In this document: positions 1-64,000 of the stretch, piece by piece
How positions within the stretch are numbered: the first letter of the stretch is position 1
Layout: each line of letters opens with the position of its first letter
NCBI GenBank assembly: GCA_030747595.1
Contig: JASLKK010000003.1
Location: forward strand, 60,156 to 124,155
Length of the DNA stretch: 64,000 nucleotides
Direction: 5' to 3'
Source: Acidimicrobiales bacterium
GTDB taxonomy: Bacteria; Actinomycetota; Acidimicrobiia; Acidimicrobiales; MedAcidi-G1
Translations under genes and position numbers: made by a program
The notes under the pieces: model-generated
Told to the model about the DNA's origin: nothing
Database searches by the model: none
Seen by the model: only the letters and a program-made list of their open reading frames with translations

Positions 1-1460
1 GTGTCGTCGTCGAGGTGTACGCCACCCGGTGCTCCATCGGAGCCGCCGCGGCGACCCCGAGCCGGGTTGGCGACCCGGTCGAACATGCATGACACGGAGA
101 TGTCGTAGCCGGCGGCCGGCCCGATCTCGATGACCTGCCCCAGGCCGCCCCGTTGGCGACCCTCGCCGCCCGAGTCCGGTCGTAGTTCCTTGCGCCATAC
201 CACGACCGGACCGGACTGTTCGGTCGCTTCGGCGGGCATGGTTCGCACTCCACTGGGAAACGCCGTGGCGCTGATGCCGTCCAGCGTGGGTCGAGCCCCC
301 GTGCCGCCGCTGTTGAACATCAGCACCTCTCGGGGCGGAAGGCCCGACGACGGGTCCGACGCCCGGGCACTCACCTGGAAGTTCCAGAGGGCTCCGGCGC
401 CCTCGGCGGGGACCACGTCGGGCAGGGCACTGGAAATTGCCCCAAGGCAGAGGTCGGTGACGAAGTGCCCGATGACGTGGCGCACCGCCACCGGTTCGGG
501 ATGCTTGGCGTTGAGGATGCAGCCCTCGGGGGCACTCACGGTGAAGGCGGCCAGCGACGCCCAGTTGGATGGCATCTCGGGGGCGAGGGCAACCAACATG
601 GCGTAGGAGAAGTAGGCGTGGGCGTACGTCAACGGCACGTTCACGCCGTGGGCACAGGTTGGCGACGTTCCGGTGAAGTCGGCGTGCACTTCGCTTCCCT
701 CTGCCGTCAACGTCACCGCCAGGTCGATCGAGTCGTTGTAGCCGTCGACCCGCATCACATTGGTGTACGTCCCGGCTGGGAGGTTGGCGAGCCGTTCCCG
801 GGTGGCCGTGGCTGTCCGGTCAAAGACGAAGGACGCCAGGTCCTCGAGGTCGTCAATGGCGAATTCGTCGAGCATGGCGTGTAGTCGCCGGGCTCCCGTG
901 TCGTTACAGCCCGACAGCGAGTACAAGTCGCCGACCACCTGTCCGGCCTCGCGCACGTTGTGGCGCACGATGTTCAACAGGTCCTCGTTGACCACGCCCC
1001 GCTCGGCGAACTTCATGATGGGGACGAACAGTCCCTCCTCGTAGACCTCGGTGGCGTCGGGGCCGTAGCCCCGTCCGCCCACATCGACCACGTGGGCCGT
1101 GCAGGCGAAGTAGCCGATGAGGGCGCCGGCCCGGAACACCGGGTCCACGACCGTGAAGTCATGCAGGTGGCCGGTGCCCTTCCACGGGTCGTTGGTGACG
1201 TACGAGTCGCCCTCGTAGATGCGATGTGGGCCGATGTCCTCGATGAAGTTGGCCACTGCGGCAGCCATTGTGTTCACGTGGCCGGGCGTGCCGGTCACCG
1301 CCTGGGCGATCATCCGGCCCTGCACGTCGTAGACGCCGGCTGACAGGTCGCCCGCCTCGCGCACGCTGGTCGAAAATGCGGTCCGTACCAGCGCTAGGGC
1401 TTGTTCCTCGACAATGGAGATCAGGCGGTTCCACATGACCTGATGGCGAAGCTCGCTCAT
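1..1460 (-). CDS. hyuB: N-methylhydantoinase B / 5-oxoprolinase B-subunit (HyuB), 3' end cut by window
   Basis: About 486 residues are visible before the window edge; the C-terminus is missing. The product reads as the HyuB half of the hydantoinase/oxoprolinase family, which with HyuA hydrolyses cyclic amides such as 5-oxoproline or hydantoins with ATP. Family features seen are the N-terminal stretch around 'SVREAGDLSAGVYD', the 'NDPWKGTGHLHDF' motif near residue 90 and the glycine-rich 'DSGGEGRQRGGLGQVIE' segment near residue 445. The ATG at 1460 overlaps the hyuA stop by 4 bases (ATGA), so the pair is translationally coupled. The substrate cannot be read from sequence. Confidence 0.9.
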   Translation of the reverse strand, partial: MSELRHQVMWNRLISIVEEQALALVRTAFSTSVREAGDLSAGVYDVQGRMIAQAVTGTPGHVNTMAAAVANFIEDIGPHRIYEGDSYVTNDPWKGTGHLHDFTVVDPVFRAGALIGYFACTAHVVDVGGRGYGPDATEVYEEGLFVPIMKFAERGVVNEDLLNIVRHNVREAGQVVGDLYSLSGCNDTGARRLHAMLDEFAIDDLEDLASFVFDRTATATRERLANLPAGTYTNVMRVDGYNDSIDLAVTLTAEGSEVHADFTGTSPTCAHGVNVPLTYAHAYFSYAMLVALAPEMPSNWASLAAFTVSAPEGCILNAKHPEPVAVRHVIGHFVTDLCLGAISSALPDVVPAEGAGALWNFQVSARASDPSSGLPPREVLMFNSGGTGARPTLDGISATAFPSGVRTMPAEATEQSGPVVVWRKELRPDSGGEGRQRGGLGQVIEIGPAAGYDISVSCMFDRVANPARGRRGGSDGAPGGVHLDDD

Positions 1461-3616
1461 GGCGTGACCTCCCCGTTCCGAGGAGTCGCCCGTGTTACCA
1501 GCAGACAGCCGTCCGGCTGCATGACGGCCTGCTGGCGCGATGACAGCAGCGTCGTGGTCTGGGTTTCGACGATGACGGCCGGGCCGACCAGCCGATCCCC
1601 AGCGGCCAGGTCGTCGCGTTCGATGACCCCGGCCGGCTGGGTGGTGCCGGTGGCTGTGTCGTGGATGGGGCGGGTGCGGTCCGGGGTGATCTCCCGGACT
1701 GCGGCCATCCGCTCAACATGGTTGACCGGGGGTTGCGGGGTGGACACCCGAACCGACCAGCCGATGGCTTCAACGGCCAGGCCGGCAATGGCCCGGCCGA
1801 AGAACTCCTCGTAGGCCTTCTCGAACCGATTGGCCAGTAGTTCGCCGCCCACTGCGTCAAATGGGGCGGCGTCGACAGGCACAGGGATCTCCCACCCCTG
1901 CCCTGCGTAGCGCATGTAGGCCCACCGCTCGGTTTCCAGCGTCACGTCGGCCACCGAAGCTCCGGTCGAGGCCAGCGCTTCGGACACGAAGGCGGTGGCC
2001 TCGTCGGCCAGGTCCACCAACATGGCGTTGACGGCTCCCGGATCGAACTGATCGATGGCGGCGTGATGGCTGCGTAGTGCCTCGTAGGCGAACGGGGCTC
2101 GCAGGAAGCCGATGGCCGACCCAACGCTGGCACCTGGCGGCACCAGCAGTTCGTCCACGTCAAGCTTTTCGCAGAGCCGTCCGGCGTGGAGGGGAGCCCC
2201 ACCGCCGAAGGCGATCACGGTGAAAGCGGCGACGTCCTTGCCGTTTTCGACGGCGTGTACGCGGGCTGCGTTGGCCATGTTCTCGTCGACGACCTCAGCC
2301 ACGCCTGCGGCTGCTGTTTCGGCGTCCATGGCCAGTGCGGAGCCGACCGTGCGATTCAGCGCGTCCCGGGCTGCCTCGTCGTCCAGGTCGATACCGGGAG
2401 CCCCGAACGTGTCGGCCGACAGGCGACCCAGCACCAGGTTGGCGTCGCTGACCGTGGGTTCGACGCCGCCCAGCCCGTAGGCCGCCGGCCCGGGTTCCGA
2501 TCCCGCACTCAGTGGCCCCACCCGAATCTGGCCCAGTACGTCGACCGTGGCGATCGACCCGCCACCGGCCCCGATTTCGATCATCTCGATGACGGGGATG
2601 GAGATGGGCATGCCACTGCCCTTGGTGAAGCGGTGGGTGCGGGCCACTTCGAACGTCTTGGCCGTGCGAGGCATCTGGTCTTCGATCAGGCAGATCTTTG
2701 CTGTGGTGCCACCCATGTCGTACGACAGCACCCGATCGAGGCCGTGTCGGGCTGCGATGTCCGCTGCGAAGATCGCTCCACCGGCCGGGCCGGATTCCAC
2801 GAGTCGCACAGGGAATCGGGCTGCCCCGTCGACGTTGATGAGCCCGCCGCCCGAGTGGATGAGGTACACGGGGCACGTGGCGCCGGTCTCGAGTAACTGG
2901 GCTTCGAGGTTTCGCAGGTATGTGGCGATGAGTGGTTGAACGTAGGCGTTGGCGCACACCGTGTTGAACCGCTCGAACTCCCGCATCTGGGGGGCAACCT
3001 CCGACGAGATCGACACCGGCACGTCGGGGAGGCGTTCCACCAGAAGGTCGCGGAAGCGGCGCTCATGGCTGCCGTCCACGTAGGCATGGATGAAGCCGAC
3101 GGCGATGGCCTCGTAGGCCTCGTCGTCGGGACGGTCGGCCAGTACTTCGATGAGCGCCCGTGCCTCGTCCTCGTCGAATGGACGGAGCACCGTCCCGTCT
3201 GCTGCGATGCGTTCCCGTAGGACATGGCGGTCCCGGCGTTCGATGAGCGCGGCGGGTAACACGAGGTTCAGGTCGTACTGCTCGAATCGACTCTCGGTAC
3301 GCATTTCGATGGTGTCGCGGAAGCCGTCGGTGGTGACCAGCGCCGTGCGGGCCCCGGTGCGGCCGATCAGGGCGTTGGTGGCGAGCGTCGTCCCGTGGAT
3401 GAAGGTGTCCAGGTCAGCGAGGTCAGCGCCCGCTTCAGCCACCACAGTGGCCACGCCGTCGAGGATGCCCCGCTCAGGGGCGTCATAGGTGGTGAGGACC
3501 TTGGTGGAGAACATCCGCCCCTCGGACCCGTCGCCCTGACCCTCCTCGCGGTCCAGTTCAAGTACGACGTCGGTAAACGTTCCTCCGACGTCGGCGCCGA
3601 TCCGCATGCTTCCCAT
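1457..3616 (-). CDS. hyuA: N-methylhydantoinase A / 5-oxoprolinase A-subunit (HyuA)
   Basis: 719 residues, the normal size for HyuA. The N-terminus 'MRIGADVGGTFTDVV' is the ATP-binding phosphate-1 motif of the ASKHA fold, followed by 'FIHGTTLATNALIGRTGA' near residue 95, the HyuA core with 'LSYDMGGTTAKICLI' near residue 300 (second nucleotide-binding segment) and 'GAGGGSIA' near 350. It activates the cyclic amide for hydrolysis together with HyuB. ATG at 3616 is used here; the second ATG at 3607 begins directly at the conserved motif and is equally likely. Middle gene of the operon SDR-hyuA-hyuB, 23 bases after the SDR stop and overlapping hyuB by 4 bases. Confidence 0.93.
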   Translation of the reverse strand: MGSMRIGADVGGTFTDVVLELDREEGQGDGSEGRMFSTKVLTTYDAPERGILDGVATVVAEAGADLADLDTFIHGTTLATNALIGRTGARTALVTTDGFRDTIEMRTESRFEQYDLNLVLPAALIERRDRHVLRERIAADGTVLRPFDEDEARALIEVLADRPDDEAYEAIAVGFIHAYVDGSHERRFRDLLVERLPDVPVSISSEVAPQMREFERFNTVCANAYVQPLIATYLRNLEAQLLETGATCPVYLIHSGGGLINVDGAARFPVRLVESGPAGGAIFAADIAARHGLDRVLSYDMGGTTAKICLIEDQMPRTAKTFEVARTHRFTKGSGMPISIPVIEMIEIGAGGGSIATVDVLGQIRVGPLSAGSEPGPAAYGLGGVEPTVSDANLVLGRLSADTFGAPGIDLDDEAARDALNRTVGSALAMDAETAAAGVAEVVDENMANAARVHAVENGKDVAAFTVIAFGGGAPLHAGRLCEKLDVDELLVPPGASVGSAIGFLRAPFAYEALRSHHAAIDQFDPGAVNAMLVDLADEATAFVSEALASTGASVADVTLETERWAYMRYAGQGWEIPVPVDAAPFDAVGGELLANRFEKAYEEFFGRAIAGLAVEAIGWSVRVSTPQPPVNHVERMAAVREITPDRTRPIHDTATGTTQPAGVIERDDLAAGDRLVGPAVIVETQTTTLLSSRQQAVMQPDGCLLVTRATPRNGEVTP

Positions 3617-3639
3617 CAGTGCTGCCTCATCCGGGTCGT

Positions 3640-4455
3640 TCAGTCTCCGCCGAGGACCTGTTCGAGCGACGGGAAATCGTTGGGCGGCATGATGTCGACG
3701 GTGGCTGAGCGCTGCTGGGACAGCATCCCGCCATCCACCTTGATGACGTCACCGGTGATGTAGCAAGCATCGTCGGATGCCAGGAACAGTGCTGGTCCGG
3801 CCATGTCGTCCGGGTCGCCGGGCCGTCCCAGGGGAATGTTCTCGCCCCTCAGGTTCCTGGCTGCTTCGTCCATGCCCTCGGTATCGATTGAGCCGGGCAT
3901 GAGGGCACACACCCGGATGCCGTAGGGCCCGAGGTCGAGTGCCATGGCCCGGGTAAGGGCCTCAATGCCCCCCTTGGAGGCGTCGTAGGCGGTAAACGCC
4001 CGGTGGGCCCGTGTGGCTCCGCCCGACGACATGTTGATGATGACGCCGTGGCCGGCCGCCGCCATGATGCGGGCCGCCCGGTGTGAGCACAGGAAGTGAC
4101 CGGTCAAGTTGACGTCGATGATGCGTCGCCACCATGCCTCGTCGGCCTCGAAGAAGTGGAGCATCGGGCTGATGATGCCGGCGTTGTTGACCAGCACGTC
4201 GACGGTGCCGTAAGCCTCGACAGCCGAGTCGAACATGGCTGCCACCTGGGTCGAGTCCGACACGTCGGCCGGCGTCCCGATGGCCGAGCCACCAGCGACG
4301 GTGATCCCGTCGACGACGGTGGCGACCCGTTCGGCGTCGACGTCGTTGACCACCACGTGGGCGCCCGCTCCGGCAAACCGTTCGGCAATGGCCTGGCCGA
4401 TGCCCTTTCCGGCACCGGTGACGACGACGACTCGTCCCTCGTGTGATTCAGCCAT
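3640..4455 (-). CDS. Short-chain dehydrogenase/reductase (SDR), classical
   Basis: 271 residues from the ATG at 4455. Rossmann motif 'VVVTGAGKGIG' (TGxxxGxG) at residues 9-19, 'NNAGI' near 90, catalytic Ser in 'NMSSGGATRA' and the YxxxK pair 'YDASKGG' near 160. It binds NAD(P)H and oxidises or reduces an alcohol/ketone pair; substrate unknown. The in-frame ATG at 4494 would add 13 residues without family similarity, so the shorter start is preferred. Lies 23 bases upstream of hyuA on the same strand, so it probably acts in the same catabolic route. Confidence 0.88.
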   Translation of the reverse strand: MAESHEGRVVVVTGAGKGIGQAIAERFAGAGAHVVVNDVDAERVATVVDGITVAGGSAIGTPADVSDSTQVAAMFDSAVEAYGTVDVLVNNAGIISPMLHFFEADEAWWRRIIDVNLTGHFLCSHRAARIMAAAGHGVIINMSSGGATRAHRAFTAYDASKGGIEALTRAMALDLGPYGIRVCALMPGSIDTEGMDEAARNLRGENIPLGRPGDPDDMAGPALFLASDDACYITGDVIKVDGGMLSQQRSATVDIMPPNDFPSLEQVLGGD

Positions 4456-4556
4456 GTCTTGCGCCCTCCGGCGATCGATCGAATGGAGCCCCAATGCGCG
4501 GAGACTACCCGTGGCCTCGTTTCGGGGTCGCCTCAGGTCCGAGTCAGGTGTCCGGC

Positions 4557-5621
4557 TCAGGCGGCCTGCTCGAAGAAGCGGGCAAACGAGTCGATGACGT
4601 GGTCGGCCTGTTCGTCGTCGACGTCAAGGTGGGTCACGAACCGCATGGTGGGTGCCCAGTAGGTAGCCAGGATCCCATCGGCCTTGAGGTGGTCGACCAG
4701 TGCACCGTGTACTGCGGCCGGTGGGGTGATCCACAGCATGTTGGTGGTGTGCACCACATCTAGGCCGTGGTCGGCAAGGGGTGCCAGCCCGGCACCGATG
4801 CGACCGGCCCGGACATGGTCGTCAGCCAGTCGGTCGACGTGGTGATCAACGGCGAAGAGCGCTGCGGCCGCCAGGTGGCCGACCTGGCGCATCCCGCCGC
4901 CTAGAACCTTTCGAAGCCGGTGGGCCCGGGCGATCGATGCCCGGTCACCGACCAGGACCGTGCCGACCGGAGCGCCCAATCCCTTGGAAAGGCACAGCGA
5001 CACGGTGTCGGTATGGGTGGCGTAGGCATCGATGCCCACGCCTTGGGCGACCGCCGCGTTGAACAGTCGGGCCCCGTCGAGGTGGACGGCCAGCTCGCAT
5101 TCCCGGGCCGCCGAAGCCAGCGACGCCACGTGATCGACCGTCTGTACATGTCCGTTCACCGTGTTCTCGAGGCTCAACAGGGTGGTGACCGGGTGGTGCT
5201 GGTCGGGTTCCTTCACGGCGGCCCGCACGTCTTCAGCTAAGAAGTGGCCGGTTTCGTCGACCTCGATGGGCCACGGGACGGCACTGCCCAGCATTGCCGT
5301 GCCGCCGGCTTCGTTTATGAGCACGTGCGAGGTGCGCCCGATCAGGTATTCGTCGCCCCGTCCACAGTGGCTGAGCACGGCAGCCAGGTTGGACTGGGTG
5401 CCCGACGAGAAGAAGAGACCGGCTTCCTTGCCGGCCATGGCAGCGAGCCGGTCCTGGAGGGCGTTGACCGTGGGGTCCTCGTCGTAGACGTCGTCTCCCA
5501 CCTCGGCATTCGCCATGGCGTCACGCATGGCGGCCGATGCCTGGGTGACGGTGTCGCTTCGCAGATCGGCACGGACGCTGCTAGCCATCGACAGATCTGG
5601 GGAGGTGGGCGAGAGGTCCAT
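4557..5621 (-). CDS. Low-specificity L-threonine aldolase family (PLP)
   Basis: 354 residues from ATG 5621. Fold-type I PLP enzyme that cleaves threonine/allo-threonine-type beta-hydroxy amino acids to glycine and an aldehyde. The diagnostic N-terminal 'DLRSDTVTQ' and 'VGDDVYDEDPTVN' blocks are present, and the PLP lysine lies in 'SKGLGAPVGTVLVG' near residue 215. A second ATG at 5588 starts closer to the conserved block and is an alternative. Divergently oriented to the DapA-like gene at 5718; about 100 bases separate it from the downstream SDR start. Confidence 0.9.
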   Translation of the reverse strand: MDLSPTSPDLSMASSVRADLRSDTVTQASAAMRDAMANAEVGDDVYDEDPTVNALQDRLAAMAGKEAGLFFSSGTQSNLAAVLSHCGRGDEYLIGRTSHVLINEAGGTAMLGSAVPWPIEVDETGHFLAEDVRAAVKEPDQHHPVTTLLSLENTVNGHVQTVDHVASLASAARECELAVHLDGARLFNAAVAQGVGIDAYATHTDTVSLCLSKGLGAPVGTVLVGDRASIARAHRLRKVLGGGMRQVGHLAAAALFAVDHHVDRLADDHVRAGRIGAGLAPLADHGLDVVHTTNMLWITPPAAVHGALVDHLKADGILATYWAPTMRFVTHLDVDDEQADHVIDSFARFFEQAA

Positions 5622-5717
5622 CAGCGCAGGATACGCGGCACCTGTGCCACGATCTGCGTTCGCCAGCCAAACGGCAGGCCAGCTGACCGGCCCGCCAACC
5701 AATGAAACGGGGAGACG

Positions 5718-6626
5718 ATGGGGGATACACGAGAGGCATTGCTGCCCGATGGGGTGGTGGCGCCCATCCTGACCCCGTTCGAGGCTGACCTTTCGGTGTC
5801 ACACCGCCGGATGCGGGCCCATGCGCAGAGCACCCTCGACGCCGGGTGCGTGGGCCTGGCCGTCTTCGGTACCACCGGTGAGGCCCTGTCGGTGGCCTCT
5901 AAGGAGCGGGAGGCCGCTCTCGAGATGCTGGTGGACGGCGGGATTGACCCGGGGGTGCTGGTGGTGGGCACCGGCCTACCCGATCTCCCGGGCACTACTC
6001 GCCTGACCAGGCATGCCGTCGACCTGGGATGCCGGGCATGCATGGTGCTGCCGCCCTTCTACTTCAAGGATCCGACCGATGAGGGCCTGTACAGGCATTT
6101 CGCCGGGCTCATCGAGCGGGTGAACGACCACCGCCTGCGGGTCGTGCTGTACCACATCCCCCAGGTAGCAGGCGTGGGCATTCCGACGGCCGTCGCGGCC
6201 CGACTCCGAACCGAGTTTCCCGAACAGGTAGTCGGCCTGAAGGACTCGTCGGGTGACTGGGCAACCACCGAGGCCTTCCTCGACATCGACGGCTTGACCG
6301 TCTGGCCGGGCGCCGAGCTGCCCCTACTGGATGCGTTGGACCGGGGGAGCCCGGGTTGCATCACTGCCACGGCCAACGTGAACCCCGGCCCAGTGGTCGA
6401 GGTTGTCCGGCAGTACGGAAAAGGGGGTCGCGAGGCGGCCGCTGACGCCATGAGACGGGCTCGTGCCTACCGCCTGGCCCTCCAAGATCAGCCGGCCATC
6501 CCGACCATGAAGCGCCTGTTGGCGCTGGCCCACGACGATCCGACGTGGGCCACCGTCCGACCGCCGTTCGTCGAGATGGACGAGGATGAAGGTCGGACGC
6601 TGATGGACCGTCTCGCTGCGATCTGA
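5718..6626 (+). CDS. Dihydrodipicolinate synthase (DapA)/N-acetylneuraminate lyase family aldolase
   Basis: 302 residues, typical for this Schiff-base TIM-barrel family. Key elements are 'GTTGEALS' near residue 53 (carboxylate binding), the catalytic Tyr in 'YHIPQVAGV' near 142 and the Schiff-base Lys in 'VVGLKDSSGDW' near 172. These enzymes condense or cleave pyruvate adducts. The position next to catabolic genes and not lysine biosynthesis suggests a sugar-acid or hydroxy-amino-acid aldolase, but this is inference. Divergent from the threonine aldolase with under 100 bp of shared upstream DNA. Confidence 0.85.
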   Translation: MGDTREALLPDGVVAPILTPFEADLSVSHRRMRAHAQSTLDAGCVGLAVFGTTGEALSVASKEREAALEMLVDGGIDPGVLVVGTGLPDLPGTTRLTRHAVDLGCRACMVLPPFYFKDPTDEGLYRHFAGLIERVNDHRLRVVLYHIPQVAGVGIPTAVAARLRTEFPEQVVGLKDSSGDWATTEAFLDIDGLTVWPGAELPLLDALDRGSPGCITATANVNPGPVVEVVRQYGKGGREAAADAMRRARAYRLALQDQPAIPTMKRLLALAHDDPTWATVRPPFVEMDEDEGRTLMDRLAAI

Positions 6627-6670
6627 CCGACTAGCGAGGATCGGGCGCCTCGACCTGTGATGCTGTCGGT

Positions 6671-7720
6671 ATGAGACCAGACGAGAACGAGGAACGCATA
6701 GCGGTCTTCGTCGACTACGAGAACCTCGCCATCGGTGCCCGTCAGGACCTCGGCATTGCCCGTTTCGACTTTGGACCGATCGCCAGGGCCATGGCCGAAC
6801 GGGGTCGGGTCGTCTATCGGCGGGCCTATGCCGACTGGTCCGGCTTCGACGATGACCGCCGGCACCTGACCCGCCACCAGGTCGAGCTGATGGAGATCCC
6901 CCAACGCATGGGGACCAGCCGCAAGAACTCGGCCGACATCAAGATGGTGGTCGATGCCCTCGAGCTGGCATTCGAGCGCGACTTCGTGACGACCATCGTG
7001 ATCTGCACCGGAGACAGCGACTTCACGCCTCTCGTCCAGAAGCTGCGTGAGCTGGACCGCAGGGTCATCGGGATCGGCGTGAGGAACTCGACCTCCAAGT
7101 TGCTGCCGCCGGCGTGCGACGAGTTCCTCTACTACGACAGCCTCGAGGGCGTGGAGGCGGTCATCGCGGCCAGCAAGGCCCCGAAGAGGAAGGCGCCCAC
7201 TGGTGGCCGTTCTTCGGTCGAGTCCGACGATGAGCCGATGGCCGAGGCCCCACCGCTCGAGGAACTGGTCGTCTCGACGCTGGCCGGCATGCAGGGCTCC
7301 ACCGAGGACGTACGGGCCTCGACGCTGAAGCGGGCCATCACCCGCATCGACCCGACGTTCAACGAGGCCGATCACGGGTTCCGGGGCTTCACCGAACTGC
7401 TGCGCCACCTGGCCGGGCGGAAGCGGGTGGAGTTGTCCGGTGAGAAGCGCGATCCCGAGGTCGACCTGGTAACCGGTGACGGGCCAGCCCAGGTCGGATT
7501 CGACCTGCTGGTCGACGTCGTGACCGCCAAGTCGAAGAAGGGCGGAGCGGTGCTGTCCGGCCTCAAGACCGAGATGAACCGACGGGACGAGACCTTCAAC
7601 GAGCGGGCCCTCGGCTACGGCGGCTTCCTGCAGTTCTGCAAGGCCGCAGCGGCGCGCGACCTGGTGGTCATGGCCTGGGACGACGACCGGGGCGACTACC
7701 TGCTCACCCCGGCTGGTTGA
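6671..7720 (+). CDS. NYN-domain (LabA-like) ribonuclease-fold protein with two OST-HTH/LOTUS domains
   Basis: 349 residues. Residues ~10-155 form a NYN/PIN-like domain: 'VFVDYENLAIGAR', 'KNSADIKMVVDALE' and 'CTGDSDFTPLVQKLRE' carry the acidic metal-binding residues. After a polar linker, two winged-helix OST-HTH (LOTUS) modules follow at ~195-255 and ~275-345, each ending in a 'GF..F' or 'GGFLQF' signature. The domain pair is known from RNA-binding or RNA-cleaving proteins, so an RNA-processing or decay role is inferred. Stands alone, 44 bases after the aldolase gene. Confidence 0.85.
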   Translation: MRPDENEERIAVFVDYENLAIGARQDLGIARFDFGPIARAMAERGRVVYRRAYADWSGFDDDRRHLTRHQVELMEIPQRMGTSRKNSADIKMVVDALELAFERDFVTTIVICTGDSDFTPLVQKLRELDRRVIGIGVRNSTSKLLPPACDEFLYYDSLEGVEAVIAASKAPKRKAPTGGRSSVESDDEPMAEAPPLEELVVSTLAGMQGSTEDVRASTLKRAITRIDPTFNEADHGFRGFTELLRHLAGRKRVELSGEKRDPEVDLVTGDGPAQVGFDLLVDVVTAKSKKGGAVLSGLKTEMNRRDETFNERALGYGGFLQFCKAAAARDLVVMAWDDDRGDYLLTPAG

Positions 7721-7750
7721 GGGTCTGGTCCGGCGACCCCGAGGCTGGGG

Positions 7751-8926
7751 TCAGGCCGAGCGAAAGCTGAGGTTGAGCGGACGCCGCACGTAGTTGCCGG
7801 TGGCGTACGCCATGTCGTCGACGTCGACCACGTAGTCCGGGAAGCGGGCCAACAGTTCCTCGAGGGCCACCCATCCCTGTAAGCGGGCGGCGGCAGCCCC
7901 CAGGCAGTGGTGGGCCCCGTAGCTGAACGTCAGGATCCTCGCCGGGTTGCGACCCACGTCGAGGAGTTCGGCGTCGTCGCCGAACTCGCGCTCGTCCCGG
8001 TTGGCTGCCCCGTAGCTGAGCAACACCTTGGATCCCTCGGGGATAAACCGTCCATGGAGCTCGACGTCCCGGGTGGTGGTACGGGCCAGGTTCTGGACGG
8101 GGCTGGTCAGGCGAAGCAACTCCTCGACAGCGGCCGGGATCATCGATGGATCGTCCACGAGCCGTCGTCGCTGGTCTGGGTGCTGATGGAGCAGCGCTGT
8201 CGATCCGCCCAGCAGCCCGGTCGTGGTGTCGTTGCCGCCGGTGACCATGGTGAAGGCGAAACCGAGGATCCACAGGATTGACACCGCGTCCTCGCCCATG
8301 GCGATCAGCTGGCTGACCATGTCGTCGCCTGGTTCGAGCCGTCGACGCTCGATGAGGTCGGTGAAGTAGGCAAGCAGGTCGCCGATGCCTGAATCGGGCT
8401 CGTCGGTCCGGCCCTGGGCTGCGGCGGCCACGATCTGGTCGGTCCATTCGTCGAAGCGGAAGCGGTCTTCGACCGGGACGCCGAGGTAATGGGCCACCAC
8501 GAAGCTGGGTAGCGGCTTGAACAGCTCGGCCACGATGTCGCCGCCACCGTCCTCGGCTATTTGATCCAGACGCTCGATGACGAATGCCCGCACGTCGCCC
8601 TCGATGGCTGAGACCTGGCGGGGGGTGAAGCCCGACCCGACCAGTCGTCGGAAGGCCGTGTGGTCGGGCGGGTCGAGGAACACGATCGGTGTGGCCTCGC
8701 CCATGTCGACACCGGCGCCTCGTTCGACGGTCAGGCCGCTCGCTGAAGAGAAGGTGGCGGTGTCCCGGGCGGCGTCGAATACGTCACCGAACCTGGACAG
8801 GACCCAGAATTCGTCCCGATGCTCGGCGCCCTCCACGCGGTGGACCGGATCATTGTCTCGCAGCGCCCGGTACATGCCGAACGGGTCGCGCCACGACTCG
8901 CCGGATCGCAGGTCGAATCGGGCCAT
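7751..8926 (-). CDS. Cytochrome P450
   Basis: 391 residues from ATG 8926. I-helix oxygen-binding motif 'GGNDTTTG' near residue 230, K-helix ExxR in 'VEELLRLT' near 275, and the haem loop 'FSYGAHHCLG' near 340 with the axial Cys. A bacterial class I soluble monooxygenase needing ferredoxin and ferredoxin reductase, neither of which is nearby. The ORF extends upstream to 9085, but that part lies inside the hemolysin-III gene and has no P450 similarity. The start is 17 bases from the end of the hemolysin-III gene. Substrate unknown; the general form resembles CYP107/CYP125-like actinobacterial enzymes, but I do not assign a subfamily. Confidence 0.93.
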   Translation of the reverse strand: MARFDLRSGESWRDPFGMYRALRDNDPVHRVEGAEHRDEFWVLSRFGDVFDAARDTATFSSASGLTVERGAGVDMGEATPIVFLDPPDHTAFRRLVGSGFTPRQVSAIEGDVRAFVIERLDQIAEDGGGDIVAELFKPLPSFVVAHYLGVPVEDRFRFDEWTDQIVAAAAQGRTDEPDSGIGDLLAYFTDLIERRRLEPGDDMVSQLIAMGEDAVSILWILGFAFTMVTGGNDTTTGLLGGSTALLHQHPDQRRRLVDDPSMIPAAVEELLRLTSPVQNLARTTTRDVELHGRFIPEGSKVLLSYGAANRDEREFGDDAELLDVGRNPARILTFSYGAHHCLGAAAARLQGWVALEELLARFPDYVVDVDDMAYATGNYVRRPLNLSFRSA

Positions 8927-8942
8927 TTGCTGGGCGATGGGG

Positions 8943-9620
8943 TCAGCCCGCCTTGGGGAGCACGATGAAGGCGATGGCCACGTAGTGCAGCGCTGCGGCG
9001 GTGACCGTACAGGCGTGGAACACCTCGTGGAACCCGAAGGTCTGTGGCCACGGATCCGGCGACTGGAAGGCGTAGACCACGGCACCGGCGGTGTAGAGCA
9101 ACCCGCCGATCAGCAGGAGCACGAAGCCGGCCACGCCAACTTGCTGCCAGGCGTCGACCGCCACCGGGAGGAGGCACCACCCGACGACCAGGTAGGGGAT
9201 GGCCACCACGGGGGTGGGCGCCTGGGTGTACCGCAGTCGCAGCCAGATGCCGATTGCCGCGCCTCCCCAGACCAGTGGCAGTACCAGTTTGGCGGCCCAC
9301 GGGGATAGTGCGAAGGCGGCGATCGGCGTGTAGCTCGCGGCAATGGCGATGAAGATCGTGGAGTGATCGAACCGTTGCATGATCCGGTCGCCCCGTTCGC
9401 TCCACGGGATGCGGTGGTAGAGCGCCGAGACGCCGAACAGCGCCACGACGGCCAGCGAATAGAGGGCGATGACGAATCGGGGCCATACGTCGGGCGCCCG
9501 CACGACCATGATCGGGGTCAGGGTCAGGGCGGCCACGAACGCCATCCGGTGAGACACCCCCCGGTACCGGGGCTTGGGTGGCCTCGGTTCCGTCATCTCG
9601 GTGACTGCTGACATGGACAT
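8943..9620 (-). CDS. Hemolysin III / PAQR family integral membrane protein
   Basis: 225 residues, seven predicted membrane segments. Family histidines are present: 'SALYHRIPW' near residue 70, 'FDHSTIFIAIAASYTP' near 88 and the C-terminal 'GFHEVFHACTVTAAALHY' near 200; in this superfamily they bind a metal ion and are linked to hydrolase (ceramidase-like) activity. ATGs at 9638, 9620 and 9614 are all possible; 9620 is used. Upstream of and co-oriented with the P450 gene. The 'hemolysin' name is historical. Confidence 0.87.
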   Translation of the reverse strand: MSMSAVTEMTEPRPPKPRYRGVSHRMAFVAALTLTPIMVVRAPDVWPRFVIALYSLAVVALFGVSALYHRIPWSERGDRIMQRFDHSTIFIAIAASYTPIAAFALSPWAAKLVLPLVWGGAAIGIWLRLRYTQAPTPVVAIPYLVVGWCLLPVAVDAWQQVGVAGFVLLLIGGLLYTAGAVVYAFQSPDPWPQTFGFHEVFHACTVTAAALHYVAIAFIVLPKAG

Positions 9621-9712
9621 CAGGCTACGGGTGAGCACTGACCGACCCGGTTCGGGCAGAATCGGGGAATCGCCGGGCCTGACCAGAGGGCCACCCGGCC
9701 GGAAGGGACCAG

Positions 9713-11368
9713 GTGTCGGATCGCTACGACTTCGTGATCATCGGGGGTGGTTCGGCGGGCTGTGCGCTGGCCAACCGCCTGAGTGCCGATCCGGCCAACC
9801 GGGTACTCCTGATCGAGGCCGGTCGGCGCGACTGGCGGGCCGACGTGGTCATCCACATGCCGGCCGCCCTGTCGATGGGAATCGGCAACCGGTTCTACGA
9901 CTGGATGTACGAGTCCGAACCTGAACCCGAGATGGGTGGCCGCCGGGTGTACCACGCCCGCGGCAAGGTCCTGGGCGGCTCGTCGTCCATCAACGGGATG
10001 ATCTTCCAGCGGGGCAACCCGATGGACTTCGACCGCTGGGCGGCAACGCCGGGTTGCGAGCAGTGGGACTGGGCGCACTGCCTCCCGTACTTCAAGCGGA
10101 TGGAGACCTGCCTGGCCGGCGAGGACGACTGGCGTGGTGGCGAGGGCCCGCTCAAGCTGGAGCGGGGTCCGGCTACCAGCCCGCTGTTCCAGGCGTTCTT
10201 CGAGGCCGTCCAGCAGGCCGGACATCCGATGACGCCTGACGTCAACGGCTACCGCCAGGAGGGCTTCAACGCCTTCGACCGCAACGTCTATCGGGGGCGC
10301 CGCCTTTCAGCCGCCCGGGCCTACCTGCATCCGGTCCTCCACCGGAAGAACCTGGACCTCTGGACAAAGGCGCATGCCACCCGACTCCTGATGGATGGAA
10401 CACGAGTGACAGGGGTGGAGGTGAGCCACCGGGGCCGCAACCGAACCGTCGAGGCCGCCGAGGTCATCTCGTCCAGCGGGGCGATCAACACACCGCAACT
10501 GCTGCAGTTGTCGGGGATCGGGCCGGCCGGCGTGCTGCGCGACGCTGGGGTTACGCCGGTGGTGGACCTGCCGGGCGTCGGAGAGAACCTCCAGGACCAT
10601 CTAGAGGTGTACGTGCAGTACGCCTGCAACGAGCCGGTATCGCTGGCGCCGCAGTTGGCCCAGTGGCGCAAGCCGTGGATCGGTCTCCAGTGGTTGTTCC
10701 GGAGGGGCCCTGGGGCGTCGAACCACTTCGAAGCCGGTGGCTTCCTGCGCAGCAATGACGACGTGCCGTGGCCGAACCTGATGTTCCACTTCCTGCCCAT
10801 CGCCATCCGCTACGACGGTTCGGTATCCACCGAAGGGCACGGCTACCAGTTCCACATCGGGCCGATGTTCTCCAACAGCACCGGGTGGGTACGGATCCAA
10901 AGCGACGACCCGTTCCAGAAGCCGAAGATGCTCTTCAACTACCTGTCGACACCGGAGGACCGGCGAGAGTGGACCGAGGCCATCGAGGTGGCCCGCAACA
11001 TCATGGGGCAACCGGCATTTGCTCCGTTCAACGGTGGCGAGATCTCGCCCGGTCCTCACGTAGCCAGCGACGAGGCGGTCCTCGACTGGGTTCGTGCCGA
11101 CGCCGAGACGGCTCTGCATCCGTCGTGCACAGCGCGCATGGGCACAGACGAGATGGGTGTCGTCAACCCGGCGTCGATGCGGGTACACGGCGTAGACGGG
11201 CTGCGGGTGGTGGACGCCTCGGTGATGCCGACGTTGACCAACGGCAACATCTACGCGCCGGTGATGATGACCGCCGAGAAGTCCGCCGACCTGATCTTGG
11301 GCAACACGCCGTTGCCGGTCAGCGACGCCCCGCAATATCGACATGGCGTATCTGAACCGGACTGGTAG
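9713..11368 (+). CDS. GMC family FAD oxidoreductase (choline dehydrogenase-like)
   Basis: 551 residues from GTG 9713. The N-terminus '[19 protein letters not shown]' is the FAD dinucleotide motif. The first GMC signature '[18 protein letters not shown]' is near residue 85, the second near 255 ('[17 protein letters not shown]'), and the C-terminal 'HPSCTARMG' carries the catalytic His. The C-terminal '[18 protein letters not shown]' is typical of BetA/AlkJ-type alcohol dehydrogenases. It oxidises a primary alcohol, possibly choline or a related osmolyte. The next gene on the same strand is DmdA-like, so joint metabolism of osmolyte-type compounds is plausible but unproven. Confidence 0.93.
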
Positions 11369-11489
11369 TCGATCACCGGTGGAGGGGAGACTCAGGCCAT
11401 GAGGACCGTGACCTGCGACGCCGCCATGCTGGATGTCTTGATGCAGGGTGGTCGACTCGTCTTCGACCGACCTCGATGAGGTGGGTTCG

Positions 11490-12599
11490 ATGACGTTGCA
11501 GATCGGACTGGGGTCGAGGATCCGGAAGTCGCCGTTCCACGACGCTCTGATGCGTCACGGCCTGACCCACGTGACCGTCTACAACCACATGTACATGCCG
11601 GGGTCGTTCGGCGACCCGGACGAGGAGTATCGGGCGCTTGTCGAGCGGGTGTCGTTGTGGGACGTGTCGTGTGAGCGCCAAGTCGAAGTGGTCGGGCCGG
11701 ATGCTGGGGCCCTGTGCCAGTACGTATCGGCGCGGGACCTTCGGGGGATGAAGGTCGGCCGGGTGCGGTATGCACCGATGTGTGACCACGACGGGGTGCT
11801 GATCAATGATCCGATGGCGCTGAAACTGGCTGAGGACCGCTGGTGGCTGTCGATTGCCGATAGCGACGTGCTGCTGTGGTGCCAGGCGGTGGCTGCCGAG
11901 CGAGGGATGGACTGCCGGGTGTTCGAACCGGACGTGTCGCCGTTGGGCGTGCAGGGCCCGCGGGCTGACGACACGATGGCAGACCTGTTGGGGGAGTGGG
12001 TGCGGAACCTGCCGTTCTTCGCCTTCGAGGAGGTCGTCCACGACAGCATCCCGTTCGTGTTGTGCCGGTCGGGGTGGAGCGGCCAGGGAGGGTTCGAATT
12101 GTTCCTTCAGGACGGCTCGAAGGGGGTAGCGCTGTGGGACGCCGTGTGGGCGGCCGGCGAGAAGTACGGCATCCACCCGGGTGGGCCGACGCTCAACGAA
12201 CGGATCGAGTCGGACCTGTTCTCCTACCGGGCGGACTGCGGGGCTGGGGCGACGCCGTTGGAGGTGGGGCTGGAAAAGTTCCTGTCGCTGGATCGTGACG
12301 ATGACTTCATCGGAAAGGCGGCCCTTCTGGCCGAACGTGAGCGCGGCCCAGCGAGGCGCCTAGTCAAGGCATTGTTGTCGGGGGAGCGGTTCGCCTCCAC
12401 GAGCGAGTCCCCGTGGCCGTCAGTCGGGCTGGACGGTCAGCCGTGCGGAGAGGTCCGGGTGGCCGTGTGGTCTCCGAAGCACCAATCAAACCTGTGCCTG
12501 GCGTTGGTGTCGTCGGACGTGGCCGGCGGTCCGTTCACAACGACGACTCCGTCGGGAGGGACGCTTCAGGCTACGCACCTTGCCTACTTTGCTGAGTAA
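11490..12599 (+). CDS. DmdA-like tetrahydrofolate-dependent demethylase (GcvT superfamily)
   Basis: 369 residues from ATG 11490, preceded by a good ribosome site (GAGGTGGG, ~7 bases). Belongs to the GcvT fold but follows the DMSP-demethylase branch: 'VYNHMYMPGSF', 'LWDVSCERQVEV', 'WWLSIADSDVLLW', 'EPDVSPLGVQGP', 'CRSGWSGQGGFE' and 'PTLNERIESDLFSY' match blocks I recall from Pelagibacter DmdA, and the length is the same. Such enzymes move a methyl group to tetrahydrofolate. An upstream in-frame GTG (11448) is less likely. DmdA versus another demethylase cannot be settled without a tree, so no symbol is given. Confidence 0.75.
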   Translation: MTLQIGLGSRIRKSPFHDALMRHGLTHVTVYNHMYMPGSFGDPDEEYRALVERVSLWDVSCERQVEVVGPDAGALCQYVSARDLRGMKVGRVRYAPMCDHDGVLINDPMALKLAEDRWWLSIADSDVLLWCQAVAAERGMDCRVFEPDVSPLGVQGPRADDTMADLLGEWVRNLPFFAFEEVVHDSIPFVLCRSGWSGQGGFELFLQDGSKGVALWDAVWAAGEKYGIHPGGPTLNERIESDLFSYRADCGAGATPLEVGLEKFLSLDRDDDFIGKAALLAERERGPARRLVKALLSGERFASTSESPWPSVGLDGQPCGEVRVAVWSPKHQSNLCLALVSSDVAGGPFTTTTPSGGTLQATHLAYFAE

Positions 12600-12756
12600 G
12601 GGGGCCTGGGAGAACGAATACAGATTGCGTTTCAGAGGCTGACGTATTTGGTTCTCTTCACTGCCTGGACTGACCGGACCGCCCATTTCCTAGTACTGAT
12701 TCCCGCTACTACCCTGGACTTGGAATCTGTTTGAGAACTGTAGGTAGGAGACGCTA

Positions 12757-14532
12757 ATGCCAGACCTGCGAACAGAGCCGGTAACCGTTGCACGACTATT
12801 GCAATCTGATCACCTGTATTGGTGTCCACTGTTTCAACGTCAATACGTATGGACAACCTCAAAGATCACAACTCTTTTTGAGGATGCACTGACCGTTGAT
12901 GAGGGAGAGTGTGAAAGCAGGTTTCTTGGCGCCGTCGTATTTGAGGCTGAGGAAGCGCGCATCGGATACCCAACGAGATTTTGGCTAATCGATGGTCAGC
13001 AACGACTAACCACCCTCTTCTTGTTTCTATCGGCGCTGGTGGAGGAGTTGCATGCAAGAGGCGAAGTAGAGAAGGCCAACTCGCTTACAGAGAACTACCT
13101 GACGATTTCTGCAGCTGGAGAAATGAAGAACGAAGCGAAGTTCAGGCCAACGGTTCTGGACACGAAGCAGTTCAATGTGGTGCTTCGCAAGCTTCAAGCG
13201 CCGGATGTGAGACTTGTCGGGAACGCTCAGGGGAAAGAGACAGGCAAGCTCAAGTCTGGTTATGACCTGGCTAGGAAGCTGTTGCGAAAGAGGGTGGCGG
13301 ATCTTGAGCCAGAGGCGGCAACGGAGTGGCTATGGAGTTTCGCTAGTTGCCTTCTGACCGGAATGCGTTTTGTCACCATCACGCTTGGTGATGATCATGA
13401 TTCGAACGAAGTGTTCGACAGACTTAACTCCAAGGCTGAACCGCTTAAGACGATCGATCTGGTGAGAAATGCGATTCTAAAAGAGGCGGCCAGAGATTTA
13501 AGCCAGGCGATGACGCTCCATGATGAGTACTGGATGCCCTTTCATGACGCATTCCTGGGGGACGAGTCAGCTGAGCAGAAGTACTTCTTCCCCTTGGGAC
13601 TCTGTCGAGATAGCAGTATCAAGAAGTCTCAGACCTTTGATCTGTTGTCGAAGCGGTGGCGCGATATAAGAAGGGCAAGTCAGGATCAAAGTCCGAGGGA
13701 GTTGGTCCGGCTGGCGATGAATGACCTTCAGGAATTCCAGGAGGCATACTGTGCGGTCACATTGACCGGGCAGTTGGGTCCTGCAGGAGCGAATCTTCCA
13801 GCGCCCGACCGTAAGAGAGTGAATCTTCGAGTTTCAAGGCTTCACCGTCTCGAGGCATCAGTTGTGACGATGCCGTACTTGATGCAGCTCTTGAATTCGA
13901 TTGTTGATCAGAGTGTGCCTCTTGAAGACGGTCTGGACTGCATTGACGTTGTTGAATCGTTCCTTGTGCGTCGTGCGATTATGGGAATTGAGCCGACAGG
14001 CCTGCACGCAGTGTTCAAGGGTCTATGGGATCCAGATGACTTGGAAGCGGAGTCATTGGAGCAGCGGATGACGACCGCAACTGTCAGTTTTCCTAGCAAC
14101 CAGGAGTTCACGGACTATGTGAAGACCGGTCGTCTTTATGGGCGAAAAATTATGCACTACGTGCTTTGGGAAAGGGAGCTCGGATTTGAGGATGGGGACA
14201 GACACCCTCAGCCGATTGACTTTCATGCTGGTCATGTGATTCCCCGTCAGCTTGAAAAGAGCGATTTGGACGGTTGGGAAGGGTGGGGTGTTGATGACTG
14301 GGAGTCGATGAAGAACACATGGGGGAACCTTGTCCCACTGACTCCTGATGCGAACTTCCAAATGGGGCGGCTTGGGTGGCCGGCCGCTCGAGAACTCCTA
14401 AATGGAAACGTGATTTTCAAAACTACGCAACGCGTGGTCCAGGATTACCTCACTTGGACTCCCGACGATGTTCGAAATCGTGGTGACGAACTTGCAGTGT
14501 GGGCGGCCGGCCGTTGGAAGAAGTTGTGCTGA
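12757..14532 (+). CDS. DUF262 + DUF1524 (GmrSD-like) restriction/defence protein
   Basis: 591 residues. The N-terminal DUF262 domain (~1-260) has 'CPLFQRQYVW' near residue 27, the ParB-like 'WLIDGQQRLTTL' near 78 and 'DSNEVFDRLNSKAEPL' near 225. The C-terminal DUF1524 HNH-type nuclease domain has 'FHAGHVIPRQ' near 490 and 'WGNLVPLTPDANFQMG' near 530. This architecture occurs in type IV modification-dependent restriction systems such as GmrSD, with NTP use assigned to DUF262 and DNA cleavage to DUF1524. Codon use is clearly more A/T-rich than all neighbours, as is the ~150 bp upstream, which indicates horizontal acquisition. Its stop abuts the stop of the convergent dehydrogenase. Confidence 0.88.
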   Translation: MPDLRTEPVTVARLLQSDHLYWCPLFQRQYVWTTSKITTLFEDALTVDEGECESRFLGAVVFEAEEARIGYPTRFWLIDGQQRLTTLFLFLSALVEELHARGEVEKANSLTENYLTISAAGEMKNEAKFRPTVLDTKQFNVVLRKLQAPDVRLVGNAQGKETGKLKSGYDLARKLLRKRVADLEPEAATEWLWSFASCLLTGMRFVTITLGDDHDSNEVFDRLNSKAEPLKTIDLVRNAILKEAARDLSQAMTLHDEYWMPFHDAFLGDESAEQKYFFPLGLCRDSSIKKSQTFDLLSKRWRDIRRASQDQSPRELVRLAMNDLQEFQEAYCAVTLTGQLGPAGANLPAPDRKRVNLRVSRLHRLEASVVTMPYLMQLLNSIVDQSVPLEDGLDCIDVVESFLVRRAIMGIEPTGLHAVFKGLWDPDDLEAESLEQRMTTATVSFPSNQEFTDYVKTGRLYGRKIMHYVLWERELGFEDGDRHPQPIDFHAGHVIPRQLEKSDLDGWEGWGVDDWESMKNTWGNLVPLTPDANFQMGRLGWPAARELLNGNVIFKTTQRVVQDYLTWTPDDVRNRGDELAVWAAGRWKKLC

Positions 14533-15600
14533 TCAGTGCGTGTGCTTGAGCACCGCTCGGACAGCGTCCTCGTCGCCGTCCCGGTGCAGTAATGCCATCG
14601 CCCGGTCGATCTCGTCTAGGCCCACCACGGCACCTAGCAGGGGAGCGGTCGGGAACCCGCCCTCGTTCAAGATCCGGGCCGCCTCGTCGACAGAACCGGC
14701 ATCGCCGCCGGCCCCACCGAGGACCCGCAGACCCTTCATCACGACCTTGTCGGTCACCACTGGCACGGCCTGACGATCCTTCAGGCCCGCCCAGATCACC
14801 GTGGCACGGTGGTGCACTAGGTCGAAGCACAAACTCGGGGTGCCCGGCGCACTGGCCAGGTCCACGGCCAGTGACGCACCGAACCCACCGGTCAGGTCCA
14901 TCACCGCATCCACCGGATCGTCGACCATCACGTCGATTACATGGTCGGCGCCCACCTTGAGCGCTACATCCAGGCGCAACGCGTCGTCCGACGTTCCTGT
15001 CACGATCACCTTGTCGGCACCCAGCGACTTCGCGTACGCCGCGCAGGTCAGACCCATGTGCCCCGGCCCCTGTATGACGACGGTCTGGCCGGCCTGGAAG
15101 CCTGCCTGGCCCAGCCACGCCACCATGTTCGACAGCGGTTCGAACAGCGTGAGTTCTTCGGCTGACAGGTCATTGGTCAACTTCGCCAGGTGCGTGCCAG
15201 CCAGCACGGCCATGTACTCGCCGTAGCCACCCCACAGGCCCGCCCCCTCGTCGAGGCCGAACGAGTACCCGTAGCACCGCACCCCGAACGGGTTGTCCTC
15301 GCTCGGAGGCCCGTACCAGACAATGTCGACGGCCACCCGGTCGCCGACCGCCACACCCAGGTCGGCATCATCGGCCAGCGCATGCACCCTCCCGACGATC
15401 TCGTGGCCCGGTACCACCGGGGACACCTCACCCGGCACGTGCTTGTGGCCAGCCAACTGGGCGACGTCGCTGTGGCACAGCCCGACGGCCTCCACGGCCA
15501 GCACCGCTCCACCCGGCGGAGGAGTGGGCACCGAGAAGTCGTCACGCAACTCCCACGTACCGTCACCGCCGAACACCACTGCCCGGCACGTGTCGGTCAT
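14533..15600 (-). CDS. Zinc-dependent medium-chain alcohol dehydrogenase (MDR family)
   Basis: 355 residues. GroES-like N-domain with catalytic-zinc Cys in 'VGLCHSDVAQLAG' (~residue 40) and 'VVPGHEIVGRV' (~63); Rossmann domain with 'VVIQGPGHMGLTCAAYAKSLG' type GxGxxG (~175). The four-cysteine structural-zinc lobe of classical ADHs is not evident; the lobe has 'YGPPSEDNPFGVRCYGYSFG' instead. Oxidises an alcohol with NAD(P)+; substrate unknown. Last of the minus-strand group acting on alcohols and CoA thioesters (ADH, thiolase, acyl-CoA dehydrogenase, SDR). Confidence 0.9.
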   Translation of the reverse strand: MTDTCRAVVFGGDGTWELRDDFSVPTPPPGGAVLAVEAVGLCHSDVAQLAGHKHVPGEVSPVVPGHEIVGRVHALADDADLGVAVGDRVAVDIVWYGPPSEDNPFGVRCYGYSFGLDEGAGLWGGYGEYMAVLAGTHLAKLTNDLSAEELTLFEPLSNMVAWLGQAGFQAGQTVVIQGPGHMGLTCAAYAKSLGADKVIVTGTSDDALRLDVALKVGADHVIDVMVDDPVDAVMDLTGGFGASLAVDLASAPGTPSLCFDLVHHRATVIWAGLKDRQAVPVVTDKVVMKGLRVLGGAGGDAGSVDEAARILNEGGFPTAPLLGAVVGLDEIDRAMALLHRDGDEDAVRAVLKHTH

Positions 15601-15633
15601 CTGTCTGCAGCCTCCCAGGGATCCCGTAACCGC

Positions 15634-16812
15634 TTAGAGGCGCTGGATGAGGGTGCCGGTGCCCAGGCCGCCACCGCAGCACATGGTCACCACGGCGTAC
15701 TCGCCGTCCACCCGGTGCAGTTCGTGCACGGCTTTGGTGGTCAGGATGGCGCCCGTCCCACCCAGTGGGTGCCCCAGGGCGATGGCGCCACCATTCGGGT
15801 TGACGACCTCCATGTCCGGGGAGAGTTCCTTCTCCCACGCCAGCACCACCGAGGCGAACGCCTCGTTGATCTCGACCACGTCGATGTCGTCGATTGTCAG
15901 GTCGTTGTCGGCCAGCAGCTTCTGGGTGGCGCCGATCGGGCCAGTCAACATGAGTTCCGGATCCGACCCCACAAGGCACGAGTCCACGATCCGGGCCAGC
16001 GGTTTGACGCCTAGTTCGGCGGCCTTTTCGGCCGTCATCAACAAGATGGCGCCCGCACCGTCCGAGATCTGCGACGACGTCCCCGCCGTGTGCACGCCAT
16101 CTTCGCGGCCCGATGGCTTCAGGTTGCTGAGCGATTCCATGGTCGTTTCCCGAAGGCCTTCGTCGCGGGTGATGGTCGTCGTCTCACCGGTTGCCTTGCC
16201 GTCCTCGCCCAGCACCGGCGCGTCGACGGGCACGATCTGGGTGGCGAAGCGGTCCTCGTCCCACGCCCGGGCCGCCCGGGCCTGGGACTGCACGCCGAAC
16301 GCGTCGGTGTCGAGCCGGGTGATGCCCCACTGGTCGGCGATCCGTTCCGACCCCTCGAACTGCGACGTGAACTCGAAATGCTCGAAGTAGTTGCGGTTTA
16401 CTGGCAGACCCGAGTTCGGTTCCTTCGGCGACGTCGCTCCGAAGCCAACCTGGCTCATCAGTTCCACGCCGCAACCCACCGCGGCGTCCACTACGCCGCC
16501 GGCGACCAGGGCGTACGCCAGGTTGGTGGCCTGCTGGCTCGAACCGCACTGGGTGTCGACCGTCGTGGCCGGTACCTCCAACGGCAACCCGGCGGTCAGC
16601 CACGCCGTGCGGGTCACGTTCATCGACTGCATGCCCACCTGGCCGACACAACCGCCGACCACCTGGCCGACCTCCAACGGGTCTACGCCCGTTCGCTCGA
16701 ACAGGGCCTTCTGGACGGTACCCAGTATGTCCACGCTGTGGCATGTCGACAGGCCGCCCTTTCGACGACCCACCGGGGTCCGTACGGCATCCACGATCAC
16801 GACTTCACGCAT
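15634..16812 (-). CDS. Thiolase / acetyl-CoA C-acyltransferase
   Basis: 392 residues from ATG 16812. Nucleophilic Cys in 'VDTQCGSSQQATNLA' near residue 92, the His of 'NGGAIALGHPLGGTGA' near 350 and the second Cys in 'VTMCCGGGLGTG' near 380. It cleaves 3-ketoacyl-CoA to acetyl- or propionyl-CoA. The 'QCGSSQQA' active site is the form I associate with actinobacterial steroid-type thiolases (FadA5/FadA6), so a sterol or branched substrate is possible. The longer ORF (to 17016) has no thiolase similarity upstream of the ATG chosen. Followed by the alcohol dehydrogenase. Confidence 0.93.
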   Translation of the reverse strand: MREVVIVDAVRTPVGRRKGGLSTCHSVDILGTVQKALFERTGVDPLEVGQVVGGCVGQVGMQSMNVTRTAWLTAGLPLEVPATTVDTQCGSSQQATNLAYALVAGGVVDAAVGCGVELMSQVGFGATSPKEPNSGLPVNRNYFEHFEFTSQFEGSERIADQWGITRLDTDAFGVQSQARAARAWDEDRFATQIVPVDAPVLGEDGKATGETTTITRDEGLRETTMESLSNLKPSGREDGVHTAGTSSQISDGAGAILLMTAEKAAELGVKPLARIVDSCLVGSDPELMLTGPIGATQKLLADNDLTIDDIDVVEINEAFASVVLAWEKELSPDMEVVNPNGGAIALGHPLGGTGAILTTKAVHELHRVDGEYAVVTMCCGGGLGTGTLIQRL

Positions 16813-16895
16813 GTTGTTGCTCCTGTTTCCTTGACTGACGGCCACCTCGCTGGCGGCACGAGTATTTGAGATTCGCCTGTCTGGGTCGGCCTGTT

Positions 16896-18134
16896 CTAGA
16901 TCGGTAGGTCGCCGGTGGCCCGGGCCGTGGAACCGGTGTCGGTCCATGCGGCGATCGAACGTTGGGCGATCCGCATCTGGTGGACCTCGTCGGCCCCGTC
17001 GGCGAATCGTGCCCACCGGGCTTGCTGGAACATGTGGGCCAGCGGCGTGTCGGTCGAATACCCCAACGCCCCGTGTACCTGGATGGCCCGGTCGATGATC
17101 CGGTTCAGGCTGTTGGCCACGAAATGCTTGGCCATCGACACCTCGGACTTGAAGTCGTCGCCCCGGTCGATCTTGTAGGCGGCGTGCAGCACCATGAGCT
17201 TCGACTGGTACAACTCCATTGTCGAATCAGCGATCATCCACTGGATGCCCTGCTTTTCGGCTAGCAGCGACCCGTGGCTGAAGCGCTCTAGTGACCGTTC
17301 CACCATCATGTCCAGCGCCGTCTCGGCTTGGGCGATCCACCGCATGCAGTGGGCGAGCCGGGCCGGTCCGAGCCGGTACTGGCCCAGTAGGTGGCCCTGG
17401 CCTCGGCCGCCCAGCATCTGGTCCTCGTGGAGCCGTAGGTCCTCGATGAGGATCTCTGAGTGCCCGGTCGAGCCGTGCATTGTCTCGATCTGGCGTACCT
17501 CGGTCCAACCATCGGACGGGATGTCCACCAGGAACGCCGTGTTGGCGGCCTGCGGAAGGTCTGGATCCTCCTCGGTGCGGCACACCAGGATGGCGAACTT
17601 GGCCCGGTGGGCATTGGAGATGAACCACTTGTGGCCGTTCACCACCCACTCGTCGCCGTCCTGGTACGCGTTGGTGCGGATCAGCGTCGGATCCGACCCA
17701 GCTACCTCGGGTTCGGTCATGGCGAAGCACGACCATGTGGTGCCCTCGCACAACGGCTTCAGGTACTTCTCCTTCTGGGCGTCGGTTGCCCAGTGGAGCA
17801 GCGTGTGCATGTTGCCCTCGTCGGGCGCCTGACAGTTCAGCACCCACGGTCCGTAGTACGAGCGGGCCGCCTCGGCCTGCACCATGGCCAACTCGACGTG
17901 GCCGAGCCCCATCCCACCCCATTCTGTGGGCATGTGGGGCAGCCACAGGCCCTCCTCCCGGGCCTGCTTGCGCATCCCTATCAACGCCCGGATGCGGTCC
18001 TCGCCGTCGAGGGCTGGCGTGTCGCCCTGGCCGTCGATGGCCGCCCCACCGGGACGGATCACGTCGTCAACGAACGTTCGAATACGGGTCCGGATCGCCT
18101 CCAGTTCGGGCGTCAGGCTGAAGTCGATGGACAC
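16896..18134 (-). CDS. Acyl-CoA dehydrogenase family protein
   Basis: 412 residues from a GTG at 18134 with an ACGGAG ribosome site. N-terminal alpha domain, 'WSCFAMTEPEVAGSDPT' (FAD/substrate loop) near residue 150, 'GDEWVVNGHKWFISNAH' near 175 and the C-terminal helical domain with 'QVHGALGYSTDTPLAHMFQ' near 365. Reaction: FAD-dependent alpha,beta-dehydrogenation of an acyl-CoA. The length rules out DmdC-type or very-long-chain enzymes of ~590 residues. Co-directional with thiolase and SDR; probably one beta-oxidation operon. Start is 31 bases from the SDR stop. Confidence 0.92.
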   Translation of the reverse strand: MSIDFSLTPELEAIRTRIRTFVDDVIRPGGAAIDGQGDTPALDGEDRIRALIGMRKQAREEGLWLPHMPTEWGGMGLGHVELAMVQAEAARSYYGPWVLNCQAPDEGNMHTLLHWATDAQKEKYLKPLCEGTTWSCFAMTEPEVAGSDPTLIRTNAYQDGDEWVVNGHKWFISNAHRAKFAILVCRTEEDPDLPQAANTAFLVDIPSDGWTEVRQIETMHGSTGHSEILIEDLRLHEDQMLGGRGQGHLLGQYRLGPARLAHCMRWIAQAETALDMMVERSLERFSHGSLLAEKQGIQWMIADSTMELYQSKLMVLHAAYKIDRGDDFKSEVSMAKHFVANSLNRIIDRAIQVHGALGYSTDTPLAHMFQQARWARFADGADEVHQMRIAQRSIAAWTDTGSTARATGDLPI

Positions 18135-18165
18135 GGGGTGCTCCGTCAGTTGGTTGGAAACCCGG

Positions 18166-19098
18166 CTAGATGGTCTTGCCCGGGCGTCCCGGGCCCTCGG
18201 CCGGGTTGCCACCCATGTCCGAGTTGAGTTGTGCCTCGGCCATCAGCCCGGCAATCACATCGGTCATGTCGGCCGGTTCGTCGGTCTGCATGGCCGTCGG
18301 GCCCAGATGCCACTGCTCGGAAATGCCGACGCGCTGGCCCATGATGTCAAATACCCGGCCGGTCACGTTCTGGGCGGCTTCGCTGCACAGCCACGTCGTG
18401 GTCACGGCGATCCAACGCGGACCCATCTTCTCCTGGGTTTCCTCGTCCATACCGGCAAACCCCGGTAGGTCCTTGGTCATCCGGGTGTAGGCACCGGGGG
18501 CCAGACAGTTGCAGGTCACGCCGTACTTGGTGAGTTCCATGGCTGTGATCAGGGTGAACGCCGCGATGCCCGCCTTGGCCGCCCCGTAGTTGGACTGTCC
18601 GACATTGCCGTAGATGCCCGACGGCGACGCCGTGTTCACGATCCGTCCGAATGCCTCACCGCCCGCCTTGACCTTCTCGCGCCAGTAGACGGCAGCGTGG
18701 TGGCTGGGGGCGAAGGTGCCTTTCAGGTGGACATTGATCACCGCGTCCCAGTCGGACTCAGTCATCGAGAACATCATGCGGTCACGGAGGATCCCGGCGT
18801 TGTTGATGAGGATGTCGCAGCTGCCGAACGTGTCGATGGCCTGCTGGACCATCTCGCCGGCAGCGTCGAAGTCGGCCACGTTGGCGCCGTTGACAACCGC
18901 CTCGCCGCCCATAGCCACGATTTCATCGACCACCGACTGGGCTGGGGTGACATCGGCACCCTCGCCGGTGGCATCGCCACCCAGGTCGTTGACCACCACC
19001 TTGGCACCATTCTCAGCGAGCATGAGGGCGTGCTCTCGCCCGATGCCTCGGCCGGCGCCGGTCACGATGGCCACGCGGCCTTCAACGATGTTGCCCAT
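18166..19098 (-). CDS. SDR family dehydrogenase, MFE-2/3-hydroxyacyl-CoA type
   Basis: 310 residues from ATG 19098. 'VAIVTGAGRGIGREHALMLAENGA' like motif begins near residue 8 (TGxxxGxG), 'NNAGILRDRM' near 95, Ser in 'NTASPSGIYGN' and YxxxK in 'NYGAAKAGI' near 165. The 'GRGIGREHAL' and 'AGILRD' blocks are typical of the (3R)-hydroxyacyl-CoA dehydrogenase domain of peroxisomal-type MFE-2 and actinobacterial HSD17B4-like proteins, so it fits as the hydroxyacyl-CoA step between the adjacent acyl-CoA dehydrogenase and thiolase. First gene of that minus-strand group; 306 bp of upstream DNA precede it. Confidence 0.9.
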   Translation of the reverse strand: MGNIVEGRVAIVTGAGRGIGREHALMLAENGAKVVVNDLGGDATGEGADVTPAQSVVDEIVAMGGEAVVNGANVADFDAAGEMVQQAIDTFGSCDILINNAGILRDRMMFSMTESDWDAVINVHLKGTFAPSHHAAVYWREKVKAGGEAFGRIVNTASPSGIYGNVGQSNYGAAKAGIAAFTLITAMELTKYGVTCNCLAPGAYTRMTKDLPGFAGMDEETQEKMGPRWIAVTTTWLCSEAAQNVTGRVFDIMGQRVGISEQWHLGPTAMQTDEPADMTDVIAGLMAEAQLNSDMGGNPAEGPGRPGKTI

Positions 19099-19207
19099 GG
19101 GGAAGTGCTCCTGTATCTGGTGCGGATCTTTGGTCTCTGGAGATGAAGTCTGAGCCTGCCACCGAGGTGGGGTCGGTGCCCACGCGGGGATGACCCGGGG
19201 ACCACTG

Positions 19208-19229
19208 TCACACCCGTTGTGAATGGGTG
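19208..19229. promoter_or_regulatory. Overlapping inverted repeats upstream of the SDR/beta-oxidation genes
   Basis: Within the otherwise featureless 19099-19404 gap lie two overlapping palindromes: TCACA-CCCGT-TGTGA (19208-19222) and CACCCGTT-GTG-AATGGGTG (19211-19229, one mismatch). Placed ~110 bases before the minus-strand SDR start and ~175 bases before the plus-strand MBL GTG, this could be an operator for either. No other gene or RNA was recognised in the gap. Confidence 0.3.
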
Positions 19230-19404
19230 CTCCTTGGATGCGACGAACATCCTCACTACGCAAAAGGAACTGACCCGGTCTGTCGCCGCCCTGCTTGTCG
19301 GGGTCGACACCGGTGATCGTGACCGGCCCGACGGCGGCCCCAAACGGGTGTTCCGATCGTCGGTCGGTCAGGAGTACCCGGTCGGCGGCACCTAGGGTCG
19401 GCCT

Positions 19405-20406
19405 GTGGCAGCGGACGCAAGACTGTCACGCGGAAGAACCGCCTACATTCCCTACGAGACCGGCCTCCATGAGGTGGCTGACGGCGTCTTCGCATATCTA
19501 CAGCCTGACGGGGGATGGGGTTGGTCCAATGCCGGCCTGCTGGCCACCGCCGACGGCTCGGTTCTCGTCGACACCCTCTTCGATCAGGTCCTGACCCGGA
19601 AGATGCTCGACGCCATGGCCCCGATCACCGGCTCCCACCCCATTGGCACGGTGGTCAACACGCACGCCAACGGTGACCACTGCTATGGAAACGGCCTGCT
19701 TCCTGAGGCTGAGATCGTCACCACCGAGGCTGCCGCCCGCGAGATGGGTGCCGTGCCGCCGTCGGCCCTGGTTGCCCTGCTGGCCGCCGACATGGGCGAG
19801 GTCACCAACGACTACGTCCAGCGGGCCTTTGGCGGGTTCACCTTCGAGGGCATCGAGGTTCCCGATCCCACCCGTACCTTCACCGGCATGCTGGACCTCG
19901 AGGTCGGCGGCCGTCGTGTCGCCCTGCAGCAGGTAGGTCCCGCGCACACCGCTGGCGACTTGCTGGTCCATTTGCCCGACGCTGGCGTGGTGTTCGCCGG
20001 CGACATCCTGTTCGTGAACGGCACCCCGATCGTTTGGGACGGGCCCATTTCCAACTGGGTCGCCGCGTGCGACCGGATCCTGGAACTGGATGCGGACGTC
20101 GCCAACGGCGCAGCGGTCATCATCCCCGGGCATGGGCCGCTTACCGACGCCGCTGGTGTCCAAGCAGTCCGTGACTACCTCACCTGGCTTGAGGGCGCCT
20201 GTCGGGAGACCCACGCTGCCGGCCTCACCGCAGCGGACGCAGTGGCGGAGTTGGCTTCCAGCGAAACGTTCCAGCCCTACCGCGAATGGGGCGAGTGGGA
20301 ACGTCTCGCGGTGAACGTCCGGGCCGCCTACCGTGAGATCGACGGCGGCGACGAGAGCATTCCCAACCTGTTCGAGGCAATGGCAAACCTGGCGGCGGGC
20401 CACTAA
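19405..20406 (+). CDS. Metallo-beta-lactamase fold hydrolase
   Basis: 333 residues from GTG 19405. MBL metal-site motifs: 'VVNTHANGDHCYGN' near residue 90 (HxxxDH, with Asn where a His is usual), 'GPAHTAGDLLVH' near 180, 'FAGDILF' near 197 and 'IIPGHGPLT' near 240. The single-His first motif is seen in a subset of the superfamily. Likely a cytosolic hydrolase of a thioester or lactone, but substrate is unknown. 60 bases upstream of the hydroxyisobutyrate-type dehydrogenase, same strand. Confidence 0.88.
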   Translation: MAADARLSRGRTAYIPYETGLHEVADGVFAYLQPDGGWGWSNAGLLATADGSVLVDTLFDQVLTRKMLDAMAPITGSHPIGTVVNTHANGDHCYGNGLLPEAEIVTTEAAAREMGAVPPSALVALLAADMGEVTNDYVQRAFGGFTFEGIEVPDPTRTFTGMLDLEVGGRRVALQQVGPAHTAGDLLVHLPDAGVVFAGDILFVNGTPIVWDGPISNWVAACDRILELDADVANGAAVIIPGHGPLTDAAGVQAVRDYLTWLEGACRETHAAGLTAADAVAELASSETFQPYREWGEWERLAVNVRAAYREIDGGDESIPNLFEAMANLAAGH

Positions 20407-20466
20407 GGCCGTCCAAGGTTCACAACCCGAAAGCCGAACTCGAAACCCGAGAAGGAGATCACCACC

Positions 20467-21336
20467 ATGCCGAACTGTGCATTCATCGGCCTCGGAGTCA
20501 TGGGGTATCCCATGGCTGGCCACCTCAAGGCCGCCGGGTACGCCACCACCGTCTACAACCGCACCGCCACCAAGGCTGACGACTGGGTCGCTGAGCATGA
20601 CGGCATATCGGCGCCCACACCCCGAGAGGCCGTGGCGGGCGCGGAGTTCGTGATGGTTTGCGTTGGGAACGACGACGACCTCCGGTCCGTGGTGTTTGGT
20701 GACGACGGAGCGCTGGCCGGCATGGCGTCCGGGGCCACACTGGTCGACCACACCACGGCGTCTGCTGAAGTGGCCCGTGAGATCCGAGCGGCCGCCGACG
20801 AACTCGGGGTCGGCTTCATCGACGCGCCGGTCTCGGGCGGGCAGGCCGGCGCCCAGAATGGTCAGCTCTCCGTCATGTGCGGCGGTGACGCCGATGTGTT
20901 CGCCGGCGTAGAGCCGGTCATCGACGTCTACGCAAAGGCGACGGTCCTCATTGGCGACACGGGTTCCGGGCAGCTCACCAAGATGGTCAACCAGGTTTGC
21001 ATCGCCGGTCTCATTCAGGGCTTATCCGAGGCTCTGGACTTCGGGCGCCGCTCCGGCCTCGACGAGGAGAAGGTGCTGTCAGCCATCAGCGCCGGAGCAT
21101 CCGGGTCATGGCAGATGGACAACCGGGCCCGAACCATGCTCGATCGGCACTTCGACCACGGATTCGCCTTGGACTGGATGCGAAAGGACCTCGGCATCGT
21201 GTTCGACGAGGCTCAACGCATCGGCGCCACCCTGCCCGTCACCGCCATGGTCGACCAGTTCTACGCCCGGCTCCAGCGTGAAGGCCACGGTCGCTGGGAC
21301 ACCAGCGCCCTGATCGAGCTCCTTCGAGACGATTGA
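20467..21336 (+). CDS. NAD(P)-dependent beta-hydroxyacid dehydrogenase (3-hydroxyisobutyrate dehydrogenase family)
   Basis: 289 residues; strong ribosome site GAAGGAGA before the ATG. 'FIGLGVMGYPMAGHL' is the N-terminal NAD(P) motif, 'DAPVSGGQAGAQNGQLSVM' (~residue 118) the substrate-binding block and 'GSGQLTKMVNQ' (~165) carries the catalytic Lys. Members oxidise 3-hydroxyisobutyrate, tartronate semialdehyde or similar. Downstream of the MBL hydrolase, probably in the same transcript, so hydrolysis followed by oxidation of a hydroxyacid is a reasonable inference. Confidence 0.9.
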   Translation: MPNCAFIGLGVMGYPMAGHLKAAGYATTVYNRTATKADDWVAEHDGISAPTPREAVAGAEFVMVCVGNDDDLRSVVFGDDGALAGMASGATLVDHTTASAEVAREIRAAADELGVGFIDAPVSGGQAGAQNGQLSVMCGGDADVFAGVEPVIDVYAKATVLIGDTGSGQLTKMVNQVCIAGLIQGLSEALDFGRRSGLDEEKVLSAISAGASGSWQMDNRARTMLDRHFDHGFALDWMRKDLGIVFDEAQRIGATLPVTAMVDQFYARLQREGHGRWDTSALIELLRDD

Positions 21337-21423
21337 TTCCGGTTCTCCCATCGAACTGGTGGGGGCGCCTCCGATTCTTACAGCGAACAGGAATGGGGCC
21401 GAGCGCCGGGTCAGGTGGGACCG

Positions 21424-22308
21424 TCAGGTGGCTGGTTCTGACCCCGCCACCGTGGTGCGGTGCAACTCGCGCCGCTGGCCGGCGTAGTCGTTGAGTGCCA
21501 CGTGCTGTGTGGACCGGTTGTCCCACAGCACCACGTCACCGTCGGACCAGCGGTGCCGCATTGTGAATCGCACATGGGTCGTGAACTCGTGCAGCCACTT
21601 GAGTAGATGGGATTCCTCGCGGGAACCTGCCTCGGTTCCATCACCCACGCCTGGACCACGGAGCGCCCGAACATAGGTGCCGTTGAAGAACAGGCTTCGC
21701 TTCCCCGTCTCAGGATGTGTGCACAGCAGCGGATGTTCCCGGGTCTCCTCGGCCGACTCCGATGTCCGGATGTCCATGCCCGACAGCCCCGAATGGAGCT
21801 CCTGCTGGGCGGGAGAGTAGCTGGCGCTCGCCGAGTGAACGCACGTGACCTCCTCGAACTGCTCGCGCATGTCGGCAGGTAGTTGGTCATGGGCCGCCGT
21901 CATCGACGCCCACACCGTGTCGCCCCCCACGTCAGGCACATCTAGAGCGTGAAGCACCGTGAACGCCGGCGGAGCATCCAGGAAGGAGAAGTCGCTGTGC
22001 CACACTCCGCCAAAATTGAACGCCTCGGTCTCGTTGGCCTCCTTGACGACCTTGATCACCTCGGGATGCTCGGGCACCGGTTGCACGAACGGCACCGGCG
22101 AGTAGTCGCCCAGCAGATGGCTGAACCCGGCCTGTTCTTCTGGAGACAAGGCCTGACCCGGCACCACCAGCACCTCGTGGTCCACCAGCGCTGACCGGAG
22201 GACTGCCACATCGTCCGGATCCATGTCCGGAGACAGCGTGACCCCGTCGAGCCGGGCGCCCAGCACTCCCGTCAGTCGAGAAATCCGAACTCCACTGGTT
22301 GCGGCCAT
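21424..22308 (-). CDS. TauD/TfdA family Fe(II)/2-oxoglutarate dioxygenase
   Basis: 294 residues, normal for the family. Iron ligands: HxD in 'VWHSDFSFLDAPPAF' near residue 103 and the distal His in 'WDNRSTQHVALNDY' near 270; the 2-oxoglutarate-binding Arg is in 'QRRELHRTTVAG' near 282. It hydroxylates a small substrate (taurine, 2,4-D-like, carnitine-type) with release of succinate and CO2. The gene is monocistronic, divergent from the amidohydrolase with 46 bp between starts. Confidence 0.9.
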   Translation of the reverse strand: MAATSGVRISRLTGVLGARLDGVTLSPDMDPDDVAVLRSALVDHEVLVVPGQALSPEEQAGFSHLLGDYSPVPFVQPVPEHPEVIKVVKEANETEAFNFGGVWHSDFSFLDAPPAFTVLHALDVPDVGGDTVWASMTAAHDQLPADMREQFEEVTCVHSASASYSPAQQELHSGLSGMDIRTSESAEETREHPLLCTHPETGKRSLFFNGTYVRALRGPGVGDGTEAGSREESHLLKWLHEFTTHVRFTMRHRWSDGDVVLWDNRSTQHVALNDYAGQRRELHRTTVAGSEPAT

Positions 22309-22354
22309 GAGCCGGACCCTACGACGCCTCGCCCCCTGGCTCTAATCTCTAGCC

Positions 22355-23593
22355 ATGTCACGACTGATCCTCCGCAACGGCCACGTGTTCGACGGAATCT
22401 CGGCCGGCTCACCCGAAGCAGGTCCAATCGAAGCAGACATCGTGGTTGAGGACGACCGCATCGTCGACGTCGGCCCCGGACTCGACGGCGACGAAGAGAT
22501 CGACTGCACCGGTCGCCTGATCACCCCCGGCTTGTTCGACTGCCACGTTCACTTCATGGCCGACGGGGACTTTTCCGCCCAGACTCACCTTCAGTCGCCG
22601 TTCTCACTTCAGTTCTTCCAGGCCGCCGAACGTATGGAACGCACCCTCGCCGTGGGCGTGACCAGCGTCCGTGAGGCCGGAGGCGCCGATGCAGGCGTCC
22701 GAGAGGCCCGCGATCGGGGCCTCATTGCCGGCCCACGCATGCAGATCTCGCTCACCATGCTCTCTCAGACCGGCGGCCACGGCGACTCTTGGGAGATCTG
22801 CGGAGGCTTCATGCCGGGGATGGGCGATGCCCACCCTGGGCGCCCCCACAACATCGTCGACGGCCCCGACGAGATGCGTCGAAAGGTCCGCGAACTAGTC
22901 CGGGCTGATGCCGACGTCATCAAGGTGGCCACCACCGGTGGCGTCATGTCGTCTCGGTCTCGACCGCAGCAGGCGCAGTTCCACCCCGACGAGTTGGAGG
23001 TGCTCGTCGCCGAGGCCTCAGCGGCTGAACGGTTCGTCATGGCCCACGCCCAGGGCACCCGGGGCATCCGCAATGCCATCACCGCAGGGATCCGTTCCAT
23101 CGAGCACGGGATCTACCTCGACGACGAGACCATCGAGATGATGTTGGCTGCCGGGACCTGGCTCGTGCCGACGCTGATTGCTCCGATGGGAGTCCTGGAA
23201 GCCGCCGACCGGGGTGTCGAGCTGGCGCCCCAGGTCATCGCCAAGGCCACGGAGACCATCGAGGCCCACCGGAGTTCGGTGGCCCGGGCCATGGCGGCCG
23301 GCGTGAAGATCGCCATGGGCACCGACTCCGGGGTGACCCCCCACGGACAGAACCTCCGAGAGTTGGCCGAGATGTCCAAGCTCGGCATGTCCGACGACCA
23401 GGTGCTCCGGTCGTCGACGTCGGTGGCCGCCGACCTGTTGGGCGTCTCCGAGGATCTTGGCAGCATCGAGACAGGCAAACTGGCCGACCTGGTCATCTGG
23501 GAAGGGTCCCGCCTCGACGTGAGAGATATGCGGTCCCGCATCCGCACCATCATTCAGAACGGCACCGTCGTGGCCGGCCGAGCCGACGACTGA
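22355..23593 (+). CDS. Metal-dependent amidohydrolase (imidazolonepropionase/prolidase-like)
   Basis: 412 residues. Metal-binding HxH in 'DCHVHFMADG' near residue 67, a likely metal-bridging Lys in 'VIKVATTGG' near 188, His in 'MAHAQG' near 230 and 'SIEHGIYL' near 250, and the catalytic Asp in 'AMGTDSGVTPHGQ' near 325. The beta-sandwich ends wrap the barrel ('GRLITPGLFD' and 'KLADLVIWEG'). This subgroup includes Xaa-Pro and Xaa-Arg/Lys dipeptidases and imidazolonepropionases; substrate not assigned. Convergent with the ABC transporter operon. Confidence 0.9.
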   Translation: MSRLILRNGHVFDGISAGSPEAGPIEADIVVEDDRIVDVGPGLDGDEEIDCTGRLITPGLFDCHVHFMADGDFSAQTHLQSPFSLQFFQAAERMERTLAVGVTSVREAGGADAGVREARDRGLIAGPRMQISLTMLSQTGGHGDSWEICGGFMPGMGDAHPGRPHNIVDGPDEMRRKVRELVRADADVIKVATTGGVMSSRSRPQQAQFHPDELEVLVAEASAAERFVMAHAQGTRGIRNAITAGIRSIEHGIYLDDETIEMMLAAGTWLVPTLIAPMGVLEAADRGVELAPQVIAKATETIEAHRSSVARAMAAGVKIAMGTDSGVTPHGQNLRELAEMSKLGMSDDQVLRSSTSVAADLLGVSEDLGSIETGKLADLVIWEGSRLDVRDMRSRIRTIIQNGTVVAGRADD

Positions 23594-23607
23594 AACGGGT
23601 ATCTCGG

Positions 23608-23645
23608 GGGTCCGTATCCGAGGCACGGAGCGGCGAAGCGGACCC
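23608..23645. terminator. Possible bidirectional terminator hairpin
   Basis: Inverted repeat GGGTCCG (23608-23614) / CGGACCC (23639-23645) in the 58 bp between the convergent amidohydrolase and aapP genes. Long loop and no T-run, so only a weak candidate based on position. Confidence 0.3.
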
Positions 23646-23651
23646 AGGAAA

Positions 23652-24440
<789 letters not shown>

Positions 24441-24470
24441 GACATCACCTCGAAGGCCTCTGGGAGACCG

Positions 24471-26306
24471 TTAGCGCTCGCCCAGCCCGGTGCGCCGTTC
24501 GAGACGCTGGCTGGCCTTGGACATTTGGTAGGCGAAGATCCAGTAGATCACCGACACGAAGAAGAGGTTTTCTCTGGTGCTGCCCATGAACTCGGTCTGT
24601 CCGGGAATGACGATCCGTCCAATGTAGAGCAGGTCGAACACTCCGATGATGGCCAGCAGCGAGGTCTCCTTGAACACTCCGATGCAGTGTCCCACCAACG
24701 GTGGGATGGAAACTCGTAGGGCCTGAGGGAGGACGATGAACACCGTCTTTTGGGCGGTGGTCATGCCGACTGCCTCGGCCGCCTCGTGCTGTCCCCGGGT
24801 TATCGACTGCAGGCCACCCCGCACGTTCTCGGCCAGGTAGGCCGAAGAAAACAGGACGTAGCCAATGGCCACAGCGGCGACTTCGCCTAGGTGCATCCCT
24901 CTGGGAAGGAAGAGAGGCACCATTATCGAGAAGAAGATCAGGACCGTGATCAGCGGTATGCCTCGCACAACCTCGATGAACCCGGTCGCCAACTGCCGGA
25001 AGATGGGCATGGTCGATGTGCGAGCCAGCGCCAGAGCAATTCCGAGGGGGAACGAGATTACGAGGGCGATGAACGCGATGAACAGGGTGATCGAGAAGCC
25101 ACCGATGAAGAAACCCCCCGGGACCGTGACGGTTGACGGGGTGTTGATCGAGGTGATCAGCCACGACATCACGCCCAGGATGCCCAACCAGCCGAAGATG
25201 TAGCGCCTCCGGGCCTGGGGTCCGCCTGCGAACGTTGGTGCCGCCAGAGCGAAGGTGGCCAGTAGGAGCATGTCGAGTCGTACGACCTGTCGCATCGGTG
25301 TCAGGAACGTGCAGAAGCCGGCCACCAGGATCAGCACGGCGACAATTCGACCGATTTCGCCGGTCGATGGGCGGGTGAGCCACGAGAGTAGGGCAGCGCC
25401 GCCGACTGCGTAGACGAGGAAGATTGGCAGGTCGGTGCTGAACACGTGGCCCATGTCGAAATCTGGGTCCCGCAGCACCAGGTAGGTGAGGAAGAATGGC
25501 GCTAGGAGCCAGAGCACCAGGAGGGTGGCCCGGGTCGGATTGGTCGGGAGGCGATTTCGCATCAGGCGTCCCGCGAAGTACGCCGCCACGACGATGAGCA
25601 GCATGATCGTCCACGGCAACTTGGTGGTCATTGCCACTGTGCCCGGTTCGGCCAACACCCTCGGATCGCGCTTCGCGATGTAGGTGTGGTGGCCGTAGGG
25701 GACCACCCACAACGAGCTCACCAACCCGGCCAGGGTGACCACCAGCACTGTCAGCGAACTGACCGTTCGTTCGTTTTCGCCTCTAACGGCGAAGCGACGG
25801 ATGGTCTCGCCGACGGCGGCCACGGCCAGAGCGGCGACCAGCCACTGGACGGTGGCCGAGGCGCTGAACGGAGCGAGGAGGGCGAGGAGAGCGAGAAGGG
25901 CGCCGATGGCCAGAAGCTTGCGTCCGAGCACCGCCACCGGCACCGTCGAGCCGGCCTGCCATACAGCCAGCGACAGGCCTGTGAGGATGAGGAGGACGGC
26001 GACGCAAAACCAGACTCGGATGTACTGCTCATCGGGGTAGGCCCGGGTCATGAACAGCTGCATGTTGGTGGCCGTGCTGTCCCACTGGCGGACCGGATTG
26101 AAAATGAACGACAGGAAGCCACGGAAGATTGCCAACAGGATGATTGTGGTGACAACGGTCAGCACGGAGTTGAAGGGGCTCGAGAAGAGGTTCTCCTTCA
26201 CCCACTCACGCGGTGCCAATTTTGGTACTTCGGGCGGCGCGGACAGAGGCGCACTCGTCGTCGCTTCGACCATGGAAGGCGTCGAGCCTTGATCCGAGAG
26301 CGACAT
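24471..26306 (-). CDS. aapM: Amino-acid ABC transporter permease, AapM type, unusually long
   Basis: 611 residues, against roughly 380-400 for usual AapM. Residues ~40-65 hold the first membrane segment; ~95-385 contain around ten extra hydrophobic helices and little else; the BPD_transp_1 core is ~400-600, with the EAA loop 'EAAEAVGMTTAQKTVFIVLP' near 520 and 'FKETSLLAIIGVFDLLYIGR' near 560. Imports amino acids together with AapQ across the inner membrane. The ATG at 26306 directly follows the aapQ stop. Confidence 0.9.
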   Translation of the reverse strand: MSLSDQGSTPSMVEATTSAPLSAPPEVPKLAPREWVKENLFSSPFNSVLTVVTTIILLAIFRGFLSFIFNPVRQWDSTATNMQLFMTRAYPDEQYIRVWFCVAVLLILTGLSLAVWQAGSTVPVAVLGRKLLAIGALLALLALLAPFSASATVQWLVAALAVAAVGETIRRFAVRGENERTVSSLTVLVVTLAGLVSSLWVVPYGHHTYIAKRDPRVLAEPGTVAMTTKLPWTIMLLIVVAAYFAGRLMRNRLPTNPTRATLLVLWLLAPFFLTYLVLRDPDFDMGHVFSTDLPIFLVYAVGGAALLSWLTRPSTGEIGRIVAVLILVAGFCTFLTPMRQVVRLDMLLLATFALAAPTFAGGPQARRRYIFGWLGILGVMSWLITSINTPSTVTVPGGFFIGGFSITLFIAFIALVISFPLGIALALARTSTMPIFRQLATGFIEVVRGIPLITVLIFFSIMVPLFLPRGMHLGEVAAVAIGYVLFSSAYLAENVRGGLQSITRGQHEAAEAVGMTTAQKTVFIVLPQALRVSIPPLVGHCIGVFKETSLLAIIGVFDLLYIGRIVIPGQTEFMGSTRENLFFVSVIYWIFAYQMSKASQRLERRTGLGER

Positions 26307-27833
26307 CTACCGCTCCACCAGTTTCATGCGGACGTTGAACCAGTTGACGACCACCGAGATGGTTAGCGAACAGCTCAGGTAGAAGAGCATCCAGATGGCC
26401 ACCACGGGGAGTGTCCGGCCGGTCTGGTTGAACACCGTGGTACCGACCTGGACCATGTCGCTCATGCCGACGGCGACGGCCAGCGAGGTGTTCTTGGTCA
26501 GGTTCAGGTACTGGTTGCCGGTCGGGGGCAGGATGACCCGGAGAGCCTGAGGAAGTACCACGTGGCGGAGGATCTGTCCCCGGCGGAGACCGACAGCCTT
26601 GGCCGCCTCGGTCTGACCCTTGGGCACGGCCAGGATGCCGCCTCGGACGTTTTCGCCGATGAAGGCAGACGTGTAGAACACGACAGCGAAGAACACCGAG
26701 GCGAAGCCAATCGACATCGTCAGACCGTTCTTCCCGTAGTTGGGGAATTTGCCCTTCTGGACGATGTCGGGGCGCATGGCGTCGAATGGGCGGGCTGCAC
26801 CGTCGACGTTGAACTTGTCGGCTAGGACCTCGAACAAGTCGCGGCCGCTGTTGAGGGTCCAGGCTGAAAGGCCGGACCAGCGAACCACCAGGAAGACGAC
26901 GGCCAGTGAGGCCACAGCGGTAAAGGCAATCCGGAACCAGTCGTCGTCGGTGAGCGAGAGGTGTCCGCGGGCACTGCGGTGGTCGGAAACGAAACGGCGG
27001 ATCCAAACGGTGGCACCGCCGACAGCCATGGCGGAGAACAGCAACTGTGGGACGGCGACGGGAAGCGAGTCGAGCAGGTCAGCGACGGCACTGAAGACGG
27101 AGCCCAGCCAGGAGAACGCAGGGTGGACGAACAGGCCGATCAGCCCGAACAGGGCGATCGTTCCGAGCGCCCACAGGATCGGCGAGGTGTTGGCGCCGGT
27201 CTCGTCCTGAATTCGTTGACGGTGACGGCGGACGAAGTGAGCGGCCACCACACCGACGAGCATCACGACCGCCCACTGGTAGAAACCATCGGCTATGTGG
27301 ACTCGTGGCATCGAGATGCCCTTGTTGGACACATGCAGCCAGCCGTTGATGGGTCCGGTTTGTAGGCCGAGCTTGGGAAAAGCGGCTGTCATAACCGAGT
27401 AGTAGATGACCATCTGCACCAGCAGCGGAATGTTCCGCAATACCTCGACCCACGAGGTGGCAATGCGGCGCACCAGCCAGTTGTCAGACAGCCGGGCCAG
27501 GCCGACAATCACGCCCAGGATCGTGGCGAAGAAGATGCCTGCAATGGATAGACGCAGGGTGTTGACCATGGCGGCCCATAGAGCCCGCCCGCCCGTGTCC
27601 GGGTGAGTGTCGATTCCCTCACTGATCTGGATGTCGACGGGGCGTTCGAGGAAGTCGAAGTCGGTATTGATGTTTCGTGCCCGAAGGTTGTCCCCGGCTT
27701 GACTGGCAAGGAACCACATCGTTCCGAGCACCACGAACAGCAGCACAACCTGTGTCACCCACTTGAGAACGACGACGTCGCGCCACAGCGGTACTCGCTG
27801 AGAAACCCGCTCTTGGGTGGTGGTGGCCGTCAT
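26307..27833 (-). CDS. aapQ: Amino-acid ABC transporter permease, AapQ type
   Basis: 508 residues, longer than the usual ~400. First helix ~25-45 ('VVLLFVVLGTMWFLASQAG'), periplasmic loop with 'FLERPVDIQISEGID', helices ~85-110, additional membrane segments at ~190-330, then the permease core with EAA loop 'EAAKAVGLRRGQILRHVVLP' near 430 and 'NLTKNTSLAVAVGMSDMVQV' near 465. These blocks are diagnostic of the general L-amino-acid (Aap) family. Partner of AapM; follows the hairpin after aapJ and abuts aapM. Confidence 0.92.
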   Translation of the reverse strand: MTATTTQERVSQRVPLWRDVVVLKWVTQVVLLFVVLGTMWFLASQAGDNLRARNINTDFDFLERPVDIQISEGIDTHPDTGGRALWAAMVNTLRLSIAGIFFATILGVIVGLARLSDNWLVRRIATSWVEVLRNIPLLVQMVIYYSVMTAAFPKLGLQTGPINGWLHVSNKGISMPRVHIADGFYQWAVVMLVGVVAAHFVRRHRQRIQDETGANTSPILWALGTIALFGLIGLFVHPAFSWLGSVFSAVADLLDSLPVAVPQLLFSAMAVGGATVWIRRFVSDHRSARGHLSLTDDDWFRIAFTAVASLAVVFLVVRWSGLSAWTLNSGRDLFEVLADKFNVDGAARPFDAMRPDIVQKGKFPNYGKNGLTMSIGFASVFFAVVFYTSAFIGENVRGGILAVPKGQTEAAKAVGLRRGQILRHVVLPQALRVILPPTGNQYLNLTKNTSLAVAVGMSDMVQVGTTVFNQTGRTLPVVAIWMLFYLSCSLTISVVVNWFNVRMKLVER

Positions 27834-27938
27834 GGTCGACGTGGGCTCAGATCGTGGGGCTGGGGATCAGTCAAAGACTTCTCTGGAAGGGTTCCAGAAG
27901 ATGGACAGTATCCGCGTGCTCAAGTGTCGTTAACGCGA

Positions 27939-27984
27939 ATGATCCCGGGGCCTGGGAGCTGGCGCCCCCAGACCCCGGGATCAT
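27939..27984 (-). terminator. Strong intercistronic hairpin between aapJ and aapQ
   Basis: Perfect 12-bp inverted repeat ATGATCCCGGGG (27939-27950) / CCCCGGGATCAT (27973-27984) with an inner CTGGG/CCCAG pairing, no T-run. Located 22 bases after the aapJ stop and 106 bases before the aapQ start. In binding-protein ABC operons such hairpins partly terminate or stabilise the mRNA 3' end so the binding protein is made in excess. Confidence 0.7.
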
Positions 27985-28005
27985 CAATAGCGTTGGTTCG
28001 CCTAC

Positions 28006-29133
28006 CTAGCGGGCCGGCGGGGAGTAGATGAGGCCCCCGTCGAGCCATCCGGCGTTGGCGCTGCCCTCGCGGTACAGGCCGACCGGGTTCAGGTTGCGGT
28101 CATAGACCTCGCCGTAGCTTCCAACCTGCCTGATCACCTGGTGGAAGGCGTCGGCGGCTAGACCCATAGCGGTCTGGAGCTCACCATCGCCGCCACACAG
28201 ACGTGCCACCTCGGCCTCGGCCGTGGCGCACGTGGCATCCACGTTGGCGGAGGTGACGCCGTACTCATCCATGATGATCATGGCGTACACGGTCCAGTTG
28301 ACGGCATCGGCCCAGGCCGAGTCGTTCTGACCGTATGTCGGACCGAGCGGCTCCTTGGAGATCGGCGTGGCCGGGAAGATCACCCACTCCTGATCGGCGG
28401 GCTGCTGCTTGGCCTTGCGGCCCACGAGGGCCGAACCGTCGGTGGTGGTGATGTCACACCCACCGGCGATGAAGGTCTCGTAGACCTCATCACTCGTCTC
28501 GAAGCCGAGCAACGTGATTTCGGCACCAGCCAACAGGGCGGCCTCGGCGATGTTCTTCTCCGTGGTCGTACCGACGTTGGTGCACACGATGGAGCCGTCG
28601 ATGTCGGCAACCGAGCTGGAGCCCGAGAAGCCGTCGCTGACACGGGCCATCAACTGCTGGCCGTCGTAGTAGGTGGTGGGACCGAAGTCCATGCCCACCG
28701 AGCTGTCACGGCTCTGGGTCCAGGTGGTGTTACGCATGAGGACGTCCACGTCGCCCGTCTGGACGGCGGTGAAGCGCTCCGACGCGGTCAGAGCCACGAA
28801 GTTCACGGCACCAGCGTCACCAACGACGGCGGCGGCCACTGCACGGCAGAAGTCGGCGTCGATACCGGTGACCGAACCATCAGCCTGGGTCTCGGAGAAC
28901 GCCACGGCAGAGCCACTGACACCACAGTTCAGAGTGCCTCGGGCCTGCACGACGTCCAGGAGACTGCCGTCGGCGACGACCTCGACCTGAGCGGTCGTGG
29001 TTGCCGCTGCTGCGGTCGTTGCCGGTGCGGCGGTCGTTGCCGGTGCGGCGTCCTCGCTGTCGCTACCGCATGCAGCGGCGACGACACCGATCGACAGGAA
29101 TATGGCAAGAAACTTGAGAAACTTGCTCTTCAT
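28006..29133 (-). CDS. aapJ: Amino-acid ABC transporter substrate-binding lipoprotein (AapJ type)
   Basis: 375 residues from ATG 29133, preceded by a GGAGGGGG ribosome site. Lipoprotein signal 'FLAIFLSIGVVAAACGSDSE' with lipobox AAAC, Cys near residue 22, then an Ala/Thr linker (~28-50) encoded partly by a perfect tandem repeat. Mature SBP_bac_3 domain: 'LNCGVSGSAVAFS', 'GIDADFCRAVAAAV', 'FTAVQTGDVDVLMRNTTWTQ' and 'GPTYGQNDSAWADAVNW', the last two typical of AapJ/BztA. Extracytoplasmic, captures L-amino acids for AapQMP. Upstream in-frame ATG (29157) would spoil the signal peptide. Confidence 0.93.
   Translation of the reverse strand: MKSKFLKFLAIFLSIGVVAAACGSDSEDAAPATTAAPATTAAAATTTAQVEVVADGSLLDVVQARGTLNCGVSGSAVAFSETQADGSVTGIDADFCRAVAAAVVGDAGAVNFVALTASERFTAVQTGDVDVLMRNTTWTQSRDSSVGMDFGPTTYYDGQQLMARVSDGFSGSSSVADIDGSIVCTNVGTTTEKNIAEAALLAGAEITLLGFETSDEVYETFIAGGCDITTTDGSALVGRKAKQQPADQEWVIFPATPISKEPLGPTYGQNDSAWADAVNWTVYAMIIMDEYGVTSANVDATCATAEAEVARLCGGDGELQTAMGLAADAFHQVIRQVGSYGEVYDRNLNPVGLYREGSANAGWLDGGLIYSPPAR
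29012..29047 (-). repeat. 18-bp perfect tandem duplication in aapJ linker
   Basis: GCGGTCGTTGCCGGTGCG occurs twice head to tail (29012-29029, 29030-29047). It encodes an 'APATTA' repeat of the flexible linker after the lipobox; being a multiple of 3 it only changes linker length. Confidence 0.85.
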
Positions 29134-29240
29134 AAAATTTAACCCCCTCCGGGTCATTGGTTCCCGAGGGGCATCACACGCCGCCTACAGGTGCCACCCA
29201 TCGTTGGACGACGTATTGAGGCTAGGTGCCGGTGGTCACA

Positions 29241-29267
29241 CGAGCAACCTCGACTATCCGTTGCTCG
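29241..29267. promoter_or_regulatory. Perfect 8-bp inverted repeat upstream of aapJ
   Basis: CGAGCAAC (29241-29248) / GTTGCTCG (29260-29267), 11-bp spacer, in the 269-bp gap between aapJ and the carbonic anhydrase gene. It could terminate the ligase-carbonic anhydrase transcript or be an operator for the transporter operon; no T-run favours neither. Nothing else was recognised in the gap. Confidence 0.35.
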
Positions 29268-29402
29268 CATAACCGGAGCCACTGAACCTGTGAACTATCA
29301 CGCCTGTGGACCCGTTTTTGGACGATGTTGTCGGCTTCCTGCGAGTTGGAGCACCGAGCCGGTTCTGCGTGTTGGGCCTGGGTGTCGGGTCGGCGGATCG
29401 GG

Positions 29403-29966
29403 TCAGTGGACCGGGTGGACCTCTTCAAGAAGGCCGGTGGTCACGCAGTACACGAAGCCTCGGATGTGGTCCTTGTGTCGCACGAATGGTGACAGGTGCA
29501 GTCTCTGCATGGACTGTCGGACGCTGGCGTGGGGATCGGTGAATGCTTCGAGCGCCCAGACTGGTGCCACGCCGATCTCGTCGACCAGGTCCGCTCTGAA
29601 GTCGTCCTCGTTGACCTGCTCGAGGCCGCAGTTGGTGTGGTGCACGAGCACGATCTCGCGGGTCTTGAGGAACCGTTGGGAAAGGCACAGTGAGCGGATC
29701 ACGTCGTCGGTGATGACCCCGCCGGCGTTGCGGATGACGTGCGCCTCACCATGGCCAAGGCCGAGCAGCTGGAACATGTCCATCCGGGAGTCCATGCAGG
29801 CCACTACAGCTACGTGGCGTGTCGGTTCGACCTGGAGTTTGGCGTCGGGGAACTCGACGGCGAATGCCTGATTGGCAGCCACGAACTCGTCGGCGATAGG
29901 CCTGTGGTCTGAGTCTGAGCCTGAGTCTGAGTCTGAGTCTGAGTCTGAGTCTGAGTCCTGGGTCAT
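29403..29966 (-). CDS. Beta-class carbonic anhydrase
   Basis: 187 residues from ATG 29966. Zinc and catalytic residues: Cys-Asp-Arg in 'VVACMDSRMDMFQLLG' near residue 50 and His/Cys in 'VLVHHTNCGLEQVN' near 100. Converts CO2 and bicarbonate; cytosolic. An N-terminal Asp-Ser run (residues ~4-20), encoded by a hexanucleotide microsatellite, precedes the fold and looks unstructured. The start is 4 bases after the acyl-CoA ligase stop, indicating translational coupling. The longer ORF (to 30062) lies inside the ligase gene and is rejected. Confidence 0.9.
   Translation of the reverse strand: MTQDSDSDSDSDSDSGSDSDHRPIADEFVAANQAFAVEFPDAKLQVEPTRHVAVVACMDSRMDMFQLLGLGHGEAHVIRNAGGVITDDVIRSLCLSQRFLKTREIVLVHHTNCGLEQVNEDDFRADLVDEIGVAPVWALEAFTDPHASVRQSMQRLHLSPFVRHKDHIRGFVYCVTTGLLEEVHPVH
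29908..29957 (-). repeat. (TCTGAG)n hexanucleotide microsatellite
   Basis: About eight tandem copies of TCTGAG on the plus strand with one T-to-C change. On the coding strand it encodes alternating Asp-Ser in the carbonic anhydrase N-terminus. Unit length 6 keeps the frame, so copy-number change would alter tail length, not switch expression. Confidence 0.95.
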
Positions 29967-29970
29967 GGGC

Positions 29971-31527
29971 TTAGTTGACCTGCTTGGCCATGCCTTCCCA
30001 GTAGGGGGCACGAAGCTTGAACTTCTGGAGTTTGCCGGTGGCCGTCCGGTCCAGTTCGTCACGGAACTCCACTGACGTGGGGCACTTGAAGTGGGCCAAC
30101 TTCTCCCGGCAGTGGTCGATCAGCGCCTGCTCGTCGGGCTGACCTTCAGCATCGACATCACTGCCGGAACCAGGCACCAGGACCACCAAGGCCTTGATGG
30201 TTTCTCCCCACTTCTCGTCGGGCACGCCAATGACGGCTACCTCGGCCACCGCAGGATGCGAGAAGAGGGTGTCCTCCACCTCGATGGACGACACGTTCTC
30301 GCCCCCCGAGATGATCACATCCTTCTTGCGATCGGTGATGGTGGCAAAGTTGTCGTCGGCAATTGTCGCCCCGTCGCCCGTGTGGAACCAGTCGTTGGCC
30401 AGGGCGTCGGCGGTGGCTTCGGGCTGCGCCCAGTAGCTCTTGAGCACATGGTTGGACCGGGCCAGCAATTCGCCGTCGGGAGCGGTGTCCAGGGTGACGC
30501 CCAGCGCGGGAGCGCCGGCCCGCGACAGCCGGGCGGCTCGCTCAGCCGGGGTGTCGTCATCCCATTCGGACCGGTTCCGGTTCATGGTGAGGAGCGGCGC
30601 CGTCTCGGTCAGTCCGTAGATCTGGATGAACTCCCATCCCAGTTCGGTCTCGACCCGTTCGATGGTGCGGGTGGGCGGGGGTGCACCGGCCACCACGCAA
30701 CGCATGGTGCCCCGCCCGGGGATCTCGCCGCCCCAGTCGGCCGCAGCGTCCAGCACGGCGGCCAGCACGGCGGGCGCACCACACAGGAGGGTCACCCCGT
30801 GCTCGGCGATACGTCGCAGGATCTCGTGGCCGTCGACCTTGCGGAGCACGATGTGCTTCCCGCCCATGCCGGTCATGGCGTAGGGCATGCCCCAGCCGTT
30901 GCAGTGAAACATGGGCAGCGTGTGGAGGTACACGTCCCGGTCGTTCACGCCGGTCTGCCAGCCGAATACCGCAGCGTTCAGCCACAGGTTGCGGTGGGTC
31001 ATCTCGACGCCCTTGGGTCGGGCCGTGGTGCCGCTCGTGTAGTTGATGGTCGCCGTGGCATTCTCGTCGGGCGTCCAGGGGCGCGGCTCGACGCCTTCCA
31101 GGAACAGCGAGTCGGACTCCTCGCCGGCCAGTAGACGGGTACCGACCTTCACATCACCCAGATCGGCCTCCAACTCGGGGTCCATGATCAGGACCTCAGC
31201 GCCGGAGTGGTCGACGATGTACTGCACCTCCTCGGCATTGAGGCGGAAGTTGATGGGCACGCCGACCCGACCGAAGGCACTGGTGCCGAACAGGAAGACC
31301 AGCAGGCGAGAAGCGTTGTGGCTCACCATGGCCACCCGGGCCCCCAGGTCCAGGCCCATCTGGTCCAGGCCGGCGGCCATGGCCCGGGACAGTTCGCCTA
31401 CCCGGCGATAGGTCAGGTCGGGCAGTGGGGCGGCCACCTGGTCCGGCTCGTCAACGAAGGCGACCCGGTCTCCGTAGACGAGTTCTGCCCGGCGGAGGTG
31501 GTCGGCGATGGTCAGCGGGATCTGCAT
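29971..31527 (-). CDS. AMP-dependent acyl-CoA ligase
   Basis: 518 residues. P-loop 'INYTSGTTARPKGVEMTHRN' near residue 165, adenylate-binding 'YGLTETAPLLTMN' near 300, hinge region 'HTGDGATIADDNFATITDR' near 385, 'KDVIISGGENVSSIEVED' near 410 and the C-terminal catalytic Lys in 'RTATGKLQKFKLR' near 505. Activates a carboxylic acid to its CoA thioester. The form resembles medium-chain fatty-acid or methylmercaptopropionate ligases (DmdB), but many actinobacterial paralogues look alike. Followed with 4-base spacing by carbonic anhydrase. Confidence 0.92.
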   Translation of the reverse strand: MQIPLTIADHLRRAELVYGDRVAFVDEPDQVAAPLPDLTYRRVGELSRAMAAGLDQMGLDLGARVAMVSHNASRLLVFLFGTSAFGRVGVPINFRLNAEEVQYIVDHSGAEVLIMDPELEADLGDVKVGTRLLAGEESDSLFLEGVEPRPWTPDENATATINYTSGTTARPKGVEMTHRNLWLNAAVFGWQTGVNDRDVYLHTLPMFHCNGWGMPYAMTGMGGKHIVLRKVDGHEILRRIAEHGVTLLCGAPAVLAAVLDAAADWGGEIPGRGTMRCVVAGAPPPTRTIERVETELGWEFIQIYGLTETAPLLTMNRNRSEWDDDTPAERAARLSRAGAPALGVTLDTAPDGELLARSNHVLKSYWAQPEATADALANDWFHTGDGATIADDNFATITDRKKDVIISGGENVSSIEVEDTLFSHPAVAEVAVIGVPDEKWGETIKALVVLVPGSGSDVDAEGQPDEQALIDHCREKLAHFKCPTSVEFRDELDRTATGKLQKFKLRAPYWEGMAKQVN

Positions 31528-31681
31528 GCAGGGTTCCTCCGGCGAAATGGTGGAGCGGGTCGTCGACCCTTGGCGTCACCCGAGAGTAGGCGCGGGTGGG
31601 CCGCGGTCCGTTCCCGGGACTGGGCCCGGTCACAGGAAACAGGTCACCGGCTGTCGTGTCGGAGGCCCTACGATCCGGTGG

Positions 31682-31978
31682 GTGGGACAGGCCGAACGAG
31701 ACGAGACGCTGGACGAGTACCGATCGAGCATCGACAACATCGATGCCGCGCTCATCCACCTGTTGGCCGAACGGTTCAAGGTGACCCGGAAGGTCGGCGC
31801 CCACAAGGCTGCAGTCGACATGCCGCCCGCTGATCTTGAGCGTGAAGCGTCCCAGGTGCAGCGAATGCGCGAGCTGGCCGAGTCAACCGGTCTTGATCCG
31901 GTGTTCAGCGAGAAGTTCCTGCGGTTCGTTATCGACGAGGTGATCCGTCACCACGAGAACGCCAGCAACGGGGACTAG
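31682..31978 (+). CDS. Chorismate mutase, AroQ class
   Basis: 98 residues from GTG 31682. All-helical monofunctional form: 'SSIDNIDAALIHLLAERF' is helix 1 with the conserved acidic and aromatic/basic positions, followed by 'KVTRKVGAHKAAVDMPPAD' and 'FLRFVIDEVIRHH' at the C-terminus. Converts chorismate to prephenate for Phe/Tyr synthesis. An open frame extends upstream to 31508 but overlaps the ligase region and shows no family similarity. The start is tentative. Its TAG stop overlaps the TAG stop of the convergent diiron gene through the palindrome CTAG. Confidence 0.85.
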   Translation: MGQAERDETLDEYRSSIDNIDAALIHLLAERFKVTRKVGAHKAAVDMPPADLEREASQVQRMRELAESTGLDPVFSEKFLRFVIDEVIRHHENASNGD

Positions 31979-33165
31979 CCCTCAGCCATCTCCCGGTCCT
32001 TGGACACCTCGTCGAGGTCGGCGAACTCTTCGCTGGTGTCGACCCAGTTCTCGAACTCGATTACCCCGATGTCGGTGAACCGGTCGCGTAGCCATCCGTC
32101 GCCGGCATCCAGGAGCCCCAACTTCTTGCAGTTGGGGACGATCTTGGAGAACAGCATCTTCTGGAACAGTCGCATCTCATCGGGCATCTCGAGGCTGAAC
32201 TTGACCATGTCCTTGACGGGTACGCCCATGCGCTCCCAGACCTCCTGGCGCATGAACCGGTCCCGCATGCGCAGCGCCGCCTCGAAGGTGAACTCCTGTC
32301 GGTCGCGCAACTCGGCCACCGTGAGCTCCTGGTAGACCTCCTGGAGGCTGAGTACCCCGAAGGCCACGTGCCGGGCCTCGTCGGACATCACGTATCGCAG
32401 CAACTTCTTGAGTAGTGGCTCCTCGGTGGTCTGGTGCATGAATCCGAAGGCAGCCAGGGCCAGGCCCTCCACCATGATCTGCATGCCCAGGTAGGTCATG
32501 TCCCAGCGGCTGTCCTCGAGAATGTCGTCCAGCAGGGCGCCGAGGTGGGTGTTGATCGGGTACTTGATGCCCCCGAGCTTCTGGTCGAGGTACTGGGCGA
32601 ACACCTCGACGTGGCGAGCCTCGTCGACCACCTGGGTGGCCGCGTAGTACTTGGCGTCGATCCACGGAACGGTCTCGACGATCTTGGCCGTGCACAACAG
32701 GGCACCCTGCTCACCGTGCATGAACTGGCTGAGGCTCCAGTTCATGGACTCCACACCCACCTCGAGCCACTCGTCCTCGTTGAGCTTGTGGAGCGGTGAA
32801 TCGGGATTGTCGGCAAAGTAGGCCACCTCGGCGGGGTCGGCCGGAGCCAGCACGGCGTAGGGATCAACGTCGATCGACCAGTCCAGGTCGGTCTGGCCGT
32901 TCCACTGGGAGGTTTTGGCCTTCTCGTAGAGCTTGTCGAGGGCTGCCCGCTCTCCCTTGTCGTAGCGCCACGTGAAGATGGCGTCAGCGTTGTCTTCGAC
33001 CACGCTGATCAGAGAATGGACGTCGTCGTTACTGCGGGAGAAGTCGGTGATCCGGTCCGGGTCGTTGGCATACGCCCGAAAGTCGAATGCCGCGTCGCTG
33101 ACGTTCTCCGTGTCCATCTCAGCCATGGCTGCGGCTTCGGGAGAGGGGTTCTCGGTGGTGGTCAT
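31975..33165 (-). CDS. Ferritin-like diiron protein (ribonucleotide-reductase R2/oxygenase fold), copy A
   Basis: 396 residues. Two ligand sets of a four-helix diiron centre: Glu in 'FMHGEQGALLC' near residue 155 with 'VVDEARHVEVF' near 187, and Glu in 'IMVEGLALAAFGF' near 240 with 'MSDEARHVAFG' near 270. The E...ExxH...E...ExxH pattern supports an O2-activating diiron site. Conserved 'LFSKIVPNCKKLGLLDAGDG' near the C-terminus. The chemistry (desaturase, N- or C-oxygenase) is unknown. Paralogous to the next gene (33205-34404), with which it shares long identical blocks; 39 bases separate them. Probably controlled by the adjacent TetR regulator. Confidence 0.82.
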   Translation of the reverse strand: MTTTENPSPEAAAMAEMDTENVSDAAFDFRAYANDPDRITDFSRSNDDVHSLISVVEDNADAIFTWRYDKGERAALDKLYEKAKTSQWNGQTDLDWSIDVDPYAVLAPADPAEVAYFADNPDSPLHKLNEDEWLEVGVESMNWSLSQFMHGEQGALLCTAKIVETVPWIDAKYYAATQVVDEARHVEVFAQYLDQKLGGIKYPINTHLGALLDDILEDSRWDMTYLGMQIMVEGLALAAFGFMHQTTEEPLLKKLLRYVMSDEARHVAFGVLSLQEVYQELTVAELRDRQEFTFEAALRMRDRFMRQEVWERMGVPVKDMVKFSLEMPDEMRLFQKMLFSKIVPNCKKLGLLDAGDGWLRDRFTDIGVIEFENWVDTSEEFADLDEVSKDREMAEG

Positions 33166-33204
33166 GGCTACTCCTGCTTTCTGGGGCGGGCTGTCTGGGA
33201 CCGG

Positions 33205-34404
33205 TCAGTGGGTTGGGGTGTCGATGACCTCGACGCCCTGCAGGGCATCCGGGTCGAATGAGGCTCGGTTGGCGGCATCGTCGAGTTCCCGGTCGGCTAC
33301 CGGTCCGTCGAGGTCGAGGGCTTCGGCGGTGTTCTCCCAGTCCTCGAATTGGATGATGTTCATCTCCTGGAAGCGCTCGCGCAGCCAGCCGTCTCGATGG
33401 TCGAGCAGGCCCAGTTTCTTGCAGTTGGGGACGATCTTGGAGAACAGCAACTGTTGGAACTTCTGCTGGGAGTTCTGGTCGGGCAGCAGGGCCTCGATCT
33501 CCTCGTTGGAGATGCCGTAGCTGGGCCACAACTCGGCGTTCAGGGTGCGGCGGCGCATCTGGTTGCAGGCCTCGAAGGCGAATTCCTGGCGGAGCCGGAA
33601 ATCGTCGGCTGAGAGGTCGGCGTAGATCTCCTGCAACGAGAGGATCCCGAAGGCCACGTGGCGGGCCTCGTCGGACATCACGTAGCGCAGCAGATTCTTG
33701 AGTAGCGGCTCCTGGGTGGTGCCCAGCATCATGCCGAAGGCGGCTAGGGCCAGGCCTTCGATCACCACCTGCATGCCGAGGTAGACAAGGTCCCATCGTT
33801 CATCACTCAGCACCGAGTCCAGCAGCGACTTCAGGTTTTCGTTGATCGGGTAGGTGGTGGGCATCTTTTCGTCGAGATACCGGGCGAACGCCTCGACGTG
33901 GCGGGCTTCGTCGACCACCTGGGTGGAGCCGTAGTACTTGGCCTCGATCCACGGGACCGATTCGACGAGACGGGCCGTACAGAGCAGGGCGCCCTGCTCC
34001 CCGTGCAGGAACTGGCTGAGCGACGCGCACTGGGAGTTGACCGCGAAGTCGACCCACTGGTCGTCGTTCCATGAGGCGACGGGGGAGCCCTTGACGTCGA
34101 GCAGGCTGCGGGCCGGGAACCCGGCCGGAATTCCGGTGGTTTCGGCCTGGAGGCGGACCATCCTCTCCGGGTCCACGTCGATCGACCAGTCCAGGTCGTC
34201 GCTGACGTTCCACTGGGACCGCTTGGCCTTCTCGTAGAGGCGGTTCAGGCCGTCCCGACCGCGTTCATAATCCCATGTGAACTGGGTGTCGAACTCGGCC
34301 CGGACCTTGTCGATGAGCTGGTCGAAAGCGGTAGCGCCGTCGGAAGGTCCCTCAACTGGGGACCCGCCACTCGAGGTAGCGGCATCGTCCTGGGTGATTG
34401 TCAT
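33205..34404 (-). CDS. Ferritin-like diiron protein, copy B (paralogue of copy A)
   Basis: 399 residues from ATG 34404. Same ligand pattern as copy A: 'FLHGEQGALLC', 'VVDEARHVEAF', 'VVIEGLALAAFGM' and 'MSDEARHVAFG', plus the 'LFSKIVPNCKKLGLLDHRDG' block. The N-terminal ~30 residues and the tail after 'FEDWENTAEAL' differ from copy A. The pair could form a heterodimer or act on different substrates. The ATG overlaps the TetR stop (ATGA), so regulator and enzyme are cotranscribed. The extended frame to 34668 is a shadow inside tetR. Confidence 0.82.
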   Translation of the reverse strand: MTITQDDAATSSGGSPVEGPSDGATAFDQLIDKVRAEFDTQFTWDYERGRDGLNRLYEKAKRSQWNVSDDLDWSIDVDPERMVRLQAETTGIPAGFPARSLLDVKGSPVASWNDDQWVDFAVNSQCASLSQFLHGEQGALLCTARLVESVPWIEAKYYGSTQVVDEARHVEAFARYLDEKMPTTYPINENLKSLLDSVLSDERWDLVYLGMQVVIEGLALAAFGMMLGTTQEPLLKNLLRYVMSDEARHVAFGILSLQEIYADLSADDFRLRQEFAFEACNQMRRRTLNAELWPSYGISNEEIEALLPDQNSQQKFQQLLFSKIVPNCKKLGLLDHRDGWLRERFQEMNIIQFEDWENTAEALDLDGPVADRELDDAANRASFDPDALQGVEVIDTPTH

Positions 34405-35042
34405 GTCTGGTCTCCGGTCAGGGAATCGTCGGTGGGAAAGTTCTCGGTGGGGAGCGCCAGTCCGGCCAGGACCCGGTCGATGACGGCGTGCCAGTTGTCG
34501 GGCTCGGGGAGGTCTAGGCCCATCGAACGGGTCAGCAGCATCCCGAAGCCGATGGCGTGGGCCAGCCGGACCACCGCCTGCTCGTCGAGGCCCGGGTCCA
34601 GGAGTCCGTCGCTGGTGCCCTCGCTGACGATCTTGCCAAGCCGTCGGTCCTCGTCGGTCACCCGACACCGGAGGCGGTCAGCCAACTCGGGGTCGCGACG
34701 GGCGGCCACCACGGCTTCGAGGAACAGCCCGTGGCCGCCGTCCAGGTCGTCGAGCAGGTGGTCGCCGAGCCGGGACAGCACCTCGGTTGCCGAGCCGCTC
34801 CCACTGCTGTTGAGCACCGTGTCGAGCGAGCCGGGCATGTGGTGGTCGGCGGCTTCGAGGAGGAGTTCGGCCTTGCCGCCGAAGCGGTTGTAGATGGCGC
34901 CGGTGGTTACGCCGGCTCGGCGGGCGATCTCGGCGACGCCAGCCTTTTCGTAGCCCTTTTCGGCGAACACCTCAGCCGCCGCTTGCAGCAGACGGTCCGT
35001 GAGTTCGCTCCCGGTGTGGGAACTGGGTGAGTCGGCCATCAC
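34401..35042 (-). CDS. TetR family transcriptional regulator
   Basis: 213 residues. N-terminal helix-turn-helix with 'TDRLLQAAAEVFAEKGYEKA' and 'VAEIARRAGVTTGAIYNRFG' (residues ~14-55), followed by a helical ligand domain. Likely represses its own operon with the two diiron genes and senses a lipid- or CoA-like ligand (inference). ATG codons at 35042 and 35039 both work. The near-perfect palindrome at 35045-35063 sits immediately before the start codon, and the nearest -10-like element is so close that the message may be leaderless. Confidence 0.92.
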   Translation of the reverse strand: MMADSPSSHTGSELTDRLLQAAAEVFAEKGYEKAGVAEIARRAGVTTGAIYNRFGGKAELLLEAADHHMPGSLDTVLNSSGSGSATEVLSRLGDHLLDDLDGGHGLFLEAVVAARRDPELADRLRCRVTDEDRRLGKIVSEGTSDGLLDPGLDEQAVVRLAHAIGFGMLLTRSMGLDLPEPDNWHAVIDRVLAGLALPTENFPTDDSLTGDQT

Positions 35043-35044
35043 AC

Positions 35045-35063
35045 GATAATAACCGTTGTTATC
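35045..35063. promoter_or_regulatory. Putative TetR operator / promoter
   Basis: 19-bp near-palindrome GATAATAA-CCG-TTGTTATC with one mismatched pair, centred at 35054, two bases before the tetR start. It is A/T-rich against the surrounding GC-rich DNA, and on the minus strand includes TTATTAT, a -10-like sequence 8-10 bases before ATG, which suggests autorepression and a leaderless transcript. Confidence 0.6.
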
Positions 35064-35165
35064 AGAGAATCAAGTCAGGCACTCTCCGCGGCGGTTCCCG
35101 GGTGGTTTGCCGGACGAACCAACGGTCACCGTCGTTGGTGGTCGGGGGATCTAGGTTTCCGCAAC

Positions 35166-36011
35166 ATGCACTTCGGAGCCTGCTTCTTTCCCACCGAGTA
35201 CGCCATCAGTCCCGTCGAACTGGGCGTCGCCCTGGAGGAACGTGGCTTCGAGTCGGTCTGGCTGGCCGAGCACAGTCACATTCCGGCATCCCGGGAGTCG
35301 CCGTGGCCAGGCGGATCGGACCTCCCGCAGATGTACTACGACACTCTCGATCCATTCGTGACGCTCGGCGCCATGGCAGCCACCACCAAGACGTTGAAGT
35401 TGGGCACCGGCATAGCGCTCGTCGTCCAGCGTGACCTGATCCACACCGCCAAGGAGGTGGCCAGCCTCGACGTGCTCTCCGGTGGTCGCGTGCTGTTCGG
35501 GGTGGGCGCCGGTTGGAACCTCGAGGAGATGGCCGACCACGGGACCGACCCGGACCGCCGATTCGGACTGATGCGTGAACGGGTCGAGGCCATGAAAGCC
35601 CTGTGGGCCGGGAACCCTGCCGAATACCACGGGGACCAGGTCGATTTTGACGCCACGTACCAGAATCCCAAGCCGGTCCAGCGACCCCATCCGCCGATCC
35701 ACGTCGGCGGGGTGGCCCCGGGTGGACTTCGTCGGGCCGTGGCCTATGGCGACGGCTGGATTCCCATCGGCGGCCGGACCGCGGTGGACGGCGCCCAACT
35801 CTCCGCGCTACGGGCCGAGGCATGTGCCGAGGCGGGGCGGGACCCCGATGAGTTGGAGATTTCGATCTACTACGCGCCCGCCGATGCCGGCGTGCTCGCT
35901 GATCTAGCCGAACACGGCATCGAGCGAGCGGCGTTCGCTGTGCCGTCCGCTCCCCGTGACGAAGTCCTGCCCCTGCTGGATTCCTACGCTGAGATCATGG
36001 CCGGCCTTTAG
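35166..36011 (+). CDS. LLM class F420-dependent oxidoreductase
   Basis: 281 residues. Luciferase-like TIM barrel: 'MHFGACFFPTEYAISPVELG', 'ERGFESVWLAEHSHIP' near residue 30, 'LKLGTGIALVVQRDLIHTAK' near 80, 'LDVLSGGRVLFGVGAGWN' near 105 and 'HVGGVAPGGLRRAVAYGDGW' near 180. The pattern matches the actinobacterial Rv2161c-like F420 group more than FMN monooxygenases. Substrate unknown. Monocistronic, divergent from tetR. Confidence 0.9.
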   Translation: MHFGACFFPTEYAISPVELGVALEERGFESVWLAEHSHIPASRESPWPGGSDLPQMYYDTLDPFVTLGAMAATTKTLKLGTGIALVVQRDLIHTAKEVASLDVLSGGRVLFGVGAGWNLEEMADHGTDPDRRFGLMRERVEAMKALWAGNPAEYHGDQVDFDATYQNPKPVQRPHPPIHVGGVAPGGLRRAVAYGDGWIPIGGRTAVDGAQLSALRAEACAEAGRDPDELEISIYYAPADAGVLADLAEHGIERAAFAVPSAPRDEVLPLLDSYAEIMAGL

Positions 36012-36063
36012 CAGGAACCCCGATCAGAAGCTCCTGCGCGGGCACTCCCGGCCGGCAGTTCCC

Positions 36064-36648
36064 TCAGGGCCGGGTGGCCGCCAGATCGGCGGCCAGAGCG
36101 GCCCGCTGGGCCTCGGTGAGGTCAACCGTCAGTTCGAGCGCCGCAAAGTCGCTGCCCAACCGAACCGGTCCGCTCTCGAGCGAGAAGTTCAGGTACTGCA
36201 CTGCGGACAGTCGACCACGACCTACCTGGGTCGGGTCGAACTCGGCGTAGATGCGAGAACCATCGGCGGTCTCGGCATACAGGCACTCCTGGAGGCCCAG
36301 CCAGGCTTCGAGCAGGGGCCGGCGTTCGGCCTCGTCCTCGATCTCGATGAGCAGGGCGCATCCCAGCTGGCCGGCGCCGCCGAGCATCCCGTTGTAGGTC
36401 TCGAGCTCCTCGTGGATGCTGGTCTCGCGCACGATCCGTTCGGCCCGCATGATCTCGTGGACCTGGTAGCGCATCGTGTCGTGGTTCTCGAACAGGAACG
36501 TGAGGTGTTCGCCGAGATGGATCCGGCGAACCGCCTTGACGGTCATCACCTCGGCGCGGACGGCATCCCGATTGTCGGCGTAGGTCTGCCAGTCGAGGAT
36601 TTCGTCACGCCGGACATGGTGGGGGGCTGGGGCTGGGTAGTCCGTCAT
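36064..36648 (-). CDS. DUF3501 family protein
   Basis: 194 residues. 'RRIHLGEHLTFLFENHDTMR' followed by 'YQVHEIMRAERIV' (residues ~42-72) and the 'EELETYNGML' block (~81-90) are characteristic of DUF3501. Function unknown. The ATG overlaps the Fe-S gene stop by 4 bases. The family is known to co-occur with a GlpC/HdrD-like Fe-S protein and rubrerythrin, exactly the arrangement here, which suggests a role in oxidative-stress-linked electron transfer. Confidence 0.85.
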   Translation of the reverse strand: MTDYPAPAPHHVRRDEILDWQTYADNRDAVRAEVMTVKAVRRIHLGEHLTFLFENHDTMRYQVHEIMRAERIVRETSIHEELETYNGMLGGAGQLGCALLIEIEDEAERRPLLEAWLGLQECLYAETADGSRIYAEFDPTQVGRGRLSAVQYLNFSLESGPVRLGSDFAALELTVDLTEAQRAALAADLAATRP

Positions 36649-38021
36649 GGCGCGCCTGTCTCGTCGGCAACTGGCTCCGCGGGTGGAGCCACGGGCGTGG
36701 GGAATCCGTCCGGCTCATACGCCCGAGCCAGGATCGACATCGGGTGCATGGGTCGCTTTCCAGCGTGTTGGCTGAACTGGAGTGCGGCCAGCGGGCAGTC
36801 GGTGGCCCAGACCTCGGCATTCGGTGCAGCGAGCCCGTCGAAGGCCTTCTTTCCGATCCGGACCGAGGCTTCGAAACCCTCAACCTTCATGGCGTGCGTA
36901 CCGTCGTGGCCGCAGCACTCCATGGTCGTGGACGGTTTCACACCCGGGATCTTTCGTAGCAGGTCCCGGCCCTTGAAGCCCACGGCCTGGGTTCGGAGGT
37001 GGCACGGGGCGTGGTAGGCGACGCTGTCCGGGGTCGAGGCGAACCGGTCGTCGAAACGGTCCTCGTCGCGGATCGACCACAGGAACTCCGCCGGGTCCGA
37101 CACCGCGTCGGCCAGGCGTTGGGCCCGTTCCCGGTCCTCAGGGGCCACTAGTTCGGGGTACTCGCGGCGAAGCATCATCGAACATGTCGGATTGATGGCC
37201 ACGACCTTCTTGCCTGCGTCGACGTGGGGCTCGAGTCGGTTGAGGTTCGTGGTGGCCCGTTCCCGAAGGGTGTCGAGATCGCCCGACTCCCAGGCAGGCA
37301 TGCCACAGCAGGCCAGGCCCTTCTCACATGTCAGGTCCACGCCGTTGCGTTCCAGCACGGCAACTGTGTCGTGTCCGACCTCGGGTTCGTTGTGCTCCAC
37401 GTAACAGGTCGGAAAGAGAACGGCTTCACCCTCGGTCGGATCGTCCTTGACGAGGCCGCGTCGAGTAGCCCAGGCGGTGAAGGTGGTGCGGGCGAAGCGG
37501 GGGAGGTCCTTGTCGCGGTGGACCCCCAGCACCTTCTCCAGGAAGATCCGGTGGATCCGACTGCGTGTGTTGGCCACGTTGGCCAGACCACCCGATGCAC
37601 GGGCGAGGGCCGCCGTTCGGTCCGGATCACCCAGTACCCGATCCCGTAGGTCGAGCCCCTCGGCTCTGGCACGCTGGGCTTTGTAGCGATGGACCAACTT
37701 GGGGAAGTCCAACTGGAACTCGTGGCTGTCGCGCACCGTGTACGGGCACTGCACCTCGCAGAGCTTGCACTGGAAGCACTGATCCATGACTTGGGCCGTC
37801 TCGGCATCGGTGACGGCCCGGACGTTGCCGTCGTGACGGTCGTCTAGAAACGAGAACAGCGACGGAAACGAGTCGCAGTACTTGAAGCACATCCGGCATC
37901 CGTGGCAGATCTCGAACGTCCGATCGACCTCGCCCTGCAACGCATCAGCATCCCAGTACACGGGGTCGGAGGGGTCGTAGGTCAGCCCTGTAGTGGGGGC
38001 GTACGGAATGTGGTCGGCCAC
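36645..38021 (-). CDS. GlpC/HdrD-like Fe-S oxidoreductase (CCG-domain) protein
   Basis: 458 residues. Two ferredoxin-type [4Fe-4S] motifs: '[15 protein letters not shown]' near residue 39 and '[13 protein letters not shown]' near 82. Two cysteine-rich CCG domains: 'FPTCYVEH...CCGMPAW' around 205-245 and '[10 protein letters not shown]...ECCGHDG' around 330-370. Relatives pass electrons between quinones or thiols and redox partners. No flavin domain or membrane anchor. Middle gene of rubrerythrin - Fe-S - DUF3501; 4-base overlap with DUF3501. Confidence 0.9.
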
Positions 38022-38142
38022 GGTCGTGCTTCCTGAGGGGGTTACGTCAAGTCGGTCCAGACCTGGTCAGACGCGACGCACCGGCCGTCCCGAGCGGAAC
38101 GACCGGTGCGACACGTGCAGAATCTGGACAGTGGGGCTGGGC

Positions 38143-38559
38143 TCAGCTGACTCCGTCGAGCAGCGACTGGAAGCGACCGGCGTGGGCCTTCTCGGCCTTG
38201 GCGAGGGTCTCGAACCAGTCGGCGATGTCGCCGTGGCCCTCTTCACGGGCCGTCTTGGCCATGCCGGGGTACATCTCGGTGTACTCGTGGGTCTCGCCGG
38301 CCACCGCTGCGGCCAGATTCTCCACGGTGTCACCGATGGGCAGGCCGGTGGCAGGATCGCCGACGGCCTTGATGTAGTCGAGGTGACCGTGGGCGTGTCC
38401 GGTCTCGCCTTCCGCGGTATCGCGGAAGTTGCCGGCGATGTCGGGGTACCCCTCGATGTCGGCCACCTTGGCGAAGTAGAGGTACCGGCGGTTGGCCTGA
38501 GACTCGCCGGCGAAGGCGGCCTTCAGATTCTCGAGCGTCTGGCTGCCGTCGAGGCTCAC
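38143..38559 (-). CDS. Rubrerythrin (diiron domain only)
   Basis: 138 residues from GTG 38559 with an AGGAG ribosome site. Four-helix ferritin-like diiron domain: '[19 protein letters not shown]' near residue 12, '[14 protein letters not shown]' near 48, '[15 protein letters not shown]' near 86 and '[12 protein letters not shown]' near 120. The C-terminal rubredoxin domain of classical rubrerythrins is absent, so electrons must come from a partner, plausibly the adjacent Fe-S protein. Reduces hydrogen peroxide. 121 bp separate it from the Fe-S gene. Confidence 0.93.
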
Positions 38560-38711
38560 AATGGAACTCCTGATTCTCTGGTTGCTGGGGGATTCGTTCC
38601 CGGGGGAACGTGTGTCGACAATCTAGACCGACGCCATCCAGATCGGGGGCCCCAGAACGGGTTTCGGGCACCGGCGTCGAGCGAACAGCGCTGGGCTAGC
38701 AGCGGTGGGCG

Positions 38712-38981
38712 CTACCCCGGGTCGTAGCGGGGGACGTTCGGCCCGACGTGGGCCGTGAACAGGTCGAGTATCTCGCCGGGTTCGGCGTGACGGCCCGTCT
38801 CGGCTTTCGAGTAGAGGATGGTGTCGTCGACGACCACATCGAACACCCCGTTCTCACCGGTCACCAGGACCAGATCATCGACGACGTTCTGGTAGGTGGC
38901 CAGTAGGTCTCCAGCCGCGCTCACGGCGCGGGAGGAATAATCTCAAGGGACGCAGTAGGTGATTCGGATGCGGTGGCTCAT
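38712..38981 (-). CDS. SelW/SelT/SelH (Rdx) family selenoprotein, in-frame TGA = Sec13
   Basis: 89 residues if the TGA at 38943-38945 is read as selenocysteine. The ATG at 38981 overlaps the lipid-kinase stop (ATGA). The start 'MSHRIRITYCVP' followed by Sec gives the CxxU redox motif (Cys10, Sec13) of the Rdx thioredoxin-like fold, then 'DYSSRAV', 'ENGVFDVVVDDTILYSKAET' and 'RHAEPGEILDLF', all canonical SelW blocks. Conventional calling yields only 70 residues from GTG 38924, which lacks the redox motif and first strand. A SECIS-like hairpin follows the TGA. Cys-containing homologues have CVPC at this site. Likely cytosolic thiol redox protein. A C-to-A sequencing error is the alternative. 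Confidence 0.88.
38915..38931 (-). promoter_or_regulatory. SECIS-like hairpin of the SelW gene
   Basis: On the coding strand CCGCGC / GCGCGG form a 6-bp stem closing the 5-nt loop CGUGA, extended by a few outer pairs across a bulge. The loop covers nt 18-22 after the TGA, with GU at 19-20. This meets the usual bacterial SECIS rules (loop 16-37 nt from UGA, G in the first two loop positions). Confidence 0.75.
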
Positions 38982-39997
38982 GACTGGGACCCTAGGCGCA
39001 GATGCCGGAAGCGACCCGGGGCGCGGCCGGGGGCGCGGCAGTCGGCTCCTGCCACCAGCAGGGAACCGGGACACACCGTGATGGTGAGAGGAAGCCGGGC
39101 GAACGGTTCACCATCGGCCCGAACGGTCGGGTCAGCGGTGTCCGTCTCGAGGCGAACCTCGGAGGCCCGATAGATCGTGACATCGGAATGGTCGAGGTGG
39201 GCGCCCGTTCGGACCTTTGGGAACGCCCGCAGGAGGGCCAGGCGACCCACGTCACCCACCAGGCACACGTCCAGCAGGCCATCGTCGGGACGGGCATCGG
39301 GACAGATCCGCATCCCACCACCGAACAGCCCGAGGTTGGCCACTACCACGACGGCTGCCCGATGATCGAGAACCACCCCATCATCAGGACCACCGGAAAA
39401 GGTGAGCCGGAACCTGCCCGGTTTCATTCCTGGAATAGCACCCAACGTGGCCAATGTGTAGCGCGAAGGGCCTCGTGGAAACCCCATAGCTTCGGCCCGG
39501 GCATTGACGAGTGCAGGAAAGCCGGCGATGCAGCTCGTCACGGCATAGAGCGGATCAGATTTCCTGGCATCCAGGCCGGAACGACAGGCCAGCAGGTCGG
39601 CGGGGGTGGGATCAGCGAGTGCACGATCCACCCGAGCGTCGAGGTCCTGTTTACTCGGACCTCCGATCAGGCCCAGGGACTCGGCGGCGTCGTTACCCGT
39701 GCCGGCAGCCACGATGCCTACCACGGTCGCTGATCCGGCTGCCGCGTTGGCTGCCATGTGGACGATCCCGTCTCCCCCGACTACGACGAGCCTCGAGATG
39801 CCGGTCGCCACGGCATGGCGGGCGGCGGTCAGAGCCTCGTCAGCAGACGCCGAGTCCAGGACCAGCGGCTCAATTCCCCGAAACCTGAGGCGTTCAAGCA
39901 CCCGGGCTACGTCGTCGGCGGCCCGACCCCGCCGGGCCGCGGGATTGGCCAGCAGGGCAACCTGGGAACCCTTGCGTCGGATGGAAGAACTCGACAT
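38978..39997 (-). CDS. Diacylglycerol kinase / YegS-like lipid kinase
   Basis: 339 residues from ATG 39997 (40015 also possible). Catalytic-domain motifs 'VALLANPAARRG' near residue 13, 'LVVVGGDGIVHMAANA' near 70 and 'GIVAAGTGNDAAESLG' near 95 match the nucleotide-binding region of the DagK_cat family; the C-terminal lobe contains 'CPDARPDDGLLDVCLVGDV' near 250 and 'ETDTADPTVRADGEP' near 300. Phosphorylates a lipid or sphingoid-like alcohol. The stop overlaps the SelW-like start. Divergent from the cupredoxin gene, starts under 40 bp apart. Confidence 0.9.
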   Translation of the reverse strand: MSSSSIRRKGSQVALLANPAARRGRAADDVARVLERLRFRGIEPLVLDSASADEALTAARHAVATGISRLVVVGGDGIVHMAANAAAGSATVVGIVAAGTGNDAAESLGLIGGPSKQDLDARVDRALADPTPADLLACRSGLDARKSDPLYAVTSCIAGFPALVNARAEAMGFPRGPSRYTLATLGAIPGMKPGRFRLTFSGGPDDGVVLDHRAAVVVVANLGLFGGGMRICPDARPDDGLLDVCLVGDVGRLALLRAFPKVRTGAHLDHSDVTIYRASEVRLETDTADPTVRADGEPFARLPLTITVCPGSLLVAGADCRAPGRAPGRFRHLRLGSQS

Positions 39998-40031
39998 CGG
40001 CCCATCATCGCCCATCGGTAGCCTCCGGCCC

Positions 40032-40472
40032 ATGAACTCATCTCGCGAATCGAGCAATGCGCGTCCTCTGGCCCGTATCGCACCGGTTGCCGGTCGTTTG
40101 GCGGCTGGCCTGATGGTGGTCGGTTTCTTGAGCACCGGCCTCCTGGCTTCGGGCTGCGGTGGAAGCGATGATGGCTCCACGGCTGACAAGCCGGCTGACG
40201 GCGTTCTTCGGGTGGTTGGGCTCGACACGCAGGACTTCCATGCCGACAGCTACATGGCCACCGCTGGCGAGGTCACCGTCGAATTCTCACTGGCCGGCTT
40301 CCAGGAGCACACGCTGGTCATCGAAGGCCGTGAGGACGAACTGCGTCTCGTCGTCGAGAACGGTGGCACGGACACCGGGACCATCACGCTCGAGCCGGGC
40401 CGCTACATCCTCTACTGCGACATTGCCGGCCACCGCCAGAGCGGCATGGAAGCTCGACTGCTCGTGGAGTAA
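40032..40472 (+). CDS. Cupredoxin (plastocyanin-like) lipoprotein
   Basis: 146 residues. Signal peptide 'LMVVGFLSTGLLASGC' with lipobox LASGC, mature Cys near residue 38, then a beta-sandwich domain. Type-1 copper ligands are consistent: His in 'FQEHTLVIEG' near 90 and Cys-His-Met in 'YCDIAGHRQSGMEARL' near 130. It probably carries electrons outside the cytoplasmic membrane. Followed by a classical terminator, so monocistronic. Confidence 0.85.
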   Translation: MNSSRESSNARPLARIAPVAGRLAAGLMVVGFLSTGLLASGCGGSDDGSTADKPADGVLRVVGLDTQDFHADSYMATAGEVTVEFSLAGFQEHTLVIEGREDELRLVVENGGTDTGTITLEPGRYILYCDIAGHRQSGMEARLLVE

Positions 40473-40494
40473 CGAGCCGATCTGAAAAGCACGA

Positions 40495-40522
40495 ACGACC
40501 CGCCCCGGAGGGCGGGTCGTTT
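40495..40522 (+). terminator. Rho-independent terminator after the cupredoxin gene
   Basis: Perfect 11-bp stem ACGACCCGCCC (40495-40505) / GGGCGGGTCGT (40510-40520), tetraloop CGGA, followed by TT. It lies 23 bases after the stop and 46 bases from the convergent membrane-protein stop, so it may work in both directions. Confidence 0.9.
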
Positions 40523-40567
40523 CGCGTCAGCGAACTTGGCGCAGCGGCCGGTGACCAGAGGTGGTAC

Positions 40568-41320
40568 TCAGGCGAGGATCTCGAAGAGCAGGTAGAGAAG
40601 GACGGTGATGGCCAGGCCGTACTTGATCGTGTCCTGATGCTTGTCGAGCACGATCCTGTTGATCGCGCTGTCGTAGCCGCCGATCTTGCCGACGGCTGAG
40701 AGTTCCATCACGATCCAGACCACTGCGAAGATGATCCAGATGGCGATGCGAGCACCGGAATCCACCGCCAGCTTGTTCGTGACATCTCCGAAGTGCGAAG
40801 CGAAGTGGCTCGGGAACATCATGAAGAAGACGAGCGGAATCGAGAACAGCGTGTTGACCCGGCTTGCCCGACCGGCTCGCTTGGCCGCAGCTGGCGCAGC
40901 GGGGTCGGCCTCACCGCCCTCAGAGACGGCCACCGATGAACCGATGGCGATCTGCTGAGCTGGCCAGATCACCATCCACACGTTGGCGGCCATGGTCGTG
41001 CCGAGCAGGAAGCCGAATGAGATCCCCATACCGGCGGCCGAGCGGAAGTAGTCGCCACGGACCTCCTGGGCGATCAGGATCCAGATGCCCGAGAGCCAGG
41101 TGCCGAGGGCGGCCCAGCGGAACCACCACAGGGTGCGCCATGTGATCTTGCGGAGAGCCTCGCCGCGTGCGGCATCGCCCATCTCGGCGAAGGCCGAACC
41201 CTGGATGAAGTTGAAAAAGTAGAGGAGGCCAATCCAGGTGATGCCGGCCAAATAGTGGGCATACCGACCAAGGGCCTGACCGCCTCCGGTCATTCCCATG
41301 AAGTCACTGAACAATTCCAC
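40568..41320 (-). CDS. PuuD-like integral membrane protein (urate hydroxylase membrane domain)
   Basis: 250 residues, about seven membrane helices. 'HYLAGITWIGLLYFFNFIQG' near residue 22, 'WRTLWWFRWAALGTWLSGIW' near 63, 'NVWMVIWPAQQIAIG' near 112 and 'NTLFSIPLVFFMMFPSHFAS' near 155 match the N-terminal membrane domain of PuuD-type membrane urate hydroxylases. The cytochrome c domain of PuuD is missing. Function unassigned; the conserved His residues could bind haem. Faces the cupredoxin gene tail to tail, which may or may not mean joint function. Confidence 0.75.
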   Translation of the reverse strand: MELFSDFMGMTGGGQALGRYAHYLAGITWIGLLYFFNFIQGSAFAEMGDAARGEALRKITWRTLWWFRWAALGTWLSGIWILIAQEVRGDYFRSAAGMGISFGFLLGTTMAANVWMVIWPAQQIAIGSSVAVSEGGEADPAAPAAAKRAGRASRVNTLFSIPLVFFMMFPSHFASHFGDVTNKLAVDSGARIAIWIIFAVVWIVMELSAVGKIGGYDSAINRIVLDKHQDTIKYGLAITVLLYLLFEILA

Positions 41321-41438
41321 GAAGGTCTCCCTCGATTCGGTGTGGGCGGACGGGCACGATCATGCCATGAGACGCGCGTCCCGACAACGACCCGCCGGGT
41401 AGGTCCGGAGCCGACCCGACTGGATCAACCAGGCCCGA

Positions 41439-43061
41439 TCAGTCGACCGTCACGTCGGCGAAGCGATCCCGCAGGGTCTTCTTGGAGAACTTTCCGACCG
41501 AGGTCTTGGGCACCTCATCGATGAACTCCACGCGGTCGGGCATCCACCACTTCACGACCCGCCCGTCCAGCCAGGCCAGCACGTCGTCGGCCGAGAGGTC
41601 GGCCCCCCCGACGGTCACTACGCAGGCCATGGCCCGCTCGCCCCACTTGGCTGACGTCACCCCGATGACGGCGGCCTCGGCCACTTCGGGATGGGCCATG
41701 ATCTCGTTTTCCAGCTCGACCGAACTGATCCACTCGCCGCCTGACTTGATGAGGTCCTTAGTGCGGTCCACGAGCCGGATGTAACCCTCGGCGTCGGCGG
41801 TGGCCACGTCGCCCGTCTTGAGCCAACCGTCATCGGTGAACGACTCCGATGAGCGCTCGTCGTCGTAGTAGCTGCCTGCCACCCACGGTCCCCTGACCTG
41901 CAACTCGCCGCTCGTCTGGCCGTCCCACGGCAGCTCCTCGCCGGTCTCGGGTTCAGCGATGCGAAAGTCCACGCCGGCGGAGACCAGGCCGATTGCGGTG
42001 CGAAGGTCGGCCTTGGCGTCATCGTCGAGGTGGTCGAGCGTCGACTTGATGTTGCAGGTGGACGCGAGAGGACTGGTCTCAGTCATACCCCACGCCTGGA
42101 GGATGGGAAGGCCGGTGGTTTCCCGGAAGCCTTCCGAGAGTGACTTCGAGACAGCAGATCCGCCACAGATGACGGACCGCAACGACGAGGTCTCTCGGCC
42201 AGCCAGTTCAGGCAGCACGCCCATCCAGATGGTGGGGACACCTGCAGCCATGGTCACCGATTCGCTTTCGATGAGGCCGGCCAGTGCTCCGGGGGACAGG
42301 TCGGCCCCCGGCATGACCAAGGTGGCGCCGGTAGCCACGCCGGCATGGGCCAGTCCCCAGGCGTTGGCATGGAACATCGGAACTACCGGCAGGATCACGT
42401 CCCGTTCGCAGGCGCCGAGGGTGTCGGCCATCATCGTCCCGAAGGTGTGGAGCACCATCGACCGGTGGGAATAGACGACCCCCTTGGGGTTTCCCGTAGT
42501 GCCCGATGTGTACATCATCGACCCGGCGCGACCTTCGGGCACCGGCGCCCAGTCGACCGGCGAGGTAGCGGCCAAAAGGTCCTCGTAGTCGTGGACCTCC
42601 GGAGCGATCGCATCAGGATCGGGAGCCGGAGCGCCGTCGTCCATGAGCACCACGTGGCGGACCGTTTCAAAGGTCTCCATGAGCGGCCAGATCAGGCCAG
42701 CCACCGAGTGGTCGAGAAATATGACCTCGTCGGCGGCGTGGTTGACGATGTAGGTGAGCTGCTCGGGGAACAACCGGATGTTCAACGTGTGGGAGACGCG
42801 GCCAGTACACGGTGGGGCAAAGTAGAGCTCAAGGTGACGTGACGTATTCCAGGCGAAGGTAGCCACCCGGCCGTCCTCGCTGATGCCCAGGTTGTCGAGC
42901 ACCCCGCCGAGGCGGCGGGTCCGTTCACCCCACTCGCCGTAGCTCATCCGCTCAAGGCCGGAGGGGGTGGCCGTCACCACCTCCTTGTCCGCGAAGAGGC
43001 GTGTGGCGCGGTCGAACAGGTGGATCAGGGACAACGGTGTGTCCATCATCAGGCCATCCAT
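41439..43061 (-). CDS. AMP-dependent fatty-acyl-CoA ligase (DmdB-like)
   Basis: 540 residues. P-loop 'MMYTSGTTGNPKGVVYSHRS' near residue 185, 'QAWGMTETSPLASTCN' near 320, 'WLKTGDVATADAEGYIRLVD' near 420, 'DLIKSGGEWISSVELENEI' near 445 and the catalytic Lys in 'KTSVGKFSKKTLRDR' near 520. The 'SGGEWISS' and 'WGMTETSP' blocks are those of the medium/long-chain ligases that include 3-methylmercaptopropionyl-CoA ligase (DmdB). With a DmdA-like gene in the same window this is a candidate, not proof. ATGs at 43061, 43049 and 43046 are close together. Confidence 0.9.
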   Translation of the reverse strand: MDGLMMDTPLSLIHLFDRATRLFADKEVVTATPSGLERMSYGEWGERTRRLGGVLDNLGISEDGRVATFAWNTSRHLELYFAPPCTGRVSHTLNIRLFPEQLTYIVNHAADEVIFLDHSVAGLIWPLMETFETVRHVVLMDDGAPAPDPDAIAPEVHDYEDLLAATSPVDWAPVPEGRAGSMMYTSGTTGNPKGVVYSHRSMVLHTFGTMMADTLGACERDVILPVVPMFHANAWGLAHAGVATGATLVMPGADLSPGALAGLIESESVTMAAGVPTIWMGVLPELAGRETSSLRSVICGGSAVSKSLSEGFRETTGLPILQAWGMTETSPLASTCNIKSTLDHLDDDAKADLRTAIGLVSAGVDFRIAEPETGEELPWDGQTSGELQVRGPWVAGSYYDDERSSESFTDDGWLKTGDVATADAEGYIRLVDRTKDLIKSGGEWISSVELENEIMAHPEVAEAAVIGVTSAKWGERAMACVVTVGGADLSADDVLAWLDGRVVKWWMPDRVEFIDEVPKTSVGKFSKKTLRDRFADVTVD

Positions 43062-43154
43062 GTCGGAGTGCTCCTGGGGTCGGGAAATCCCGTCGGACGG
43101 GATCTCAGTCAGTTGGTTGCGGATCTAGCGGTATGCGGTCTATCTCTCAGCGAC

Positions 43155-43892
43155 TCATCGTTCAGTAGCAAAGCTGTCGGCAGCGTCTACGAGGGCCACG
43201 AGTTCAGCCCGTTCATCATCGGTCAGGCAGGCGAAGTCCGCGGCATTGGCCTTGTCGGTGGCTGCTTCGATGGCATCGACCTGGGCGGCGGGGGTGGCCT
43301 CGTGATCGGGGTCCACATCCCGGTAGCCGTGGAGCCTCGCCGTTCCCTCGCCGCTGTTGGCCAGGACCATACCCAACGGTTCGACTCCCACGGAGCGGGA
43401 GGCCTCCATATGTCGACAACCCCGGAGTTCACGAACGGTGGCCAGCAGCAGGTAGGCCCTTCCGGCGTCGTCATCAGGTCGGGTGGCGTCCCTCCAGCCG
43501 GCAAACAGGGCGGCTCGGGTGTCGTCGGCCGAGTCGGCTACCTGCTCGAGGAGCTCAGCTAGCCGCGAAGCACCCGAAAATCCATCGAGATAGGAACGTC
43601 CCCGCTCCGCACAGATCGACGCGTAGACGCTGCCCGCCTCGGACTTCGAGAGGTCGCACGGCTCCTCCCAGCACCGGGTTACCAGGTCCCGGTCAAAGAA
43701 GAGCATGTTGTCGACGGCCGTCTCCGTGTCGACTCCGCCCATGACCCCGACCCGCCCCTGTACGTAGCCCGCCAGACTGGCCGGCAGCCCCATCTCGGTG
43801 GAACGAGTGAAGGTGGTCGGATCCAGCATGAACCTTGCCCCGAAACTCCCGATGGGCCCGGCCAGTCGTCGGGTCGCCGTAAGTGAATCCAT
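43155..43892 (-). CDS. SCO6745-like conserved hypothetical protein
   Basis: 245 residues, helical, no signal peptide or membrane segment. 'LATVRELRGCRHMEASRSVG' and 'VEPLGMVLANSGEG' (residues ~150-185) resemble the SCO6745 family of actinobacteria, where the 'LReHRGDGH' type motif is conserved; here two Cys occur nearby. No catalytic role is known to me. Stands between the acyl-CoA ligase and the MauE-like gene, with about 75 bp on each side. Confidence 0.6.
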   Translation of the reverse strand: MDSLTATRRLAGPIGSFGARFMLDPTTFTRSTEMGLPASLAGYVQGRVGVMGGVDTETAVDNMLFFDRDLVTRCWEEPCDLSKSEAGSVYASICAERGRSYLDGFSGASRLAELLEQVADSADDTRAALFAGWRDATRPDDDAGRAYLLLATVRELRGCRHMEASRSVGVEPLGMVLANSGEGTARLHGYRDVDPDHEATPAAQVDAIEAATDKANAADFACLTDDERAELVALVDAADSFATER

Positions 43893-43966
43893 GGTCGTCA
43901 GGCTCCTGGCGGATCTCGTGGAACTCAGGTAGGGCGCGGACGGTAGCAGTCGGTCCGGTTCCGGCT

Positions 43967-44350
43967 TCAGCCGAGGGCGGCCACCACGCCGAGGGCGACC
44001 AGTACCGCGTTAACAGCCAGGTCTCGCCACGAGAGCGGCCGCCGTGACCATGTCCCGAAGCAACCACATGGATCCCGGTGCCCGGTTGCCAGCCGTCCGG
44101 CGATCAGCGTGGTAAAGGCGACCAGCAGGGCCACCGCGCATTGGCCACCCACTCGGGGGTCGATTACCAGCAACAGGGCCGTGGCCGCTTCGGTCGCTGG
44201 TAACACACGAGACAGCAACCGAGGGCGGGGAAGACCGAACTCCCCGAGGGTGCGGCGGGTTCCCAGAGGATCCCGCAACTTGGTGGCCGCCGCGGCCATG
44301 AACACCCCAGCTAGTAGCCAGGAGGTTGTGGTGACCAGGAAGACAGGCAC
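43967..44350 (-). CDS. MauE/DoxX-like small membrane protein
   Basis: 127 residues from GTG 44350, four membrane helices. 'TTTSWLLAGVFMAAAATKLR' and the 'DPCGCFGTWSRRPLSWRDLA' block near residue 95 match the methylamine-utilisation MauE family, where the Cys-x-Cys pair is thought to serve disulfide chemistry in the membrane. Fits with the thioredoxin-like gene at 46294-46785. The longer frame (to 44578) overlaps the hydroxyacid dehydrogenase and is rejected. Start codon choice is tentative; the gene follows the dehydrogenase stop by about 20 bases. Confidence 0.72.
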   Translation of the reverse strand: MPVFLVTTTSWLLAGVFMAAAATKLRDPLGTRRTLGEFGLPRPRLLSRVLPATEAATALLLVIDPRVGGQCAVALLVAFTTLIAGRLATGHRDPCGCFGTWSRRPLSWRDLAVNAVLVALGVVAALG

Positions 44351-44369
44351 GGGAAACCGGGAAGCGAGC

Positions 44370-45293
44370 TCAGTACCCGAGTGCCACGTCGACCGGTGCC
44401 AACAGGTCTTCACCGGAGCAGAACCGCCGCACGTTCTCGGCCACAAACGGCTCCAGGAGAGCAAGACCCATCTCCGGGGTATTGGCGATGTGCGGAGTGA
44501 TGAGGCAGTTCGGTGCCGACCACAACGGATGACCGTCGGGCAGCGGCTCGGGATCGGTGACGTCCAGGGCCGCACCACCGATGGCGCCGGAGGTCAAAGC
44601 GGCCACCAGGTCGTCGGTGACCACATGGCCGCCCCTGGCGACGTTCACGAGCCAGGCGTGGTCCGGAAGGGCGGCGAGCTCCGGCGCAGCGATGATGCCT
44701 GTCGTCTCGGCGGTCAGCGCCAGCGCCAGGACCAGCACGTCGGTACGAGGGAGGAGTTCGTGGAGCCGAGATGTAGTCACCGTCCGGTCGGCGCCCTCGA
44801 ACGGTTCGCAGGAGCGTCGTACCACAGTGACGTCACACCCGAAGGGCGCCAGCAGGGGAAGCAGGAGCTCGGTGATCCCACCGCCACCGAGAATGGTGAC
44901 TCGGCTACCGCGGAGGATTCGACCCACGGGACGGGACCAACCCGATGCCCGGGAGTACCCGTGAATATGTTTCTGGCCGGCCAGCATCAGAGCCAGAACG
45001 GTCTCGGCCACCGCCGGGGCATAGACGCCCTTTCCGCACGTCCATCTCCAACGTTCGTCCAGGTGGTCGGCAAACGGTTCGATCCCGGCGTAGGGAAGTT
45101 GGATCCATTCCAGCCTGCTGGCCTCAGCAACGAGGCTTGGAAAGGCCTCTGGGCGAGCGGGGTCGGACCAGACCAGGCCCTCGGCAACGCTGATGTCAGC
45201 CAGGGTTCCGCCACCGTCGATCACGGCCCGACACATGGCCTCGTACATCCCCGCGCGGGTGTCGGGCGCAACGGCGATCGCTCGGGCGGGCAT
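44370..45293 (-). CDS. D-isomer-specific 2-hydroxyacid dehydrogenase family
   Basis: 307 residues from ATG 45293. NAD-binding motif 'TILGGGGITELLLPLLAPFG' near residue 135 (GxGxx variant), catalytic Arg in 'LVNVARGGHVVTDD' near 215, acidic partner near 'ALDVTDPEPLPDGHPLW' and catalytic His in 'ITPHIANTPEM' near 270. Oxidises 2-hydroxyacids or reduces 2-oxoacids. Starts 8 bases after the LLM enzyme stop, likely cotranscribed. Confidence 0.87.
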   Translation of the reverse strand: MPARAIAVAPDTRAGMYEAMCRAVIDGGGTLADISVAEGLVWSDPARPEAFPSLVAEASRLEWIQLPYAGIEPFADHLDERWRWTCGKGVYAPAVAETVLALMLAGQKHIHGYSRASGWSRPVGRILRGSRVTILGGGGITELLLPLLAPFGCDVTVVRRSCEPFEGADRTVTTSRLHELLPRTDVLVLALALTAETTGIIAAPELAALPDHAWLVNVARGGHVVTDDLVAALTSGAIGGAALDVTDPEPLPDGHPLWSAPNCLITPHIANTPEMGLALLEPFVAENVRRFCSGEDLLAPVDVALGY

Positions 45294-45301
45294 GGGCTTT
45301 C

Positions 45302-46258
45302 TCAACTCTGGAGGGAGAGGCATTCGGTAGCCACGTCTTCGATGGTGGCATGCCATGCGTCGACTCCGCCGGAGGCGCTGCCCGTCGATCGGCTCGATGA
45401 CCGTTCAGATGGCTCGTCCAGCGGGAAGACCACGAACTTTGATGCCCCTACGGACACGAAGGCCTCGAGACGGGACCGGATGCCGGCCACCCCCTGGGCC
45501 ACTACCTCCCGGGGATCCAGGTCGGGTTGGCGAACGCGGAGCCGGGCGGCGAACCGCTCGGGCATCGACCCATGGACAAACGGGACCAGTGCGCCGAAGT
45601 GCTCGGGATCAATGGTCCGTCCGTGTTCGGTCGCGGTGGTCGACACGAGGTGGATGCCATCGGAGACCATGGCTGGTGTGGTGAACGATGGCAGCCACCC
45701 ATCGCCGAGTCGGCCACAACGTCGCAGTTCGGAGGGAGCCTGACCTCCCAGCCACACCTCAAACGGATCCTGAATCGGCTTGGGCTGCACCCGCACGCCT
45801 TCGAGGTGGAATCGGTCGCCGTCATGGTCCACCACGTCCTCGGTCCAGAGACGGCGCATCAGAGGCAGGGCCTCGTCGAACCATGCGGCACGGTCACCCC
45901 GCTGGACGCCGAACGCCTGATGTTCGGCTGCGTCAGCGATTCCCAACCCGAACGCCGGCAACGCTCGGCCTCCGGACACGCGGTCCAGACTGGCCAGGGC
46001 CTTGGCGCACAGCACCGGGTTCCGCCCGGGGAGCACCATGACAGCTGGCCCGAACTTGAGACGTTCGGTACGCCCCGCGGCGAAGGCCATGGCCACCATC
46101 GGGTCGAGCGTGGTTCCGGTCGCCCGCTCGCTCACCCAGAGGGAATCGAAGCCGAGACGTTCCAGGTCATCGACGACGGCCGCGAAGATCGAATCGCCGC
46201 CCCGTTCACCACCCGGGCCGGTTGAACCGCCGAAGCCGAATCCGACGCGGACCCGCAT
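45302..46258 (-). CDS. LLM class F420-dependent oxidoreductase (second)
   Basis: 318 residues from ATG 46258. 'VRVGFGFGGSTGPGG' start, 'LERLGFDSLWVSERATG' near residue 33, 'RTERLKFGPAVMVLPGRNP' near 65, 'LDRVSGGRALPAFGLGI' near 92 and 'VWLGGQAPSELRRCGRLGDG' near 170. The family uses F420 or FMN to transfer hydride or oxidise small organics. The upstream frame (to 46417) overlaps the thioredoxin-like gene. Part of a minus-strand run with the thioredoxin-like gene upstream and the 2-hydroxyacid dehydrogenase downstream. Confidence 0.87.
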   Translation of the reverse strand: MRVRVGFGFGGSTGPGGERGGDSIFAAVVDDLERLGFDSLWVSERATGTTLDPMVAMAFAAGRTERLKFGPAVMVLPGRNPVLCAKALASLDRVSGGRALPAFGLGIADAAEHQAFGVQRGDRAAWFDEALPLMRRLWTEDVVDHDGDRFHLEGVRVQPKPIQDPFEVWLGGQAPSELRRCGRLGDGWLPSFTTPAMVSDGIHLVSTTATEHGRTIDPEHFGALVPFVHGSMPERFAARLRVRQPDLDPREVVAQGVAGIRSRLEAFVSVGASKFVVFPLDEPSERSSSRSTGSASGGVDAWHATIEDVATECLSLQS

Positions 46259-46293
46259 TGATCGATCCCCGGGTTCCGTCTGGGCCAGACGGC

Positions 46294-46785
46294 TCAGCCG
46301 AGTGCGGCAGTGCCGGCGTAGGGAGCCGGATCGCCGAGGCTGGGGATCTCCGGACGGGACCAACTGGTCATGTCGGCCAGATCGGCCGCCGTCGCTCTCC
46401 ATGCTTCCGGATCCCAACCTTCGGCCACGCCGATCACCGATCCGTCCTGACGGATGGCCACGAACGCCGGAAGGCTGCTGAGGCCCATGGAACGTGCCAC
46501 GGACCGGTCGGGGTCAGCCAGGGTGAGGATCTCATCGACCAGAGGGCCGAGGAAGCTAGCGGCCCCGGCGGCATCAGCCCCGGCCACCACAAAGGCCACG
46601 CGGACATCCGCGCCGCGAAAGACGGTGAGCACGCGCCGGGCGGTGTCCAGCAGCCACGAACTCTCGTGGGTATAGGGGTCGACCACGACAGCAGCCATGG
46701 GAAAGGTGGTCAGCAACTGCGAGAGCAGGCGGGGGTCACCGCCAACGGGATGCAGTTCGATCGAGAGGTCGGGTGCGTTCGCCAC
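46294..46785 (-). CDS. Thioredoxin-fold protein without a CxxC motif
   Basis: 163 residues, no cysteines at all. The order beta-alpha-beta with 'MAAVVVDPYTHESSWLLDTA' near residue 30, 'ADVRVAFVVAGADAAGAASF' near 60, 'DPDRSVARSMGLSSLPAFVA' near 92 and 'IRQDGSVIGVAEGWDPEAW' near 112 matches thioredoxin-like topology with the cis-Pro in 'SSLPAF'. Missing CxxC means it is not a thiol oxidoreductase; perhaps a structural or binding member of a redox pathway. The start is 77 bases from the divergent mutY GTG. Confidence 0.65.
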   Translation of the reverse strand: MANAPDLSIELHPVGGDPRLLSQLLTTFPMAAVVVDPYTHESSWLLDTARRVLTVFRGADVRVAFVVAGADAAGAASFLGPLVDEILTLADPDRSVARSMGLSSLPAFVAIRQDGSVIGVAEGWDPEAWRATAADLADMTSWSRPEIPSLGDPAPYAGTAALG

Positions 46786-46862
46786 GGGCGCTGACGCTAG
46801 CGCGCCGCATTCGGATCTCAGGGCCCGGCCACTGTCTCCACCCCGGGACTACCGTCGGTTCG

Positions 46863-47780
46863 GTGGATGGCGCTGACCCCCTGCGATCGCTGTCGGCCGG
46901 CGAACAGGTTGCGCTGTCGTTACAGAGCCCTCCGGGGCTTCCCGTCGAGTTGCTGGCGTGGGGTCGCGAGCGCCTCCGCGACCTGCCGTGGAGGGCCGTT
47001 CGGGATCGCTGGTCGATCCTGGTGGCTGAGGTGATGCTCCAACAGACACAGGTCACGAGGGTGGTCGAGCGTTGGCCCCGGTTCCTCGGGCGGTATCCGA
47101 CGCCGACGGTATGTGCAAAGGCGTCGGTCGGCGAAGTGATCGCCGAGTGGTCGGGGCTGGGATACAACCGGCGGGCCGTGTACCTCCATCGGGCAGCTAC
47201 CGCGGTCGTCGACCGCCACGGGGGTCAGGTGCCCGGGAACCTGGCAGATCTGCTGGACCTACCCGGGATCGGGCCCTACACGGCGCGAGCGGTGCTGGCA
47301 TTTGCCGATGAGGCCGACGTGGGCATCGTTGACACCAACGTGGCCCGGGTGCTGGCTCGGTGGTCGGGTCGGGAACTCAGTCCTCGCGAGGTTCAGGAAC
47401 GGGCCGACGCGTCGGTCCCAGCTGGATCCGGTTGGGCCTGGAACCAGACCGTGCTGGATCTCGGTGCAACTGTCTGTCGGGCTCGAAACCCCACTTGTGA
47501 CGACTGTCCGCTCAGTGATGGCTGCGTCTGGAGGGGAGAGGGCATCGATCCCGCCATCGGGTCAGCAGGGGTCTCGGGGCGACAGGCGACCTTTGAAGGG
47601 TCTGATCGGGAGGGGCGTGGTCGGTTGGTGGCCGCATTGGCCGAGAACCCGGTAGACGACGACGGCCTGGCTACGGCAATGGGATGGCCCGACGATCCCC
47701 AGAGGGCTGAGCGGGTGGCAGCCCGGTTGGTGCTCGACGGCCTCGTCGTCACTGATGGTCGGTGTTGGCATCTGCCGTGA
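46863..47780 (+). CDS. mutY: A/G-specific adenine DNA glycosylase MutY
   Basis: 305 residues from GTG 46863. Helix-hairpin-helix 'LLDLPGIGPYTARAVLAFA' near residue 130 with the catalytic Asp in 'VGIVDTNVARVL' near 160, glycosylase motif 'AEVMLQQTQVTRV' near 58 and the [4Fe-4S] loop Cys-x6-Cys-x2-Cys-x5-Cys in 'CRARNPTCDDCPLSDGC' near 205. Removes adenine opposite 8-oxoguanine. The C-terminal NUDIX-like domain is reduced to about 80 residues with a winged-helix-like end. Its 3' end overlaps the convergent UGSC gene by 32 bp. Confidence 0.93.
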   Translation: MDGADPLRSLSAGEQVALSLQSPPGLPVELLAWGRERLRDLPWRAVRDRWSILVAEVMLQQTQVTRVVERWPRFLGRYPTPTVCAKASVGEVIAEWSGLGYNRRAVYLHRAATAVVDRHGGQVPGNLADLLDLPGIGPYTARAVLAFADEADVGIVDTNVARVLARWSGRELSPREVQERADASVPAGSGWAWNQTVLDLGATVCRARNPTCDDCPLSDGCVWRGEGIDPAIGSAGVSGRQATFEGSDREGRGRLVAALAENPVDDDGLATAMGWPDDPQRAERVAARLVLDGLVVTDGRCWHLP

Positions 47781-48345
47781 TGGCGTTCACCACGGTGCCG
47801 ACGAGCGCGTCAGCCATGGCGTGCATCTCCTCGTCGGTCCGATCCTGGATCGGATGGGGGGTGAACACGGTGGCCACCTCGAGCCCCAGTGCGCGGGACT
47901 GGGCCGCAGCGGCATCCCTGAACGGTTCCGAGGCAATCACTACCCCGGGAAGCCCTCGCCGTTCCAGATCGTCGATGTCGTGCACACTGCACGTCGTGCA
48001 GGAGCCTCAATCAGCGAGTGCTTCGATCACCGCGTCGCACTGAGTGGCGATCTCGTGGCGTAGGTCGGCGGGCGCTGGCTTGGTGAAGGTCGGCTTGGCG
48101 AAACGCAGCACGGTGGCCCCACGGCGCCCCAACTGCTGCTCGAGTCGATCGAGGAACACGTCGCCTCGTGGCTTGTTGATGTCCAGTAGACCAATGGTGA
48201 GGCCGTCTAGCGAGGGTTTCCGGGCGGTGAGGGTCCGATTGGTCGATTCGGCCTCGGAGGTCGGATCCAGGAGCATCACCGCCCCTGCGTGCTTCGCGAC
48301 ATCCGGATGGTGCCCGGTCGTCGGTGACGGGTCGGTGTCGCTCAC
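47749..48345 (-). CDS. UGSC-motif selenoprotein, in-frame TGA = Sec113
   Basis: 198 residues if the TGA at 48007-48009 is selenocysteine. GTG at 48345 overlaps the upstream stop (GTGA). Conserved blocks: 'VMLLDPTSEAES' (~24), 'LDGLTIGLLDINKPRGDVFL' (~51), 'FAKPTFTKPAPADL' (~85), 'CDAVIEALAD' leading into Sec-Gly-Ser-Cys, then 'TTCSVHDIDDLERRGLPGVV' and 'VFTPHPI'. This is the UGSC family known from marine metagenomes, also with Cys in place of Sec, of unknown but probably redox function. Standard calling ends at the TGA and leaves the last third as a separate 78-codon frame from a downstream start. A SECIS-like hairpin follows the TGA. Confidence 0.92.
47979..47993 (-). promoter_or_regulatory. 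SECIS-like hairpin of the UGSC gene
   Basis: Coding-strand stem CGUGC / GCACG (5 bp, 6 if A-U closes) around the loop AGUGU, covering nt 19-23 after the TGA with GU at 20-21. The geometry is the same as in the SelW gene. Confidence 0.72.
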
Positions 48346-49817
48346 GGTGTGATCTCCCTGCTGGTTGGTTCGCTTCCCATTGGGCCGTTCAACCAGCCTC
48401 CCACGATCGAGGAGAACAGGCCGGCCGGACCGCCGGCGTGGACGACAAGCAGCCCCCCGGGACGAAACTTTGGGAGGGTCAGGCCGGCCATGGCTTCGGG
48501 AAGGCCCTCCTCGATGCCGCCGGCGCCGATCACGATGGTGTCCGTGTCGACCATCAGGTGGGCGCCCAGTTCCTCCATGAACCGTGCCCGGTCCCAACCT
48601 GCATCACTGAATCGGGATAGGTGCTCGGGCGACACCACAAGCATGGCGTCCATGCCGGCCACCACTCTCGAAGACACTGCCGATCGCAGACCGTCGGCCA
48701 GTGAGCGAACCAGCGAATCGGCCGTCCGGCTGCGCTGGTCAACGACGATCCGGGGAGCTTCGCCACAGAAGGCGGTCACCACGTCGGTTGACCGGGCGAA
48801 GCCCCGTTCCTCGGCCAACGTGGTCCAGGGGCTGGTGGCCTCGTCCTCGGCGAAGCAGAAAGACAGCTTGGCCGGGCTCCCGTGGGTGGCCCGGTCGATC
48901 TCTCCGGGTCGACCGCCCCCCACGTTGCGTACAACCAGCTGGACGGCCCGTCCGATGGTCAGGTTGGCCCGGTTTCCATGGCCCAGGACGTTGATGCCGG
49001 CGTTCATGCCGATTCGTTGGGCAATGGGCCCGTTGACGACGAACACTGGTCCAACGCCCATCGTGGTGGCCAACACGCCGTGCATGTTGAACTCGTCAGT
49101 ACAGATGGCCTCCAGCGCTGCCAGCACCACCGGGAGGTACTCCGGACGGCAGCCGGCCATCACCGCATTCACGGCCACCTTCTCGACCGTGCACTCGACG
49201 AGTGCCGGGGGCATGAGCGCCACGATGTCGCCGGGCGAACGGGTCGTGCCGTCGAGCATCCGGGCTACCCGCGCCTCGGTCGGGGCGACGATGGGAAGGC
49301 CGTCGGTCCACCCCCGGTCGAACATGGCCTCCGCCTCATCCTCGAGGGAGCCCACCTCCACCCGACGCGACGCCAGGCCCCAACCGTCGTAGCGGGCCCG
49401 CAGTGCGTCGATCCGCCCGGGATCGACCGTCAATGACCCTCAACCGGGTTTGAAGGGCGGCAGGTCCGGGCCGAGGTTGCTCACGCCGGTGAACTCCTCC
49501 CACCGGTCGCGGTCCCAACCGGTGGTTCGCGCCGTCTCCACACCACCTTCAATTCTCAGGAGGGTGGGGACGGCGTCGAGGTCCAGGCCCCAGCTGATGG
49601 CCAGGTCGGTGTCGTCGACGACCCAGTCAGCCTCGGTGGGGAAGGTCGGGTCGTCCTGGGTGTAAACGGTCAGGTCGGCCCGTTCAGCGAGATCGACGAA
49701 CACCGGCCGGGCCAGTGCACAGGCCGGACAGCCGGCCTTAACGACGGCGATCAGCCCGTCTGGAAGCGACCCGGGATTTTGGACCTGTGACCCATTGGGA
49801 GAGGGTTCCATGGCCAT
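48342..49817 (-). CDS. Thioredoxin-fold domain joined through a TGA (possible Sec126) to a conserved ~360-residue domain
   Basis: Residues 1-125: thioredoxin-like domain with CPAC (Cys30, Cys33) in 'VVKAGCPACALARPVFVDL' and cis-Pro 'LDAVPTLLRIEGG'. It ends 'LPPFKPG' at a TGA (49440-49442). In the same frame after only Gly-Ser and a TTG codon runs a domain of ~360 residues with 'VEVGSLEDEAEAMFDRGWTD', 'GLPIVAPTEARV', 'VNAVMAGCRPEYLPV' and 'NRANLTIGRAVQLVVRNVGG', of unknown function. Read-through gives 491 residues with 'Sec-Gly-Ser', the same first three residues as UGSC. An 8-bp hairpin follows at SECIS distance. The alternative is two genes: 49440-49817 (125 aa) and 48342-49433 (363 aa, TTG start, no spaced ribosome site). 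The stop overlaps the UGSC start. Confidence 0.65.
49407..49427 (-). promoter_or_regulatory. SECIS-like hairpin at the thioredoxin / 360-aa junction
   Basis: Perfect 8-bp stem GTCGATCC / GGATCGAC around the 5-nt loop CGGGC, loop at nt 21-25 after the TGA, G in loop position 2. It also overlaps codons that look ordinary, so it needs comparison with homologues. Confidence 0.55.
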
Positions 49818-49918
49818 GGGCCGAGTTTCGCACCGTTTCCAATGTCACACCGAGCCGGCTGAGAGATGCGTCACATTTTCCCCGTCGAGCGGGGAGGCTT
49901 CCCTACCCTTGGTCACCG

Positions 49919-50806
49919 ATGGGGGAATCACTCGACGTCACGTTCTTCGGAGTCCGGGGTTCCACCCCGTGCCCGTGTGATGACAATCGGCGCTACGGGG
50001 GGAACACCTCGTGTGTGGTTCTCGACGTCCCCGGTGGCGAGCCGATCATCTTCGACCTGGGTACCGGCCTTCGGTTCTACGGCGTCGACGAGCGTTGCGG
50101 TTCAGGCCCCTTCCGGGCCACAGCGCTGGTAAGCCACCTCCACTGGGACCACGTCCAGGGACTTCCCTTCTTCGCTCCCTTGCACTGCCCGGATACCCGA
50201 CTCGACGTGTTCGGGCCGGGCGAGGAGGGAAGCACGCTCGAGCAGTCGTTCGACATGTTCATGACACCCCCATTCTTTCCGATCTGTTACCGGGAGTTGG
50301 TCGGGCGGATGTCGCTCAACGACACACCAGAGGGAGGCTTCGACGTCGGTTCGGCAAGGGTGACCGCCCGACCGGTGCCCCACGTCGGCCGAACGCTGGG
50401 CTATCGGGTCGACTGGAACGGGCTCAGCGTGGCCTACATAAGCGACCACCAGCAGCCCATCGACGATCCGACTCGTGTCGACCACCAGGTGCTGGCCCTG
50501 GCTGACGGCGTGGACCTGTTGATCCACGACGCCCAGTTCACCCCGGAGGAGTTCGCGGAACGCCCCCACTGGGGGCACTGCACCGTGGACTACGCCATCG
50601 AGGTAGCCCATCAGGCGGGGGTCGGCGAGTTGGTTCTCTTCCACCACGACCCGGCCCACGACGACGACCACATCGACCGTCTGCTGGCTGGGGCGCGTGA
50701 TCGTTCTGTCGGACTCGACGTAGACCATGTCTCTGCTGCTGTCGAGGGTCGCACGATCTCACTGGTGCCGTCCGACGACACGTTGGCAGCGGCGACTCCC
50801 CGCTAG
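49919..50806 (+). CDS. MBL fold metallohydrolase (PhnP/RNase Z-like group)
   Basis: 295 residues from ATG 49919. 'DVTFFGVRGSTPCPCDDNRR' start followed by 'YGGNTSCVVLD', metal-site HxHxDH in 'LVSHLHWDHVQGLPFF' near residue 75, His in 'ARPVPHVGRTLGYRVDW' near 160, Asp in 'SVAYISDHQQP' near 178 and the final His in 'LFHHDPAHDDDHID' near 240. The GVRGSTP start is typical of a cyclic-phosphodiesterase-like group of the superfamily. Divergent from the selenoprotein operon with about 100 bp between starts. Confidence 0.88.
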   Translation: MGESLDVTFFGVRGSTPCPCDDNRRYGGNTSCVVLDVPGGEPIIFDLGTGLRFYGVDERCGSGPFRATALVSHLHWDHVQGLPFFAPLHCPDTRLDVFGPGEEGSTLEQSFDMFMTPPFFPICYRELVGRMSLNDTPEGGFDVGSARVTARPVPHVGRTLGYRVDWNGLSVAYISDHQQPIDDPTRVDHQVLALADGVDLLIHDAQFTPEEFAERPHWGHCTVDYAIEVAHQAGVGELVLFHHDPAHDDDHIDRLLAGARDRSVGLDVDHVSAAVEGRTISLVPSDDTLAAATPR

Positions 50807-50860
50807 GTTCGGTCCCCGACCTCGCCGGTCATCGGCGGGCAACGACAGAGGAAGAGCCCC

Positions 50861-51376
50861 GTGGCTGACGAGAACCCGAGCGGAACCCTGAACGAGATCG
50901 ACGGCGACCTATACCGCAAGGTGCTGGGCCGTTACCCGACGGGCGTCACGCTGGTGACGGCCATGGATGGAGACGAGCCCCTTGCCATGGTGATCGGTTC
51001 ATTCGTGTCGGTGTCGATGGACCCTCCGCTCGTGGGCTTTCTACCCGGCAAGGAGTCCTACACGTGGGGACGAATGTCGTCATCAGATGGCTTCTGCGTC
51101 AACGTGCTGTCCGACGCACAGGCCGATCTGTCCAACGCCTTCTTCCGCAAGGACGGCGACCCCTGGGAGGGCACAGGGTGGCAGCCAGCCGAGATGACCG
51201 GATCGCCGGCCATCCCCTCATGTCTGGCGTCCATCGACTGTGCCGTACATGAGGTGGTCGACGCCGGTGACCACTGGTTCGTAATGGGACGCGTGGTCGG
51301 GGTGTCCCACGTCGACGAGGGTTCGCCGCTGGTCTTCCTCGGAGGAAAGTACGGCGAGTACCGGGCGCAGGGCTGA
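50861..51376 (+). CDS. Flavin reductase-like domain protein
   Basis: 171 residues from GTG 50861, ribosome site AGAGGAAG. Split-barrel FMN-binding domain: 'VLGRYPTGVTLVTAMDGDEP' near residue 22, 'MVIGSFVSVSMDPPLVGF' near 47, 'FCVNVLSDAQADLSNAF' near 78 and 'DHWFVMGRVVGVSHV' near 135. Supplies reduced flavin to a monooxygenase or reduces a small substrate directly. First of three genes with 1-4 base overlaps (flavin reductase, gamma carbonic anhydrase, hydrolase). Confidence 0.9.
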   Translation: MADENPSGTLNEIDGDLYRKVLGRYPTGVTLVTAMDGDEPLAMVIGSFVSVSMDPPLVGFLPGKESYTWGRMSSSDGFCVNVLSDAQADLSNAFFRKDGDPWEGTGWQPAEMTGSPAIPSCLASIDCAVHEVVDAGDHWFVMGRVVGVSHVDEGSPLVFLGGKYGEYRAQG

Positions 51377-51894
51377 TGGCGATCTACGCGCTCGGTGACC
51401 GCGTCCCGGTGATCGATCCGACGGCCTACGTCCATCCGTTGGCCGCGGTGATCGGCAGCGTCGAGTTGGGCCCCGGTGCGAGCGTGTGGCCCCACGCGGT
51501 CATCCGGGCCGATGACAACCTGATTCGGATCGGAGCCCGGACGTCGGTCCAGGACAACGCGGTACTGCACTGCACTAGCCACCTGCCGACCATCGTCGGC
51601 GAGGACGTGACCCTGGGTCACCTGTGCCACCTCGAGGGGTGCACCATCGAGGACCGGGCGCTGGTCGGAGTGGGGGCCGTGGTCCTGCACGAGGCAGTGA
51701 TCGGCCGGGGTTCGATCGTCGGAGCCAATGCGATGGTGCGCAACGGTCAGATCGTGCCGCCCCTATCGATGGCCCTGGGTGTGCCGGCTGCCGTCCGGGA
51801 AGGTGTGGTTCCCGAGGACGCCAACATGATTAACGCTGAGGTGTACGTGCAGCGGGGCCGGGAGTTCCGCGACACCCTCCGCCGATTGGATTGA
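51376..51894 (+). CDS. Gamma carbonic anhydrase family protein (left-handed beta-helix)
   Basis: 172 residues; the ATG overlaps the previous TGA by one base (TGATG). Hexapeptide repeats through residues 20-130. Metal ligands of the gamma-CA type are suggested by 'VLHCTSHLPTIVGEDVTLGH' and 'LCHLEGCTIEDRALVGVGA' (residues 57-95), His at the expected three positions. Actual CA activity is often lacking in this family. The trimer forms in the cytosol. Confidence 0.9.
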   Translation: MAIYALGDRVPVIDPTAYVHPLAAVIGSVELGPGASVWPHAVIRADDNLIRIGARTSVQDNAVLHCTSHLPTIVGEDVTLGHLCHLEGCTIEDRALVGVGAVVLHEAVIGRGSIVGANAMVRNGQIVPPLSMALGVPAAVREGVVPEDANMINAEVYVQRGREFRDTLRRLD

Positions 51895-52715
51895 CCGTCG
51901 TGTCCTCCGCGGGCGATGCCGCGGCCTCCGGGGTCGACGGGTTCGATAACCACCGGTTCCCGTCCGGGGACCTGACGCTGGCTGCCCATGTCACCCGCCC
52001 AATCGGGAACGGGTCGGGGTCCGGTGGAGTGGCCCTGCCCGGCGTCGTGATCTGCCACGGGTTTCCCAGCGGACCCGACGGTGGAGCGAACTCGGTGGCC
52101 ACTTTTCCGGAATTGGCCTTCCGGATCGCTACGGAGATGGGATGGGTGGCCATGGTTCCCTACCTACGGGGAATGCCCGGGTCCGACGGCGACTTCAGCC
52201 TCGACGGTTGGCGTGACGACGTGGTGGCCGCCGCCGCCGACCTCAGGAGTCAGACCGGCGTGGAGAGGGTGTGGGTCGTGGGGTTCGGCAGTGGGGCCGC
52301 GCTGGCCATCTGTGCGGCGGCCGTCGATGACGGGATCAGCGGGGTTGGTGCACTGGCTGCACCAGCCGACTGGTCGGACTGGGCGGCCAACCCGCGCCGG
52401 CTGCTCCTACACGCTCGTGACGCTGGACTTCTGACCATGTCCGACTCCCCGCCCGACTTCAATCGATGGTCGGGTGCGCTTCGGGAGCTGTCGGCTGAGC
52501 GGTCCGTGTCGGCCCTGGCGCCGCGCGATCTCCTGCTGGTCCACGGTGGTGACGATGAGATCGTTCCACCGCTGGACGCCCGGGTGGTGGCCGGGGCCCA
52601 TGGAGCGGCCGATCTCCGGATCATCGCCGGGGCAGGACACCACCTGCGGCACGATCCGAGGGCCATCGCCATCCTGCTGGGCTGGTTGGATCGGCAGCGT
52701 CGCCACCACACCTGA
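51891..52715 (+). CDS. Alpha/beta hydrolase
   Basis: 274 residues if the TTG at 51891 (overlapping the previous TGA) is used; GTG at 51900 is an alternative. Oxyanion segment 'VVICHGFPSGPDGG' near residue 50, nucleophile elbow 'VWVVGFGSGAALAICAA' near 128, where Ser is flanked as FGSGA and not the canonical GxSxG, acid in 'LLVHGGDDEIVPPLDARV' near 220 and His in 'AGAGHHLRHDP' near 250. Possible dienelactone-hydrolase-like or esterase activity. Last gene of the three-gene unit and followed by an inverted repeat. Confidence 0.82.
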   Translation: MTVVSSAGDAAASGVDGFDNHRFPSGDLTLAAHVTRPIGNGSGSGGVALPGVVICHGFPSGPDGGANSVATFPELAFRIATEMGWVAMVPYLRGMPGSDGDFSLDGWRDDVVAAAADLRSQTGVERVWVVGFGSGAALAICAAAVDDGISGVGALAAPADWSDWAANPRRLLLHARDAGLLTMSDSPPDFNRWSGALRELSAERSVSALAPRDLLLVHGGDDEIVPPLDARVVAGAHGAADLRIIAGAGHHLRHDPRAIAILLGWLDRQRRHHT

Positions 52716-52753
52716 ACCGTTCCGATGGCCGATGCCCTTCTGAACGGTTCAGG
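52711..52753. terminator. Perfect 12-bp inverted repeat between the hydrolase and sufB
   Basis: CCTGAACCGTTC (52711-52722) / GAACGGTTCAGG (52742-52753), 19-base loop; the left arm includes the hydrolase stop codon. No T-run follows. It may terminate the upstream unit or bind a regulator of sufB, since the right arm ends 8 bases before the -10-like element. Confidence 0.5.
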
Positions 52754-52754
52754 G

Positions 52755-52790
52755 GATTGTTACTATCTACATAGGGGAAATCCCCGTCTT
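52755..52790 (+). promoter_or_regulatory. Putative sufB promoter
   Basis: In an A/T-rich patch unlike its surroundings, TTGTTACTATCTAC contains a -10-like TACTAT (52761-52766) about 70 bases before the sufB ATG. Just downstream GGGGAAATCCCC forms a short dyad that could bind an Fe-S sensing regulator. No clear -35 box. Confidence 0.45.
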
Positions 52791-52836
52791 CCCATCCGTC
52801 AACCCCCGACTGCCACTGGCAACAGGAGTCCCGCCG

Positions 52837-54240
52837 ATGTCCGCCACCGATCTGGGCCTCGACCTCAGCCGCTACAAGCTTGGCTGGAGCGACGAGGAGG
52901 ACTACGTCTACAAGCCCACCAAGGGCGTCGACGAGAACGTCATCAAGGAAATGTCATGGATGAAGGGCGAGCCGGAGTGGATGCGGGACTTCCGTCTCAA
53001 GTCGTTCCAGCGGTTCGGAAACAGGCCCATGCCCTGGTGGGGCGGCGACATGTCGGGGATCGACTTTGACGACATCTACTACTACATCAAGCCCACCGAG
53101 TCGCTCAGCGACGACTGGGACGACGTCCCCGAGTCGATCAAGAACACCTATGAGAAGTTAGGTATTCCGGAGGCCGAACGGAAGTACCTGGCCGGCGTGA
53201 CAGCCCAGTACGAGTCCGAGGTGGTGTACCACCGCAACCGCGAGGACCTAGAGGAACAGGGCGTGATCTTCTGCGACATGGACACCGCCCTGCGTGAGCA
53301 CCCGGAGGTCGTGCGGGCCTACTTCGGTCGGATCATCCCGCCCAATGACAACAAGTTCTCGGCGCTCAACTCCGCGGTGTGGAGCGGCGGTTCGTTCATC
53401 TACGTTCCACCCGGCGTCAAGGTCGACATGCCGTTGCAGGCCTACTTCCGAATCAACGCGGAAAACATGGGCCAGTTCGAGAGGACGCTGATCATCGCCG
53501 ACGAGGGTTCGGAGGTGCACTACATCGAGGGCTGCTCGGCGCCGGTTTACACCACGGATTCTCTCCATTCAGCCGTGGTGGAGATCGTCGTCAAGCCGTC
53601 GGCTCGAGTCACTTACACCACCATCCAGAACTGGTCGTCCAACGTCTACAACCTGGTCACCAAGCGGGCCCGAGTGGAGGCTGAGGGCCACATGGAGTGG
53701 ATCGACGGCAACATCGGATCCCGCCTGACCATGAAGTACCCGGCCGTGGTCCTGGCCGGCCCGAAGGCCTCGGGCGAGGTGTTGTCGGTGGCCTACGCCG
53801 GCCCGGGACAGCATCAGGACGCGGGGGCCAAGATGACTCACGCCGCACCGGAGACCACATCCAAGATCGTGTCCAAGTCGATCTCCAAGGACGGTGGTCG
53901 GACGAGCTACAGAGGCCTAGTGCGGGTGGAGGACGACGCCTACGGCTGCAAGAGCCACGTCCAGTGCGATGCACTCATCCTCGACGACGACAGTATTTCC
54001 GACACCTACCCCTACATGGAGGTCGGTTCAGCCGACGCGGTGATCGGCCACGAGGCGACGGTGTCCAAGGTGGCCGACGACCAACTCTTCTACCTGATGA
54101 GCCGGGGGCTGACCGAGGAGCAGGCCATGTCCATGGTCGTCAACGGCTTCATCGAACCAGTCACCCGAACGTTGCCCATGGAGTACGCGGTGGAGTGGAG
54201 CCGCCTGATCGAACTGCAGATGGAGGGCTCGGTCGGCTGA
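52837..54240 (+). CDS. sufB: Fe-S cluster assembly scaffold SufB
   Basis: 467 residues, full length. Strong match along the whole chain: '[20 protein letters not shown]' near residue 20, '[20 protein letters not shown]' near 168, '[20 protein letters not shown]' near 190, '[19 protein letters not shown]' near 230, '[18 protein letters not shown]' near 368 with the cluster-ligand Cys, and '[20 protein letters not shown]' near 405. Assembles Fe-S clusters with SufC and SufD. Here it is alone; sufD, sufC, sufS and sufU are not adjacent downstream, which is unusual. Confidence 0.96.
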
Positions 54241-54322
54241 CCTACTTTGTTGAGGGCCCTCGCGCCTGACGGGCGGCCCCTGTTGCCGCCGATGGTGACT
54301 CCGCACGCGCCACACTGGCGTC

Positions 54323-54709
54323 ATGCCGATGCGTGAGGACTGCAAACACTTCGAGAGCCGGAGCTACCCCAACGGGGACACGGTCCGGAAGTGCAACCTT
54401 GACCTCGCTCCCGAAGCTCCCTGGCGGTGCCCCGACGACTGCCCGTCGTTCACCAAGCGTCGTCTGGACGTCAACTGGAGTCACGGCAGCCTCGTGACCC
54501 CTGAGACACCGGACGAGCCGGTCGGTCTCGGCGATGACGACAGCATCGCAGCATTGCTGGATGCGGCCGAGGACATCATCAACGAGGCGGGTCCCCGGGT
54601 GATGGCTGACCTGGACGCCGAAAAGGCGAAGAAGGAGCGTTGGCGTCGCCTCAAGGGCGGTGGCAGGGCTGGAGGCAAGCCCGGCCGAAAGGGTCGCCGC
54701 CGGAAGTAA
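54323..54709 (+). CDS. Small cysteine-containing hypothetical protein
   Basis: 128 residues (ATG 54323, or 54329 at 'MREDCKHF'). N-terminal half has Cys7, Cys24, Cys36 and Cys40 in 'DCKHF', 'VRKCNLDLAP' and 'WRCPDDCPSF', a possible four-cysteine zinc or Fe-S site. Middle acidic, C-terminus very basic ('RLKGGGRAGGKPGRKGRRRK'), which suggests nucleic-acid contact. No family recognised. Between sufB and phoH on the same strand; the 82-bp gap before it holds no clear signal. Confidence 0.72.
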   Translation: MPMREDCKHFESRSYPNGDTVRKCNLDLAPEAPWRCPDDCPSFTKRRLDVNWSHGSLVTPETPDEPVGLGDDDSIAALLDAAEDIINEAGPRVMADLDAEKAKKERWRRLKGGGRAGGKPGRKGRRRK

Positions 54710-54880
54710 CGGCCCTCCATCCTGTACGGGAGGGTGTTTCGGCCTGCCTGGAAACGACCGGAGCCATCTCCGCCGCGAAACCCGCAGCATTACCCTCATC
54801 CACCGTCATGGCCGGAGAGTGGGCCCAGCCGATCGGGGAACTGGTGCGAGGATCCGGCGGCGATACCCTGTGGGTCTCCC

Positions 54881-55906
54881 ATGGAGTCGACCACGCTCAC
54901 CGTCAACATCCCCGGCAACGATCTGATGCCGGACCTGGTAGGGGAGCGGGACGTCCTGCTCCGCCGGGTCGAGGGGGCGTTCCCCGGTTCGGCCATTCAT
55001 GTCCGGGGCAACCAGATCACCATCGACGGAGCCCACGCAGCCACCGTCGGGACGGTGTTCGACGAAATGGTGGCATTGCTCCAGCAGGGCCTGACCATTG
55101 ACGAGAGAACGTTGGACCGCACGATCGACATGGTGCGAGCTGACGAACGGCCATCGGAGGTCCTGACCACCGAGATCTTCCGGACCTCACGTGGCAAGCC
55201 GGTCCGCCCCCGGTCGGCGGGCCAGAAGCGCTACGTCGAGGCAGTGGCCGACGGAATCATCACCTTCGGCATCGGTCCGGCGGGAACCGGCAAGAGTTGG
55301 TTGGCCGTCGCCATGGCGATCCGGTCCCTCCAGGCGGGGCAGGTTGACAGGATCGTCCTGACCCGCCCACTGGTCGAGGCAGGAGAGCGGGTGGGCTTCC
55401 TCCCCGGCGACCTGATGGCCAAGGTCGACCCCTACCTTCGGCCCCTCTACGACGCCCTGTTCGACATGGTCGACACCGAGACGGCTGAACGTCTGGTGGA
55501 TCGTGGACAAGTCGAGGTGGCCCCGCTGGCCTTCATGCGTGGCCGCACCCTGAACAACAGCTTCATCATCCTCGACGAGGCTCAGAACACAACTCCCGAA
55601 CAGATGAAGATGTTTCTCACCAGGGTGGGCTTCGGGTCACGGGTGGTGGTGACCGGCGACATCAGCCAGGTCGATGTGCCCGGTGGACGGAGTGGGTTGC
55701 TCGACCTGGAACGGATGCTGACCGGAATCGACGGACTGTCGTTCGTCCATTTGGGTGCCCGTGACGTGGTCCGCCACCGCATCGTGCAGGACATCGTCGA
55801 GGCCTATGAGCATGAGGCCGGCCTGCGAGAAGCTGACGACCGCGGTGACGGAGTCGGCGCAGGTGCCGAGCCAGGAGACGACGTCAGCGACGGGTCGTCC
55901 CATTGA
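54881..55906 (+). CDS. PhoH-family ATPase (PhoL type)
   Basis: 341 residues from ATG 54881; the upstream extension to 54734 is not conserved. Walker A 'GIGPAGTGKSWLAVAMAI' near residue 130, 'IVLTRPLVEAGERVGFLPGD' near 155, Walker B 'FIILDEAQNTTPEQMKMFL' near 225 and 'VTGDISQVDVPGG' near 250. The N-terminal region (1-90) has an R3H/KH-like segment. Associated with ribosome and RNA quality control, together with YbeY. Overlaps ybeY by 4 bases. Confidence 0.94.
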   Translation: MESTTLTVNIPGNDLMPDLVGERDVLLRRVEGAFPGSAIHVRGNQITIDGAHAATVGTVFDEMVALLQQGLTIDERTLDRTIDMVRADERPSEVLTTEIFRTSRGKPVRPRSAGQKRYVEAVADGIITFGIGPAGTGKSWLAVAMAIRSLQAGQVDRIVLTRPLVEAGERVGFLPGDLMAKVDPYLRPLYDALFDMVDTETAERLVDRGQVEVAPLAFMRGRTLNNSFIILDEAQNTTPEQMKMFLTRVGFGSRVVVTGDISQVDVPGGRSGLLDLERMLTGIDGLSFVHLGARDVVRHRIVQDIVEAYEHEAGLREADDRGDGVGAGAEPGDDVSDGSSH

Positions 55907-56424
55907 AGAGCGGAACCCAGGGTTCCGGAGTGGCCGGTTCGCCGACGGTAATCGTGGACGACGAGCGGGCCTACCCGGTCGACACCGCTGACTGTCGGGC
56001 ACTGGTCGCCGACGTGCTGGATCATGAGGGCTTGGGTGGGAGCGACCTTGAGGTCCACGTACACCTCGTGGACGCGGAACCGATGGCTGTGTTGAACGCT
56101 GAGCACATGGGCGGCGAGGGCCCTACCGACGTGTTGTCCTTCCCGCTGGAAGATCCGGAGGACCTGGCTCCGTCCACGACCGATCGGTCGGGCGCGCCGC
56201 TCCTCTTGGGGGACATCGTGTTGTGCCCCGCGGTTGCCGAGCGACAGGCCGCGAAATACGCGTGCGACTACGAAACCGAGATTGCCCTCCTGTTGGTCCA
56301 CGGGGTGCTCCACCTGCTTGGCCACGACCATGGGGAACCGGGCGAGGAAGCCGTCATGCAGGAGCGGGAGCGTGCCCACCTGGCCCGGCACGGGATGGTC
56401 GCCCGCCGAGAGGACCGTTCGTGA
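55903..56424 (+). CDS. ybeY: Endoribonuclease YbeY
   Basis: 173 residues from TTG 55903 (overlap TTGA with the previous stop); GTG 55930 is an alternative start nine codons later. Zinc-binding HGxLHLxGxDH motif in 'LVHGVLHLLGHDHGEPGEE' near residue 135, preceded by 'MGGEGPTDVLSFPLEDPE' near 70. Processes rRNA 3' ends and takes part in ribosome quality control. Lies in the conserved phoH-ybeY-corC-era order. Confidence 0.95.
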   Translation: MKSGTQGSGVAGSPTVIVDDERAYPVDTADCRALVADVLDHEGLGGSDLEVHVHLVDAEPMAVLNAEHMGGEGPTDVLSFPLEDPEDLAPSTTDRSGAPLLLGDIVLCPAVAERQAAKYACDYETEIALLLVHGVLHLLGHDHGEPGEEAVMQERERAHLARHGMVARREDRS

Positions 56425-57737
56425 GCCTCGGATTGGCTCTCCTGCTGGTGGTGGCCCTGACTGCCATCTCGGGACTGCTAGTCGTCGTGGAGACGGGAAT
56501 CCTGCACATCCGACGGTCCCGGGCCGAGGTACTCGTGGAGCGGCTCGCTGAGCGGGAACCGACATCTAACGGTGCTCCCGGGAGGGAACCGACCGGACCA
56601 TCAGACGCCGAGGCGCTGCCCGAACTCCTTGAGGATCGGGTCCGCTCCTTGGGCGTGGTCCTACTCCTTGTGATGGCCTGTCGGATGTCGGCCGCCGGAA
56701 CCCTCGCAGTGGTCGTCGCCGACCGCTCCGGCGGAGGCTGGGCCTTCGTGTCGGTGGCCGCACTGCTCATAGCGGGCTTTGTCCTGGTCGACGTGCTGCC
56801 CCGTACCGTTGCCCTTCGGTCTCTGGATCGTGTGGTCATCAGTTCGGCATCGGTGGTGACTCACCTCTCCACGTTCGCCCCGCTGCGTTGGTTGGCCGAC
56901 GTTCTGGTCTCGACAGCCGAGCACCTCCTGCCACGCTCGCTGCGAACCAGTGCCCCGACGGTGTCCGAGAAAGAGTTGATGGCGGTAGCCGATCGGGCGT
57001 TGGCATCTGAGGCCATCGATGCCGAGGAACACGAATTGATCGAGTCGGTGATCGCCTTCGGAGACCGCCTGGTCCGTGAGGTGATGGTGCCCCGACCCGA
57101 TATGGGGTGCATTGGGTCCGACCTGACGGTGGCTGGGGCCATGGCCGAGGTTGCCCGCAACGGCCATAGCCGGACCCCGGTGAGCGGCACGGGAATTGAC
57201 GACATCGTGGGCGTGGTCCACGCCAAGGACCTGATGCGGGCCCATCTGGACGGCCGCGACGAGGAACCGATCGGTTCTCTGGCCCGGTCACCGAGATTCG
57301 TGCCTGAGACCAAGCAGGCCGATGACCTATTGCGCGAAATGCAGGCGGGCCGCTTCCACCTGGCGATCGTGGTCGACGAGTACGGGGGAACCGCCGGTCT
57401 AGTGACCATGGAGGACCTACTCGAGGAGGTGGTCGGCGAGATCGTCGATGAGTTCGACGAGGAGGAACCCCTGTCCCAGCCGGTAGCTGGTGGCGGGATC
57501 CGGGTCCACGGCCGCATGCCGATCGACGAGTTGGACGAACTCCTGGGAGGCAGCCTGCCTGTTGGGGACTGGGACACCGTGGGTGGTCTGATCTTCGATG
57601 CGTTGGGCCATGTGCCCGTGGTGGGCGAGGCCGTGGTGGTGGCCGGGCGCCGGTTCGGGGTGGAGCAGGTCGTGGGGCGTCGGATCACCCGGGTTCGCAT
57701 CGGGGCACCGGAGGTCGAGACCGGGACGCCGACATGA
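56421..57737 (+). CDS. CorC/HlyC-type membrane protein (DUF21-CBS-CorC)
   Basis: 438 residues from GTG 56421 (GTGA overlap with ybeY stop); the longer frame upstream lies within ybeY. Residues ~1-180 are a DUF21 domain with four membrane helices, ~200-320 a CBS pair ('REVMVPRPDMGCIGSDLTVA', 'IVGVVHAKDLMRAH', 'EYGGTAGLVTMEDLLEEVVG') and ~345-430 a CorC_HlyC domain ('DWDTVGGLIFDALGHVPVVG'). Implicated in divalent cation (Mg/Co) efflux or homeostasis. Confidence 0.92.
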   Translation: MSLGLALLLVVALTAISGLLVVVETGILHIRRSRAEVLVERLAEREPTSNGAPGREPTGPSDAEALPELLEDRVRSLGVVLLLVMACRMSAAGTLAVVVADRSGGGWAFVSVAALLIAGFVLVDVLPRTVALRSLDRVVISSASVVTHLSTFAPLRWLADVLVSTAEHLLPRSLRTSAPTVSEKELMAVADRALASEAIDAEEHELIESVIAFGDRLVREVMVPRPDMGCIGSDLTVAGAMAEVARNGHSRTPVSGTGIDDIVGVVHAKDLMRAHLDGRDEEPIGSLARSPRFVPETKQADDLLREMQAGRFHLAIVVDEYGGTAGLVTMEDLLEEVVGEIVDEFDEEEPLSQPVAGGGIRVHGRMPIDELDELLGGSLPVGDWDTVGGLIFDALGHVPVVGEAVVVAGRRFGVEQVVGRRITRVRIGAPEVETGTPT

Positions 57738-58603
57738 CGTCCATGATGCATTCGGGTGATGGACACCGGTCAGGCTTCGTGACCCTGGTCGGGCGACCCA
57801 ATGTCGGGAAGTCGACGCTGTTGAACCGGATCCTGGGCCAGAAGGTCACCATTGTTTCCGACAAGCCACAGACCACGCGAACCGAGGTCCGTGGGGTGTT
57901 GACCCGCCCGGGCGTGCAGGCCGTGTTCTGTGACACGCCGGGGATCCACAAGCCCCACACGCTGTTGGGCGAGCGTCTCAACCACACCGCTCGTTCGGCG
58001 TTGGCCGACATGGACGTCGTGTTGTTCCTGGTGGAGGCCGACGGACCGATCGGGAGGGGCGACGCCTTCATCGCCGGCGGTCTGCCCAAGGACCGGACCG
58101 TATTGGTGGTGAACAAGGTCGACCGGGTGGGTCGGGATCGGATCGCCGAACAGCTAATCGTCGCCTCGGGCTTCGAGTTTGACCAGTACTTCCCGATCTC
58201 GGCCCGGGATGGTGAGGGCGTGGACGATCTCCGGGACCACGTCCTGGGGCGTCTTCCCGAGGGGCCGCAGTACTACCCACAGGACATGGTCACCGATGTA
58301 CCCGAGGCGTTCTGGGTGGCTGAACTGGTCCGTGAGCAGTTGCTGGCCATCGTGAAGGAGGAACTGCCGCACTCCATCGCCACCCGGGTCACCGAGTGGG
58401 AATGGCCACGGGTTCGTTGCGAGATCCTTGTGGAACGTGATTCCCAGAAGGGGATCGTGATCGGAAAAAAGGGGGCCGTCCTAAAGGCTGTTGGCACGGC
58501 AGCCCGGGCCCAGATGCTCGAGGGTGCTTTCCTCGAGTTGGTGGTCCGTGTCGACAAGGGCTGGCAGAAGCGCCCCAAGGCCCTTGACCGGCTGGGCTAC
58601 TGA
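57734..58603 (+). CDS. era: GTPase Era
   Basis: 289 residues. G1 'GRPNVGKST' near residue 20, G2 'TTRTEV' near 47, G3 'DTPGIHKPHT' near 67, G4 'NKVDRV' near 128 and G5 'ISARDGEGVDDL' near 155, then a C-terminal KH domain with 'VIGKKGAVLKAVGTAARAQM' near 245. Needed for 16S rRNA maturation and 30S assembly. ATG overlaps the corC stop by 4 bases. Confidence 0.97.
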   Translation: MTSMMHSGDGHRSGFVTLVGRPNVGKSTLLNRILGQKVTIVSDKPQTTRTEVRGVLTRPGVQAVFCDTPGIHKPHTLLGERLNHTARSALADMDVVLFLVEADGPIGRGDAFIAGGLPKDRTVLVVNKVDRVGRDRIAEQLIVASGFEFDQYFPISARDGEGVDDLRDHVLGRLPEGPQYYPQDMVTDVPEAFWVAELVREQLLAIVKEELPHSIATRVTEWEWPRVRCEILVERDSQKGIVIGKKGAVLKAVGTAARAQMLEGAFLELVVRVDKGWQKRPKALDRLGY

Positions 58604-58621
58604 GACCGATCGAACTGTGGG

Positions 58622-60574
58622 TCAGTCCACCAGTCGAGCCAGAAAGTCCAACGCCTCGTCCCGGTCGCCGGTTCGGGGCATGTCCGGTAGAGCCTCGAGC
58701 AGGTCCCACCGATAGGACCTGTTGGCGGCCAGTCGTCGATCCAGGACCGCCACCATGCCCCGGTCGGTGATGCTTCGGATCAGCCGGCCCGCCCCCTGAG
58801 CAAGGTCGGTGGCGGCCAGGGGAAGGTCGATCTGGCGGAAGGCTTCACGTTCGCCCACGAGGTCGCGTCGGGCGCTGAGGAGAGGGTCGTCGGGGCGCGG
58901 GAACGGGATCCGATCGATCACGACCAGCGAGAGGCTCGGGCCCGGCACGTCGATGCCGTGCCAAAGGCCCTTGGTGCCGAACAGGCAGGAGGACTCGTCG
59001 TCGGCAAACTCAGCCATCAGAAGCGGGCGCGGCATGTCGTCCTGATGCAGGATCCGCCATTGCAGCCGCTCCCGCAACTCCTCGACGGCGGCGTCCAGTG
59101 CCCGGCGGCTGGTGAAGAGGGCGAGGGTCCGTCCGCCGGTTGCGTTGACCAGGAGTTCAATCTCGTCGTAGCAGGCCGTCAGATAGCCCTCGTCCCGGGG
59201 TTCAGGCATGGAGGTCGCGCAGTAGAGCATCGACTGGTTGGCGAAGTCGAACGGACTACCCACGTCCTCGTAGCGGTGGTCGTGCCTGTCCAGTCCAAGC
59301 CGGATCGGAAGGTTGGCCGGGACGGTGGCACTGGTGAGGATCACCGTCCGTTCCTGCCAGAGACGTTCGTGCAGGACGGTGGCCACGTCGATCGGTGCCA
59401 CCTGGAGGCTGGGACGTCCGACTGTGCCTTCCGTCCAGGCAACCTTCAGTCCCGGAATGGGTCCACCCTCTAGGTCCAGGGCCGCTCGGACGTCGTCGGT
59501 CAACGTCTCCAGGGAGCGAAGTGCCCGTTCCCGACGGGGACCAACATCGCCCGGCCCGTCCTTGGGTAGCCCGAGTAGTTCGGTACGGAGCGCACCGAGA
59601 CGGGTCTCGGCCAGGCGGAGGGCCGCAGCGACCTCAGCTGACGCCGCGGGAACAAGTCGAGTGCCGAGATGTCCACCGAGAGCGTCGTCAAGTTGGCTGG
59701 CCATGTTGGACACGTCGGCCACCGCGGTCGATCGGGTGAGAATGGCCCTGGCCCGTTGGACGAGTCCCTGGAAGCGACCCGATCGGAGTTCGAAGCCGAC
59801 AGCCCGCGCCAGGATGTCCTCGGTCTGGTGGGCCTCGTCGAGGATGGCCACGTCGTGCTCGGGGAGGATCGCCCCCTCGCTGGCCACATCGATCCCGTAG
59901 AGGTGGAGGTTGGTCACCACCACATCGGAGAAGGCGGCAGCGGCTCGGGCGTCCTCGGCGAAGCAGTCATCACCGCTGGGACATCGTGCCGCCCCGGGAC
60001 ACTCGGTTGATCCGACACTGACCGCCGACCAGGTCGCAGGTGACGGCTCCATCGGCAGGTCGGACCGGTCGCCGGTGGAAGTCTCCTGAGCCCAGGCAGC
60101 GATAGTGGCCAGGTCCTCGACGTCGGCCGTCTCGGCCAACCCGTCGAGTTGCTGCTGGTCACCAGCGGTGGTCGTCGCCAGTTCGTTCAGCCGCTGCCTG
60201 CACAAGTAGTTCGAGCGTCCCTTGAGGACCGAGAACGAAAACGAACGACCAAGATGCGGCACCAGGTGCTCCTGAAGGAAGGGCAGGTCCTTGGTGGCCA
60301 GCTGATCCTGGAGAGCCTTGGTGGCTGTTGCCACCACCGTGGTGCGGCCAGAGATGATGGCCGGAACGAGGTAGGCCAGCGACTTACCTGTTCCGGTTCC
60401 TGCCCGGATCACCAGGTGTGAGCCCGACTCGATGGTCTCGGCGACTCGGCGCGCCATGGCCTCCTGGCCGGGCCGACGCTCACCGCCACCGGGGAGGGCC
60501 CCGCAGACCTCTTCGAGGGCAATGGCCGACACTTCAGCCGGCCTCATTTCCGCTCCGCCGCTCGACTCGCCCAT
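58622..60574 (-). CDS. DinG-family ATP-dependent DNA helicase (XPD-like)
   Basis: 650 residues from ATG 60574 (60547 alternative). Walker A 'IRAGTGTGKSLAYLVPAIIS' near residue 55, Fe-S domain cysteines in 'NYLCRQRLNEL' and 'CPGAARCPSGDDCFAED' near 185-205, DEAH box 'VAILDEAHQTEDIL' near 238, and helicase motifs 'SSCLFGTKGLWHGIDVPG' and 'LAQGAGRLIRSITDRGMVA' near 560-620. Unwinds DNA 5'-3' in repair; the extra ~150 codons upstream lie inside uppS and are rejected. Convergent with era (18 bp gap) and divergent from uppS. Confidence 0.94.
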   Translation of the reverse strand: MGESSGGAEMRPAEVSAIALEEVCGALPGGGERRPGQEAMARRVAETIESGSHLVIRAGTGTGKSLAYLVPAIISGRTTVVATATKALQDQLATKDLPFLQEHLVPHLGRSFSFSVLKGRSNYLCRQRLNELATTTAGDQQQLDGLAETADVEDLATIAAWAQETSTGDRSDLPMEPSPATWSAVSVGSTECPGAARCPSGDDCFAEDARAAAAFSDVVVTNLHLYGIDVASEGAILPEHDVAILDEAHQTEDILARAVGFELRSGRFQGLVQRARAILTRSTAVADVSNMASQLDDALGGHLGTRLVPAASAEVAAALRLAETRLGALRTELLGLPKDGPGDVGPRRERALRSLETLTDDVRAALDLEGGPIPGLKVAWTEGTVGRPSLQVAPIDVATVLHERLWQERTVILTSATVPANLPIRLGLDRHDHRYEDVGSPFDFANQSMLYCATSMPEPRDEGYLTACYDEIELLVNATGGRTLALFTSRRALDAAVEELRERLQWRILHQDDMPRPLLMAEFADDESSCLFGTKGLWHGIDVPGPSLSLVVIDRIPFPRPDDPLLSARRDLVGEREAFRQIDLPLAATDLAQGAGRLIRSITDRGMVAVLDRRLAANRSYRWDLLEALPDMPRTGDRDEALDFLARLVD

Positions 60575-60632
60575 CGTCGCCGAGGCTAGGCCCGGCCACT
60601 CAGCGTGGAGGGGCGCGGGTAGTTTCGTCGGT

Positions 60633-61364
60633 GTGCTCCCCTCGGACCTGGATCGCTCGCGGATCCCGAACCACATTGCGTGCGTCATGGATGGCAACGG
60701 CCGGTGGGCCGAGCAGCGGGGCCTTCCCCGCACCGATGGCCATACGGCTGGCGAGCAGGCCCTCTTCGAGGTCCTAGATGGTGCTGACGAACTCGGGGTG
60801 GGTTGGTTCACCGTGTACGCCTTCTCGACGGAGAACTGGCGGCGCCCGGTCGAAGAGGTGGAGTTTCTGCTGCGGTTCAACGAGGAGATCATGCTCGGCC
60901 GCCAGGAGGAACTCCATGAACGGAACATCCGCATCCGGTTCATCGGTCGGAGGGACCGACGGGTACCCCGACGCCTCGTCAAAAGGATGGAGGAGGCCGC
61001 CGCCCTCACCCGGGACAACACCGGCCTGACCTTCACCATTGCCTTCAACTACGGCGGTCGGGCCGAGTTGGTCGACGCCGTGCAGCGGATCGTCGACGCC
61101 GGCACGAAACGAGTCTCCGAGAAGACCATCGCACGCAACCTCTACGACCCCGAGATGCCCGACCCGGACCTCGTCATCAGAACGTCGGGGGAGTACCGCG
61201 TGTCGAACTTCCTCCTCTGGGAGCTGGCCTACAGCGAGCTCGTGTTCAGCAATGCGCTGTGGCCTGATTTCCGGCGAGAGCATCTCTATGCGGCAATCAA
61301 GGAGTTCCAGGACCGGCATCGCCGTTACGGCGGCATCGCCGATCCGGACGAGTCAATCGGGTGA
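60633..61364 (+). CDS. uppS: Isoprenyl (undecaprenyl/decaprenyl) diphosphate synthase
   Basis: 243 residues from GTG 60633. 'IPNHIACVMDGNGRWAEQRG' with catalytic Asp near residue 19, 'GVGWFTVYAFSTENWRRPVE' near 65, 'FTIAFNYGGRAELVDA' near 138 and 'PDPDLVIRTSGEYRVSNFLL' near 185. Makes the cis-polyprenyl diphosphate carrier for cell wall. Upstream frame to 60432 overlaps dinG. Start is 58 bases from the dinG start, so both share a tiny divergent promoter region. Confidence 0.96.
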   Translation: MLPSDLDRSRIPNHIACVMDGNGRWAEQRGLPRTDGHTAGEQALFEVLDGADELGVGWFTVYAFSTENWRRPVEEVEFLLRFNEEIMLGRQEELHERNIRIRFIGRRDRRVPRRLVKRMEEAAALTRDNTGLTFTIAFNYGGRAELVDAVQRIVDAGTKRVSEKTIARNLYDPEMPDPDLVIRTSGEYRVSNFLLWELAYSELVFSNALWPDFRREHLYAAIKEFQDRHRRYGGIADPDESIG

Positions 61365-62080
61365 GCCTGTACCGGGACGACGGTGTGGTGCTGCGGACGT
61401 GGCGCCTCGGCGAGGCCGACCGCATCATCGTCCTACTGACCGCTGAGCACGGAAAGGTCCGTGCGGTGGCCAAGGGAGTCCGAAAGACCCGATCGAAGTT
61501 CGGTGGGCGTCTGGAGCCGACCAGCCACGTGGCCGTCCAGCTTCACCGGGGTCGGGGCGATCTCGACATTGTCACCCAGGCCGAGACGATCGACCGTTTC
61601 GAGGGGCTTCGCCTCGATGCCGAGAGGTTTGCCGACGCGTCGTCGCTGCTAGAGGTCATCGACGTGGTGGCGCCCGACCGTGAGGCCGACCGAGACCGTT
61701 ACCGGATGCTGGTCGGCGCCCTGCGGACCCTCGACGAACGACCGGCGGCCCTGGTGGTGCCGGCCTTCCTACTGAAGTTGCTGGCCCACGAAGGTCTGGC
61801 TCCAGAGTTGGACAGGTGTGTCCGTTGTGGAGTCGACGACCCGCTGGTGGCAGTGGACATCGGTGAAGGTGGAGTGCTCTGCCCCGACTGCCGGCGTGGC
61901 CGTGCCGTGTCGTCCTCGGCCATCGCGGTCATGCGGGCGGTGCTGGGTGGTGGGCTGTCCGGCGCACTGGCTGTCACCGATCCGGCAGTGTGCGCCGAGG
62001 TTGACGGGGTGGCCACATCAGCTGTGGAGTACCACCTGGAGCGCCGGCTGCGGTCCCGTCGGGTCCTGGACGGGAGTTAG
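61361..62080 (+). CDS. recO: DNA repair protein RecO
   Basis: 239 residues from GTG 61361 (GTGA overlap with uppS). N-terminal OB-fold with 'SLYRDDGVVLRTWRLGEADR' and 'KGVRKTRSKFGGRLEP' near residue 40; helical domain; zinc finger CxxC...CxxC 'CVRCGVDDPL' and 'CPDCRRGR' near 150-170. Loads RecA in RecFOR recombination. Convergent with the RDD gene, with 4-base stop overlap. Confidence 0.95.
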   Translation: MSLYRDDGVVLRTWRLGEADRIIVLLTAEHGKVRAVAKGVRKTRSKFGGRLEPTSHVAVQLHRGRGDLDIVTQAETIDRFEGLRLDAERFADASSLLEVIDVVAPDREADRDRYRMLVGALRTLDERPAALVVPAFLLKLLAHEGLAPELDRCVRCGVDDPLVAVDIGEGGVLCPDCRRGRAVSSSAIAVMRAVLGGGLSGALAVTDPAVCAEVDGVATSAVEYHLERRLRSRRVLDGS

Positions 62081-62631
62081 TCCACGAAGGGTCCGCTGCT
62101 CCCGTCTTCCCCGGAAGGGGTGGCATCATCGGACAGCACCTGCTGGGTCGTCTCGAGACTCGGAATGACGATGGGTTCACCGATCCAGCCCCGGTCGACG
62201 ACCACCGTTCCGGCCAGTCGGTCCCCGAGGCGCCGATGACCTCGGCTGGCCAGCATCATCCCGGCCTCGATGACCGGGATGAACGGCACGGGGATGATCC
62301 ACGGAAGGGTTCGGCCCGCGGCGCCCCGGAAACCCGGTAGGCCACCGTCGATCCGGCGAACCACCCGGAGTCCGGTCACCGCCTTACCTACGCTGAACCC
62401 GGTGGTCATGGTCAGCGCCACGTGGTTCAGGACCATCAACACGGTCACGGTCCAGATGACCGACGGGTTGATGGACAGCCCGTCGTCGGAGTTGAACGCC
62501 ACGTCACCACGATGCACGAGCAGGACGACGATGGCCATGAACAGGTTGTCGAGCAGCCAGGAGATGATCCGGCGACCGATCACCGCTGTCGGATCAATTC
62601 CCGGCGATCGGAAGCGGTCAGAGATACCCAT
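62077..62631 (-). CDS. RDD family integral membrane protein
   Basis: 184 residues. 'VIGRRIISWLLDNLFMAIVV' near residue 18 carries the Arg/Asp pair that names RDD; further membrane helices at ~55-75 and 115-135, and 'SVGKAVTGLRVVRRIDGGLP' near 82 is the other family block. C-terminal ~40 residues acidic and unstructured. Function is not known; some members are transport-related. Stop TAA overlaps the recO stop. Confidence 0.85.
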   Translation of the reverse strand: MGISDRFRSPGIDPTAVIGRRIISWLLDNLFMAIVVLLVHRGDVAFNSDDGLSINPSVIWTVTVLMVLNHVALTMTTGFSVGKAVTGLRVVRRIDGGLPGFRGAAGRTLPWIIPVPFIPVIEAGMMLASRGHRRLGDRLAGTVVVDRGWIGEPIVIPSLETTQQVLSDDATPSGEDGSSGPFVD

Positions 62632-62682
62632 GGGTTCAGTCTGGCCCCGTGACGGCGAACCGCGTCGCTACCCTGCCTTCTC

Positions 62683-64000
62683 ATGGTCTCCAACGACGAC
62701 ACCCTTTTCGACAAGGTGGTGAACCTCTCGAAGCGTCGGGGGTTCGTGTTCCAGTCGGCCGACATCTACGGCGGATTCCGATCCACCTACGACTACGGAC
62801 CGATCGGGGTCCTGCTCCTGCGGAATGTGAAGGAGCAGTGGTGGCGAACCATGGTGCAGTTGCGCCACGACGTGGTCGGCCTCGATGCCTCGATCCTGTC
62901 GCCACCTGCCGTCTGGCAGGCATCGGGCCACCTGGCCAACTTCACCGATCCGCTCGTCGACTGTCGGGACTGCGGTGCCCGCCATCGCCTCGACAAGCTC
63001 GATGACCCTGACACCTGCCCGTCGTGTTCGAAGTCGGGCACGTTTACCGAAGCCCGTGAGTTCAACCTCATGTTCAAGACCCACGCCGGACCGATGGTCG
63101 AGTCGGCCGCCGAGGTCTACCTGCGACCCGAGACGGCCCAAGGGATGTTCGTCAACTTCACCAACGTGCTCAACACGTCGCGAAAGAAGCCGCCGTTCGG
63201 CATCGCCCAGATTGGAAAGTCGTTCCGCAACGAGATCACCCCCGGGAACTTCGTATTCCGGACCCGAGAGTTTGAGCAGATGGAGATGGAGTTCTTCGTC
63301 CCGCCCGACGACTCCCCGGAGTGGTACCGCCACTGGTGCGATGCTCGAATGGCCTGGTACCACGACCTCGGCATGCCCACCGACAAGCTCCGGCTTCGCG
63401 AACACGACGACGACGAGTTGAGCCACTACTCGACGGCCACAGCGGACGTGGAGTTCTTGTTCCCGTGGGGGTGGGACGAGCTCGAGGGAATCGCCAACCG
63501 CACCGATTTCGACCTGAAGCAGCACGCCGAACATTCCGGCACCAAGCTCGAGTATCACGATCCGGCGTCCGGCGACCGCTACGTGCCCCACGTGATCGAA
63601 CCGGCGGCCGGCGCAACCCGGACGGCCATGGCATTCCTGATGGCCGCCTACGACGAGGAAGAGGTCAACGACGACGTTCGAACCGTCCTCCGCCTCGATT
63701 CCCGGCTGGCGCCCTACAAGGTGGCTGTGCTGCCACTCTCCAAGAAGCCCGAGTTGATCGATCCGTCCAACGAGGTGCTGGGTTTGCTGCAACCGCACTG
63801 GATGTGCGACTACGACCAGACTCAGGCCATTGGCCGTCGCTATCGACGCCAGGACGAGATCGGGACGCCGTTCTGCGTAACCATCGACTTCGACACTCTT
63901 GACGACCGGGCGGTGACCGTGCGCGAACGGGATTCGATGGCTCAGGAACGGGTGGCCATTGGCGACCTGGTGGCCTACCTCTCGGAGCGGCTCGCGGCCT
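62683..64000 (+). CDS. glyS: Glycyl-tRNA synthetase, homodimeric eukaryal/archaeal type, 3' end cut by window
   Basis: 439 residues visible; about 20-30 residues probably missing at the C-terminus. Class II core: 'RRGFVFQSADIYGGFRSTYD' and 'YGPIGVLLLRNVKEQWW' near residue 20, zinc-like cysteines 'CRDCGARHRL' and 'CPSCSKSGTF' near 95-115, motif 2 'AQIGKSFRNEITPGNFVFRT' near 180 with 'REFEQMEMEFF', and motif 3 region 'HVIEPAAGATRTAMAFLMAA' near 305. C-terminal anticodon-binding domain begins ~340 ('YKVAVLPLSKKPEL'). Charges tRNA-Gly. The ATG at 62683 is 51 bp from the divergent RDD start. Confidence 0.95.
   Translation, partial: MVSNDDTLFDKVVNLSKRRGFVFQSADIYGGFRSTYDYGPIGVLLLRNVKEQWWRTMVQLRHDVVGLDASILSPPAVWQASGHLANFTDPLVDCRDCGARHRLDKLDDPDTCPSCSKSGTFTEAREFNLMFKTHAGPMVESAAEVYLRPETAQGMFVNFTNVLNTSRKKPPFGIAQIGKSFRNEITPGNFVFRTREFEQMEMEFFVPPDDSPEWYRHWCDARMAWYHDLGMPTDKLRLREHDDDELSHYSTATADVEFLFPWGWDELEGIANRTDFDLKQHAEHSGTKLEYHDPASGDRYVPHVIEPAAGATRTAMAFLMAAYDEEEVNDDVRTVLRLDSRLAPYKVAVLPLSKKPELIDPSNEVLGLLQPHWMCDYDQTQAIGRRYRRQDEIGTPFCVTIDFDTLDDRAVTVRERDSMAQERVAIGDLVAYLSERLAA

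What the first reader, a model, noticed from the sequence alone, without database searches (positions are those of the whole stretch)
47749..49817. A two-gene selenoprotein operon of unknown function
The fusion (or thioredoxin + 360-aa pair) and the UGSC gene overlap by GTGA and form one minus-strand unit, so a CPAC thioredoxin fold, a conserved 360-residue domain and a UGSC protein are probably made together. Two recoded TGAs in one operon would make expression strongly selenium-dependent. Co-occurrence suggests a thiol/selenol pathway, perhaps detoxification or reductive cleavage of a small molecule.
Basis: inference. Interest (0 to 1): 0.93.

Follow-up and report, generated by a model that had tools for sequence, protein, structure and literature searches.

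The report
Operon of two coupled selenium proteins
An actinobacterium carries a two-gene operon in which two in-frame UGA "stop" codons are very likely read as selenocysteine, giving a thioredoxin-fused protein and a UGSC selenoprotein whose genes sit side by side in several bacterial phyla and which are predicted to work together as one selenium-dependent reductase of a still unknown small molecule.

Summary
On the minus strand, a CPAC thioredoxin-like frame (49817-49443), a TGA (49442-49440) and a 360-aa stretch form one 491-residue frame; a UGSC gene with its own in-frame TGA (48009-48007) follows with a GTGA overlap. The first TGA is a Cys/Sec position: it aligns with a Cys invariant in 60 aligned fusions. 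Of 46 family genomes with a match, 41 keep one in-frame TGA, 4 have none, 1 lacks that part. An 8-bp SECIS-like hairpin (at least 7 pairs) follows in 29 of 29 distinct TGA rows, 7 of 73 Cys rows. The genome has selA, selB, selD and a UCA-anticodon tRNA-Sec. The 360-aa and UGSC families co-occur (16 genomes shared, of 17 and 17 among 246) and are fused in some. UGSC resembles the UxxCxxC domain of glycine reductase GrdB and is modelled as Rossmann-like, not thioredoxin-like. Most likely mechanism (inferred): thioredoxin-driven reductive cleavage of a small molecule by the UGSC selenol; substrate unknown. UGSC is a known family; its partner and the second Sec site were not found described in my searches.

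The parts
49443..49817 (-). Thioredoxin-like domain of the fusion (residues 1-125), CPAC at residues 30-33, VPT at 83-85
49440..49442 (-). In-frame TGA, predicted selenocysteine 126 (PGUGS); aligns with an invariant Cys
49407..49427 (-). SECIS-like hairpin: 8-bp stem, loop CGGGC, starting 12 bases after the TGA
   Evidence: at least 7 of 8 pairs in 29/29 distinct TGA rows, 7/73 Cys rows; pair 20-30 is C-G in 11 and T-A in 13 rows
48345..49439 (-). 360-aa domain of the fusion (residues 127-491), no Pfam or NCBIfam family found; stop TGA at 48344-48342
   Evidence: conserved D, G, P, N, R, E positions across distant relatives
47749..48345 (-). UGSC family selenoprotein gene, GTG start, 198 aa, GTGA overlap with the stop of the fusion
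   Evidence: PF24696 E 2.6e-44, 151.8 bits over cut-off 25; NF041046 154.1 bits over cut-off 125
48007..48009 (-). In-frame TGA, predicted selenocysteine 113 of the UGSCTTC (UxxCxxC) motif
   Evidence: TGA in 99 of 99 loci where the pattern found the motif next to a parsed fusion, of 108 parsed; TAG in one more, L124
47979..47993 (-). Candidate SECIS-like hairpin of the UGSC gene, loop GTG (an alternative stem with loop GAC overlaps it upstream)
   Evidence: loop GTG at this offset is the longest stem in 36 of 72 sequences; in the window itself the script preferred the alternative, so this is weaker evidence

Best explanation
The operon encodes a thioredoxin-360 fusion and a UGSC protein, each with an in-frame UGA that is very likely translated as selenocysteine, and the two proteins are predicted to form one reductase in which the UGSC selenol attacks a small molecule held with the help of the 360-aa domain and is then regenerated by the attached thioredoxin. 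Shown by sequence: one continuous reading frame in relatives, Cys/UGA alternation at one position, a hairpin that goes with the UGA, Sec machinery in the genome, and adjacency or fusion of the two families across phyla. Inferred from the resemblance of UGSC to the UxxCxxC domain of glycine reductase GrdB: Sec113 makes a covalent selenium adduct with the substrate or takes a leaving group from it, Cys116/Cys119 or the incoming PG[Sec]G selenol resolves it as a selenosulfide, and CPAC passes two electrons from the cell's thioredoxin reductase. Net reaction: two-electron reductive cleavage of a carbon-heteroatom or heteroatom-heteroatom bond in a small organic compound. The substrate is not known. 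My confidence by part: both UGAs recoded 0.95; one fused protein 0.94; the two proteins act together 0.93; GrdB-like reductive cleavage 0.45.
For: Recoding: invariant Cys in A3; one TGA in 41 of 46 family matches; hairpin 29/29 against 7/73; Sec label clustered on a tree of 107 rows, 2 changes against a shuffled mean of 20.2; inside one genus the TGA rows have the hairpin sequence and the Cys rows do not. Machinery: selB, selA beside it (by reading the frame), tRNA-Sec 66.9 bits with UCA anticodon, selD itself with one in-frame TGA. Coupling; selA- or selB-like genes neighbour some copies. GrdB link: 52 of 62 UGSC members hit TIGR01917 at E up to 1, best E 3.2e-6 (the window's own member 19.3 bits, cut-off 602.2); hhalign lines up the Sec motifs in register but with probability only 13%, E 0.0022; GrdB-type genes L180-L190 read UGTGTRC or UGTGTRS at the same place. 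Reductant: thioredoxin fold attached. [quoted passage not shown]
Against: No substrate, no activity, no expression data. The GrdB match is weak by every single test and covers only the Sec domain; the GrdB N-terminal domain has no match to the 360 domain. The core pair exists without thioredoxin, with Cys (L027) and once without any Cys or Sec at the site (L031: GDMGTSS), so redox chemistry is not required in every relative. Neighbours vary between lineages. One genome (G036) has a TGA-type UGSC but no selB over cut-off. In 6 of the 79 loci that reach past the fusion no UGSC lies next to it (L130, L131, L147, L148, L152, L158). The hairpin in the window alone is not rare: 980 of 20000 synonymous recodings reach the same stem length.
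Confidence: 0.5

Rival explanations
1. TGA 49442-49440 is an ordinary stop, and the thioredoxin (125 aa) and the 363-aa protein (TTG 49433) are two separate proteins coupled by a short gap.
For: Start-like TTG with GAGGG just before it in the window; database entries of close relatives are 327-363 aa long, as if cut here.
Against: Codon 4 is TTG in only 4 of 29 distinct TGA rows, and an ATG, GTG or TTG lies within codons 2-15 in 5 of 29; continuous Cys fusions elsewhere; hairpin; clustering on the tree.
Confidence: 0.04
2. The 360-UGSC core is not a redox enzyme: the Rossmann-like UGSC domain uses Sec or Cys as a nucleophile in a hydrolase or lyase of catabolic pathways, and the thioredoxin merely keeps the selenol reduced.
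For: Relatives with CGSC (L027) and one fused relative with no Cys or Sec at the site (L031/L234); core pairs sit near CoA-transferase III, acyl-CoA dehydrogenase, amidohydrolase, amidase, ThDP enzyme and transporter genes.
Against: The Sec codon is TGA in 99 of 99 Trx-linked loci where the pattern found the motif, and Cys116 and Cys119 are invariant in 62 aligned members, which a pure nucleophile would not need; a second Cys/Sec sits beside the thioredoxin.
Confidence: 0.25
3. The pair is a general antioxidant: a selenium-based peroxide, disulfide or sulfoxide reductase fed by its own thioredoxin.
For: Many thioredoxin-linked selenoproteins are of this kind (established knowledge, recalled); thioredoxin domain.
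Against: UGSC is not modelled as a thioredoxin-like fold and hits GrdB models rather than peroxidase families; the 360 domain has conserved polar positions expected of a substrate site.
Confidence: 0.18
4. The operon detoxifies an organometal or metalloid, like the SAO selenoprotein system.
For: SAO also couples several selenoproteins with a thioredoxin-like one (PMC13188914 passages).
Against: No Sao family hit at E up to 1 for the three operon frames or among 62 UGSC members.
Confidence: 0.05

Closest known systems
UGSC-containing selenoprotein family (Pfam PF24696, NCBIfam NF041046)
   Same: The second gene is a member: over both curated cut-offs, Sec codon in the UGSC motif. PMC2398784 (passages) lists 255 UGSC selenoproteins and a UGSC/Unknown_1 fusion in ocean samples.
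   Different: That paper guessed a thioredoxin-like fold; the model here is Rossmann-like. In the passages I read it mentions no thioredoxin-linked partner gene and no second Sec site. Whether Unknown_1 is the 360 domain I could not check (its supplement was not readable).
Glycine/betaine/sarcosine reductase selenoprotein B (GrdB, PF07355, TIGR01917) and the grdAB operon with two TGA codons
   Same: UxxCxxC motif, local sequence similarity at the Sec domain; a two-gene arrangement with two Sec codons (title of a reference in PMC13188914).
   Different: The GrdB N-terminal domain is absent, the 360 domain shows no relation to it by hhalign, and the partner is a thioredoxin fusion, not GrdA.
Thioredoxin family
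   Same: CPAC, VPT, fold; some Cys relatives are named 'thioredoxin family protein' in databases.
   Different: Carries an extra conserved Cys/Sec (PGUGS) after the fold and a 360-aa domain.
SAO (selenocysteine-assisted organometal) system
   Same: Several selenoproteins including a thioredoxin-like one in one operon.
   Different: No Sao family hit in the three operon frames.

Membership tests
UGSC family (PF24696 / NF041046) | Score over the curated cut-off | tested here: met
   151.8 bits against 25; 154.1 against 125
UGSC family (PF24696 / NF041046) | Sec or Cys in the xGSC motif | tested here: met
   In-frame TGA 48009-48007, UGSCTTC
Bacterial selenoprotein (the fusion) | TGA aligns with a conserved Cys in homologues, both flanks conserved | tested here: met
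   A1, 10 rows, and A3, 60 rows: column 126 invariant, with TGA read as Cys
Bacterial selenoprotein (the fusion) | SECIS-like hairpin just 3' of the TGA | tested here: met
   hairpin in the window 49427-49407. A single-sequence control is weaker: 980 of 20000 synonymous recodings reach the same stem length
Bacterial selenoprotein (the fusion) | Sec machinery in the genome | tested here: met
   selB, selA (by reading the frame beside selB), tRNA-Sec, selD
Bacterial selenoprotein (the fusion) | Selenium in the protein | not testable with these tools
   Needs mass spectrometry or 75Se
GrdB (PF07355 / TIGR01917) | Score over the family cut-off | tested here: not met
   19.3 bits against 602.2
GrdB (PF07355 / TIGR01917) | UxxCxxC Sec motif in register | tested here: met
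   (hhalign probability only 13%)
GrdB (PF07355 / TIGR01917) | GrdB N-terminal domain in the partner | tested here: not met
   hhalign of A3 with A4: probability 0.2%
GrdB (PF07355 / TIGR01917) | GrdA, GrdE and GrdC/D beside it | tested here: inconclusive
   None named among the 10 window frames scanned (each in one or both libraries); the rest of the genome was not searched for GrdA, GrdE, GrdC or GrdD
Thioredoxin | CxxC and thioredoxin fold | tested here: met
SAO system | Sao protein families | tested here: not met
   No Sao family at E up to 1 for the three operon frames
Class I fumarase (PF05681) | Profile similarity to the 360 domain | tested here: inconclusive
   Weak Foldseek rows, probability 0.23 and 0.30; hhalign probability 0.2%

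The most novel reading that the evidence does not exclude
A widespread, undescribed class of thioredoxin-driven reductase with two cooperating selenols on two polypeptides: a self-contained miniature of glycine reductase, built from a GrdB-type selenium domain, a new 360-aa substrate domain and a tethered thioredoxin, that reductively cleaves an abundant small organic molecule in several bacterial phyla.
Probability: 0.3. Interest if true: 0.86.

Novelty: new variant of a known kind. Interest (0 to 1): 0.64.

Why it matters
[quoted passage not shown] This locus supplies its partner, a plausible electron source, a second selenium site and a homology lead to glycine reductase, which together turn a hypothetical redox protein into a testable enzyme. 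The junction UGA also shows how annotation can hide selenoproteins: each half looks like a complete gene, and databases hold the 360 domain of close relatives as 327-363-aa proteins. Cys and Sec versions inside one genus, with the SECIS-like hairpin present or absent, are a natural experiment on what selenium buys.

Tried and rejected
Ordinary stop plus TTG restart: rejected. Relation of the 360 domain to class I fumarase, prompted by weak Foldseek rows: no profile similarity. Relation to the GrdB N-terminal domain: none seen. Thioredoxin-like fold for UGSC, proposed in PMC2398784: the model does not show it. Sequence search of the PDB for UGSC: no hit at E up to 1 with one sequence, one unconvincing row with the profile. 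Neighbour genes as a clue to the substrate: too varied to name one. Literature searches for a description of the Trx-360 protein or a second Sec site beside UGSC: (for SAO, for UAG), with passages of PMC2398784, PMC13188914, PMC9312934, PMC9402790, PMC7539508 and PMC5330540; nothing found, but subscription papers and supplements were not readable, and's 453 papers only 15 were listed.

Rows dropped before counts: 11 of 119 loci were not parsed, 1 (L160) was misread by the pattern (its frame reads RPGCAS), and 9 of the 108 parsed gave no UGSC motif (one of them, L166, has it with TGA; L124 has TAG). L100 and L101 repeat L078 and L076. Rows with N and duplicates were dropped (34 TGA rows became 29 distinct ones). 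In the selB comparison G196 (weak UGSC match below cut-off) and G183 (no UGSC) were left out: 12 of 13 TGA-type genomes and 0 of 3 without TGA have selB over cut-off. The co-occurrence test counts related genomes as independent. The tree does not tell one gain plus one reversion from two gains, because the fork at the base of the family is open.
Full report
What is there. On the minus strand of the window an ATG at 49817 opens a frame with a CPAC motif that meets TGA at 49442-49440 and runs on, in the same frame, to TGA 48344-48342. The UGSC gene starts at GTG 48345, overlaps that stop by GTGA, and carries one in-frame TGA at 48009-48007 inside UGSCTTC before its stop at 47751-47749. It belongs to Pfam PF24696 and NCBIfam NF041046, over both cut-offs. 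The thioredoxin part gave no convincing family hit alone, and the 363-aa part none at E up to 1.

The first TGA is very likely selenocysteine. (a) In nine order- or phylum-level relatives (L018-L026) the two parts are one uninterrupted frame with TGC or TGT exactly at that codon: PGCGS against PGUGS. (b) In the window's own family 46 of 48 genomes match the fusion; 41 have exactly one in-frame TGA, 4 have none and 1 is partial. Of these, the 30 that were fetched as loci (L070-L099) all read TGA at this place. (c) Over 60 aligned fusions from several phyla the Cys (TGA read as Cys) is invariant, like the two CxxC cysteines. (d) An 8-bp hairpin with loop CGGGC follows at a fixed distance: at least 7 of 8 pairs in 29 of 29 distinct TGA rows, 7 of 73 Cys rows; one pair is C-G in 11 and T-A in 13 rows. 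In the window alone the stem is less striking, since 980 of 20000 synonymous recodings equal it. (e) On a tree of 107 fusions (22 Sec, 85 Cys) the Sec label needs two changes, against a shuffled mean of 20.2, and starred branches force both. The Sec rows lie in one starred clade of 26 rows with 4 Cys rows inside it. One gain and one return to Cys, or two gains, fit equally because the fork at the base of that clade is open; the near-identical hairpin on both sides favours one gain. In that genus three of the four Cys members are printed (L235, L236, L238) and read TGT or TGC followed by VSPDRV without the hairpin sequence, while G258 and G259 of the same genus read TGA with it. (f) A restart codon is not kept: TTG in 4 of 29 rows.

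The genome can do it. selB is over its cut-off, selA lies beside it (read from the frame), a tRNA-Sec scores 66.9 bits against a gathering score of 47 and its anticodon loop reads CUUCAAA, that is anticodon UCA, and selD is over its cut-off and itself has one in-frame TGA.

The two genes belong together. The 363-aa family is in 17 of 246 phylum genomes, UGSC in 17 of the same 246, 16 shared; the exceptions are G183 (four matches to the 360 family without UGSC) and G196 (a weak UGSC match below cut-off). Gene by gene, 22 of 27 matches to the 360 family are neighbours of a UGSC match (read off). In G113 and G186 the selenium domain (UGSC, UDGC) and the 360 domain share one frame. Of the other 79, 73 have UGSC next to the fusion, in three of them cut short by the contig end, and 6 do not. 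In 28 of 67 loci with both genes parsed the start overlaps the stop by 4 bases. Where the pattern found the motif beside a parsed fusion, its codon was TGA in 99 of 99; L166 adds one more TGA, and L124, Candidatus Blastococcus massiliensis, has TAG, which agrees with the UAG-reading tRNA-Sec and UGSC selenoproteins reported for Geodermatophilaceae (PMC5330540, passage). Of genomes with a TGA-type UGSC 12 of 13 have selB over cut-off, of those without TGA 0 of 3. SelA-like and SelB-like genes neighbour several copies: two clusters of 8 loci each, named there by reading their sequences; 4 SelA and 3 SelB domain hits among 84 neighbour proteins scanned.

How it may work. 52 of 62 UGSC proteins hit the glycine reductase selenoprotein B model TIGR01917, best E 3.2e-6; the window's own hit is far under the cut-off (19.3 against 602.2 bits) and lies on the UxxCxxC domain. 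GrdB-type genes fetched from eleven genomes of the phylum read UGTGTRC, or UGTGTRS once, at the same position. hhalign puts the motifs in register with low probability (13%). I therefore infer, and do not show, that the UGSC selenol does GrdB-like chemistry on a small molecule held by the 360 domain, and that the tethered thioredoxin with its extra Cys/Sec supplies electrons. [quoted passage not shown]

Doubts. Core pairs without thioredoxin exist, some with Cys, one with neither Cys nor Sec at the site, and sit near catabolic genes of many kinds. A non-redox core is therefore a serious rival. No experiment bears on any of this.

Novelty. UGSC as a selenoprotein family, and one fusion of it, are in print (PMC2398784, passages). 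The thioredoxin-360 partner, its second Sec site and the GrdB resemblance were not found in the papers searched. I rate it a new variant of a known kind. That the host is an actinobacterium is inferred: two same-genus genomes (G278, G279) are the records titled Acidimicrobiaceae bacterium (L100, L101).

Noticed in passing
L035 / L046 / L227 (own genome G000, contig C14, 23465-24999): The window's genome has a second, thioredoxin-less pair: a 360-family gene (40% identity) followed by a UGSC gene with one in-frame TGA, beside SDR and amidohydrolase genes.
   Followed up: partly
L124, 9671-9673 (Candidatus Blastococcus massiliensis): The UGSC gene downstream of a Cys-type fusion has TAG in place of TGA at the Sec codon, in line with reported UAG-to-Sec recoding in Geodermatophilaceae.
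   Followed up: partly
L031 / L234 (G136 contig C25): A UGSC-like domain fused to the 360 domain has GDMGTSS where Sec or Cys stands elsewhere, so the domain exists without a selenol or thiol at the site; the gene sits near ABC transporter-like, aldehyde dehydrogenase-like and FAD oxidoreductase genes.
   Followed up: no
L180-L190: Eleven genomes of the window's phylum carry GrdB-type genes with an in-frame TGA reading UGTGTRC or UGTGTRS.
   Followed up: partly
G036 (L021, L045): This genome (94% complete) has a TGA-type UGSC gene but no selB over the curated cut-off: missing contig, or a pseudogene.
   Followed up: no
L120: A record titled Bifidobacterium breve carries the operon and groups in the tree with Acidimicrobiaceae and Ferrithrix-titled records; the title looks wrong.
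   Followed up: no
window 46773-47780 (+) and 49787-50806 (+): The operon lies tail to tail (32-base overlap) with a MutY-like HhH-GPD gene and head to head with a metallo-beta-lactamase-fold gene; such a gene and a flavin reductase recur upstream on the other strand in 16 and 19 of 80 loci (by reading the cluster sequences).
   Followed up: partly
L244 (G183 contig C272): Two frames on one contig each hold tandem copies of the 360 domain without UGSC, near an FAD monooxygenase-like and an aldolase-like gene (by reading).
   Followed up: no
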